This document shows, piece after piece, positions 1 through 33,328 of a DNA stretch of 33,328 bases. The notes below the pieces were generated by a model. The model made no database searches, had not been told where the DNA came from, and was given only the letters and a program-made list of their open reading frames with translations. The position numbers and the translations under genes are program-made. Source of the stretch: Acidobacteriota bacterium (GTDB taxonomy: Bacteria > Acidobacteriota > Thermoanaerobaculia > Thermoanaerobaculales > Sulfomarinibacteraceae); assembly GCA_013152895.1 (NCBI GenBank), contig JAADFN010000024.1, forward strand, positions 1-33,328. Reading direction: 5' to 3'. How positions within the stretch are numbered: the first letter of the stretch is position 1; each line of letters begins with the position of its first letter.

Positions 1-1514
1 TGCACGTGGGGGTCGCGGCCGGTCTCGTCTGGCTCGTGGCGCTCCTCCTCGGGGCCACGCCGACGGTCGCGCGTCTCGCGGTGCTCGTGCTGACGCCCGC
101 CTATGCGCTCCTCGCCGGGGCGGCGCCGTCCGCGCTGCGGGCCACGCTGATGGTCGTGGCCTACGCGGGCGCGCGGCTGCTCGGCCGGGCAATCCTCCCG
201 ATGGCGGCGGTCCTCCTCGCGGCGGTCGTGCTCCTGCTGGCATCTCCATCGCTGATCGCGGATGCCGGCTTCCAGCTGACCGTCGGGATCACGGCCGCCC
301 TCGTCCGGTGGACGGGACCGCTGGCGGCCCGCCTCCCCGGTCCGAGCTGGCTGCGGGCCGCGGTAGCCGTTCCGCTGATCGCGCAGGCCGCCGCCGCGCC
401 GCTCGTCGCGTGGCATTTCCGGACGATCCTCCCCGGGGCCGTGTTGACCAACCTGATGGCGCTTCCCCTGCTGCTCCCCGTGCTCGCGCTGGCGATGGCC
501 GCGACGTTACTGGCTCCGTTCGTGGCCGCGCTGGCCTCCCAGGTGCTCGCGCTGCTCGGAGTTGGTGCGAGTTTGCTTCTCGGCGCGGGCGGCGTGTCGC
601 GGGGGATGATGCTGACCGCGCCCTCGTTGCCGGCCTGGCTCGTTGCCGGCCTCCTCCTCGCCGGGACGATCGCTCTACTTCCGGGAACGGTGGCGCGGGC
701 CGGGGCGGTCCTCTGGCTGGCCGCGCTCATCCTGGTCCCCGCGTGGTGGCTCGTGCGCCCGCAGGCGTCCCGCGGGCGGGTCGTGCTCCTGCCCGTCGCC
801 GACGGCCTTGCCGCACTGGTCCCCGCGGGGGGCGGCCCGCTCCTCGTCGACGGGGGCCGGTGGCGGGCGCAGGCGTGCCGGCTCCTCGCGGACCGGCCGG
901 TCCGGCGTCTTGGAGCCGTCATCGCCAGCCACACCGACGAGGACCATCTCGGGGGTCTGCCGGCGATTCTTCGAAGCCTGCGCGTCGGCCAGCTGATCGT
1001 GCCGCGGTGGATGATGGCCGATTCCAGCGTCGTCCCGCTGCTGCGCGAGGCGCGGCGGCGTGGCATTCGCGTGGTACCGGCGTCCCGCGGGCTCGTCATC
1101 GACTCGGGTGGCGACCGGATCCAGGTGCTCTGGCCTCCGCCCGGCGGGCTGCCCCGGCGGGAAAACGACCGGTCCCTCGTGGCGCGGGTGACGATGGCGC
1201 ACGGCTCGGTGCTGCTAACGTCCGATATCAGCTCCCGGATCGAGCGACGGCTGACCGCCCGGCGCGTCTTTTTGCGTTCAAACGTGCTGATCGTTGCTCA
1301 CCACGGAAGCCGAAGCTCGAGCTGCACGTCCTTCCTCCGGGCTGCAGCTCCCGACGTTGCGCTGATTCCGGCCGGCCCCCTCAACCCGTACCACCATCCG
1401 CACGCCGCCGTTCTCGCACGGCTGCGCCGGCTTGGCATTCCGTACCGCTACCCGAGGCGCGACGGCCTGTGCGGCGCCGTGCCGGGGTCCCGGCGGTGGA
1501 GGCCGTTCCCGTGA
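1..1514 (+). CDS. comEC: ComEC/Rec2-type DNA uptake channel, C-terminal part (5' cut by window edge)
   Basis: The inner-membrane channel that carries single-stranded DNA into the cytoplasm during natural transformation. The reading frame is open to the left edge and begins in a Leu-His-Val-Gly stretch matching the conserved SGLHxG segment of the competence domain, so the N-terminus lies outside the window. A run of hydrophobic helices fills roughly the first 260 residues and includes the family motif PSALRA. A soluble metallo-beta-lactamase-like domain follows, with SHTDEDHLGG as the HxDxDH metal motif, then LLTSDIS and VAHHGS. This two-part order is that of full-length ComEC. The stop overlaps the GTG of miaA by four bases, so the two are probably co-transcribed. 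The family is known; whether this organism is naturally competent cannot be read from this gene alone. Confidence 0.93.
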   Translation, partial: HVGVAAGLVWLVALLLGATPTVARLAVLVLTPAYALLAGAAPSALRATLMVVAYAGARLLGRAILPMAAVLLAAVVLLLASPSLIADAGFQLTVGITAALVRWTGPLAARLPGPSWLRAAVAVPLIAQAAAAPLVAWHFRTILPGAVLTNLMALPLLLPVLALAMAATLLAPFVAALASQVLALLGVGASLLLGAGGVSRGMMLTAPSLPAWLVAGLLLAGTIALLPGTVARAGAVLWLAALILVPAWWLVRPQASRGRVVLLPVADGLAALVPAGGGPLLVDGGRWRAQACRLLADRPVRRLGAVIASHTDEDHLGGLPAILRSLRVGQLIVPRWMMADSSVVPLLREARRRGIRVVPASRGLVIDSGGDRIQVLWPPPGGLPRRENDRSLVARVTMAHGSVLLTSDISSRIERRLTARRVFLRSNVLIVAHHGSRSSSCTSFLRAAAPDVALIPAGPLNPYHHPHAAVLARLRRLGIPYRYPRRDGLCGAVPGSRRWRPFP

Positions 1515-2452
1515 GCGCGCCCCCGCTGCTCGTCGTCGCCGGACCGACGGCCTCCGGCAAGTCGGAGCTTGGCCTCGAGGCGGCCGAGCGGCTCGGCGGT
1601 GAGATCGTCTCCGCGGACGCGTTCGCGGTGTACAGGGGGATGGACATCGGCACGGACAAGCCGGGGTCCGGGGCTCGGCGGCGGGTCCCACATCACCTGA
1701 TCGACATCGCGGATCCCGCCGAAAAGTTCTCGGCGGGCGATTTCGTGCGGGCGGCGGACGAGGCGATCGCAGACATCCGCTCCCGCGGCAAGACGCCGGT
1801 CGTCGTCGGCGGTACGCACTTCTACATCCGTGCGCTGCTGATTGGCCTGTTTGCGAGCCCGCCTCGCGATCCGGAGCTCCGGCGGCGCCTGGAGGAGGCG
1901 TGGGAGTCGGATCCGGCGGCCCTCTGGGAGGAGCTCGTACGGGTGGATCCGGATCTTTCCGGGCGGATCGATGCGGGCGACCGGCAACGGATCCTGCGCG
2001 CGCTGGAGGTCTGGACGCTGAGCGGCATCCCGCTCTCCGAGCACTGGCGCCGGCACGAGAAAACCCGCCGGTACAACGCCCTGATCGTGGCGCCGCTCAG
2101 GGAGCGAAACGACCTCTATGCTAGAATCGATCTGCGTGTCGACGCAATGTTTTCTTCTGGCTTCGTAGAGGAGGTTCGTCACCTCTTGACCCAGGGCGTT
2201 TCACCCGATGCACACGCCATGAAGGCGATCGGCTACCGGCAGGTCGTCGAGGTTGTGTACGGCACGTCGGACCTCGCCCAGGCGAAGGACTCGACGAAGC
2301 GGGCGAGCCGCCACCTGGCCAAGAGGCAGCTCACATGGCTGCGTCACCTGCGCGAGGGCGATCTGCACTGGGTGCCCCCGGCCGGAGGAGGGGGCGTCGC
2401 CGAGCTGATCCAGCTCTGGAGCCAGCATCTTGAGGAAAGCGAGGAAGTATGA
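1511..2452 (+). CDS. miaA: tRNA dimethylallyltransferase MiaA
   Basis: Transfers a dimethylallyl group to N6 of adenosine 37 in tRNAs that read codons starting with U, the first step towards (ms2)i6A. The 313-residue length is normal for the family. The P-loop GPTASGKS lies at residues 11-18, followed by SADAFAVYRGMDIGT (acceptor-base region), GGTHFYIRAL, and the C-terminal motifs ERNDLY..RVD and AMKAIGYRQV. The start is GTG at 1511, overlapping the comEC stop (GTGA); the frame stays open far upstream, but the family homology begins exactly here. The stop overlaps the ATG of hfq (ATGA). The miaA-hfq pairing is widely conserved in Gram-negative bacteria and supports both assignments. Confidence 0.96.
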   Translation: MSAPPLLVVAGPTASGKSELGLEAAERLGGEIVSADAFAVYRGMDIGTDKPGSGARRRVPHHLIDIADPAEKFSAGDFVRAADEAIADIRSRGKTPVVVGGTHFYIRALLIGLFASPPRDPELRRRLEEAWESDPAALWEELVRVDPDLSGRIDAGDRQRILRALEVWTLSGIPLSEHWRRHEKTRRYNALIVAPLRERNDLYARIDLRVDAMFSSGFVEEVRHLLTQGVSPDAHAMKAIGYRQVVEVVYGTSDLAQAKDSTKRASRHLAKRQLTWLRHLREGDLHWVPPAGGGGVAELIQLWSQHLEESEEV

Positions 2453-2697
2453 ACAAGCCGGGCGCTGCAACGATCAACATCCAGGATCCTTTTTTCTACC
2501 AGCTTCGCAAAGAGGCTACGACGGTTCATGTTTACCTGATTTCCGGGAAACGATTGACGGGCGTCCTGCGCCGCTTCGACAGGTATTCGATCATCCTCGA
2601 GAATCGCGGCGCCGAGCAACTTGTCTACAAACACGCCATCGCCAGCGTGGCCCCGGCAGGTGCCTATGCCGAACCGGTTCCAGCCGATCGCCCGTAG
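2449..2697 (+). CDS. hfq: RNA chaperone Hfq
   Basis: Hexameric Sm-like protein that helps small RNAs pair with mRNAs. The 82-residue protein shows the Sm1 region beginning QDPFF at residues 12-16 with GKRLTGVL and FDRYSIIL, and the Sm2 signature YKHAIA at residues 60-65 (YKHAIS in the best-studied members). After Sm2 only about 17 residues remain, a short Ala/Pro-rich tail unlike the long tail of E. coli Hfq. The start ATG overlaps the miaA stop (ATGA), and an AGCGAGGAAG purine stretch lies just upstream. The last 32 bases are overlapped by the start of the downstream lipoprotein gene. Presence of Hfq makes the candidate small RNA at 22459-22622 more plausible. Confidence 0.94.
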   Translation: MNKPGAATINIQDPFFYQLRKEATTVHVYLISGKRLTGVLRRFDRYSIILENRGAEQLVYKHAIASVAPAGAYAEPVPADRP

Positions 2698-3916
2698 GTT
2701 TGCGCAGATTCTGCTGGCCGTGAGCCTTGCGGCTCTGGCTGGCTGTGTCGTGACGGCGCGCCGGCCGGCCCCGCCGGCGCTCGTGCCATACCCATCGCCG
2801 CTCGCCGGGCCTGGAGCTCCGGTTGTCGGACGGTCGATTCGGCACGCCGTCTCCAAGGGGTTCAAAGCCCTCGCCGGGGGCCATCCCGAAGCCGCCCTGG
2901 CGCACGCAGAACACGCCGGAGAGGGAGTGGCGGCCACCGTCTTGAAGGCCCAGGCGGAGATGGCGGCCGATCCCGCCGCGGCACAACGTCTCCTGGAGGG
3001 GATCGTCCAACAGGCGCCGGGTTACGCCGCCGCGTGGCTGACGCTTTCGGTGGCGGCCGAGCGGAGCGGCAACGAGAAAACCGCGCTTGAAGCGGCCCGC
3101 CGCGGTGCCTCGCTGTGGAACGCGCCGCGGTGGCGCCAACGGGTCGCCAACCTGCAAGATCGCTGGATCACCGCGCGGCTCGCGCGGGCCCGCGCCGCGG
3201 TGGCCGACGGCGCCTTTCCCCGAGCAGCACGGCTGGCGAACGCCGTTCTCGCGCTCGACCCAGCCAGCCTCGATGCGCATCTTCTCAAGGCGCGCGCCCT
3301 CCTCGGACAGGGGAACGCCGCGAAGGCGGCGGCGAGCCTGGCGGGCCTTCCGGACGTGCCGAAGGTGATCGCCATGCGCGGCCGCATCGCCGAGAGCGAG
3401 CACCGCTGGGCCGAGGCGATGGGCCTGTACGAATCGTTGCCCGCAGGGTTCCCCGGTCGAGATGCGATGCTGACCCGGGCCAAGAACCGGTGGCGGATCT
3501 CGAACCTGCCGACCTACGTCGGCGAGGCCATCGAGTCGAAAGATGTGACGCGGGCGCAGCTGGCCGTCCTGCTCGTCGATCTCGTGCCCGAGGTCCAGGC
3601 GATGGCGGCCGGCCCGGTACCGGTGCTTCCCGACATCGTCGGGCTCCCCGAGCAGCGGGAAATCGTCGCGGCCGTGCGCGCCGGGCTCCTCGATGCGGAC
3701 GACTTGGAACACCGTTTCTTCCCCGCGCGCACGGTCAGTCCAGCCGAGATTCGTACGGCCATTAACCGCCTCTATCGTATGCTGGGACGGCGGACGCCAC
3801 GCTGGTGCACGGCGAGTGCTCCGTCCGCCGGGTGCATCCCGGTGGCATCCCCCGTCAGCGGGCGTGCCGTGTTTCAAGCGATGATGCCGTTGCTGGATTC
3901 GGGAGGCTCTCGATGA
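2666..3916 (+). CDS. TPR-type lipoprotein with SLH-like C-terminal region
   Basis: Predicted outer-envelope lipoprotein of 416 residues. The ATG at 2666 was chosen because it follows GGCAGGTG and gives a clean lipoprotein signal: positively charged N-terminus, hydrophobic stretch, then LAGC with Cys27. Residues about 60-285 are Ala-rich paired helices typical of tetratricopeptide repeats (for example GYAAAWLTLSVAAERSG and DAHLLKARALLGQG). Residues about 292-374 resemble an S-layer-homology module: VTRAQLAVLL, then LPDI, an AVRAGLLDAD helix-turn and FFPARTVSPAEIRTAI. The gene starts inside hfq (32-bp overlap) and its stop overlaps the start of the Crp-type gene, so it sits in the same transcript. 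No enzymatic motif is seen. A role in linking envelope layers or scaffolding an outer-membrane complex is inference only. Confidence 0.82.
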   Translation: MPNRFQPIARRFAQILLAVSLAALAGCVVTARRPAPPALVPYPSPLAGPGAPVVGRSIRHAVSKGFKALAGGHPEAALAHAEHAGEGVAATVLKAQAEMAADPAAAQRLLEGIVQQAPGYAAAWLTLSVAAERSGNEKTALEAARRGASLWNAPRWRQRVANLQDRWITARLARARAAVADGAFPRAARLANAVLALDPASLDAHLLKARALLGQGNAAKAAASLAGLPDVPKVIAMRGRIAESEHRWAEAMGLYESLPAGFPGRDAMLTRAKNRWRISNLPTYVGEAIESKDVTRAQLAVLLVDLVPEVQAMAAGPVPVLPDIVGLPEQREIVAAVRAGLLDADDLEHRFFPARTVSPAEIRTAINRLYRMLGRRTPRWCTASAPSAGCIPVASPVSGRAVFQAMMPLLDSGGSR

Positions 3917-4584
3917 GTCCGCAGACCATTGAGCTGATCGCCAACGTCGAGCTCTTTTCGGGGCTCGATCAAGACGAGCTTCGTTCGATCGCGCAGCTCG
4001 TCCACGTCCGTCACATCGAGCGGGAAGGGAAAATCTTCGACGCGGGGGATCGCGCCGACGCGGTGTACATCGTTTCCAAGGGGAAGGTCAACATCGTCAT
4101 CACCAGCCCGGACGGCAAGGAGCTGATCCTCGCGGTGCTGGGCGAGGGCCAGATCTTCGGCGAAATGGGCCTTCTCGAGGCCGCACCGCGCTCCGCCTCG
4201 GTCGTCGCGGCGACGCAGGTCGAGCTCCTCTCGATCTCGCGATCCGATTTCGACCAGCTCCTCGACCAGCATCCACGGATCTCGCGGAAGCTCCTCGCGG
4301 TCATCTCGCAGAGGCTTCGCCGGGCCAACGCCAAGATGGAATCGCTGGCCTACATGGATGTCGCGGGGCGCCTGGCGCGCTACTTCCTCGACCTCGCCCG
4401 TGATCACGGCCAGAAGCTCGGCAACGGATGGGTCGTCGTCAGGCGTCCCACGCACTCCGAGATCGCACATTCGATCGGGACCAGCCGTGAAACCGTCAGC
4501 CGGCTGATCAACGACTTCGAGGAACGCCTGGGCATGGCCAACCAGGGCCGCTTCACGTACATCCGTGAAGATCTCCTGAGCTGA
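3913..4584 (+). CDS. Crp/Fnr-family transcriptional regulator
   Basis: A 223-residue cyclic-nucleotide-binding-type regulator. Residues about 10-125 form the beta-roll effector domain (IFDAGDRADAVYIVSKGKVNI, then GQIFGEMGLLEAAPRSASVVA, close to the phosphate-binding cassette of cAMP receptors). A long dimer helix follows, then a winged helix-turn-helix near 179-200 (PTHSEIAHSIGTSRETVSRL). No N-terminal cysteine cluster is present, so it is not an oxygen-sensing Fe-S FNR; a nucleotide ligand is likely but unproven. The ATG at 3913 follows GGGAGG and overlaps the preceding stop (ATGA). An in-frame upstream extension exists but has no similarity or ribosome site. It is the last gene of the run; half a palindromic repeat follows directly after the stop. 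Confidence 0.93.
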   Translation: MSPQTIELIANVELFSGLDQDELRSIAQLVHVRHIEREGKIFDAGDRADAVYIVSKGKVNIVITSPDGKELILAVLGEGQIFGEMGLLEAAPRSASVVAATQVELLSISRSDFDQLLDQHPRISRKLLAVISQRLRRANAKMESLAYMDVAGRLARYFLDLARDHGQKLGNGWVVVRRPTHSEIAHSIGTSRETVSRLINDFEERLGMANQGRFTYIREDLLS

Positions 4585-4662
4585 CCCCACCCTGGTCGAG
4601 ACGCCACACCGACGGGCGCGTGCACCATCTCGCGACGCAAGTCCGCTGATATGCGGGTTCAG
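4585..4662 (+). repeat. Half copy of the dispersed palindromic element
   Basis: Beginning at the base after the crp-type stop, this stretch aligns over its whole length with the right half of the 168-bp tandem elements near 24.9-25.2 kb. The shared blocks are CCCACCCTGGTCGA, ACGCCACAC, TCTCGCGACG and GATATGCGGGTTC. The left arm is missing, so it cannot form the full hairpin. It may be a truncated or decayed copy. Its right end lies 7 bases before the TACAAT box of the next gene. Confidence 0.75.
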
Positions 4663-4669
4663 GTCGAGG

Positions 4670-4675
4670 TACAAT
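4670..4675 (+). promoter_or_regulatory. -10-like box TACAAT upstream of the 184-residue exported protein
   Basis: TACAAT matches five of six bases of the sigma-70 -10 consensus and lies 23 bases before the chosen ATG, leaving room for a short leader carrying GGGGGTG as ribosome site. No good -35 box is seen 16-18 bases upstream; that position falls in the right end of the repeat element. Confidence 0.4.
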
Positions 4676-4698
4676 GCGTGGCTCCAGGGGGTGTGACG

Positions 4699-5253
4699 AT
4701 GAGACATGCGTTGGTTGGTGGAATTCTCGTCCTGTCGTTGATCGGGATGCCTGCGTGCGCGCGCAAGGCAACTGCGCCCGCAAGCGCAAGCAAGGCCATC
4801 ACTGCGCGAAGCCTCGGCCTGGAGCTGGCCGGTTTGCCGGACGGTCTGAAGCTCGCCTCGAGAAACGCCGGGATCATCATCCTGGCGCCGCGCAAGGAGC
4901 AGGTGGGCGGCACGATCGTCATCGACGAGCTCCCCAAGAGTGCGGGGCTCAACCTGCTCGACGCCGTCCACGGGCACCAGGCGGCGATCACGGCCCGCAC
5001 GGGTGGAAAGTATCTTGGAGCGCAGGAGCTGAAGGGACCTCTTGGAACGGCATTCTGGTCGCGGGGGCAGTACATGAGCGGCAGGGGGCGGGTCGAAGAA
5101 ACCGTGATTTTCACGTTGAGCCCGGACGGAACCCGGATCGCCCGGCTGCGTTACACCTACCCGGCCGGCAACGATTCGTCGGCCCGCGTGAAGACGCTCC
5201 TCGACGTTCTCGGAGAGATCGAGGCGATCCGGCCGGTCAAGAATCCGGCGTAG
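4699..5253 (+). CDS. Small exported protein of unknown function, possible lipoprotein
   Basis: A 184-residue protein not recognised as a member of a named family. The ATG at 4699 follows GGGGGTG and begins an N-terminal signal: charged start, hydrophobic core LVGGILVLSLIG, then MPAC with Cys20. The sequence before the Cys is a poor lipobox, so the protein may be a lipoprotein or an ordinary secreted one. The mature part looks like an alternating alpha/beta domain: LELAGLPDGLKLA, GTIVIDELP, VEETVIFTLSPDGTRIARLRYTYP, then a helix near the C-terminus. No catalytic motif is visible. It stands alone on this strand; its 3' end overlaps the convergent gene by 17 bp. Confidence 0.75.
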   Translation: MRHALVGGILVLSLIGMPACARKATAPASASKAITARSLGLELAGLPDGLKLASRNAGIIILAPRKEQVGGTIVIDELPKSAGLNLLDAVHGHQAAITARTGGKYLGAQELKGPLGTAFWSRGQYMSGRGRVEETVIFTLSPDGTRIARLRYTYPAGNDSSARVKTLLDVLGEIEAIRPVKNPA

Positions 5254-5557
5254 CGTCCGCCTCGATCGTGGCGCCGACGCGTTGCAAGACCTCGTTGAGC
5301 TTTCCTTCGAGGAGCGGGAGGAACGCCTGGTGTGCGGGGGCGATCTTTTCCTCGATGACCCGGGCGCGAAAGTCCCCATCTGCGGGTTCAATTGCGTACC
5401 GGAGCCGGCTCGTCCCGAACTGCGAGATCTGCACCTCCAGCTCATCACCCGACAGGCTGATCGAGACAACTTCCCCCAGCCCGTGCGAGGCAATCTCGGC
5501 CCGTACACGCTCAACAAAGCTCTCCGGATCTCGACCGGAAACCACGAACGACTTCAT
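5237..5557 (-). CDS. Conserved-looking hypothetical protein, 106 residues
   Basis: Unrecognised small soluble protein. The start ATG at 5557 is well placed: GAGGAGG lies about eight bases upstream, inside the end of the MBL gene, and the ATG overlaps that gene's stop (ATGA). The protein begins MKSFVVSGRDPESFVERVRA, then a beta-strand pair (EVVSISLSGDELEVQIS), RLRYAIEP, and a long helix ending in the acidic C-terminus. No signal peptide, membrane span or cysteine pair is present. Tight coupling to the MBL hydrolase suggests a shared task, but none can be named. Confidence 0.75.
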   Translation of the reverse strand: MKSFVVSGRDPESFVERVRAEIASHGLGEVVSISLSGDELEVQISQFGTSRLRYAIEPADGDFRARVIEEKIAPAHQAFLPLLEGKLNEVLQRVGATIEADATPDS

Positions 5558-6390
5558 CCCTGTCCTCCTCTTCGGCATTCGAGCAACGAACGAATCAAGT
5601 TGATCTTGGAGAAGTTTCCTGCGCTGAGCAGGCGCATCACTCCCTCGCGCCCGACGAGCTTCCGGCGGATCCGGCGTGCGGAGAGCCCCTGCCGGGCCAG
5701 CTCCTGGACCTTTTCCGCCAGGGACTCCCAGTGTCGCAGCCTCGCTTCGAGCGCGGCCGTCCCGTCCGGGATGAACCCGCTGTGCGAACAGACGAGGATC
5801 CGGGGCTTCAAACGGATCAGCCGGCGCAACGACTCCATCTCCTCGCGGACGTCCTCGACCGGGCGCAGGTACAGCACCCGGGGCGCAATGTACAGATCCC
5901 CGGTAAAGAGCCACCGTTCGTCGGGCTGAAAGAGCGCAACGTGGTCGGCCGAGTGACCGGGTGTCGGGATGACCTGGAACCTGAAGCCGCCGATCTCGAC
6001 GTGGCCGCCGAGGGGCGAGGCGATCACGCTTCGCGGCTGGCCCCAGATGAGCCGCCGGTACAGCGGCAGGCGGTAAAAGGCCTCGAGGATGGGGACGGTG
6101 CGTGGCGGCGCCTCGACGGCCACGCCGAGCTGATCGACCAGGAGCGCGTCGCCGCCGGTGTGGTCTTCGTGGTGATGCGTGTGAACGATGCGGCGAACGG
6201 TCCGGGTGCGCGCCCATGCCAGCAGCGACGGCGCCGCCCTGGGAGCGCCGCTATCGATCAACGTATCCCCCAGGAGGTAGGCTGAAACGTGGTGGATGGG
6301 CCGGCCCGCCAGCGTTGCGGTCATCGCAATCCGGGTGATGGGCCCGAATGTCGTGATCCTCGGCCCTCTCTGTGCACCGTTGTCCGTCAC
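5554..6390 (-). CDS. MBL-fold metallo-hydrolase
   Basis: A 278-residue metallo-beta-lactamase-fold hydrolase. The dinuclear metal motif is THHHEDHTGG at residues 71-80 (HxHxDH with His72, His74, Asp76, His77), followed by PTPGHSADH, the bridging Asp in LFTGDLY, and a final His in CSHSGF. The C-terminal 60 residues are a charged helical region (SARRIRRKLVGREGVMRLL) as in several glyoxalase II-like and LACTB2-like members. The start is a GTG at 6390 preceded by GAAGGGGGG; the frame extends upstream but lacks similarity. No signal peptide is seen, so it probably acts in the cytoplasm. The substrate cannot be told: the fold covers thioesters, nucleic acids and phosphodiesters. Its stop overlaps the start of the 106-residue gene. 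Confidence 0.88.
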   Translation of the reverse strand: MTDNGAQRGPRITTFGPITRIAMTATLAGRPIHHVSAYLLGDTLIDSGAPRAAPSLLAWARTRTVRRIVHTHHHEDHTGGDALLVDQLGVAVEAPPRTVPILEAFYRLPLYRRLIWGQPRSVIASPLGGHVEIGGFRFQVIPTPGHSADHVALFQPDERWLFTGDLYIAPRVLYLRPVEDVREEMESLRRLIRLKPRILVCSHSGFIPDGTAALEARLRHWESLAEKVQELARQGLSARRIRRKLVGREGVMRLLSAGNFSKINLIRSLLECRRGGQG

Positions 6391-6545
6391 GCGCCCCCCT
6401 TCGGATGTCACGCCGCTCGCGCTCGATGAAAGGACATCGCCGGCCCGTGCGGACCCGACGCTCACGCCGCTCGAAGAGGATAGCACCGAGATCCCGGCGA
6501 TCATCCGCTGCGACGGTCGCGTTCGCGGCCGGATGTGCGGCACGA

Positions 6546-6576
6546 GAAGGGGCGCGGCCGGCGGCCGCGCCCCTTC
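6546..6576 (-). terminator. Strong GC hairpin after the cytochrome gene, likely terminator
   Basis: A perfect 14-bp inverted repeat (GAAGGGGCGCGGCC and its complement) with a three-base loop lies about 33 bases past the cytochrome c stop. The stem ends in TTC on either strand, but no long T-run follows. It could act for the cytochrome transcript on the minus strand. The remaining intergenic sequence up to the MBL start shows nothing else clear. Confidence 0.6.
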
Positions 6577-6608
6577 TTCGATTACTCGCAAGAGATTATC
6601 GAGCCGGT

Positions 6609-7079
6609 TTACTTCCCAAGCGGGTGCTTGAACTTGTGGATCGCCGACTTGTTGTTGATGGCCGTTTTGAATTCGACCTTTTTCGAATGGCCCTTGCCGG
6701 TGTGACACTGGTTGCAGGTTTCCTGCGTTGGAATGATCAACCCGTTTGCCTTGGCCTTGGCAAGGTCCTTCATGATGGGGAATTTCTTGTAGGCCGAGCC
6801 GGCACCGTGACACGCCTCGCACTGGACGCCGGGCATGTTGGCATCGGCGTTGGTCGCGTGGCACTTGAGGCATTCGGGACCAAATTTACGCTGGGTCGAG
6901 GCCTTGGCGACATCCGTCGCCTTCGCGTGGGTGGTCGTTTGCCACGACGTGTACTCGAGGTGATGGCACATCTTGCATTTCTTCGCGCCAACGTAGGTGT
7001 TGTTTCCGGCCTGCGCCGACAGGGCGAACGGTACGACGGCGATCAGCCCTGCGACGGCCCACTTCAGTGTTCTATTCAT
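6609..7079 (-). CDS. Periplasmic tetraheme c-type cytochrome (cytochrome c554-like)
   Basis: A 156-residue exported electron carrier. A Sec signal peptide (LIAVVPFALSAQA) is likely cleaved after residue 24. Four covalent heme sites are plain: CKMCH at 35-39, CLKCH at 70-74, CEACH at 87-91 and CNQCH at 122-126. Additional histidines (His51 in TTHAKA, His131, His148 and His152) could serve as distal ligands. Spacing and the opening YVGAKKCKMCH resemble the cytochrome c554 group of multiheme proteins. GGAGGG lies just upstream of the ATG. No reductase, quinol oxidase or cytochrome maturation gene is adjacent, so the redox partner is unknown. Confidence 0.93.
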   Translation of the reverse strand: MNRTLKWAVAGLIAVVPFALSAQAGNNTYVGAKKCKMCHHLEYTSWQTTTHAKATDVAKASTQRKFGPECLKCHATNADANMPGVQCEACHGAGSAYKKFPIMKDLAKAKANGLIIPTQETCNQCHTGKGHSKKVEFKTAINNKSAIHKFKHPLGK

Positions 7080-7183
7080 CGCATCCCTCCTTTTCCTGTT
7101 TATGAACTCGGTTCAACGTTCCGCGTCCTCGTGACGCACCGGGAGCAGTCTACCCCCACCGCTGCTCCGACGCAAGATCGGAA

Positions 7184-7648
7184 TCATGGCGCGTGCCATG
7201 TCATGACCAGGGCGTCCTCGCCGTCCCCGTAGTAGCGACGCCGGTATCCCACGGCTTTGAAGTCCAACTGCGTGTAGAGTGCGATGGCGCTGACGTTGGA
7301 CTTGCGAACTTCCAAGGTGACGCTATCGGCAGCGAACGCCTTGGCGTGTCTCTGAGCGAGCTCGATCAGGTAAGACGCCAGGCCCCGGCGCCGGTATTCG
7401 GGCTGGGTCGCCACCTTGAGGATATGCAGATCCAGGTACTGCCAGGCGCAGAGCAGGTAGGCGAGGACGTCTCCCCCTTCACCGGTGAGCACGCGGTGGA
7501 AACGACCCGGCGCATGGACCTCGGCCAGGAGAAGGTGGGCGGGCCACGGGTCCGAGAAACACTCCTGCTCGATGCGCTCCAACGTGTGAACATCACCCGG
7601 CGCGGGCGCCCGTACGGAGAATCGAAACGAGGCCTCCCTCTCAGCCAC
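7184..7648 (-). CDS. rimI: Ribosomal-protein-type N-terminal acetyltransferase RimI
   Basis: GNAT-fold acetyltransferase of 154 residues that uses acetyl-CoA to acetylate protein N-termini (ribosomal protein S18 in E. coli). Acetyl-CoA-binding motif A is VATQPEYRRRGLASYL, followed by the RimI signature LEVRKSNVSAIALYTQLDF and RRRYYGDGEDALVM. The start is a GTG at 7648 with GGGAGGG a few bases upstream, within the end of tsaB; the genes overlap by eight bases. The tsaB-rimI pair is a classic neighbourhood and strengthens the call. Confidence 0.93.
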   Translation of the reverse strand: MAEREASFRFSVRAPAPGDVHTLERIEQECFSDPWPAHLLLAEVHAPGRFHRVLTGEGGDVLAYLLCAWQYLDLHILKVATQPEYRRRGLASYLIELAQRHAKAFAADSVTLEVRKSNVSAIALYTQLDFKAVGYRRRYYGDGEDALVMTWHAP

Positions 7649-8267
7649 GCATCCCTCCCGCAACCGGCGGGGGCTCCACGTACAGCGGCTCGGCCGGTTG
7701 AGCCGGGAAACCCAGCTCGTGCAGGTGGAGGAGTGCCTCGGCGCTCGAGAGGCGGGCGATCTGCCGCCGCGCCGCACCGAGGTCCACGCCCGCCGGTGCC
7801 AGCCATGGGCTGTGGGCCTCCGCATCCTGCACCTTCATGATCCTGATGGGCCCCTGGGGAACGGGCACCTCGTCAGGGCCTGCGTGCATCGGTTGGGCGT
7901 AGATTTCGCCCCTGCGCCCCGGCTGGGCTGTCCAGAGCCTCCCCGCCGTCGCGGTGCGGGCGGCCTGCATGCTCAGGCTGTCGTAGGCCGTCACCTCGAT
8001 ACCGGCCGCCGCGGCGAGGCCGAACGCGGTGGCAAGCCCCGCCCGGATCCCCGTGAACGAGCCGGGGCCCCGGCTGACGATCACACGATCCAGGGCGCCC
8101 GGCGTCAGCCCGGCATCTTCGAAGAGCAGGTCCACGGCGGCGAGCAACAACGCGGACCGCGGCGTTCCTCCCGCGAGCCGCACCACGGACCCCACCCCTC
8201 GCCCATCTCGCTTCAGAGCGATCTCCAGAGCTGGGCTGCACGTGGCAAGGGCGAGAACAACCGGCAT
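7641..8267 (-). CDS. tsaB: tRNA threonylcarbamoyladenosine protein TsaB
   Basis: Non-catalytic partner of TsaD in forming t6A at position 37 of ANN-decoding tRNAs. The 208-residue protein shows the ASKHA-type N-terminus (VVLALATCSPALEIAL), the helix LLAAVDLLFEDAGLT, and the strongly conserved block RGPGSFTGIRAGLATAFGLA. The ATG at 8267 was chosen because homology begins there; it has no Shine-Dalgarno, but TACACT lies six bases upstream, which suggests a leaderless transcript. An in-frame GTG ten codons upstream is an alternative. tsaD is not in the window. Confidence 0.92.
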   Translation of the reverse strand: MPVVLALATCSPALEIALKRDGRGVGSVVRLAGGTPRSALLLAAVDLLFEDAGLTPGALDRVIVSRGPGSFTGIRAGLATAFGLAAAAGIEVTAYDSLSMQAARTATAGRLWTAQPGRRGEIYAQPMHAGPDEVPVPQGPIRIMKVQDAEAHSPWLAPAGVDLGAARRQIARLSSAEALLHLHELGFPAQPAEPLYVEPPPVAGGMRG

Positions 8268-8352
8268 GTCCGAAGTGTACCAAAGGCTCAGGGCCACGTC
8301 GGACCGCCAAAGCTCGTTTCGTCGCTCCCTGCATGTGCGATGGGGTCTCTCT

Positions 8353-8523
8353 AGCCACGGCTCTCACGCACGTCCTGCTGCGACCGCGGGTGCGCCTGCT
8401 GTTGCGCCGTTTCTCGCGCCGTCGCCGGCGATGTGCCCCCAGCTGCCCCCACCGTGATTGAAACACCACGCGGGCCGCCGTTTTCGCGGTCTCACGACGA
8501 TGCTCCGTGAGAGACGCGGGTTA
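8353..8523 (+). repeat. Diverged copy of the dispersed palindromic element
   Basis: The stretch aligns end to end with the tandem elements near 24.9-25.2 kb, in the same orientation. Left-end matches are AGCCA, TCTCACGC and TCCTGCTGCGACCG; right-end matches are GCGGTCTC, ACGACGATGCTCCGTGAGA and GCGGGTT. The central part is more diverged, and the arm-to-arm distance is about nine bases shorter than in the tandem copies. Its arms CTCTCAC (8361-8367) and GTGAGAG (8507-8513) are complementary even though both differ from those of the other copies. The right end contains the stop codon of the mltD-like gene (TAA read from 8523 to 8521). It fills most of the gap between that gene and tsaB. Confidence 0.8.
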
Positions 8524-10362
8524 GCTGGATGCTTCGACGTCCGGAATCTGGAGCACATCGCCGGGATGGATACGCGAGCTTCGCAGTCTGTTGGCGTGAC
8601 GGAGGGCCCGCACGGTGGTCCCGAACCGGCGTGCAATCTCGAAGAGCGTGTCTCCACGGTGGACGGTGTAGAGGTTGGCCCGTGATGCGGACCGGGAGAC
8701 GATCGCCCGTGGTTTCCTGTGGGGGTGCGAGGCCCGCGGAATGACCAGGCGTTGGCGGGGATGAAGCAACGACCGTCGGCTCAGCCGGTTGGCGGCACGC
8801 AGCCGTCTCACGGACACGTGAAACGCCCGGGAGATGTCCCACAGGGTGTCGTTGGCCCGAACCACGTAGATCTTTTCCCCTGCCCGTATTCGCACCGCTC
8901 GGCGGGAGCGCGGGGCGGTGCGCCTGGCGACAAGCCCGAGGCGTGGCACAACGAGGCTTTGACCGGGGTGGATGAGATTGCGCCTGAGGCCGTTGGCCTG
9001 CCGGATCGAGGCTACCGTCGATCCGTATCGCCTGGCGATCGTATACAGCGACTCGCCCCTGACGACCGTGTGAATGAGCCGGGGCGCCCACCTCTTCCTG
9101 GGGACCGAGCGGAGCAAGGCCTCGGCCCTGGCGCGCATCCCGCGCGGCAACCGGAGCTGCGTGACCTGGCCGGCCGGCGTCAGGTCGCGCCGTACCGCGG
9201 GGTTGAGCTTGCGAAGCTCGTCGAGAGGGATATCGAGCCTGGAGGAGAGGAACTGGAGATCGACGGCGTCGGGGACGTTGATCGTGTCGAAGGTCCATGC
9301 CGAGGGACCCGGGGGATCCAGCCCGAACCGCCCCGGTTCCTTGGCGACGATCACGGAGGCGATGAAAGCGGGGACGTAGTTTCGCGTTTCCCGGGGGAGG
9401 TAACGCCGGATCTTCCAAAAGTTCGAGCTGTGCGCCCTCCTGATGGCCCTGCGCACGTTTCCGACCCCCGAGTTGTACGCAGCGAGAGCGAGGTACCAGT
9501 TGCCAAACTGGGCGTGCAGATCGGACAGGAAGGCGATCGCCGCATCGGTGGATCGTTCGGGATCGCGGCGTTCGTCGATCAGCGGAGAAACCCGCAGGCC
9601 GTACAGCCTCGCCGTTGAGGAGATGAACTGCCACATCCCCGTGGCCCTGGCCCGGGAACGTGCGACCGGCGAAAAGGCCGATTCGATGAGCGGCAGGTAG
9701 GCGAGATCTTGCGGAAGGCCGGCGGCCTTCAGGCGCGTCCGGATCATCGGCAGGTACGCCGCGCCCCGCAGGAGCCCCTTGGCGATCCGTGCCCGGTACT
9801 CGTTTGGATCGGTAAACATGTCGAGGTAGCGCTGAACCGCGCCGTTGAGCACGAGCGGCAGGTCGCTCGAGGGCAGCATGTTCGCCAGGCCGGGAGGCAG
9901 CTCGGTGGATGTGAGATCGGGAAGGTCCTCCTGGATGATCTTCGCCATGTCGCCGGAATCGTCCGCCGTGGCGTCTTCTGGCTGGCCTTCGAGCTGATCG
10001 TCGAGCTGATCGTCGAGCGATGCGGACTCCTCGAGAACCTGGGCGGCGTACGTCATGTACCGGGGATTGACCGGGTACCCTGCCGGGGGCTGGAAAACAA
10101 CGGCCAACGCCTGGTCGCTGCACGCCTGGGCGCGTGCCGCTTCGCCGGCTGCGGCGGCCCGCCGGGCTGCATCGAGCAGATCTTCGGACCTGGAGCGCGC
10201 CGAAGCCTCCCACGCCGAGAATGACCGGTGCGACGGGGCCGACGTGTGTGGTTCAGCGACCCGGGGCGTGGGTTCCGTCGATGAGCAGCCCCAAACACCG
10301 ATGAAGCCGACAACGGCGAGGCCAACCAGGCGCCAGCGCCGGAATCGGGAGTACAGGCTCAC
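8521..10362 (-). CDS. MltD-like membrane-bound lytic murein transglycosylase with three LysM domains
   Basis: Cleaves the glycan strands of peptidoglycan with formation of 1,6-anhydromuramic acid ends. The protein has 613 residues. A lipobox ending at Cys26 (GVWGC) places it on the envelope. An acidic linker near residues 111-140 repeats DDQL. The SLT catalytic domain spans about 195-330: catalytic Glu227 in LIESAFSP, GMWQF at 242-246 and AYNSG at 295-299. Three peptidoglycan-binding LysM modules follow at about 431-473, 499-542 and 565-607, each starting with a Tyr/His-Thr/Val-Val segment and ending HPGQ/HPRQ/HPGD..IP. The start is a GTG at 10362 overlapping the stop of the mglA-like gene (GTGA), with GGAG about ten bases upstream. 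MltD of E. coli has a similar order with two or three LysM repeats. Confidence 0.92.
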   Translation of the reverse strand: MSLYSRFRRWRLVGLAVVGFIGVWGCSSTEPTPRVAEPHTSAPSHRSFSAWEASARSRSEDLLDAARRAAAAGEAARAQACSDQALAVVFQPPAGYPVNPRYMTYAAQVLEESASLDDQLDDQLEGQPEDATADDSGDMAKIIQEDLPDLTSTELPPGLANMLPSSDLPLVLNGAVQRYLDMFTDPNEYRARIAKGLLRGAAYLPMIRTRLKAAGLPQDLAYLPLIESAFSPVARSRARATGMWQFISSTARLYGLRVSPLIDERRDPERSTDAAIAFLSDLHAQFGNWYLALAAYNSGVGNVRRAIRRAHSSNFWKIRRYLPRETRNYVPAFIASVIVAKEPGRFGLDPPGPSAWTFDTINVPDAVDLQFLSSRLDIPLDELRKLNPAVRRDLTPAGQVTQLRLPRGMRARAEALLRSVPRKRWAPRLIHTVVRGESLYTIARRYGSTVASIRQANGLRRNLIHPGQSLVVPRLGLVARRTAPRSRRAVRIRAGEKIYVVRANDTLWDISRAFHVSVRRLRAANRLSRRSLLHPRQRLVIPRASHPHRKPRAIVSRSASRANLYTVHRGDTLFEIARRFGTTVRALRHANRLRSSRIHPGDVLQIPDVEASS

Positions 10363-11729
10363 GACGAATTCTCCAGCCTGAGGTTGAGCAGGATGGCGAG
10401 CTCTTCCAGGGAGCTGGCCCTGTCGACCGAGACCGTCAGCGGTTCCAGCGCATCGATCGTTTTGCCGTCGCGGCCGGTGAGCCGGACCTGGATCTCGACG
10501 CTCCGGAGCTTCTTGAAGACCTCCGGGCCGAGCTTGGCGGCCATCTTCCGGCGGATGGTCCTGGATTGTTCGAGCTCCCCGGCAAGAAGCGAATCGAGGT
10601 CGACGTCGGGTGCACGAAACGACTCCGGGCCATCTTTCATCGTCGCCTGGCGCCGGAGGTTATCGAGCTCCGCCAGGATGTCCATCTGGTTGGAGACCTT
10701 CACCCGCTTGATCGGGGGTGGCGGCGTGGGCGGGATCGTTTCTTCCACGGCCTCGGTCAAGACGTCGGGTTCCTCGTGCCCGGCCTCCGTTTCCGGAAGA
10801 GCGGGCGCGGGCTCCGCCCCCGGTGTGGCGGCCCGAGCCGGCTCGGCCGCGGCGACGCTCTTTTCCGGCACCCCGGGTTCGGACACCTGCGTGGGGGCGT
10901 TGACGCCGTGGGGCCGGGCTTCGGGTTCCGCGGGTTTTCCCGGTACGGCGCGGAGCCGGGCGGGCGATTGCGGATTCTTCGCGGCCGCCCCGGGCACGGC
11001 ATCGGCCGGACCGTCAACGGCGTCGGCGATGGCGTGCGCCAGCGAGGCCGCGGAAACCGGGCGGGCCGCCGGGGGTTCGGTCAGGCGGGACGGTGTCCGT
11101 GCCCGGGGCGCCATCGGCGGCTTTTTTTGATCAGGCGTCATCAACCGGCTCCGGAGCTTCTTCAACGTGAGCTTCGTGATTTCCTTGAGCGTCTCGAACA
11201 CGCCGGTTCCATTGATGGCCGATGCCTCGAAAAAGGGGTGAGCGCCGTCTGGATTGAGATCGGCCTGGAGCTCCTCGATCGTCAGGATGTTCTTCAGGTC
11301 GCGCTTGTTGTACTGCAGGACGAGAGGAATCGTTTCAAGATCGAGGCCAAGCTCCTGGAGGTTGGTCTGCAGGTTGGCCAGGCTCTCCCGGTTCGCTTCC
11401 CGCATGGGGCGCTGGGAATCCGCGACGAACACCACGCCATCGACCCCCTTGAGCACGAGCTTCCGGGTCGTGTTGTAAAAGACCTGGCCCGGAACGGTGT
11501 AGAGCTGGAGCCGGGTCTTGAAGCCGCCGATCGTTCCAACCTCGATCGGTAGCAGATCAAAGAACAAGGTCCTGTCAGACTCTGTTTCCAGGGAGACCAT
11601 TTCCCCGCGTGAGCTTGGTGATGTTTTTGCGTAGATGAAGCTCAGGTTCGTTGTTTTCCCGCACAAACCTGGACCGTAATAAACGATCTTTGCTGCCATT
11701 TGCATGGTGGCCCAGTTGAAGAAAACCAT
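10359..11729 (-). CDS. MglA-type Ras-like GTPase with long C-terminal extension
   Basis: A 456-residue protein whose first 195 residues are an MglA GTPase, the polarity switch known from Myxococcus gliding motility. Walker A is GPGLCGKT at 19-26, switch region TVPGQ at 78-82 (Pro in the place where Ras proteins have Ala), base-recognition NKRD at 141-144 and ASAINGTG near 169-176. MglA normally ends near residue 195. Here it continues with an Ala/Pro-rich low-complexity linker (about 197-340) and then a charged helical and alpha/beta region (VSNQMDILAELDNLRRQ, then a terminal LTVSVDRASSLEELAILLNLRLE). GGGGGAG precedes the ATG. No MglB/roadblock gene is adjacent; the partner is the overlapping transglycosylase gene. 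A role in placing envelope or motility machinery is inference. Confidence 0.9.
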   Translation of the reverse strand: MVFFNWATMQMAAKIVYYGPGLCGKTTNLSFIYAKTSPSSRGEMVSLETESDRTLFFDLLPIEVGTIGGFKTRLQLYTVPGQVFYNTTRKLVLKGVDGVVFVADSQRPMREANRESLANLQTNLQELGLDLETIPLVLQYNKRDLKNILTIEELQADLNPDGAHPFFEASAINGTGVFETLKEITKLTLKKLRSRLMTPDQKKPPMAPRARTPSRLTEPPAARPVSAASLAHAIADAVDGPADAVPGAAAKNPQSPARLRAVPGKPAEPEARPHGVNAPTQVSEPGVPEKSVAAAEPARAATPGAEPAPALPETEAGHEEPDVLTEAVEETIPPTPPPPIKRVKVSNQMDILAELDNLRRQATMKDGPESFRAPDVDLDSLLAGELEQSRTIRRKMAAKLGPEVFKKLRSVEIQVRLTGRDGKTIDALEPLTVSVDRASSLEELAILLNLRLENSS

Positions 11730-11800
11730 CCTACTCCCCCGGCGCTGTGCGCCAGCTCATACGCCTATGCAACGTAACACACGCAACTGAAACAGGTCAA

Positions 11801-12607
11801 TCACCCCGGTGGGCCGAGGCGGGCGATGGCGCTGTAGGCCTCGGCGAGCGGGGCCGGCAGCGAGCCGAGGTGAGCCCTGACGGTTGCCGTATCGCCGCGG
11901 GCCAGTGGGCCGGTCATGGCCTCGAACCCCCGGGCGCCGAGCGCAGCCTCGACGCTCGAATGGACGAGCGGCGCCAGCGCCGGGCCAACGTTCTCCGGAT
12001 CGATGCCCGCCTGGATCATGACGTTCTTGGCGGCGATGATCAGGATGTGCGTCAGATTGGCGGCGATCGAGGCTGCCGCGTGGTAGAGAGGCTTGGACGC
12101 GGGAGAGATCAGCCACGGATGCATGCCGAGGGTGCGGGCCAGCGCCATTGCTGCTGTGACGGCCGGAGGATCCCCCTCGATGGCGCAGAACGTGCCCCGG
12201 AAAGCGGCCGCCGGCGTATCGGGCCGGGGGAAGGTCTGGAGCGGGTGCCAGGAACCGATCGCCATCCCCCTTCCGCGGCACGGCGCCAGGTCGGCCGATG
12301 GATGCAGGCCCGATGCATGAAGGACGACCGCCGCCCCGGGAGCGTCAGCGTTCCCCAGCAACAGGCCGGCCAGGGGAATCTCCCGGTCCGGAACGGTGAG
12401 GAGGATGATGTCGGTTTCGGGCCAGGGGACGGGATCGTCCCACGTATCGCCGATCCAACCGGCGGGGAGAAGGGCTCTCGCCCGTGCCAGTCCTTCCGGC
12501 GTCCGGCTTCGAACGGCCGTGCAGGTCCAGCCGGCATCGTGGAGGGCATGGAACACGGAGCTCCCGAGACGCCCGGGACCGATGATGGCAAAGGTCGAAG
12601 CTTTCAT
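11801..12607 (-). CDS. Rossmann-fold / DUF2520 protein (NAD(P)-binding oxidoreductase-like)
   Basis: A 268-residue cytoplasmic protein. The N-terminal dinucleotide-binding fold starts FAIIGPGRLGSSV (GPGRLG at 10-15), with IILLTVPDREIP as the strand-loop typical of the pyrroline-5-carboxylate reductase/prephenate dehydrogenase-like group. The C-terminal helical half (YHAAASIAANLTHILIIAAK, then the GPLARGDTATVRAHL motif) is the DUF2520 domain. The reaction of this family is not established. The ATG at 12607 has no ribosome site but lies six bases after TACAAT, suggesting a leaderless mRNA. The gene is divergent from hrcA with 89 bp between the start codons. Confidence 0.87.
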   Translation of the reverse strand: MKASTFAIIGPGRLGSSVFHALHDAGWTCTAVRSRTPEGLARARALLPAGWIGDTWDDPVPWPETDIILLTVPDREIPLAGLLLGNADAPGAAVVLHASGLHPSADLAPCRGRGMAIGSWHPLQTFPRPDTPAAAFRGTFCAIEGDPPAVTAAMALARTLGMHPWLISPASKPLYHAAASIAANLTHILIIAAKNVMIQAGIDPENVGPALAPLVHSSVEAALGARGFEAMTGPLARGDTATVRAHLGSLPAPLAEAYSAIARLGPPG

Positions 12608-12613
12608 CGTTCT

Positions 12614-12643
12614 ATTGTAGAGAAATCCCCGTCATCCGGTCCA
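12614..12643 (-). promoter_or_regulatory. Promoter for the DUF2520 gene, probably leaderless
   Basis: On the minus strand TGGACC and TACAAT are separated by 18 bases; the second box ends six bases before the ATG at 12607, so transcription should start at or next to the start codon. The -35 is weak (four of six), the -10 good (five of six). Confidence 0.45.
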
Positions 12644-12696
12644 TTACGCTAAGATACGGGGGACGGGGCATTGTGGACCCGCCGAGGAGAAAGTTG

Positions 12697-13773
12697 ATGC
12701 CGTTGGGACGAAGACAGCTTGGCGTGTTGAACGAGGTCGTGTGGCGGTACCTCCGTCGAGGGGTTCCCGTCTCTTCGACCCAGGTGGCTTCTGCGCCCGC
12801 CGTCAGTCTCTCCGCCGCCACGGTGCGAAATGTCATGGCCCAGCTCGAAGAGGAGGGCTTCCTGGAGCGTTCCCACCGGTCCGCCGGGAGGGTGCCGACC
12901 GACCGGGGGCTTCGCGTGTTCATCGACACGCATCGCGGCACGTCGCGGTTAAGAAGGCAGCGCGCGACGGACCTGGTGTCGCGGATCACCGTCCACCGGC
13001 GGGATCTCGTCGAGGACGTCGAGTGGGTGGCGCGCCTTATTTCCGACGTCACCCATGAGGCTGGCGTCGTGGTCCGGCCGATCGACAGGGAGCGATGCCT
13101 GGAAGCAGTCTCGTTCGTTCCGCTTGGAGACGGGAGGGTGCTGGGGGTTGTCGTCACGACGGACGGCGCGGTGGAAAAACGCGTCTTCCGGGCGCCTGCT
13201 ACCATGACGGGCGAGGAGCTGACCAGGAGCGCCAACGTCTTGAGCCGGGAGTTTCACGGGCAGAGGGTCAGCCAGATCGAGGCGGCCTTGCGCCGCGTGA
13301 GCAGTGGGGCGCATCCCGGGACCCGGCCGGGGCCGCTCCCCGGCGCCGAGGCGTCCCTTCCCCTGATGCGCGAGCTGCTCTCGGGCTTGCCCGAAAAGGT
13401 CGAGATGGCGGTCGCAGGCGCCGGGAACCTGGCCGCGTCCAGGGACTTTTCGAAAGGCCGCGAGCTGGGCACGGCGCTGGCCGTGCTCGAAGACCGGAAG
13501 AGAATTCTCGAGGCCCTGAGGCGGTTTCTCGTAGGGGACCGGACGCGTGTGATCATCGGCCGGGAGTCCGAGATCACGGCGCAGGGCAATCTCGGGATGG
13601 TCGCGATGGCCTTTTCTCAAGGCGGGAGGCGGATCGGCGCCGTCGGCGTCCTCGGACCGCGGCGGATGGATTACATGAAGATACTGCCGGTCGTGGAGCT
13701 CATCGGATCCACGTTGACCGAGATGCTCGATCAGATGGGAGCGGACGAAAATGCGGGAACGAAACATGCGTGA
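12697..13773 (+). CDS. hrcA: Heat-inducible transcription repressor HrcA
   Basis: Repressor of class I heat-shock genes that binds CIRCE operators and needs GroEL for activity in studied species. Its 358 residues are of usual length. An N-terminal winged helix (QLGVLNEVVWRYL, VSLSAATVRNVMAQLEEEGFLE, HRSAGRVPTDRGLRVFID) is followed by the GAF-like region and the C-terminal signature ALAVLEDRKRILEAL...VIIGRE, LGMVAMAF and IGAVGVLGPRRMDY. The ATG at 12697 follows GAGGAG; an in-frame GTG eight codons earlier has no ribosome site. It heads an eight-gene run on this strand. No CIRCE-like TTAGCACTC-N9-GAGTGCTAA can be seen in the 89 bp upstream. Confidence 0.94.
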   Translation: MPLGRRQLGVLNEVVWRYLRRGVPVSSTQVASAPAVSLSAATVRNVMAQLEEEGFLERSHRSAGRVPTDRGLRVFIDTHRGTSRLRRQRATDLVSRITVHRRDLVEDVEWVARLISDVTHEAGVVVRPIDRERCLEAVSFVPLGDGRVLGVVVTTDGAVEKRVFRAPATMTGEELTRSANVLSREFHGQRVSQIEAALRRVSSGAHPGTRPGPLPGAEASLPLMRELLSGLPEKVEMAVAGAGNLAASRDFSKGRELGTALAVLEDRKRILEALRRFLVGDRTRVIIGRESEITAQGNLGMVAMAFSQGGRRIGAVGVLGPRRMDYMKILPVVELIGSTLTEMLDQMGADENAGTKHA

Positions 13774-14434
13774 AGACGGCAAACGGGAGACGAAAGCCGG
13801 GACCGCGGCAAACGGAGAGACCGCGCCAGCGGCTCCCGCTGCACCATCTCCAGCCGAACCGGGTGATGTGGAGACGCCGCCGGCCGGGGAGGGCGGCGAG
13901 GATGAGCAGAAAACGGTCCTCGACGAGATGGACCGTCTTCGCACGGAGATGGATGATCTCAAGGAGCTGTACCTGCGGAAGCTCGCCGAGTTTGACAACT
14001 TCCGCAAGCGGGTCGAACGGGAGCGCGAGGAGATCCGGGAGACGGTCTCGGCCGATCTCGTGCGCGAGCTTGTTCCAGTGCTCGACAACTTCGAGCGTGC
14101 CCTGCAGCATGCCAGCGAGAGCGGCTTCGACGCGTTCCGCGAGGGGGTTGAGCTCATTGCCAAGCAGCTCTGGGAAGCCCTGTCGCGCCGGGGGTTGAAG
14201 AGGCTGGATCCCATCAACGAAAAGTTCGATCCGGTTTATCATGAGGCTGTTCAACGGGTAGAGGACTCCGGGCACGAGCCTGACCAGGTCGTCTCGGTTC
14301 TTGCAAAGGGGTACACCTTTGGAAAGCGCCTGGTCAGACCGGCGATGGTCGCTGTCGCCGTTGGGTCGAAAGATGGCGGGGAGACCGGCGAGGCGCCGGA
14401 GGCTGGCGCCGGGGAGAGCGAGGACCGGCCGTGA
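13751..14434 (+). CDS. grpE: Nucleotide exchange factor GrpE
   Basis: Cochaperone that releases ADP from DnaK. The 227-residue protein has a disordered Ala/Pro/Glu-rich N-terminus (about 50 residues), a long coiled coil ([30 protein letters not shown]), and the C-terminal beta domain with the family signature [22 protein letters not shown] followed by [16 protein letters not shown]. The start overlaps the hrcA end by 23 bases; a second ATG five codons later is possible. The stop overlaps the GTG start of dnaK. Confidence 0.95.
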
Positions 14435-16305
14435 GCAAGATCATCGGCATCGACCTTGGAACGACGAACTCGTGCGTTGCCGTCGTTGATGTCACCAAAC
14501 CGGTCGTTATCCCGAACCGGGAAGGCGCGCGCACAACGCCTTCTGTCGTGGCTTTTACGCAGGATGAAGAACGCCTGGTCGGCCAGATTGCCCGGCGGCA
14601 GGCGATGACCAATCCGGCGAACACCGTCTACGCGGTCAAACGGCTGATCGGCCGGCGTTTTTCGGCGACGGAGGTGCAGCGGGCCAAGGAGCTGGTGCCG
14701 TACGCCATCGTCGAGGCGTCCAACGGCGACGCGTACGTGGAGGTCCGGAACCGGCAGTACAGCCCACAGGAGATCTCGGCCCAGATTCTCACGGAGATCA
14801 AGGGGTTTGCCGAGACGTTCCTGGGAGAAGAGGTGACACAGGCCATCATCACGGTTCCGGCGTATTTCGACGACTCGCAACGCCAGGCGACGAAAGACGC
14901 GGGAACCATCGCCGGGCTCGAAGTGCTCCGGATCATCAACGAGCCGACGGCCGCCTCGCTGGCCTACGGCTTCGGGCGCGAAGGCCGCGAGACGATCGCC
15001 GTGTACGACCTCGGCGGGGGGACGTTTGATATCTCCGTGCTGGAGATCGGCGACGGCGTCTTCGAGGTCAAGTCGACGGCCGGCAACACGTTCCTCGGGG
15101 GCGAGGATTTTGATCAACGCGTGATGGCTTACCTGCTCAACGAGTTCAGGAGCACGACCGGCATCGATCTGTCCGCAGACACGATGGCGATGCAGCGGAT
15201 CAAGGAGGCGGCCGAGGCGGCCAAGTGCGAGTTGTCGACCGCCGAGGTTGCCGAGATTTCGCTTCCATTCATCGCGGCCGACGTCACCGGTCCCAAGCAT
15301 CTTCAGGTCCAGCTGACCAGGAGCCAACTCGAGGATCTCGTGCGCGATCTCGTGGAGAAGACGCTCGACCCGTGTCAGAACGCACTCGAGGCGGCGGGGT
15401 TGAACCCGGGGGAAGTCGACCAGGTAATCCTGGTTGGCGGCCAGACTCGCATGCCCCTGGTCCAGGAAACGGTGACGAGATTCTTTGGCCATCCCCCCTC
15501 CCAGGAAATCAACCCGGACGAGGTCGTTGGGATCGGAGCGGCCATCCAGGGCGGCATCCTTCAGGGCGAGGTCAAGGATCTCATCCTGCTCGACGTGACG
15601 CCGCTGTCCCTCGGTATCGAAACGCACGGCGGTCTCTTCACCCGGATCATCGAGCGGAACTCGACGATCCCGACGAAGAAGTCGATGATCTTCACGACGG
15701 TCGCGGACAACCAGACGACCGTCGAGATTCACGTGCTCCAGGGCGAGCGCGGCCTGGCCGCCGAGAACCGTTCCCTGGGACGTTTCGACCTCGTCGGCGT
15801 GCCACCGGCCCCGCGCGGGGTGCCCCAGATCGAGGTGACCTTCGCCATCGACTCCAACGGCATCGTCAACGTCAGCGCGCGGGACCTTGCCACCGGCAAG
15901 GAGCAGAGCATCGAGGTCAGCCCGGCGGGCGGCCTGTCGAAGGCGGAGATCGACAGCCTGATCGCGGAGGCGGACAAGTTTCGCCAGGAGGACCAGGCCC
16001 GGCGGCGGTTGCGGCAGATGCGGAACCAGCTCGAGGGGCTGCTCTACACCAACGACCGGGTGTTCCAGGAGTTCGGGGGCAGCCTCGAGAAGGAGGACCG
16101 GGAACAGGTCCGTTCCACGTTGAGCCGGGCGAGGAAGGCGCTGAACGTGGAGGAGGAATCGGTGCTCAGCGAAGCGATCTTGGCGGTGCAGGAAGCCGCG
16201 CACGTGCTGGCGCAGGTCATCATGTACAACCCGATGTCGATGTTCGGACAATCTACGCGGAAATCGGGGAGCAATCCTGATGATGGTTCGAAGCAGGGGG
16301 AGTGA
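14431..16305 (+). CDS. dnaK: Hsp70 chaperone DnaK
   Basis: ATP-driven chaperone that binds exposed hydrophobic segments. The protein has 624 residues and a GTG start overlapping the grpE stop (GTGA). Nucleotide-binding motifs: [14 protein letters not shown] near the N-terminus, [32 protein letters not shown] and [13 protein letters not shown]. The hydrophobic linker [15 protein letters not shown] leads into the substrate-binding domain and the helical lid. The C-terminus ends [10 protein letters not shown] without the acidic EEV-type tail seen in many DnaKs, and the protein is slightly shorter than the E. coli form (638). Confidence 0.97.
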
Positions 16306-16314
16306 GTTCTTCAG

Positions 16315-17454
16315 ATGAGCACGACGGCGAAGCGAGACTACTACGAGGTTCTGAACGTCAGCCGGGACGCCGGCCTCGACGAGATCAAGGCCGCCTACCG
16401 CCGCATGGCCATCCGTTTCCATCCGGACAAGAACCCGGGTGATCCCAGGGCGGAGGAGAGGTTCAAGGAAGCCTCGGAAGCGTACGCCGTGCTCTCCGAT
16501 CCCGAGAAGCGCCAGCGGTACGATCGTTTTGGGCACGAGGGCGTCGGCGGGGAAGGCTTTACCGGGTTCAACTCCGAGTCGTTCATCGATTTCGCCGACA
16601 TTCTTGGCGACATCTTCGGGTTTGGCACGATCTTCGGATCGCGGCGAGGCCGGAGCCAGTCGGGTTCGCAACGGGGAAGCGACCTGCGCTACACCATGAG
16701 CCTGACGCTTGAAGAGGCGGCGTCGGGGGTGACGCGGACGATCCGGATCCCCAGGTTGGAAGCGTGCGAGGCGTGCGGGGGGAGCGGGGTGGAGCCGGGA
16801 ACGAGGCCGGAAACCTGCCCGACCTGCGGCGGTCGGGGCCAGGTCGGGTACCGGCGCGGTTTCCTGACGGTGGCACAGACCTGTCCCACCTGCGGCGGTC
16901 GGGGCCAGGTCGTGCAGCACCCGTGCCGGGCGTGCCGGGGCCGCGGCCGGATCGAGGACGAGACGACCCTCGAGGTCAAGGTGCCGCCGGGCGTGGACAG
17001 CGGGGTGCGCCTCCGGATGAGCGGCGAGGGGGAATCGGGCGTTCGCGGGGGCCGGCGCGGGGATCTGTACGTCATCGTTTCGGTCGAGCCCCACGACCTT
17101 TTCGAGCGCGAGGGGCCTCACCTCCACATGAAGCTTCCCATCAGCATTTTCCAGGCCGTGCTGGGCGCACGGATCACGGTGCCAACGATCTCGGGGGACG
17201 CGCGGGAGATCACGATCGATCCCGGCTCGCAGCCGGGCCAGGTCATCCGGGTCCGTGGCGCCGGGATGCCCCAGCTGGGGGGGCGCGGCGTGGGAGACCT
17301 CCTGGTGCACCTCGATGTCGTTGTGCCAAGGAAGCTCAGCAAGGAGCAGCGAAAGCTGATCGCGCAGGCCGCGGCCCTGGGCGGCGAGCAGCTGACCGAG
17401 GATGACGAGGGCCTGTTGCAGCGGCTCAGACGGCGTCTGGCCAACGAAGGCTGA
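16315..17454 (+). CDS. dnaJ: Hsp40 cochaperone DnaJ
   Basis: J-domain protein that delivers clients to DnaK and stimulates its ATPase. The 379-residue protein has a J domain at 1-75 with HPD at 36-38, a short Gly/Phe region (GGEGFTGFNSESF), and a zinc domain with four CxxCxGxG-type repeats (CEACGGSG, CPTCGGRG, CPTCGGRG, CRACRGRG). The two C-terminal beta domains end at GDLLVHLDVVVP. The second and third zinc repeats share a 25-base identical DNA stretch, suggesting recent gene conversion or strong codon constraint. It starts nine bases after dnaK. Confidence 0.96.
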   Translation: MSTTAKRDYYEVLNVSRDAGLDEIKAAYRRMAIRFHPDKNPGDPRAEERFKEASEAYAVLSDPEKRQRYDRFGHEGVGGEGFTGFNSESFIDFADILGDIFGFGTIFGSRRGRSQSGSQRGSDLRYTMSLTLEEAASGVTRTIRIPRLEACEACGGSGVEPGTRPETCPTCGGRGQVGYRRGFLTVAQTCPTCGGRGQVVQHPCRACRGRGRIEDETTLEVKVPPGVDSGVRLRMSGEGESGVRGGRRGDLYVIVSVEPHDLFEREGPHLHMKLPISIFQAVLGARITVPTISGDAREITIDPGSQPGQVIRVRGAGMPQLGGRGVGDLLVHLDVVVPRKLSKEQRKLIAQAAALGGEQLTEDDEGLLQRLRRRLANEG

Positions 17455-17469
17455 CCGCCGGGAGGACGC

Positions 17470-18309
17470 ATGGATTACCTCACCGTCACGGCTGTCTTCC
17501 GGCAGCTCGATGACGAGACGCTGGCCGGGATTCTCGATCCGCTGCCGATCCTGGGATGCCAGGTGGAAGATACGGGCGGTTGGGTCGTGGTGACCGTCTA
17601 CTGTGACGAGAAACGGCGCGCGAGTCTTCAGACCATCGGCGATGCGCTCGCCGCGGCGGGGGGCGAGCGGATCGAGACGGGCTCGCTCGGCGATCGCGAC
17701 TGGCTCGCGAGCTACCGGGCGAGCAGCCAGCCGTTCCCGGTGGGGCGTCTCTGGTGGCTCGATCCCCACCCCGAGGCGCCGTCTCCGCCTCCGCCCGGCC
17801 GGATTCGCCTCGCGGTCGAACCCAGGTCCGCGTTCGGCTCCGGATCCCACGAGTCCACGCAGCTTCTCCTGCTCGCCCTCGAAGAGATGGACCTCGTGGG
17901 AATGCGCGTGCTCGACGTCGGCACGGGGAGCGGGATTCTATCCCTGGCCGCGGCGGCCCGGGGCGCGGCGTGGATCGCCGGGTTCGACATCGATCCCGTG
18001 TCCGTTTTCGTTGCGGCGCGAACGGTCCGCGAACAGGAGCGGCCCGTGGACGTCAGCCTCTTCGTCGGGCCGCTCGAAGCGGTCGGCTCCACGTTCGATG
18101 TGGTCCTGTGCAACATGCTGTGGTCCCAGATGGAGCCGTTGATCCCGGGGCTGGCACGGCATCTCTCCCCTTCCGGGACGCTGCTGCTCTCGGGGCTGTT
18201 GGCGGCCGATCACGTGGCGGCCACCGGCGCATGCCGGGGTGCGGGCCTCGAAGCGACGGCGAGCAGGAGCCTGGGGGAATGGCTGGGGCTGGAGGCGCAT
18301 CATGGGTGA
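17470..18309 (+). CDS. prmA: Ribosomal protein L11 methyltransferase PrmA
   Basis: SAM-dependent enzyme that trimethylates L11. The 279 residues show the N-terminal substrate domain (DWLASYRASSQPFPVG), the PrmA-specific AFGSGSHESTQLLL at about 121-134 and SAM motif I VLDVGTGSGILSLAA near 148-162. The NPPF/NIL-like catalytic loop reads CNMLWSQMEPL rather than the usual ANIL. GGGAGGA precedes the ATG. A Pro-rich loop (PEAPSPPPPGR) joins the two parts. It overlaps rsmE by eight bases. Confidence 0.92.
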   Translation: MDYLTVTAVFRQLDDETLAGILDPLPILGCQVEDTGGWVVVTVYCDEKRRASLQTIGDALAAAGGERIETGSLGDRDWLASYRASSQPFPVGRLWWLDPHPEAPSPPPPGRIRLAVEPRSAFGSGSHESTQLLLLALEEMDLVGMRVLDVGTGSGILSLAAAARGAAWIAGFDIDPVSVFVAARTVREQERPVDVSLFVGPLEAVGSTFDVVLCNMLWSQMEPLIPGLARHLSPSGTLLLSGLLAADHVAATGACRGAGLEATASRSLGEWLGLEAHHG

Positions 18310-19021
18310 GCGCTGGGCGCTCGTCGATCCGGGCGTCCTGGTTGCCGGGCGCCGGCTCGAGCTCGATGCCGCGGAGGCGCGCCACGTCACGGGCGTGCTC
18401 CGGCTGACCGCCGGGGAGGCGATCGTGCTGGCCGACGGACGGGGCGCCGTTGCCGCCGCGGTAATCGGGGAGGCCGGAAAGCGGTGCGTGACGGTGGAGA
18501 TCTCAGCCGTCACGCACCACCCCCATCTTTCGGGCGGCGTCACGGTGGCACTGGGCGTCCTGCACTCCCGGGCGATGGACTGGGCCGTTCAGAAAGCGGT
18601 TGAAACCGGCGCCGAACGTCTCATTCCCGTCCTCGCCGGGCGTTCGCAACTTGGCGCCGGGGCGGTTCGCCACAGGGTCGGCCACTGGCGGCGCGTGGCG
18701 CGGCAGGCCATCAAGCAGTGCCACCGGCCGTGGGAGATGGACGTCGCAGATCCACTCGATTTCGACGGGCTCATCGCCGCCGTGCCACCCGCATCCGGGA
18801 TCGTCGCCGACCGGGGCGGACGTCTCCCGTGGCAGGTGGCAACCGGTCCCGGGGCCGTTCTCCTCATCGGACCCGAAGGCGGCCTGACGGCCGAGGAGCT
18901 CTCCTCGCTGGACCGGGCGGGTTGGCGGCGGGTGAGGCTCGGGGAGCACGTGCTGCGCGCGGAAACGGCGGTCGCTGCCGGAACGGCCATGCTGAGCCTT
19001 GGCGCGGCGCAGGAAAGGTGA
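18302..19021 (+). CDS. rsmE: 16S rRNA m3U1498 methyltransferase RsmE
   Basis: SPOUT-class methyltransferase that modifies U1498 of 16S rRNA. The 239 residues have the N-terminal PUA-like part (EARHVTGVLRLTAGEAIVLADG), AVQKAVETGAERLIPVLAGRS, and the trefoil-knot SAM site LLIGPEGGLTAEEL...LGEHVLRAETA. The ATG at 18302 lies inside the end of prmA; an upstream in-frame extension is a prmA shadow. The prmA-rsmE order following dnaJ is also found in Gram-positives and some other groups. Confidence 0.94.
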   Translation: MGERWALVDPGVLVAGRRLELDAAEARHVTGVLRLTAGEAIVLADGRGAVAAAVIGEAGKRCVTVEISAVTHHPHLSGGVTVALGVLHSRAMDWAVQKAVETGAERLIPVLAGRSQLGAGAVRHRVGHWRRVARQAIKQCHRPWEMDVADPLDFDGLIAAVPPASGIVADRGGRLPWQVATGPGAVLLIGPEGGLTAEELSSLDRAGWRRVRLGEHVLRAETAVAAGTAMLSLGAAQER

Positions 19022-19025
19022 GCCC

Positions 19026-19823
19026 ATGGACGTGAAGATGGTCGATTCGCACGCGCACCTTGCGATGTTCGAACCCGCAGAAATCGAGGAGATCCTCGAC
19101 CGGGCGCGAGCCGCCGGGGTGTGCGGCGTGATCGTTCCGGCGACCGGGGCGGACGACCTCGATCGCGTGGCTGGCCTTGCGAACGAGTACCCGGAGACGG
19201 TGGTGGCGGCCCTCGGGGTTCATCCGCACGAGGCGTCGTCGCTCGATGCCGGGCTCAAGGCGCGTCTCGAGCGCAGCCTCGACCGGCCCGGCATCGTCGC
19301 CGTTGGAGAGATCGGGCTTGATTATCATTACATGAGCTCACCGCGGGAGGATCAGCTGCGCGCCCTCGAATGGCAGCTCGGCCTCGCCGCATCGGCCGGC
19401 CTGCCGGTGATCCTCCACAACCGCGAGTCGTGGGAGGACATGGAGCGCGTGCTGAGCTCTCGCGCGGGAGACATCCGCGGCGTCTGCCACTCGTTCGCCG
19501 AAACGCCGGACGCGGCGCGGTTCGTGGTGGCGATCGGGCTCAAGGTTGGAATATCGGGGATGGTGACATTCAAGAACGGCGGCAACGTCCGGGAGATCGT
19601 GCGGGTGCTCGCGCCCGGCGATCTCCTCGTCGAAACGGACAGCCCGTACCTGGCTCCAACGCCGAACCGGGGGAAGCGAAATGAGCCGGCCTACGTCGTG
19701 CTAACGGCGCTGAGGGTTGCCGAGGAGCTGGGGATCGCCCTGGACACGCTGGCAGACACGACGACCGGCAACGTCCGGGAGCTTTTCAACCTCGACCCCG
19801 CGTGGCCCGGGACCACCGCATGA
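19026..19823 (+). CDS. tatD: TatD-family metal-dependent deoxyribonuclease
   Basis: TIM-barrel hydrolase of the TatD group, Mg-dependent 3' to 5' DNases involved in DNA repair. The 265-residue protein carries DSHAHL (His9, His11), GEIGLDYH, a His in LHNRE, CHSF and VETDSPYLAP, which together supply the metal ligands. The ATG at 19026 follows AGGAAAGG with normal spacing. It begins four bases after rsmE and its stop overlaps the next start (ATGA). Confidence 0.93.
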   Translation: MDVKMVDSHAHLAMFEPAEIEEILDRARAAGVCGVIVPATGADDLDRVAGLANEYPETVVAALGVHPHEASSLDAGLKARLERSLDRPGIVAVGEIGLDYHYMSSPREDQLRALEWQLGLAASAGLPVILHNRESWEDMERVLSSRAGDIRGVCHSFAETPDAARFVVAIGLKVGISGMVTFKNGGNVREIVRVLAPGDLLVETDSPYLAPTPNRGKRNEPAYVVLTALRVAEELGIALDTLADTTTGNVRELFNLDPAWPGTTA

Positions 19824-20665
19824 GCGGTGCGAGACGGATCTTCTGCCCCGGCCTGAAGCGCGAGGTTACCCTTCCTGGCCGGGTGAGCCGGGCGGTCTCG
19901 CTCGCGCCGAGCCTGACCGACACGGTCCACCGGCTGGGGCTCGGCGGGGCGCTGGTGGGCCGGTCGGCGTCGTGCCACAGGCCCCCGGAGGTGAGCGGCC
20001 TCCCCGTCGTGGGAAGTTACACGAGCGTCACGCGGAGCCGGCTCGACGCGCTCGATCCCGACCTGATCCTGATGATCTCCGGGGCGCAGGAGGAGCTGGC
20101 GGGCCGTCTGGCGGACGAGGGCTTTCCCGTCTATCAGTTTCCGCTTCCGGCCTCGCCGTGGGGCATCCTCGAAAACCTCGCCACCGTCGCCACCGTCATG
20201 GGCTCGCCCGGAGCGGCCGGAGGGCCGCTCGGGGAGCTCCACGCTGCGCTTCTTGCAGTCCATGATCGTCTTCCGGCGCTTGGAACCTACGCGGAGATCG
20301 ATCTCGGCGGGCCGGTCACGATCGGGCCCGGGTCGTACGTCTACTGGGCGCTCCGGTGGCTCGGGCTCGACGTCCTGACGCCCGGTGTGGCCAAGGCTTA
20401 TTTCACGCCGGACGACGCATCGCTCGCGAGGATGGCGCCGGATCTCATCGTCTATGATCCGAAACCCGGGGGAGCCGTCCCTCTCGGTCGCGTGGAAGAT
20501 CATCTCAAGGCCCGCGGGCTGGGAGGCTGGTTCCGCGCCGGCGCCCGGCTCGTCGTGACCGGGGGGGACGTGCTGGCTCACTCCGGGCCGTGGCTCATCG
20601 AGTACGGCCTGCCGTGGCTGGTCGGCCGGATCCTGGCTGCGGACGGCGACCGCGCTTCAATTTGA
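19820..20665 (+). CDS. BtuF-like helical-backbone metal receptor, apparently without signal peptide
   Basis: A 281-residue protein with the two-lobe fold of cobalamin/iron-siderophore binding proteins: RAVSLAPSLTDTVHRLGLGGALVGRS, then LDALDPDLILMISGAQEE, GPGSYVYWALRWLGLDV and LARMAPDLIVYDPKP. These are the standard segments of class III periplasmic receptors. The N-terminus (MSGARRIFCPGLKREVTLPG) has no hydrophobic export signal, unlike true periplasmic members, and no transporter gene is nearby. It may bind a corrinoid or heme in the cytoplasm, or be exported in another way. It is the last gene of the hrcA run (ATGA overlap with tatD), and its final 71 bp overlap the convergent gene. Confidence 0.82.
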   Translation: MSGARRIFCPGLKREVTLPGRVSRAVSLAPSLTDTVHRLGLGGALVGRSASCHRPPEVSGLPVVGSYTSVTRSRLDALDPDLILMISGAQEELAGRLADEGFPVYQFPLPASPWGILENLATVATVMGSPGAAGGPLGELHAALLAVHDRLPALGTYAEIDLGGPVTIGPGSYVYWALRWLGLDVLTPGVAKAYFTPDDASLARMAPDLIVYDPKPGGAVPLGRVEDHLKARGLGGWFRAGARLVVTGGDVLAHSGPWLIEYGLPWLVGRILAADGDRASI

Positions 20666-21014
20666 GCGGTTTGACATCGATGACGATCATGCCTTCACGC
20701 TCGTCGTAGCGCGCCTCAAAGCTCTTTGGGGCATCGAGAGACAGCCCGAAATGCTCGAAGAATTGTGGCGCCTTGAGCCCGAGCGTGCGCCGTCTGCGCA
20801 CCAGCCGGAAGGCAGCCTCATCGCCCGGATCTGTCAGCGGCTTGACGCCAACGCGTTTCTTCGCCTTGTCGAAGAAAAGAACGGCGTGCGTCGCCTGATG
20901 CAACTTGAAGCTTTCCACCGCTTCCGGGTCGAAAGAGATCAAGCCGCTCGGACGTAGGGTGGCCTTTGGTCCACGGGATTTCGGCGATACGGGTACGTAT
21001 TTTTCAAACATCAT
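20595..21014 (-). CDS. Hypothetical protein, 139 residues
   Basis: Not recognised. The gene has a strong ribosome site (GGAGG) directly before two ATGs at 21014 and 21011; spacing favours the second. The protein begins MMFEKYVPVSPKSRGPKATLR, shows alternating strands (AVLFFDKAKKRVGVKPL, ARYDEREGMIVIDVKPL) and ends in a basic, Gly/Arg/Pro-rich tail. The tail lies in the 71-bp overlap with the convergent BtuF-like gene, so it may have been gained by loss of an earlier stop. No signal peptide or enzyme motif. The good ribosome site and non-repetitive protein make it likely real. Confidence 0.72.
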   Translation of the reverse strand: MMFEKYVPVSPKSRGPKATLRPSGLISFDPEAVESFKLHQATHAVLFFDKAKKRVGVKPLTDPGDEAAFRLVRRRRTLGLKAPQFFEHFGLSLDAPKSFEARYDEREGMIVIDVKPLKLKRGRRPQPGSGRPATAGRTR

Positions 21015-21228
21015 AGAGCCTCCATCTCTTCGATTTTATAACGCGTCAATTGTACCAGAAATACGGCTCGTAATGCAGCCGCTACGGCCCGTCTCGCGCC
21101 ACCCACAAAAGTCTGTCCAAGTGCGTCCGGAAGGCGTCCGAGTCGTGGTGCAGCTGCCGGGAAATCCCGGGTTGAAAGGGCATGCGGGGTTGCTTCGTGA
21201 TAGACTGCACCGCTGAATGGAGGCCCCG

Positions 21229-22368
21229 GTGTCGGCATCGCAGTGGATCGAAATCAGCGCGGGAGCGCTTCGCCACAACGTAGGAGTCTTTCGCCAGGTC
21301 TTGACGCCGGGGACGCGCATCGCCGCAGTGGTGAAGGCCAACGCGTACGGACACGGTGTCGATCTCGTTGCGACCCAGATCGAAGACGACGTCGATTTCT
21401 TCGCGGTTCATTCGGCCCAGGAAGCGAGGAACCTGCGGCGCATCGGGGTTGCCAAGCCGGTCCTGGTGATGGGCTTCGTTCCTCCTGGCGACATGACCGG
21501 GCTGGACGCAGATGTCCATTTTCTCGTATCGACCCCCGAGGAGCTGGAGTGGCTCGGGGAGATCCGGCAGCGGGAAGGCGTGGCGCACCCCGTTCATTTC
21601 AAGGTCGAGACCGGGACGAACCGGCAGGGGGTTCGCGTCGAAGCGCTCCAACGGCTGAGCCGCGCCGCCGCGCTGCAGGGATTGGAGATCGCCGGTCTCG
21701 CAACCCACTTCGCCAATATCGAGGATACCCTCGAACACGATTTCGCACGCCGACAGCTCGACGTGTTCAACCGGGCCATCGAACGGGTGCGGCGTGAGCT
21801 CGGATCGGATCCCCCGTTCATTCATGCCGCATGCTCGGCTGCGGCGCTCCTCTTCCGGGAGGCCGATTTCTCGATGGTTCGCGTTGGGATCGGTCTTTAT
21901 GGCCACTGGCCGTCGCGGGAGACGCGCCTTTCATGGATTCTCGAGCATGGAGAGAACGGGCTGGGCCTGGAGCCCGTTCTGAGCTGGAAGTCCGTCGTCG
22001 GACAGGTCAAGGAGGTGCCCGCGGGCGAAACCGTGGGGTACGGCCGGACGTGGCAGGCCTTGCGGCCGACGAGGCTCGCCGTGATCCCGGTCGGGTACTC
22101 CGATGGATATCCACGGGTGATGGGCAACCGTGGACGGATTCTCGCCGGTGGTCGGCCGGCGCCGGTGGTCGGCCGCGTGTGCATGAACATTTTCCTGGCC
22201 GATGTCACCGATCATCCGGGAGTCGGCATCGGCGACGAGGTTGTTCTGATCGGGCGATCGGGAGCACACGAGGTCTCGGCCGAGGAGGTGGCGAGTCTCA
22301 GTGGCACCATCAATTATGAGATCCTGTCACGTTTGTCGCCACAGATTCACAGGCGCTTGGCGCCGTGA
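21229..22368 (+). CDS. alr: Alanine racemase
   Basis: PLP enzyme that interconverts L- and D-alanine for peptidoglycan. The 379-residue protein carries the PLP lysine in VVKANAYGHG, FKVETGTNRQGV, SMVRVGIGLYG and the catalytic Tyr in ETVGYGRTW, plus GRVCMNIFLADVT near the C-terminus. Two starts compete. The GTG at 21229 follows GGAGG by five bases and gives the usual N-terminus (SASQWIEISAGALRHN). An ATG at 21217 is in frame but has no ribosome site. A TAGACT box at 21202-21207 would place transcription start just before the ribosome site. The 202 bp between the preceding gene and this one show nothing else clear. It is transcribed alone; a candidate small RNA follows. Confidence 0.95.
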   Translation: MSASQWIEISAGALRHNVGVFRQVLTPGTRIAAVVKANAYGHGVDLVATQIEDDVDFFAVHSAQEARNLRRIGVAKPVLVMGFVPPGDMTGLDADVHFLVSTPEELEWLGEIRQREGVAHPVHFKVETGTNRQGVRVEALQRLSRAAALQGLEIAGLATHFANIEDTLEHDFARRQLDVFNRAIERVRRELGSDPPFIHAACSAAALLFREADFSMVRVGIGLYGHWPSRETRLSWILEHGENGLGLEPVLSWKSVVGQVKEVPAGETVGYGRTWQALRPTRLAVIPVGYSDGYPRVMGNRGRILAGGRPAPVVGRVCMNIFLADVTDHPGVGIGDEVVLIGRSGAHEVSAEEVASLSGTINYEILSRLSPQIHRRLAP

Positions 22369-22423
22369 GCCCAGCGGTAAGTCTTCACCTATGTCGTATT
22401 TCTGTAAAACCACGCCGTGGGGG

Positions 22424-22452
22424 TGGACAACCGGGGACGGAAGTCCTATAGT
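22424..22452 (+). promoter_or_regulatory. Sigma-70 promoter of the candidate small RNA
   Basis: TGGACA (22424-22429) and TATAGT (22447-22452) each match five of six consensus bases and are separated by exactly 17 bases, among the best promoters in the window. No protein-coding start follows on this strand. A CCACG-C-CGTGG palindrome at 22410-22420 ends four bases before the -35 box and could bind a regulator. Confidence 0.65.
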
Positions 22453-22458
22453 AATGAA

Positions 22459-22622
22459 AGACGAAGACATGGGAGGGTTCCTGGAAGGCTTGCCACCTTG
22501 TGCCTACCTTTTTAGGCTTACCTTATTGAGCCAACCTTGAATCCAATCTTTAAATCCTACCGATCGAGCTTGACGGTCCCTCCCGATTTCGTTTCGTTCG
22601 CCCGGCCGCAAGGCCGGGCGAA
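22459..22622 (+). ncRNA. Candidate structured small RNA with repeated ACCUU motifs
   Basis: The 332-bp gap between alr and yqgE has markedly lower GC here than its surroundings. The expected transcript from the promoter at 22424-22452 starts near 22459. CGAA and TGGGAGGG (22462-22477) pair with CCCTCCCG and TTCG (22578-22591), closing a domain of about 130 nt. Inside, ACCTT occurs at 22495, 22506, 22520 and 22534, each separated by alternating GCC or GGC blocks that can pair, for example GCCTA-CCTTTT-TAGGC at 22502-22517. A GC hairpin with a GCAA tetraloop closes the 3' end. No long reading frame uses the region. It does not fit the SRP RNA, tmRNA or RNase P cores; a 6S-like RNA is possible. 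The rest of the gap (to 22700) shows nothing clear. Family unknown. Confidence 0.5.
22597..22622 (+). terminator. GCAA-tetraloop hairpin, possible 3' end of the small RNA
   Basis: A perfect 11-bp stem (TTCGCCCGGCC with its complement) closed by a GCAA loop. The downstream TGTTATGTG is only mildly T-rich, so termination may be weak. Minus-strand use after the yqgE stop is also possible from position, but no T-run follows on that side either. Confidence 0.5.
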
Positions 22623-22700
22623 TGTTATGTGGGGCCTGTAAGACGCCGTTCGGCGCGTCGCCGGATAGTCGGCCGTCGCGAGTCGCCCGCTCGGCGCGAG

Positions 22701-23276
22701 TCAGCTCGGGGTGCTGGAGCCCATGGTGACGAGGGCGCCAGGATCGACTCCGATCGACTTGAGGGCGGCGACCCAGCGTTCCTCGAACGGCGTCTCGAAG
22801 ATGAGCGCCGGATCAAGGGGGGCGACGAGCCACGAGCTTTCCTCGATCTCCCGTTCGAGCTGGCCGGGCGCCCAGCCGGAGTATCCGAGGATCAAGTGAT
22901 AGCGCGACGAAATGTCGCCGCGGACGAGCCTCAGGAGCGTTGCGGTGTTCCCGGAAACGGCAAGACCGTGCTCGGCCAGGACGATGCCCTCGTCGTCGGG
23001 CGGGCTCTCACTTTCAAAGAGGACGAACCCGTGAGAAGGCTCGACCGGCCCGCCGCCAAGCACGGGGGGGAGGTCGCGGCCGGCCGGCTTCTCTCCGAGC
23101 TCTCCGAGGACGTCATCCATGGTGACGTCAAGAGGCCGGTTGATGACGAGGCCGAATGCGCCCTCGCCCGGAGAGTGAACCCCGAGCAGCACCACCGTGT
23201 GCCAGAAGTTCGGATCGGCGAGCGCCGGCATGGCGATCAGCAAACTTCCTGCGAGCGGGGTCGTATCCGTGCTCAT
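22701..23276 (-). CDS. yqgE: YqgE/AlgH family protein (UPF0301)
   Basis: A 191-residue protein of the conserved YqgE/AlgH family, whose molecular function is not settled. The pattern is typical: LAGSLLIAMPALADPNFWHTVVLLGVHSPGEGAFGLVINRP, GGPVEPSHGFVLF, then YHLILGYSGWAPGQLEREIEESSWLV. The ATG at 23276 begins the family match; the frame remains open further upstream with no similarity. No ribosome site is seen, but TATCAT lies exactly six bases before the ATG, fitting a leaderless transcript. The 192 bp up to the malic enzyme gene contain nothing recognised. Confidence 0.93.
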   Translation of the reverse strand: MSTDTTPLAGSLLIAMPALADPNFWHTVVLLGVHSPGEGAFGLVINRPLDVTMDDVLGELGEKPAGRDLPPVLGGGPVEPSHGFVLFESESPPDDEGIVLAEHGLAVSGNTATLLRLVRGDISSRYHLILGYSGWAPGQLEREIEESSWLVAPLDPALIFETPFEERWVAALKSIGVDPGALVTMGSSTPS

Positions 23277-23468
23277 ACGTACATGATACCGCGCCTGGAA
23301 ACGGGGGCCATGGCAGGTTTTGCCGGGGCTCCCGTTTGGGGACGCTTCGAAGGGCCTCCGCGCCGCGCGCTTCTTTCGCGAAACGTCTCTGACGGTTATC
23401 CGCCAGGCGGCAGCGAGCGGCGGGGTGGCCACGGCTTCAAGGATCCGAGCGCCCTGCGGCGAGCTGGC

Positions 23469-24833
23469 TCATGACCGGCCGGGAGCGCCCTCGAAGTAGC
23501 CGGTCAGGTCCTGGCGCGCGAGGCCCTGGTCGAGGGCCGTCCGCGCCACCGCCCGCGCGACGGCCCGGTGGACGGCGCGGTTGAGCGGGTTCGGCACCAG
23601 GTCGCCTTCCGGTGTCATGTCGGCAATCGCGTGAGCGGCGGCCAGGTACATCTCCATCGTCAGCTTCGGCGTGCCCGAGTCGACGGCGCCGCGCAGGATC
23701 CCCGGGAAGCCGAGGACGTTGTTGACAACCTTGCCGTCGGCGGCGAACGCCGCGCCGGCCGCAAGGGCCTCCTCCGGCTCGATTTCGGGCGACGGGTTGG
23801 ACAGGGCCAGGATGATCTGTCCCGGCCGCACCCAGGCCTTCTTGATGAGACCGGGAACGCCGGTCGTCGAGACGACGACGTCGCAGGCATCCATGATTTC
23901 CCGCAAGGAAGCGGCCCGGCCGCCGGCCTTTTCCAGGCGCCTGGTGGCGCCTGGATCGAGATCGGCGCCGAGCACGGGACGACCACTCTCCTGCATCATC
24001 ATCCTGGCGATGGACAGGCCCGCGGCCCCGAGGCCGATCTGCCCGACGGTGACCTCGTCCAACGATCTTTCGACCTTGCGAAGCGCGTTCATGAGGGCTG
24101 CCGCAACGACAACGGCCGTCCCATGCTGGTCGTCGTGCATCACGGGGCGGTCAAGCGTCTCGATCAGCGCTTCCTCGATGTCGAAGCACCGGGGCGCCGA
24201 AATATCTTCGAGCTGGATCGCGCCGAAGGTCAGGGCGATGTTCTGGACGGTCCGGATGATGTCCTTGGTGTCCTTCGTCTTGAGAAGGATCGGCATGCCG
24301 GAGAGGCCGACGAGGCTCTCCATGAGAGCGGCCTTGCCCTCCATGACCGGCATGCCTGCCAGGGGACCGATGTCGCCGAGGCCGAGAATGGCGGTTCCGT
24401 CCGTGACGATGGCGATCAGGTGCGGAATCGCCGTGTAGCGGCGGGCCTGGGAGGCGTCATTTTCAATGACGCGGCAGACGCCTGCGACGCCGGGCGTGTA
24501 GACCCGGCGCAAATCCTGCAACGTGTCGATCTTGTACCGGCTCCGCACGGCGATCTTGCCGCCCTGGTGCAGCTCCAGGACATCGTCCCGGATCTCGACA
24601 AGCTCGGATCCGTCGGTCGCCTTGACCGCCTCGACCACCAGATCGAGGTCCGACTGCTGCGACACGTACACGACGATGTCCCGGACGACGTGTTTGTGGT
24701 CCATCCGGATGAGAGAAATCTCACCGGCCAGAGCGCCGGCATTTCCCAGGGCGACGAGCAACTGGCCGAGCGCGCCGGCCCGCTGCTCGTTCCGGACCCG
24801 GATCGTTCGCATGATGCTGTACTCAGTCCACAT
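23469..24833 (-). CDS. NAD(P)-dependent malic enzyme with N-terminal ACT domain
   Basis: Oxidative decarboxylation of malate to pyruvate and CO2. The 454-residue protein starts with an ACT regulatory domain at about 9-85 (RTIRVRNEQRAGALGQLLVAL...RDIVVYVS), then the short bacterial malic enzyme core: VYTPGVAGVCR at 111-121, VTDGTAILGLGDIGP at 143-157, GKAAL with Lys167, the metal-binding LEDI, DDQHGTA, and the nucleotide-binding IGLGAAGLSIA. The ACT domain suggests control by an amino acid or other small ligand. A strong AAGGAGG precedes the ATG at 24833. Immediately upstream lie two tandem palindromic elements; the element edge (TATGCT on this strand) may supply the -10 box. Confidence 0.93.
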   Translation of the reverse strand: MWTEYSIMRTIRVRNEQRAGALGQLLVALGNAGALAGEISLIRMDHKHVVRDIVVYVSQQSDLDLVVEAVKATDGSELVEIRDDVLELHQGGKIAVRSRYKIDTLQDLRRVYTPGVAGVCRVIENDASQARRYTAIPHLIAIVTDGTAILGLGDIGPLAGMPVMEGKAALMESLVGLSGMPILLKTKDTKDIIRTVQNIALTFGAIQLEDISAPRCFDIEEALIETLDRPVMHDDQHGTAVVVAAALMNALRKVERSLDEVTVGQIGLGAAGLSIARMMMQESGRPVLGADLDPGATRRLEKAGGRAASLREIMDACDVVVSTTGVPGLIKKAWVRPGQIILALSNPSPEIEPEEALAAGAAFAADGKVVNNVLGFPGILRGAVDSGTPKLTMEMYLAAAHAIADMTPEGDLVPNPLNRAVHRAVARAVARTALDQGLARQDLTGYFEGAPGRS

Positions 24834-24844
24834 ACAACCTCCTT

Positions 24845-25027
24845 AGCCAGCATATCTCACGCGCTTCCTGCTGCGACCGAGGATACGCCGGCCATTGCGG
24901 TGTTTCTCCCGGCGGTGTCGCCTGCGGCGTGCCGCGAGCACGCCTCGGCCCCACCTTGGTCGAAACGCCACACCGGCGGGCGTCTCCCCGGTCTCGCGAC
25001 GAAAGTCCGTGAGATCTGCTGGCTGCC
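24845..25027 (+). repeat. Palindromic element, tandem copy 1
   Basis: A 168-bp core (24851-25018) bounded by CATATCTCAC and its near-complement GTGAGATCTG. The two halves are imperfect inverted repeats along their length: blocks such as ACCGaGGAtACGCC, GGCC and GTTTCtCC on the left recur as the reverse complement on the right, and the middle holds CGGC-GT-GCCG. It is nearly identical to copy 2, which starts 179 bp later. The 11-bp junction, CTGGC-T-GCCAG at 25019-25029, is itself a perfect palindrome. The left edge touches the ribosome site of the malic enzyme gene. Confidence 0.92.
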
Positions 25028-25206
25028 AGCATATCTCACGCGCTTCCTGCTGCGACCGAGGATACGCCGGCCATTACGGTGTTTCTCCCGGCGGTGTCGC
25101 CTGCGGCGTGCCGCGAGCACGCCTCGGTCCCACCCTGGTCGAAACGCCACACGGGCGGGCGTCTCCCCGGTCTCGCGACGATGCTCCGTGAGATATGCGG
25201 GTTCGG
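25028..25206 (+). repeat. Palindromic element, tandem copy 2
   Basis: A second 168-bp core (25030-25197) with perfectly complementary ends CATATCTCAC and GTGAGATATG, differing from copy 1 at only a handful of bases. The right tail GCGGGTTC matches the ends of the copies at 4585 and 8353. Together the two copies fill most of the 448-bp gap between the malic enzyme and the TPR gene. The rest (25207-25281) shows nothing recognisable. No protein is credible here: frames through the element are open on several strands simply because of its composition. Confidence 0.92.
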
Positions 25207-25281
25207 CGCCGCCCTGGACGGGGCAACTCCCATGTATGTATCGGTTCCCCGGCGGCAGGTGTCAAGCGGGTCACGGCCGTG

Positions 25282-26241
25282 CTATTTCGGGGGCGCATCC
25301 GTGTGGGGGATGGCGGTCATCCGGATCATCCTGAAGATCGCGGTTCCTGCGGGGATCATCGGCGGAGGCGGATCGACGGGCGCGCCGAACTCCAACTCGG
25401 AAAAGTGAGTCTTGTAATTCCAGCGGAGGATGAGCCCATGCTTCTTTTCGGGGTGGGTCACCGTCGGCCGGCCGAAGAGGCCAAGAACGCCTGCGACGGT
25501 CGTTTTCCAATCATGGGCACGGTCCAGGGCGATCGTGTAGGGAGAGTAACGGAGCACGTTCTGCGCGTCGATCAGGATCTCGCTGACCCGGCCGGTGTCG
25601 TCGAACGAGAAGGCCCACAGGACGCGGGGGCCGGCGCTGGCCTGGAGAACCGGCCGTTTGGCTCCCGTGCCGCCGAGGTGGAAGATCTTGGCGACGTCTT
25701 CCCGGGACGAGCCAAGCCCAATGCCCGCGAAGGTGCCAGCCTCGAGGTTGGCCTCGAGCGGTATCGCGTGCTCGAGCAGAACCCTCCACGTCCTCGGATC
25801 CGCCAGGAACTGCCGCTCGCCCGGAAGGGTGATCGCGGGAAACAGGTTTTTCGCGCCGGAGGAAAGGATGCCCTCGAAGAGCTTCAGAGCCTCCTCCCGC
25901 CGGCCCGTCACCCAGGCGGCGGCTTCGCGGTACAGCGCCATCTGCGCATTCCTCGGCTCGAGCGTGCCCGCGCGCCCGAGAAACTTGTACGCCAGCTCGT
26001 AACGGGCCAGGTGGAAGTACGAGACGCCGAGATCGGCGTTGATCCAGAAACGGGTCGTCGCGTCGAGATCCTGGCGGTCGGCGTACGGCTCGAGGAGCGT
26101 CAATGCCTGCTGGTAGCGGTGGTGCTCGAGCAAGCTGGCTGCCCGGTCCAGCGGAACGGCGCCGGGCTTGCCGGCGAGCGCAAGGTGGGATGCAGCCACC
26201 AGAGCCAGGCCTGCGATCAACCCTGAACGGACCAGCTTCAT
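25282..26241 (-). CDS. Exported TPR-like protein
   Basis: A 319-residue protein with a clear Sec signal (MKLVRSGLIAGLALVAASHLALA, cut after residue 23). Residues about 30-140 are paired helices of TPR type: AASLLEHHRYQQALTLLEPYA, FWINADLGVSYFHLARYELAYKFL and AQMALYREAAAWVTGRREEAL. The C-terminal part (about 170-300) is beta-rich and begins GIGLGSSREDVAKIF, resembling the short motif found in BamE-like and other small envelope domains, followed by VLWAFSFDDTGRVSEILID. Function unknown; periplasmic. The ATG at 26241 has no ribosome site; TATCCT lies seven bases upstream. It is divergent from the nucleosidase gene. Confidence 0.82.
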   Translation of the reverse strand: MKLVRSGLIAGLALVAASHLALAGKPGAVPLDRAASLLEHHRYQQALTLLEPYADRQDLDATTRFWINADLGVSYFHLARYELAYKFLGRAGTLEPRNAQMALYREAAAWVTGRREEALKLFEGILSSGAKNLFPAITLPGERQFLADPRTWRVLLEHAIPLEANLEAGTFAGIGLGSSREDVAKIFHLGGTGAKRPVLQASAGPRVLWAFSFDDTGRVSEILIDAQNVLRYSPYTIALDRAHDWKTTVAGVLGLFGRPTVTHPEKKHGLILRWNYKTHFSELEFGAPVDPPPPMIPAGTAIFRMIRMTAIPHTDAPPK

Positions 26242-26399
26242 GACAACGAGGATAGCACCGTCACCCGGTTGGTTTCGGCCTCCGATGCCGGTCCCTTCTC
26301 GTTGCAGGTTGACGGATTTGACGTCACGATGGATCTCTGACGTGTACCTGCCCCGGGGCATCGGATAAGGTGATACCATGCTGCCGTTCCGGAGGGAGT

Positions 26400-27125
26400 G
26401 TGCAGCCCACCATCGTCGTGATCGTTGCCTATGCCTTTGAAGCCCGCGCTGCCGCGAGCGTTGCACGCGATATGACGAGAAAGCGCTGGGGCGCCTGGAC
26501 CCTGTCGACCGGCGAGATGTGGAACGTCCCCGTCGCCATCATCCGGTGCGGCCCCGGGAAGGCGGCGGCCGCAGCAGCAGCCCAGGCAGCCATCGGGTAC
26601 TTCGAGCCGATCGCGCTACTCAGCTTTGGCATGGCCGGCTCCCCCGACGTCGATCTGAGGGCTGGAAGCCTGGTCGTCCCGAACGTCGTCCTCGACGTGG
26701 CACTGGGCCGTGTCCAGGATCTTCCCGTCGAGATGCCCGTACGGTTCGAGCCGGAGGCCGATCTGCTGGCTGAGCTGCTCGACGTACCCGGCACCAGGCC
26801 GGCGTGGCTGGCGTGCTGGGAGGGGCAGGTTGCGTCCCCCGCGCACCGCCCTCCCGTGGAGGCTCGCGGCCAACGGATCGTCGTCGACTGGGAGAGCGCG
26901 GCGATCGCCCACGTCGCATCGTTGTGGGACGTGCCGTGGGCCGCGCTGAAAGTCGTGTCCGACCATGGAGAACCGGAGCGCCTCCGGAGTATCGCGGCCA
27001 ACGCTCGCCGCCCGCTCCACTGGGCCGCCGAGGTGCTTCGCCGCGCCTGCGTTCACTTCGCCGAGAAACGGGTCACGACCCAGGAGATCCTGGAGCCCGG
27101 TGGCGCTGACGGCGAAGCTTGTTGA
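26400..27125 (+). CDS. Nucleoside phosphorylase-superfamily protein (MTA/SAH nucleosidase-like)
   Basis: A 241-residue member of the PNP/UDP phosphorylase superfamily. The pattern fits: start VIVAYAFEARA, LIRCGPGKAAAAAAAQAAI, LLSFGMAGSPD (in place of GTAGG), and the ribose-binding segment VDWESAAIAHVASLWDVPWAALKVVSD with Glu and the downstream Asp conserved. The lid loop is short and the family's nucleobase-binding residues are not certain, so the substrate could be methylthioadenosine, adenosylhomocysteine or a hopanoid-pathway adenosyl compound. The GTG at 26400 follows GGAGGGA closely. It is transcribed alone, ahead of the efflux operon. Confidence 0.8.
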   Translation: MQPTIVVIVAYAFEARAAASVARDMTRKRWGAWTLSTGEMWNVPVAIIRCGPGKAAAAAAAQAAIGYFEPIALLSFGMAGSPDVDLRAGSLVVPNVVLDVALGRVQDLPVEMPVRFEPEADLLAELLDVPGTRPAWLACWEGQVASPAHRPPVEARGQRIVVDWESAAIAHVASLWDVPWAALKVVSDHGEPERLRSIAANARRPLHWAAEVLRRACVHFAEKRVTTQEILEPGGADGEAC

Positions 27126-27210
27126 GAACACGCCCCTTCCGCCGACCGACGGATCGAACCGCGCGAGCTCGGTGATACCATCTTCTGGAATCACTTGGTT
27201 CATACGGGTA

Positions 27211-27238
27211 TTGACGGTCTGCGGGAATAGAGTATATT
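27211..27238 (+). promoter_or_regulatory. Sigma-70 promoter of the efflux operon
   Basis: TTGACG (27211-27216) and TATATT (27233-27238), each five of six matches, with a 16-bp spacer. Transcription would begin near 27245, leaving a leader of about 40 nt before the tolC-like ATG. Confidence 0.65.
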
Positions 27239-27240
27239 CC
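27224..27240 (+). promoter_or_regulatory. Palindrome overlapping the -10 box, candidate operator
   Basis: GGAATA and TATTCC form perfect 6-bp arms around a five-base centre, and the right arm covers most of the -10 box. A dimeric repressor bound here would block RNA polymerase, the usual arrangement for efflux operons controlled by TetR- or MarR-type proteins. No regulator gene is adjacent. Confidence 0.45.
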
Positions 27241-27285
27241 TGTAGGGTTATATGGTGGGACGTTGGACGTGGGAGGGTCAAGAAG

Positions 27286-28641
27286 ATGCGACGAAACGTG
27301 CTGGCTGTGGTTTTCTTTCTCGCGGTGGCAACGGGCGCAGCGGCGGCCACCGCGCCGCTGACGATCGGGGCTGCCGTGAAAGCCGCCTTGGAGCACAATC
27401 CGGCGATCCGCAGCGCCGGTGCGGCGGCGCAAGCGGATTCGGCAAACGCGAGGCGGGCGAAGGCGTTTCGCCTGCCCAGCATTGATCTCCTCCAGATGTA
27501 CGACCGCACGAACAACCCCGCTGAAGCATTCGCCTTTCAGCTCAACCAGAAGCGGTTCAGCCTGCAGAGCTTCGCCATGGCAGATCCAAACAACCCGAGC
27601 GAGATGACGACATGGTTGTCGAGCGTGCGGCTCGTGCAGCCCGTCTACACCGGAGGAAAGCTCTCCGCCAGGATTCACCAGGCGGATTTCATGGCCCACG
27701 CTGGAAAGCTGACGCACTCCTACACCGAGGAGCAGGTCGCCTTCGACACGGTGACCGCCTACACCAACCTGGCGAAGGCTCGCGAGTATCTCGATGTCAT
27801 GAGAAAGGCGCGGGATACGACGGCGAAACATGTCAAGCTGGCCGAGCAGTACGCGGCGCAGGGCATGATCGTCAAGGCGGAAGTGCTCAAGGCCAAGGTT
27901 TTCCTGGCGCACATGAACGAGCTGGTGGAGCAGGCGTCCAGCGGGGCCGACCTCGCCGAGGCGGCCCTCAACTTCCAGATGGGGCTTAACCAGTCCGTTC
28001 ATCATCGGTTGGCGCCGCTGCCGCCGCCCCCGCCGGTGACGGAGGATCTTCAGGCGTGGATCGGCCGCGCCCTGGCGCGCAGGCGGGACCTTGGCGCGGC
28101 AAAGGCGAAGCTCGATGCCGGGCGCCTGGAAGAGAAGGTCGCGACCTCGGGCTATCTGCCGCAGGTCGCGCTGATCGGCCGGTACGACCTGTACGACAAC
28201 TCGTTCGCCGGAAGCCATGGGAAGTCCGGCGCCATCATGGCCGTGGCCAAGCTGAACCTCTTCCGCGGGGGGGCCGACCGGGCGGCCAGGGCATCGGCCC
28301 GTTTCCGGACGGCCTCGTTCGAGTCGGATATTCACCGGTTTGAAGAGGGTATCCGGCTCCAGGTGCGGCAAGCGTGGCAACAGCTGCTGACGGCCCGGGC
28401 GCGAAACAGGACGGCCCGGGCAGCCCTCGCATCGGCACGCGAGGCCCTTCGGGTTCGTGAGGCTCGTTTCAAGCAGGGGCTGGACAAGATGATCGATCTC
28501 CTGGATGCCGAGACGCAGCTGCGTCAGGCGGAGGTCAGTGAGCTGGTCTCACGGTACGACGTCGCCCTCGCGACGTACAGTCTTTACTTCAACTCCGGCA
28601 CATCGATCGTTGCGCTGGAAACGTCATCGGAGGCACGCTGA
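27286..28641 (+). CDS. TolC-family outer-membrane efflux channel
   Basis: Outer-membrane/periplasmic tunnel of a tripartite pump. The 451-residue protein begins with a signal peptide (VLAVVFFLAVATGAAAA), then LTIGAAVKAALEHNPAIRSA, the standard TolC opening, and has two repeated helical halves: SVRLVQPVYTGGKLSARIHQAD, and later MAVAKLNLFRGGADRAARASA, each preceding a long helix pair. A Pro-rich stretch (LAPLPPPPPV) separates the halves. GGGAGGG precedes the ATG by eight bases. The stop overlaps the next ATG (TGATG). Confidence 0.92.
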   Translation: MRRNVLAVVFFLAVATGAAAATAPLTIGAAVKAALEHNPAIRSAGAAAQADSANARRAKAFRLPSIDLLQMYDRTNNPAEAFAFQLNQKRFSLQSFAMADPNNPSEMTTWLSSVRLVQPVYTGGKLSARIHQADFMAHAGKLTHSYTEEQVAFDTVTAYTNLAKAREYLDVMRKARDTTAKHVKLAEQYAAQGMIVKAEVLKAKVFLAHMNELVEQASSGADLAEAALNFQMGLNQSVHHRLAPLPPPPPVTEDLQAWIGRALARRRDLGAAKAKLDAGRLEEKVATSGYLPQVALIGRYDLYDNSFAGSHGKSGAIMAVAKLNLFRGGADRAARASARFRTASFESDIHRFEEGIRLQVRQAWQQLLTARARNRTARAALASAREALRVREARFKQGLDKMIDLLDAETQLRQAEVSELVSRYDVALATYSLYFNSGTSIVALETSSEAR

Positions 28642-29726
28642 TGAACCGCATCGCCTACTACCTGACAGCCGTCTCTCTTTTCTCCGCCATCGTGCTCACC
28701 GGAGGGTGCGGCAGCGAGCGCGCGAAGGAGGCCCCGGCACATTTCGCGCCCGTGACCGCCCGTATCACCAAGGTCGTGAGAATCCGTGAGCAGAAACCGA
28801 TCGAGGTGTACGGGATCGTGCAACCCGTCCGGCAGTCGTTCGTCTCGAGCCGGGTCATGGGACCGGTGATCGCCGTCCACGTGCACGCCGGCGAGGTGGT
28901 CAAGAAGGGGCAGCCGCTCCTGGAGATCCAGCCGCAGACGATCGAGGGGCAGGTGGCCCAGGCCAAGGGCGCCCTGGCGCAGGCGGAGGCGGCGCTGGCC
29001 ATCTCCACGAAGAACTTCACCCGTTTTTCCAACCTGCACAAGACGGGCGCGGCCTCCGATCTCGAGCTCGACATGGCGCGGATGCAGTATGACCAGGCGA
29101 AGGGCGCCGTCGAGCAGGCGAAGGGCGCCGTCCAGGCGGCCTCGTCGGTTGCCAGGGAGGCGATCGTGCGGGCGCCGTTCGATGCAAGGGTCGTCGAGAA
29201 GCTCGTCAACGTTGGCGACCTGGCTGCGCCGGGACGGCCGCTGGTCCGCGTTGAATCGCTGGCCGGGCGCCAGGTCTGGCTGACCGTACGGGAGGGCGAC
29301 ATCCACCGGGTCAAGCCGGGCCAGAGCATCGACGTACGCTTCGACAGCCTGCCCAAGCTCGGAGCTGTCACGGGAACCGTGTCCGAAATCGTTCCGGCGG
29401 CCGATCCGGCCACGCACACCTTCACGGTCAAGGTCGCTCTAGGCAAGCTGAACGTTTCATCGGGCATCGCCGCAACGGGGGCGTTGCCGGGGGACGTCAC
29501 GGCGCGGCTGGTCATTCCGGCCACCGCCGTTCATCGTTTCGGCGGTCTCGAGCTGGTGGTGGTCCGTGACGCCGAAGGGAAAGCACGGACGCGGGCGGTG
29601 ACGACCGGATCAAAGCTGAAGGACGGGCGAATCGAGGTGCTCTCCGGCCTCAATGAGGGCGACGAGGTGCTGACCGATATTCCCGGTCCGGTGGCCGATG
29701 GAACGCCGGTGGAGGTGGCACGATGA
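28641..29726 (+). CDS. Periplasmic adaptor (HlyD/MFP family) lipoprotein of an RND pump
   Basis: Links the RND transporter to the TolC-type channel. The 361-residue protein has a lipobox at Cys23 (LTGGC), a lipoyl half (VMGPVIAVHVHAGEVVKKGQPLLEI), a coiled-coil hairpin with a seven-residue repeat (AKGALAQ, AKGAVEQ, AKGAVQA), the second lipoyl half (APFDARVVEKLVNVGDLAAPGRPLVRV), a beta-barrel domain, and a membrane-proximal domain (VIPATAVHRFGGLELVVV). The heptad pair AKGAVEQ/AKGAVQA is also a 21-bp DNA tandem repeat near 29097-29137. The stop overlaps the transporter start (ATGA). Confidence 0.93.
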   Translation: MNRIAYYLTAVSLFSAIVLTGGCGSERAKEAPAHFAPVTARITKVVRIREQKPIEVYGIVQPVRQSFVSSRVMGPVIAVHVHAGEVVKKGQPLLEIQPQTIEGQVAQAKGALAQAEAALAISTKNFTRFSNLHKTGAASDLELDMARMQYDQAKGAVEQAKGAVQAASSVAREAIVRAPFDARVVEKLVNVGDLAAPGRPLVRVESLAGRQVWLTVREGDIHRVKPGQSIDVRFDSLPKLGAVTGTVSEIVPAADPATHTFTVKVALGKLNVSSGIAATGALPGDVTARLVIPATAVHRFGGLELVVVRDAEGKARTRAVTTGSKLKDGRIEVLSGLNEGDEVLTDIPGPVADGTPVEVAR

Positions 29727-32700
29727 ACGACCGCGACGATCGTGGCCCGGACACGCGTCCGGGCGTCGAAGAGCCGGCGGACGGGCCGTCGCCGGAGGAG
29801 ATCGAGGCGGAACGCCGGGCGGCGCTGCACCTCAAGATGACGCGCAGACCGCTCGGTATCTCGGGCCGGGTGGCCAAGGCGTTTCTCCACTCCAAGCTCA
29901 ACCCGCTCATCGTTCTCTTCGCCCTGTTTCTCGGGGCGTTCGCCATCGTTGTCACGCCGCGGCAGGAAGATCCCCAGATCAAGGTCCCGATGATCGACGT
30001 GATGCTGGCCTACCCCGGCGCAACGGCCCAGGACGTCGAGAACCGCGTTGTGACACCGTTGGAGAAGGTCCTGTACGAAATCCCGAACGTCAAGTACATC
30101 TACTCGACGTCCCAGCCTTCCGGTGGACTGATCATCGTCCGTTTTCGCGTTGGGACGCCTCCCGACGAGGCGGCCGTCCGGGTCCGGACGAAGATCGATG
30201 CCGTGATGGACCGGATGCCCAAGGGGATGCGGCCGCCCATGATCAAGCCCAGGACCATCGACGACGTACCGGTGGTCACCTACACGCTGTGGAGCACCCG
30301 GGAGACCCCGTTCCAGATCCGGAAGGTCGCCGATGAGCTCAAGATCGAGCTTTCGCGACATTCCCACGTCGCCCAGGCGTGGGTCATCGGCGGAGAGCGC
30401 CACGTCGTTCGCGTGACCTTCGACCGGGATAAGCTCTCCGCCTTCAACGTTTCGATCCTCCAGGCGTACAAGGCCATCCGCGGCTTCAACTGGAGGCTCC
30501 CGGCCGGCGACGCCAACGTGGACAACCGGCAGATCGAGGTGGATGTTGGCGGCTACCTCCGGAACGCCCGTGACATCGGCGATGTCGTCGTCGGCGTGTA
30601 CCGTGGCCGGCCCGTGTACCTCAAGGATGTGGCTGCGATCGCCGATGGCCCCGACGAGCCCTCCACCTACGTGTGGCTGGGATCCGGGCCCGCCGCGCCG
30701 GAGAAGGGCATCGCCCGGGCCGGCGTCGATGCTCCGGCGGTCACGGTGGCGGTGGCGAAGAAGAAGGGGACGAACGCCGTTGTCCTCGTGCACGAGCTCG
30801 ACCGGAGCATCAAGCACCTCAAGGGCAGGGTGATCCCTTCCGATATCCACGTGACGAAGACGCGGGACTACGGCTTCACCGCGAACGAAAAATCGACCGA
30901 GCTGATCGACCACATGATCATCGCCACGTTCGCCGTTGTGATCTTCATGGGGTTTGCGCTGGGGTACCGGGAAGGCATCGTCGTTGGCGTGGTCGTGCCG
31001 GTGACGCTGGCCTTGACCCTGGCGGCGTCGTATTTCTTCGGCTACACGCTGAACCGGGTCACGTTGTTCGCCCTGATTTTTGCCATTGGTTTTCTTGTCG
31101 ATAACGCCATCGTGGTTGTGGAGAATATCCACCGGCACTACGAGCTGAGGTGGGCCGAGCCGAGCCTCGCGACCGTGTACGCGGTGGACGAGGTCGGAAG
31201 CCCGAACAACCTCGCGACGGCCGCCGTCATCGCGGCGCTCCTGCCGATGGCGTTCGTCTCCGGCCTGATGGGCCCGTACATGCGGCCGATCCCGGTCAAC
31301 GCGTCGGCCGCGATGATCTTCTCACTGGTCATCGCCTACGTGACCGCCCCGTGGCTGACATACCTGCTCTTCCGCAAGAAGGCCGAGGCGGCGCTCAACC
31401 ATCTGAGCGCCGGTCCCGACCAGGAGACGCCTGGAGAAAACCGGTTGCACCGGATCTATGCGACGGTCATGAGGCCGTTCGTCCGTTCACGCCTCCGGCG
31501 GTACGTGTTGCTGGGAACCGTGGTCGTGCTGCTGCTGCTCTCGATCGGGCTGCTCTTCATACGTTTCGTCACGGTGAAAATGCTTCCGTTCGACAACAAG
31601 TCCGAGATCCAGATCGTCATCGACGCGCCGGTCGGGTTTACGCTCGAAGAGACCAACGCCGCCGCGCGGGAGATCGCCTCCGTTTTCCAGACGTTGCCCG
31701 AGGTGACCGATTACGAGGTGTACGTCGGGACATCGTCGCCGTTCAACTTCAACGGCCTCGTGCGCCACTACTTCCTTCGCCGGGGCGCAAACGTGGCGGA
31801 TATCGCCGTCAACCTGGTGGACAAGCACCAGAGGAAGCTCGAATCCCACGCGCTGGCGAAGAAGATCCGCAAGCTCGTCGATCCCATCGCCGCGCGGCTC
31901 GGCGTCAACGTCAAGGTCGCCGAGGTACCGCCCGGCCCGCCGGTGCTCTCGACGCTGGTCGCCGAGATCTACGGTCCCTCGCTCGCCGGGCGGATCAAGA
32001 TCGCCCGCCAGGTGCGAAAGGTCTTCGAGACGACGCCGGGCATCGTCGACGTGGACTGGTACGTTCAACACCCCGCGTCGCGCTGGATCATCCGCATCGA
32101 CAGGGACAAGGCGATGCGCTCCGGCATCACGCCGGAACAGGTCGTCCGGACCCTGCGCGTGGCGCTCGCCGGCGCCGATGCCGGGCTGGCCCACGTGCAG
32201 ACGTCCAGGGAACCGGTCCCGATCGTGCTGCGTCTCGATCGTGCACAGCGGTCCCATATCCATGACCTGCTCCAGCTGACGGTTCATGCCGCGGATGGAC
32301 GGATGGTGCCCCTGGCAGAGCTCGTCCACGTCACCACATCCCAGCGGGAGGAGTTCCGGTACCACAAGAATCTCCAGCCGGTGACCTACGTCATCGGCGA
32401 CGTGGCGGGGAAGCTCGAATCACCCGTCTACGCGATCCTCAACACGAGGCACCGGCTCGAGAAGATCGTGACGCCGCTGGGTCAGAAGCTCAAGATCATC
32501 GCGACCCATCTCCCGCGCGACCGCACGCGCTACACCATGAAATGGGATGGCGAATGGCAAATCACCTACGAGACCTTCCGGGACATGGGAATCGCCTTCG
32601 GCGTTGTCATGATCCTCATTTACGTTCTGATCGTTGGCTGGTACAAGTCGTTCATCACCCCGATCGTCATTATGGCGCCGATTCCATTGACCCTGATCGG

Positions 32701-33091
32701 CATCCTTCCGGCCCACGGCCTGTTCCACGTGTTCTTCACCGCGACGTCGATGATCGGCGTCATAGCCCTGGCCGGGATCATCGTCAGGAACTCGATTCTA
32801 CTCGTGGACTTTGTCAACCTGGAGTTGAAGGCCGGCGCACGGCTCGAAGACGCCGTCATTACCGCCGGGGCCGTGAGAATGCGGCCGATCGTGCTGACCG
32901 CCGCCGCGCTGGTCGTCGGCGGGCTGGTCATCTACCTTGACCCGATCTTCCAGGGCCTCGCGATGGCGCTGATCTCGGGGGTGGTCGTCTCGACCATCCT
33001 AACGCTCGTCATCATTCCGCTGCTGTACTACATGTACCTGAGCACGGTTGGGCCCGAGAAGGTCGTGGACCTCGGGGAGGAACACGAATGA
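29723..33091 (+). CDS. RND efflux transporter, AcrB-like, with N-terminal extension
   Basis: Proton-driven inner-membrane pump of 1122 residues. A charged cytoplasmic tail of about 55 residues (rich in Asp, Glu and Arg) precedes the first membrane helix (LNPLIVLFALFLGAF), unlike AcrB, which starts almost at the membrane. Two large periplasmic loops and about twelve membrane helices follow in the normal duplicated plan. The proton-relay Asp pair of helix 4 reads Asp460-Asn461 (GFLVDNAIVVVEN), so only the first Asp is kept, and the helix 10 Lys is Arg1022 (GIIVRNSILLVDF). Such DN/R variants occur in other RND subfamilies. Substrates are unknown. It is the last gene of the operon. Confidence 0.93.
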   Translation: MNDRDDRGPDTRPGVEEPADGPSPEEIEAERRAALHLKMTRRPLGISGRVAKAFLHSKLNPLIVLFALFLGAFAIVVTPRQEDPQIKVPMIDVMLAYPGATAQDVENRVVTPLEKVLYEIPNVKYIYSTSQPSGGLIIVRFRVGTPPDEAAVRVRTKIDAVMDRMPKGMRPPMIKPRTIDDVPVVTYTLWSTRETPFQIRKVADELKIELSRHSHVAQAWVIGGERHVVRVTFDRDKLSAFNVSILQAYKAIRGFNWRLPAGDANVDNRQIEVDVGGYLRNARDIGDVVVGVYRGRPVYLKDVAAIADGPDEPSTYVWLGSGPAAPEKGIARAGVDAPAVTVAVAKKKGTNAVVLVHELDRSIKHLKGRVIPSDIHVTKTRDYGFTANEKSTELIDHMIIATFAVVIFMGFALGYREGIVVGVVVPVTLALTLAASYFFGYTLNRVTLFALIFAIGFLVDNAIVVVENIHRHYELRWAEPSLATVYAVDEVGSPNNLATAAVIAALLPMAFVSGLMGPYMRPIPVNASAAMIFSLVIAYVTAPWLTYLLFRKKAEAALNHLSAGPDQETPGENRLHRIYATVMRPFVRSRLRRYVLLGTVVVLLLLSIGLLFIRFVTVKMLPFDNKSEIQIVIDAPVGFTLEETNAAAREIASVFQTLPEVTDYEVYVGTSSPFNFNGLVRHYFLRRGANVADIAVNLVDKHQRKLESHALAKKIRKLVDPIAARLGVNVKVAEVPPGPPVLSTLVAEIYGPSLAGRIKIARQVRKVFETTPGIVDVDWYVQHPASRWIIRIDRDKAMRSGITPEQVVRTLRVALAGADAGLAHVQTSREPVPIVLRLDRAQRSHIHDLLQLTVHAADGRMVPLAELVHVTTSQREEFRYHKNLQPVTYVIGDVAGKLESPVYAILNTRHRLEKIVTPLGQKLKIIATHLPRDRTRYTMKWDGEWQITYETFRDMGIAFGVVMILIYVLIVGWYKSFITPIVIMAPIPLTLIGILPAHGLFHVFFTATSMIGVIALAGIIVRNSILLVDFVNLELKAGARLEDAVITAGAVRMRPIVLTAAALVVGGLVIYLDPIFQGLAMALISGVVVSTILTLVIIPLLYYMYLSTVGPEKVVDLGEEHE

Positions 33092-33095
33092 GCGG

Positions 33096-33115
33096 GTCTC
33101 CTGGTACACGGAGAC
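33096..33115 (+). terminator. Small hairpin after the RND gene (possible attenuator)
   Basis: GTCTCC and GGAGAC form a 6-bp stem around an eight-base loop, five bases after the RND stop. There is no T-run. It may mark partial termination or mRNA protection between the pump gene and the DUF2892 gene. Confidence 0.3.
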
Positions 33116-33140
33116 TGGCCGGACATACGGGAGGTTCGAA

Positions 33141-33328
33141 ATGACTGTGAATGATGCCGTTCGCTCCGCAGGCGGTTTTTTCATCCTCGGGTCGTTGGCC
33201 CTGGGAACCTGGGTGAACCACAACTGGTACCTGTTTACAGCTCTCGTGGGGTTAAACCTGCTCCAGTCGGGTTTCACCAAGTGGTGCCCGGCGATGGCCC
33301 TGTTCAGGAAGATGGGGTTGAAGGAGGG
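33141..33328 (+). CDS. DUF2892-type small inner-membrane protein (3' cut by window edge)
   Basis: The first 62 residues are visible: a start MTVNDAVRSAGGFFILGSLALG, a second hydrophobic stretch WYLFTALVGLNLLQSGFT, then KWCPAMALFRKMG. This is the two-helix DUF2892 pattern, also found attached to rhodanese domains (YgaP). The conserved CP pair is present. CGGGAGG precedes the ATG by six bases. It lies 49 bp after the RND gene, probably in the same transcript. The function of DUF2892 is unknown. Confidence 0.88.
   Translation, partial: MTVNDAVRSAGGFFILGSLALGTWVNHNWYLFTALVGLNLLQSGFTKWCPAMALFRKMGLKE

Follow-up and report, generated by a model that had tools for sequence, protein, structure and literature searches.

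A BtuF-type binding protein with no export signal encoded behind tatD in an Acidobacteriota genome: a candidate cytoplasmic corrinoid-binding protein

Background

BtuF (E. coli b0158; Pfam PF01497) is the periplasmic class III receptor of the importer BtuCD-F. As described in PMC3741162, two glutamates of BtuF bind two arginines of BtuC in the BtuCD-F complex, and equivalent docking residues are required in FecB, FhuD2 and FeuA. That source numbers the BtuF pair Glu74/Glu202; in the E. coli precursor as aligned here, the glutamates stand at 72 and 202 with an isoleucine at 74. The heme receptors HmuT, BhuT, RhuT and a Shigella receptor have the same fold, are also periplasmic and use docking glutamates, which in BhuT are E94/E231 according to PMC5136619. 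Six residues of BtuF are given as lining the corrinoid, namely Y50, W66, W85, F162, F168 and W196 (PMC5269720).

PF01497-type proteins lacking an export signal are already present in public records, where some of them are annotated 'cobalamin-binding protein'. In the open-access literature, with few subscription journals covered, we found no paper on the function of signal-less or cytoplasmic BtuF-like proteins, which is weak evidence of absence. To our knowledge, the handling and passing-on of imported B12 inside bacteria has been little described. Here we analyse a protein of this kind encoded in a stretch of 33,328 nucleotides, hereafter the window. This case adds that the export signal and the docking residues are lost together, that the gene occupies a fixed slot behind tatD, and that its product is related to proteins encoded in btu operons headed by a riboswitch.

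Gene and genomic setting

The gene occupies 19820..20665 on the forward strand and encodes 281 amino acids plus a stop from an ATG start, the N-terminus reading MSGARRIFCPGLKREV. It closes the gene order hrcA-grpE-dnaK-dnaJ-prmA-rsmE-tatD, all on the same strand, with hrcA (12673..13773) as the first gene of the upstream heat-shock cluster, followed by grpE, dnaK, dnaJ and prmA (13751..18309), rsmE (18302..19021) and tatD, coding for a TatD-family hydrolase (19026..19823). The tatD stop and the start of the binding protein share an ATGA (19820..19823, forward strand), from which we infer that their translation is probably coupled. On the other side lies the convergent gene of a small conserved protein (20598..21014, reverse strand), which overlaps the gene for the binding protein at the latter's 3' end.

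A CIRCE operator had no match in the window with up to 3 mismatches allowed, which gives no support to control by HrcA. A scan around the gene returned no promoter-like sites, where shuffles gave 0.3, and two terminator-like ones, where shuffles gave 1.3. No cobalamin riboswitch was detected in the window or in the stretches around the four orthologs described below, B12 genes were not seen beside any of these genes, and a PHROGs search gave no match. A search of the contigs of this genome placed no FecCD permease on the window contig (C24), its only FecCD matches being on contigs C15 and C3.

Orthologs and the slot behind tatD

We searched 59 genomes, the source genome included, with the window protein. 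Some PF01497-type match was present in 41 of them, and close orthologs (E-value 1e-73 or better) in just four other genomes, G001, G005, G007 and G010, at 51–71% identity. A profile search over 148 genomes of the class recovered the same five genomes and no other at E 1e-25. Given that the four orthologs, at this level of identity, each lie directly behind tatD, the ORF at 19820-20665 is, on this comparative evidence, not a chance ORF. All five genes are placed between tatD and the same convergent small protein, with alr next in four; in G001, no alr match was found in the 1.7 kb past the small protein. The source genome (G000), G001 and G005 carry the dnaK cluster on the stretch that holds the gene. 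About 10 kb upstream of tatD in G007 contain no match to grpE, dnaK, dnaJ, prmA or rsmE, and the 1.1 kb of contig upstream in G010 contain no rsmE match. The constant partner is tatD, not the heat-shock cluster.

Across 20 family genomes, tatD was found in 19 (E 1e-50) and the small convergent protein in 15. The binding protein sits between them in five genomes; ten more have the two side by side, the matches being 2 to 198 bases apart. Four genomes, of genus g8, encode tatD but lack the small protein, and a single family genome lacks both. The binding-protein gene is an optional extra within a fixed slot. On a tatD tree of the 19 genomes its presence needs 3 changes, which makes gain and loss indistinguishable. 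The small protein itself (139 amino acids in the window) has no match in Pfam, NCBIfam or PHROGs; its gene is convergent with tatD or with the binding-protein gene, depending on the genome, and in the window and in G001 it overlaps the end of the latter.

An initial annotation, made from the DNA alone, had described the product as a class III binding protein without a hydrophobic N-terminal signal, with no ABC transporter nearby, sharing an ATGA overlap with tatD and ending a chaperone/translation operon. The overlap is plain in the sequence, and the fold (PF01497 match, confident model, likeness to BtuF) and the missing signal are upheld by the measurements given below. The absence of a permease is confirmed for FecCD on the window contig, a BtuF-type importer being encoded elsewhere in the genome. 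The operon description fits three of the five loci, tatD being the neighbour common to all. The annotation had also proposed that orthologs be checked for the same missing signal, and a longer, signal-bearing N-terminus among them would have spoken for a start further upstream: all four others lack a signal as well, with starts overlapping the end of tatD.

Closest relatives

A profile of the five orthologs was searched against 396 genomes of the phylum. After the four orthologs present in this sample, the next matches (116–134 bits) were six proteins of family f35; proteins of the export-signal type follow from 110 bits downward, and hence the score alone does not separate the f35 proteins from them. 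In all six cases the f35 protein is a second BtuF-like protein without a signal. Five of the six neighbourhoods were examined (L067-L071), and all five show the order cobalamin riboswitch, btuB, btuF, btuC, btuD and signal-less protein, the gene of the last overlapping or abutting the ATPase gene; the names btuB and btuC reflect best-scoring NCBIfam models, under their cut-offs, together with the riboswitch. In these loci a cobalamin riboswitch precedes the B12 operon that contains the f35 gene, whereas the window gene sits behind tatD. In both f35 neighbourhoods that were translated, a signal-bearing btuF was read, with a peak hydrophobicity of 2.81 in G407 and of 1.88 in G139, where the start was set too far upstream. 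The signal-bearing BtuF proteins at L067:3490-4317 and L070:8436-9287 fall together in the tree as a divergent pair on long branches (RVVSQAVGTDELL), yet retain both docking glutamates.

The window protein is 29–32% identical to the two f35 proteins compared with it. In a tree of 68 rows, the five orthologs and the six f35 proteins form one clade with support 100/98. Signal-less proteins of Xanthomonas sacchari (WP_017915046.1) and Methylobacterium aquaticum (WP_244533785.1), both labelled 'cobalamin-binding protein', are sister to this clade without strong support (90/85). They resemble the window protein in being PF01497-like, in having no signal and in not keeping the docking pair, and they differ in their neighbours, in their low identity (26%) and in lacking H254 and the N-terminal CP motif. 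Trees constrained to unite the orthologs with the BtuF group of the source genome or with that of E. coli were rejected (p-AU 0.016 and 0.024), these groups having been chosen after a first quick tree was viewed. Six further signal-less rows are placed separately in the best tree as a group of their own. That all signal-less rows share a single origin was nonetheless not rejected (p-AU 0.262), and the 19 such rows may therefore represent as few as one event.

That second signal-less PF01497-type group of the phylum (L013, L021, L022, L027, L029 and L030) carries a GGTK motif and mostly also PDEPY, and none of its six members has both docking glutamates. Deinococcus plasmid relatives located in cob operons were considered as signal-less cousins and rejected, as the three that were translated have signal-like N-termini; the two in the tree group with export-signal-type rows. 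A 'cobalamin-binding protein' on a plasmid of Marinobacter sp. M3C (L084, 4974-5795) shows no visible signal from its annotated start, which may lie too far downstream. It has both docking glutamates and an adjoining permease gene, and was counted as export-signal-type.

Fold and ligand

The sole Pfam match of the window protein is PF01497, at 47.7 bits against a cut-off of 27.5, and the four orthologs score 40.0–62.7 bits. An AlphaFold model built from the five-row alignment has a mean pLDDT of 91.6 and a pTM of 0.87, and VIA-align superposes it on E. coli BtuF (1n4a) with Z 23.6 and rmsd 2.4 over 240 aligned residues. No NCBIfam model exceeds its cut-off: the BtuF equivalog gives 20.2 bits against 234, and the TroA-like helical backbone metal receptor model NF038402 gives 21.8 against 30, with 26.5 (under) and 34.3 (over) in the two orthologs scanned. 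The nearest named database record is from an Acidobacteria MAG (WGCW01000130.1).

Fold matches do not discriminate between a heme and a B12 receptor: in VIA-align, BtuF and the heme and siderophore receptors all reach Z 22–24 over 224–269 residues. Heme receptors fill Foldseek ranks 1–5, E. coli BtuF being at rank 8, and phmmer places two heme-binding chains of the HmuT type first (1e-5) and Vibrio BtuF third (2e-5). These ranks favour a cytoplasmic carrier of heme or of another metal chelate, in which the cleft would hold heme, a siderophore or bare metal, perhaps through C52, E159 and H254. These three residues are invariant in the five orthologs, as is C9, and in the six f35 proteins. However, C52 is also found in 30 of 49 export-signal-type rows, the VIA-align scores of the heme, B12 and siderophore receptors are level at Z 23–24, and Y67 aligns with W66 of BtuF, the tyrosine of the HmuT chain standing one position earlier. 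The sister operons are under a cobalamin riboswitch. We regard a heme or metal carrier as unlikely. Cobalamin is preferred over heme or metal chiefly on account of these riboswitch-led sister operons; that the ligand of the window protein is a corrinoid, a proposal which again leans mainly on them, we take to be about as likely as not.

The corrinoid-lining residues were compared by sequence alignment. As in BtuF, an aromatic residue is present at the Y50 place in four orthologs (W in each, with S51 in the window protein), at the W66 place in all five (Y; Y67) and at the W196 place in all five (Y or W). None of the five has an aromatic residue at the places of W85, F162 and F168. The W66 place holds W in one and Y in nine of the 49 export-signal-type rows, so that an aromatic there, untypical even of receptors, is no marker of BtuF and counts for little. 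Y67, G88, Q90, E159 and H254 are common to the 11 rows of both sister groups and occur in 9, 3, 16, 3 and 0, respectively, of the 49 export-signal-type rows. The histidine, in an H-x-G-P context (codon 20579..20581, forward strand), is thus found in every sister-group row and in no export-signal-type row; as a guess, it could be a putative ligand to cobalt or another metal.

The loss of half of the six BtuF cleft aromatics in all five orthologs, and S51 in the window protein, could also mean that the fold was retained while ligand binding was lost, the protein now binding another protein, for instance one tied to tatD, which adjoins the gene in all five genomes. We consider this quite improbable: Y67 (as Y or F), Q90 and E159 are conserved in the alignment across the 13 rows of the signal-less clade, and 14 genomes of the family have tatD without a binding-protein gene.

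Export signal and docking glutamates

The peak mean Kyte-Doolittle value (12 residues, within the first 45) is 0.96 for the window protein versus 2.19 for E. coli BtuF. Across rows we used the highest 12-residue mean upstream of the protein core, which is at most 1.45 in the five orthologs and at most 1.07 in the six f35 proteins, against 2.89 in the BtuF of the same genome and 1.56–3.43 in 38 export-signal-type loci. One signal-less row, L013 (1.58), lies just above one export-signal-type row, L011 (1.56). Since the gene start overlaps the end of tatD in all five orthologs (a GTG start being assumed in G010), there is no space for a conserved signal.

The labels 'export-signal-type' and 'signal-less' were assigned by eye and fixed before the docking glutamates were examined, and three long-branch rows (L028, L031 and Haladaptatus) were left out before the count. 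The columns of E72 and E202 hold glutamate in 49 of 49 export-signal-type rows. In the 19 signal-less rows, glutamate occurs at the first in two and at the second in five, with both together in a single row (f35_L043) and in none of the five orthologs. By alignment, the window protein has S73 in the place of E72 (codon 20036..20038, forward strand) and A200 in the place of E202 (20417..20419, forward strand; both computed from the ORF start), and the other orthologs have A/D, D/R, E/S and D/V. The spacing from the docking positions to a nearby conserved proline is equal in the window protein and in the receptor rows. Signal and docking pair go together, as would be expected had these proteins left the importer, the rows not being independent of one another. 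A cytoplasmic role is strengthened by the loss of the permease-docking glutamates: the window protein is very probably located in the cytoplasm, judging from its sequence and those of its relatives, and in all likelihood is not used as an importer receptor.

Given that the f35 genes adjoin btuCD and that f35_L043 retains both docking glutamates, one might still suppose a transporter receptor that leaves the cytoplasm with no recognisable signal or that serves BtuCD from the cytoplasmic side. This is very unlikely, as none of the 11 sister-group proteins has a signal-like stretch, ten of them miss the docking pair, and a separate signal-bearing BtuF is encoded in the source genome and in the two f35 loci translated. 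A true start further upstream, carrying a signal, is scarcely credible and was rejected: the open frame does run 45 codons upstream of the ATG, but this extension is tatD coding sequence read out of its frame, contains no hydrophobic stretch and varies from ortholog to ortholog.

Proposed role

Contig C15 of the source genome encodes another PF01497-type protein, which has a clear signal and is followed directly by an ATPase gene; this locus also has the only strong FecCD permease match of the genome (231 bits) and an upstream cobalamin riboswitch. A second FecCD match, on contig C3, reaches 34.5 bits against a cut-off of 26.5. Furthermore, a B12-type methionine synthase domain, three B12-binding domains over cut-off and a PduO-type adenosyltransferase were found. 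CbiC and CobU have no match in the genome, whose assembly is rated 97% complete. The cell probably imports B12, the absence of two families being no proof.

With this equipment, the reading we place first, at roughly even weight, is that a BtuF-type receptor has turned into a cytoplasmic corrinoid-binding protein freed from its importer. BtuCD would deliver a corrinoid, most likely cobalamin, into the cell, where it would be held in the cleft between the two lobes of the cytoplasmic protein. The latter might then buffer the corrinoid or pass it on to the adenosyltransferase and the B12 enzymes, a role proposed tentatively and by inference only. Expression would probably be coupled to tatD, without a B12 riboswitch, and in three of the five genomes also lie downstream of the DnaK cluster. 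Several observations count against the corrinoid-binding reading: the locus has no riboswitch or B12 genes, S51 replaces an aromatic, heme receptors lead the Foldseek rows, the gene is present in 5 of 148 genomes, the aromatics of W85, F162 and F168 are gone, the heat-shock setting is not constant, and the f35 relatives are distant. A more far-reaching version, in which a repurposed receptor became a cytoplasmic B12 chaperone or reservoir, having lost signal and docking pair together, gained H254 as a putative ligand on the cobalt side and had its gene moved behind tatD out of riboswitch control, seems to us doubtful. If true, it would introduce a novel functional class, that of intracellular bacterial B12 carriers with such a fold.

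The initial annotation had thought of a cytoplasmic cobalamin, heme or metal sensor or carrier, and called this unusual. The cytoplasmic part is reinforced by the lost docking glutamates and by the lack of a signal in the orthologs, with heme and metal now less favoured than cobalamin, while the findings speak neither for nor against a sensor; the second point is half right, as the window protein shares its PF01497-type domain, missing signal and missing docking pair with signal-less proteins that recur and are in part annotated 'cobalamin-binding protein'. For PF01497 proteins labelled 'ABC transporter substrate-binding protein' or 'cobalamin-binding protein', the two docking positions offer an easy check on the sequence that may tell importer receptors and cytoplasmic derivatives apart. 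A receptor fold with its export and docking features erased is a testable candidate for intracellular B12 handling.

Elsewhere in the window, at 24846-25201, we noted a direct repeat of two 177-nt copies, 95% identical and 179 nt apart from start to start, placed between ORFs of 454 amino acids (23469-24833) and 394 amino acids (25282-26466), both on the reverse strand.

Follow-up and report, generated by a model that had tools for sequence, protein, structure and literature searches.

A short element on the forward strand of an Acidobacteriota contig is, with high confidence, a real and conserved small RNA gene, and it is best read as a member of a putative, previously uncatalogued family of stand-alone, trans-acting regulatory RNAs. 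It lies in a stretch of 33,328 nucleotides (the window; contig JAADFN010000024.1 of assembly GCA_013152895.1), whose source organism is represented only by a metagenome-assembled genome. Comparison among homologs shows the core of the predicted RNA to be a rod of stems, P1-P2-P3, that encloses a C-rich, G-poor loop (Table 1). The conserved unit within this loop is a series of about six spaced CC clusters, and not the ACCUU motif that the earlier note on this DNA had regarded as the repeated unit. Two readings of what the clusters might do, titration of a protein and base pairing through several seeds, are close rivals, of which the former is somewhat the more likely.

Table 1. Features of the element and its surroundings, in window coordinates
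Feature	Position	Strand	Remarks
Sigma-70 type promoter, TGGACA-17-TATAGT	22424..22452	+	TGGACA 22424-22429, 17 nt, TATAGT 22447-22452
Putative transcript, about 165 nt	22459..22627	+	both ends predicted from promoter and terminator hairpin
Outer stem P0, 5' strand GACGAAG	22460..22466	+	pairs with 22587-22593
Stem P1, 5' strand GGGAGGG	22471..22477	+	pairs with 22578-22584; 92-96% of cells paired
Stem P1, 3' strand CCCTCCC	22578..22584	+	partner of 22471-22477
Stem P2, 5' strand	22481..22483	+	pairs with 22574-22576; 97% of cells paired
Stem P3, 5' strand	22487..22492	+	pairs with 22565-22570; 77-81% paired, changes on both sides
C-rich, G-poor loop with six CC clusters	22493..22564	+	CC clusters conserved in the alignment
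CC clusters	22493-22497, 22503-22508, 22521-22522, 22531-22536, 22543-22544, 22556-22561	+	
Hairpin A (CCUA/UAGG)	22503..22516	+	72% paired
Hairpin B (GGCU/AGCC in the window)	22515..22532	+	91-99% paired; ACC site in loop
Terminator hairpin, 11 bp, GCAA loop	22597..22622	+	22597-22607 pairs with 22612-22622
Alanine racemase, upstream neighbour	21217..22368	+	not constant in the family
YqgE/AlgH (DUF179), convergent downstream neighbour	22701..23432	-	kept in 14 family loci
Hfq domain, candidate partner, unlinked to the element	2479..2658	+	Pfam E 1.1e-21

The near-perfect sigma-70 type promoter that had first drawn attention to the element is indeed present and agrees with the consensus at 10 of 12 positions, one such site being found against 0.1 expected in shuffled sequence; by eye, 16 of the 19 family homologs keep its TGGACA hexamer unchanged. 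The hairpin at the other end is followed by a U run in most homologs, which is weak in the window and in its closest relatives, and a scan of the window for terminator-like sites called none, the hairpin having no real U run there. Other elements described in the earlier note were likewise recovered: the closing GC stem with its CGAA/TTCG extension corresponds to P1 and P0 (the 3' strand of the latter contains TTCG), and the four ACCUU copies start at exactly 22495, 22506, 22520 and 22534. It is unlikely that the element encodes a small protein, since the indel lengths among the aligned homologs are not multiples of three and neither a start codon nor a reading frame is kept. With Rfam 15 at the gathering threshold, no family was matched in the window or in 11 homologous loci. 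A relaxed search of the element returned only weak matches, to CRISPR-DR9, CC0196 and Yfr1, and these identities were rejected because the matches cover nothing but the GC-rich terminator hairpin. A weak tmRNA match (38.5 bits, under the gathering score of 47) was also noted in one of the loci (L057, 2985-3060), near the end of the examined stretch.

Conservation, on which the earlier note had staked its call, is borne out within the family. A covariance model built from eight homologs (R1) places exactly one copy in 19 of the 20 genomes of the family, with E values from 1e-12 to 1e-26, and the sole genome that lacks a copy is 65% complete. Clear homologs found by blastn over 59 relatives are confined to the same family, and R1 gives one weak match in the sister family. 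Larger models (R2 and R3) return the same picture in sets of 37 genomes from the order Thermoanaerobaculales, 148 from its class and 396 from its phylum, and nothing credible was found in the class and phylum genomes outside the family and its sister family. A pattern search across the genomes of 84,980 species yielded 15 matches, among them Candidatus Sulfomarinibacter kjeldsenii, and all of them are labelled Acidobacteria, Holophagae or Thermoanaerobaculia/Thermoanaerobaculales. No copy was found in the viral contigs searched. Two weak model matches (L159 and L160) were discarded, as the sequence there reads as coding.

The sister family holds seven divergent copies in total. One of these (L058, genome G026) led, by DNA search, to five further copies in the same genus, and R2 still places the core in four copies that were left out of that model (L138-L141; E 0.0006 to 0.0064). 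In the six homologs of one sister-family genus (L137-L142) the sigma-70 type promoter is replaced, at a similar upstream position, by boxes of sigma-54 type with the form TGGCAYG-N4-TTGC, invariant in 6/6; five of the six have CC clusters that are fewer or less regular. An extra 5' hairpin is seen ahead of the core in the same loci. The seventh copy (L158, genome G034), which scores only 29.5 bits, belongs to another genus of the sister family and carries TGGACA and TAGAAT boxes like those of the window, as well as a hairpin that has a long run of T. Since window-like boxes occur in this second genus, the sigma-70 type promoter is probably ancestral, one genus having switched to sigma-54. A small RNA gene with a sigma-54 promoter has a precedent in GlmY of enterobacteria (PMC6075780), which is also of decoy type; no sequence relation to GlmY is claimed, and the present case differs in that promoters of both types serve homologous RNAs, each in its own lineages.

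The predicted fold is far more stable than expected from composition, with an energy of -68.7 kcal/mol against -46.5 +/- 3.8 in shuffled sequences (z -5.9), to which the terminator hairpin contributes part. The closing stem P1 consists of seven pairs plus one U-G wobble, and P0 is limited to the genus of the window and a few near relatives. In most homologs hairpin B takes the form GGCC/GGCC, its innermost pair changing from U-A to C-G; hairpins A and B would be mutually exclusive, because both use the same GG. In an alignment of 25 homologs, P1, P2, P3 and hairpin B have 92%, 97%, 77% and 91% of their cells paired. Double-sided changes occur in 29 cells, where shuffling gives 12.8 +/- 2.5, and the covariation score of 0.169 compares with a shuffled value of 0.099; 0/500 shuffles reach either figure, although these counts lean towards the P1-P2-P3-B fold because the alignment had been fitted to that model. 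When the stem partners are slid by one column, pairing falls to at most 58%.

The loop is about 75-78 nt long, with a C/G ratio of 2.3 in the window. The conserved ACCUU loops that the earlier note proposed to look for in relatives do not hold up, as homologs carry from 0 to 4 copies of ACCUU; what is kept is the CC clusters, which mostly read CCNRCC, number six in most homologs and lie nearly always 10-16 nt apart. The 26 loops compared contain 121 motifs of the form CCn1-2CC, where dinucleotide shuffling yields 57 +/- 7 (0/500 shuffles reach the observed count), and the variation in cluster spacing is 0.155 in homologs against 0.36 in shuffled loops, both tests overstating independence as the homologs are related to one another. 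Identity is 0.84 in the CC columns and 0.61 in the other loop columns, and the conserved CC sites are mostly unpaired. The middle bases of the clusters vary from site to site (CCUACC, CCAACC, CCUGCC, CCUUCC). Variable middles between constant CC pairs suit a reader of CC more than a single complementary target, and the near-constant number and spacing of the clusters fit a multi-subunit protein that reads two-base sites.

On these grounds the RNA is tentatively read as a multivalent sponge that titrates a multimeric protein recognizing short C-rich sites, a proposal to which we give somewhat less than an even chance. When made, the RNA would offer several equivalent sites at once, and the titrated protein would leave its normal RNA targets free. 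Points against a sponge are that two of the clusters are partly hidden within hairpins A and B, and that the clusters are fewer or less regular in five of the six sigma-54 homologs. The named candidate that would fit best is Rho, with six subunits that each read a short pyrimidine-C site; any other ring or multidomain protein of like specificity would also fit. Rho utilization (rut) sites span 70-80 nt, with C in excess over G and cytosines every 11-13 nt (PMC6407284), and the loop matches this description of a Rho-binding RNA in its length (about 78 nt), its excess of C over G and its six near-regular clusters. On the other hand, rut sites act in nascent mRNAs and lead to termination, and their cytosine spacing is tighter than the 10-16 nt seen here, whereas the C-rich stretch of the element sits inside a short RNA, with a conserved stem around it and a hairpin of intrinsic type after it. 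A motif scan of about 728 kb of the genome for the Rho gene found nothing. Moreover, sequence that resembles a rut site is no rarity: of 55,738 sample windows, 26 match as well as the element does. The resemblance to Rho ligands is therefore suggestive only, and the RNA would have to be abundant to compete for Rho. The specific prediction that the RNA is a dedicated decoy of the Rho hexamer, with six CC sites, one per subunit, is accordingly graded as improbable; in such a decoy the sites would engage the primary binding sites of Rho, while the closing stem and the terminator would block threading and movement.

The closest competitor of the sponge, which we regard as a serious possibility and still tentative, is an Hfq-assisted base-pairing small RNA that would present several redundant C-rich seeds to G-rich stretches of mRNA. 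Hfq is encoded in the window, as the earlier note had stated, and in 36 of the 37 genomes of the order. A U run after a hairpin is the usual Hfq site, and most homologs have one at their 3' end, weak in the window and its closest relatives; the mostly unpaired state of the CC sites would also suit seeds. As a side observation, a second, divergent Hfq-like domain lies elsewhere in the same genome (G000:C175:17142-17312, E 1.4e-8), and both domains occur in nearly all genomes of the order. Precedents exist in the alpha-r8 sibling small RNAs, which carry an anti-Shine-Dalgarno 10-mer (PMC12559287), and in LhrC1-5 of Listeria, likewise stand-alone, with redundant C-rich sites in loops or single-stranded parts (PMC4132741). 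LhrC differs in having five copies and three UCCC sites, which are complementary to sequences of GGGA type, whereas the element has about six CC clusters with variable middles, follows no UCCC or CCUCC rule and occurs once per genome; the Rfam search reveals no sequence relation between the two.

The target statistics do not favour pairing. In stretches totalling 728 kb, about a quarter of one genome with rough gene starts, the loop pairs with 440 translation starts no better than shuffled loops do (30 of 60 shuffles are at least as good), and GGYNGG, to which CCNRCC is complementary, shows no enrichment ahead of starts (60 occurrences, against 59 in the -60..-30 stretch). No homolog has CCUCC in its loop, the Shine-Dalgarno core being GGAGG here. 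The absence of CCUCC and the shuffled level of pairing weaken the idea that ACCUU acts as an anti-Shine-Dalgarno sequence, and a global anti-Shine-Dalgarno mimic finds no support in the same evidence. What remains of the original small RNA proposal is a conserved gene with a promoter of its own and no Rfam family, and what lacks support is the ACCUU motif as such and the role assigned to it. The best single candidate target, rpsM, scored highest of the sampled starts and shows two complementary stretches, which arise from the rpmJ end and the rpsM start; it was dropped because the complementarity is not conserved in relatives. A 13-nt match to secY lies inside coding sequence and is expected by chance.

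It is very unlikely that the element is a riboswitch or attenuator leader of a neighbouring gene. A compact structure followed by a terminator hairpin would agree with a leader, but in the 14 loci with a downstream YqgE gene this gene runs in the opposite direction, the neighbours differ in other loci, and the sister-family copies, judged by L139 and L141, adjoin the end of secA; a downstream gene that is usually convergent argues against it. The upstream gene varies by lineage, comprising alanine racemase, a glycosyltransferase-like protein, TatD and others, of which the glycosyltransferase and TatD names in relatives come from sequences read by eye. A convergent downstream gene together with a changing upstream gene fits a trans-acting RNA. 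Further away in the window, about 5 kb upstream of the element, 12673-17454 holds the heat-shock genes hrcA-grpE-dnaK-dnaJ, after which come prmA, a gene for an rsmE-like methyltransferase, and tatD. At 24823-25233, translations of open reading frames on both strands repeat the same peptides (for example ATPPGETP / AAGDTAGRNT), which suggests that the DNA separating malic enzyme from the following gene contains a short tandem repeat.

The main alternative of the earlier note, a divergent 6S RNA (RF00013) that binds RNA polymerase, shares with the element a long rod shape and a length of about 165 nt; it is rejected as highly improbable because a true 6S RNA is encoded separately on another contig of this genome (G000:C37:24338-24495; its 66 bits exceed the gathering score), and in most relatives as well, and because no RF00013 match appears in 22300-22800 even at E 10. 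A sponge for CsrA of the CsrB/RsmZ type would have the same overall design, with many equivalent short sites on one RNA, but can be given practically no weight, since CsrA (Pfam PF02599) is found in 0 of the 37 genomes of Thermoanaerobaculales by a search that does find CsrA in control genomes, and the repeated sites here are CC and not GGA, which is confined to the P1-P3 stem region.

Acidobacteriota are abundant in soils and sediments, and their regulatory RNAs are little described; none was found in the literature searched. The element would add a single-copy, family-wide RNA in an order that lacks CsrA, and its design, a rod bearing some six spaced CC sites, is unlike the catalogued families. 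The change of promoter type between lineages would offer a natural experiment on the rewiring of a regulatory RNA. If the partner were Rho, this RNA would control termination across the genome, and if the specific decoy prediction were true, its induction, through sigma-54 in one genus, would relieve Rho-dependent termination genome-wide.

Follow-up and report, generated by a model that had tools for sequence, protein, structure and literature searches.

IS1380-family insertion sequences are the prokaryotic relatives of piggyBac, and duplication of YTAR is also known from IS5. The Correia, QMITE and MITEAba12 MITEs are, like the element described here, gene-less, intergenic and bounded by terminal repeats, and their ends and movers differ from those of our element. 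REP, BIME and REPIN repeats, which go with REP-associated tyrosine transposases (RAYTs), are likewise multi-copy extragenic palindromes, but the present element is much longer, has a DDE-type terminal repeat and a 4-bp duplication, and is unlinked to the RAYT genes in this genome; neither 4-bp duplications nor such a 15-bp terminal repeat would be expected of RAYT elements. To our knowledge, the enterobacterial repeats ERIC and RU-2 are not moved by IS1380. ERIC (127 bp) and RU-2 (168 bp) are intergenic mobile repeats of similar size to our element that are regarded as MITEs (PMC10969869, PMC2759123); they occur in other hosts. QMITE2 copies lie mostly in 3' untranslated regions (PMC10969869). 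Elements of the piggyBac type duplicate TTAA in most cases, and the variants include CTAA and TTAG (PMC10813416); IS1247, an IS1380 member from Paracoccus, makes a 5-bp duplication (PMC3281130). IS1380 goes unmentioned in a review of prokaryotic MITEs from 2024, and a literature search with the end motif of the present element returned chance primer matches only.

Against this background, the repeats in the window, the whole 33,328-nucleotide stretch of DNA analysed here, are best explained as non-autonomous IS1380-type MITEs, a reading to which we assign a probability of roughly 0.88 and in which the link to IS1380 rests on the ends and the target duplications. They would represent a new MITE family of this genome (G000) and its relatives.

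Copies in the window and across the genome

An earlier note on this DNA had described two near-identical inverted-repeat units in tandem, and the pair is indeed present at 24847..25022 and 25026..25201 (+ strand, 95% identical), although the unit measures 176 bp and not the 168 bp first given. The two related copies that it listed are also in the sequence: a complete, diverged copy of 166 bp at 8355..8520 and a right half of 73 bp at 4585..4657, both on the + strand. The common orientation claimed for all copies holds within the window but not genome-wide, where both strands are used. Element bounds in the window were set by the terminal repeat. The first tandem copy is palindromic over its whole length, and the folding energy of one 176-bp unit, -101.9 kcal/mol, lies below that of shuffled sequences (mean -73 +/- 4; z = -7.2). 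An Rfam search with the element gave zero family matches, and it contains no transposase gene and no conserved protein reading. The right half starts directly after the TGA of a Crp-family gene (gene 3805-4584; stop and half-element at 4582-4657), a position from which its left half appears to have been deleted or replaced.

The description of a dispersed family was borne out by BLASTN of the 2.99-Mb assembly with one copy as query, on which the genome copy counts rest. About 42 copies were found at 69–95% identity to the query, many with E < 1e-20, which excludes chance alignment of GC-rich blocks. Genes around 30 copies were called with a simple codon-usage script. None of the 30 lay inside a gene; neighbouring genes were tandem in 13 cases, divergent in 8 and convergent in 5, and the element end fell within -3..+1 bp of the adjacent gene's 3' end in 10 of 25, so that the intergenic position beside stop codons noted earlier stands.

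The tandem pair sits in the predicted 5' leader of a malic-enzyme-like gene (PF00390, PF03949; 23469..24833, - strand). It is adjoined by a ribosome-site-like AAGGAGG at 24838..24844 (- strand), conserved in the same-genus genome G001, and preceded upstream by a promoter-like TTGACA-17-GATACA at 25237..25265 (- strand), whose G001 counterpart is TTGACA-17-GATAGA. Given that the pair lies between these two motifs, two very stable hairpins probably enter the malic-enzyme mRNA leader.

Terminal repeats, target duplications and empty sites

The element has the form CCCGCATATCTCAC...GTGAGATATGCGGG, flanked by 4-bp YTAR target duplications that are clear in relatives. Its terminal inverted repeats are 15 bp long and of the CCYGCATWTCTCACC type, the best-conserved part across genera, and they enclose a core that makes the element palindromic from end to end. 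With one mismatch allowed, CCYGCATATCTCACC gave 139 matches in G019 and 96 in G002, both family relatives, and the reversed control gave 0. Copies in sister genera had YTAR at 43 of 60 left flanks and 37 of 60 right flanks, and 18 of the 60 had two flanks that agreed over exactly 4 bp, versus 8.4 after shuffling (maximum 17). In a wider set the flanks were identical over 4 bp in 38 of 67 among the matches listed, versus 17.5 after shuffling (maximum 29); this second test is partly conditioned, as the wider scan demanded YTAR on one side, and the sister-genera set (n=60) is not. Target-site duplications, which the earlier note had proposed as a check, are thus found, as 4-bp YTAR, both in sister genera and in other phyla. 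Exact 4-bp duplications were seen at 0 of 20 copies in G000, where the terminal repeat has drifted; judging by these flanks, the duplications there have decayed. The G000 copies are old.

The genome G001 retains both genes that flank the tandem-pair site (76% and 79–81% identity) and has no element between them, reading ...GGCGGCGCGAAGGAGG where the window reads ...GGCGGCGCCGA, the pair and AAGGAGG. On the malic-enzyme side of the pair, TTAG at 24843..24846 reads as a YTAR flank. The CTG between the copies (25023..25025) is probably a shared YTAR-type duplication minus one base, and the outer flank of the second copy is TTCG (25202..25205; CGAA on the gene strand), for which the empty G001 site has CGAAGGAGG. 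The site of the diverged copy reads ...GGTGCTAGCTCGAG in G001, with one CTAG, and the window has CTAG (8351..8354) as left and TTAG (8521..8524) as right target copy around the element. This TTAG holds the - strand stop TAA of ORF 8521-10362, which carries SLT/LysM domains; insertion at YTAR therefore hit a stop codon and left the gene uncut. As the YTAR target is contained in TAA and TAG stops and in ribosome sites, the positions of the elements there follow from the target.

These observations also bear on the possibility that selection maintains the repeats as hairpins at the ends of genes, as terminators, stabilisers of mRNA 3' ends or similar, with the transposon-like ends as mere history. 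Very stable folds, the absence of copies from genes, the 10 of 25 neighbouring 3' ends that touch an element and the strong pair covariation in the sister genome G005 (below) are all in its favour. We nevertheless consider it very unlikely, since neither pairing nor compensation in the G000 copies exceeded that of shuffles and no consensus structure was found among them, both of the complete-element window sites tested in G001 are empty, and the stop-codon positions are explained by the YTAR target. For the G000 copies, the evidence favours decay without function, and local effects are possible.

Relation to IS1380-family insertion sequences

In other genomes, IS1380-family insertion sequences of 1.72–1.74 kb have the same 15-bp ends and, outside these, identical CTAG or CTAA duplications. 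One of them (L288, 1736 bp) runs from CCTGGATTTCTCACC to GGTGAGAAATCCAGG between two copies of CTAG, and a second (L289, 1723 bp) from CCCGCATTTCTCACC to GGTGAGATATCCGGG between two copies of CTAA. L308 (1724 bp) has CTAG on both sides, L363, from the same taxonomic class, is a further IS1380 element with CTAG/CTAG flanks, and L312 is a shortened IS1380-type element. The ends of L288, L289, L308 and L363 are near-matches at both sides, with one to two mismatches per end. Single ends were found beside transposase genes or fragments in L364, L365 and L369 (same taxonomic order) and in L375; no transposase was found beside unpaired ends in other phyla among the matches listed. IS1380 transposase genes were identified by PF13701 and NF033539 in genomes reached through the element ends, and PF13701 was present in 21 of 31 such genomes among the matches listed, versus 3 of 14 control genomes. 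The MITE shares with these insertion sequences (L288, L289, L308) the 15-bp ends starting with CC and the 4-bp CTAG or CTAA duplication, and it differs in having no transposase gene, a length of 176 bp and an unrelated palindromic core. Similarity to IS1380 insertion sequences was found at the ends only, and the core is not derived from them.

An IS1380-family transposase would act in trans and cut at the element ends, and the element would insert at YTAR with duplication of the 4 bp. Such a transposase probably moved the G000 copies, its gene having since been lost from G000 or being missing from the draft, and the copies would then have decayed without selection. The transposase gene with the same ends that the earlier note had suggested looking for thus exists within IS1380 elements of other genomes but not in G000, where no IS1380 gene was found. 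A parent IS1380 insertion sequence with these ends was found neither in G000 nor in 19 family members, and none of the 20 family genomes, G000 included, gave a match to the L289 transposase. PF13701 genes in the GTDB family occur in G002 and G005 only; they lack these ends and were rejected as the mover. The G000 element population looks old and orphaned, and an insertion sequence dropped from the draft assembly would look alike.

A 4-bp YTAR duplication alone is not specific to IS1380, and this, with the lack of an IS1380 gene in G000, would also suit mobilisation of the MITE by a different DDE family, for example IS5. We hold this to be very unlikely: in ten family genomes, the elements with DDE_Tnp_1 (PF01609) have no such ends and were rejected as the mover, whereas intact IS1380 elements have the ends at both sides together with the duplication.

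The earlier note had left the choice between a MITE and a BIME/REP-type repeat. The terminal repeats, the YTAR duplications in relatives, the empty sites and the IS1380 ends argue for the former. REP/REPIN-type elements moved by a RAYT might be suspected from three Y1-type genes in G000, of which two exceed the NCBIfam RAYT cut-off and one lies 120 bp from an element copy. The gene near an element copy on contig C100 (L073, gene 1465-2469, RAYT-type by NF047646) has, however, its own, different short repeat, CCAGGCATCCAGATTTC, on both sides, and a RAYT system predicts neither the 15-bp terminal repeat nor the 4-bp duplication. With none of the Y1-type genes tied to the element, we rejected this explanation as extremely improbable.

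Spread of the element and complementary arms in a sister genus

In a consensus search, the element was present in 12 of the 19 other genomes of the GTDB family, and outside the family only short weak matches were obtained. Full-length copies in family relatives keep 176–179 bp. Those of G019 are about 90% identical, the pattern of a recent burst. Several G002 contigs (L134-L138) begin approximately 110–125 bp inside near-identical element copies, which suggests that the assembly breaks at recent copies; G002 copy counts are lower bounds. When one genome per species was scanned, at least 119 stretches with YTAR and an element end were obtained, where about 30 were estimated to occur by chance; those listed belong to Proteobacteria, Acidobacteriota, Planctomycetota, Verrucomicrobia, Gemmatimonadota, Bacteroidota and others. 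A second, inverted end lay 117–430 bp away in at least 67 loci (matches listed plus G002 loci), with size classes near 176–178 and 240–247 bp among the matches listed. One linked similarity cluster of 28 sequences includes representatives of G000, G001 and G019 as well as loci from other phyla. The IS1380-type end motif on short palindromes in many phyla, together with the recurrence across phyla of the 176–178 bp class with related cores, points to horizontal spread.

The sister-genus genome G005 shows an anomaly in the arms. Its element core matches the G000 consensus by up to 86%, and GCCCG at the outer end is largely retained, but the approximately 15 bases that follow it vary between copies. 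In these copies (L033, L049, L076-L100), outer arms of roughly 20 bp are copy-specific and complementary within the copy: identity between copies is 0.43 in the arm versus 0.75 in the core, and arm complementarity averages 16/20 within a copy versus 8.5 between copies. RNAalifold gave 68 pairs, 48 of them with double changes. Core pairs, too, change jointly on their two sides. Relative to shuffles, double changes numbered 179 versus about 48, mismatches 72 versus 266 and G-U pairs 22 versus 61. No within-copy arm matching was seen in G000, G019 or G002 with a cruder, position-based test.

Insertion into pre-existing hairpins was rejected as the origin of these arms: in 303 kb of G005, perfect stems of at least 16 bp were nearly all elements, the remainder being one unrelated repeat, and core-less short-loop stems numbered 0. 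That the arms are the ends of other elements was also rejected, as 11 of 13 arms tested had no third near-exact copy in the 303 kb; of the copies in this test, L097 was of low complexity and uninformative and L100 lay outside the 303-kb sample. One arm may have been rewritten from the other as DNA, through hairpin-templated conversion or arm copying during insertion, the ends being determined by structure rather than sequence. Such rewriting, which we put forward tentatively, as a possibility with the odds against it, agrees with the low number of G-U pairs; selection on the RNA would be the other explanation. At two G005 positions (L351:639-819 and L349:10838-10941), an element with unique arms of its own is apparently nested in the apex of another copy. 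A further inverted repeat, whose stem is CTGTCATCCCGACCGA and which seems unrelated to the element, occurs at L349:15351-15505 and 15722-15905.

The decay of the G000 copies, set against the complementary arms in G005, offers a test of DNA rewriting versus RNA selection. The preference for stop codons is explained by the target sequence alone. A likely mover can now be named for a class of intergenic palindromes that might else pass for REP-like repeats or stay unclassified.
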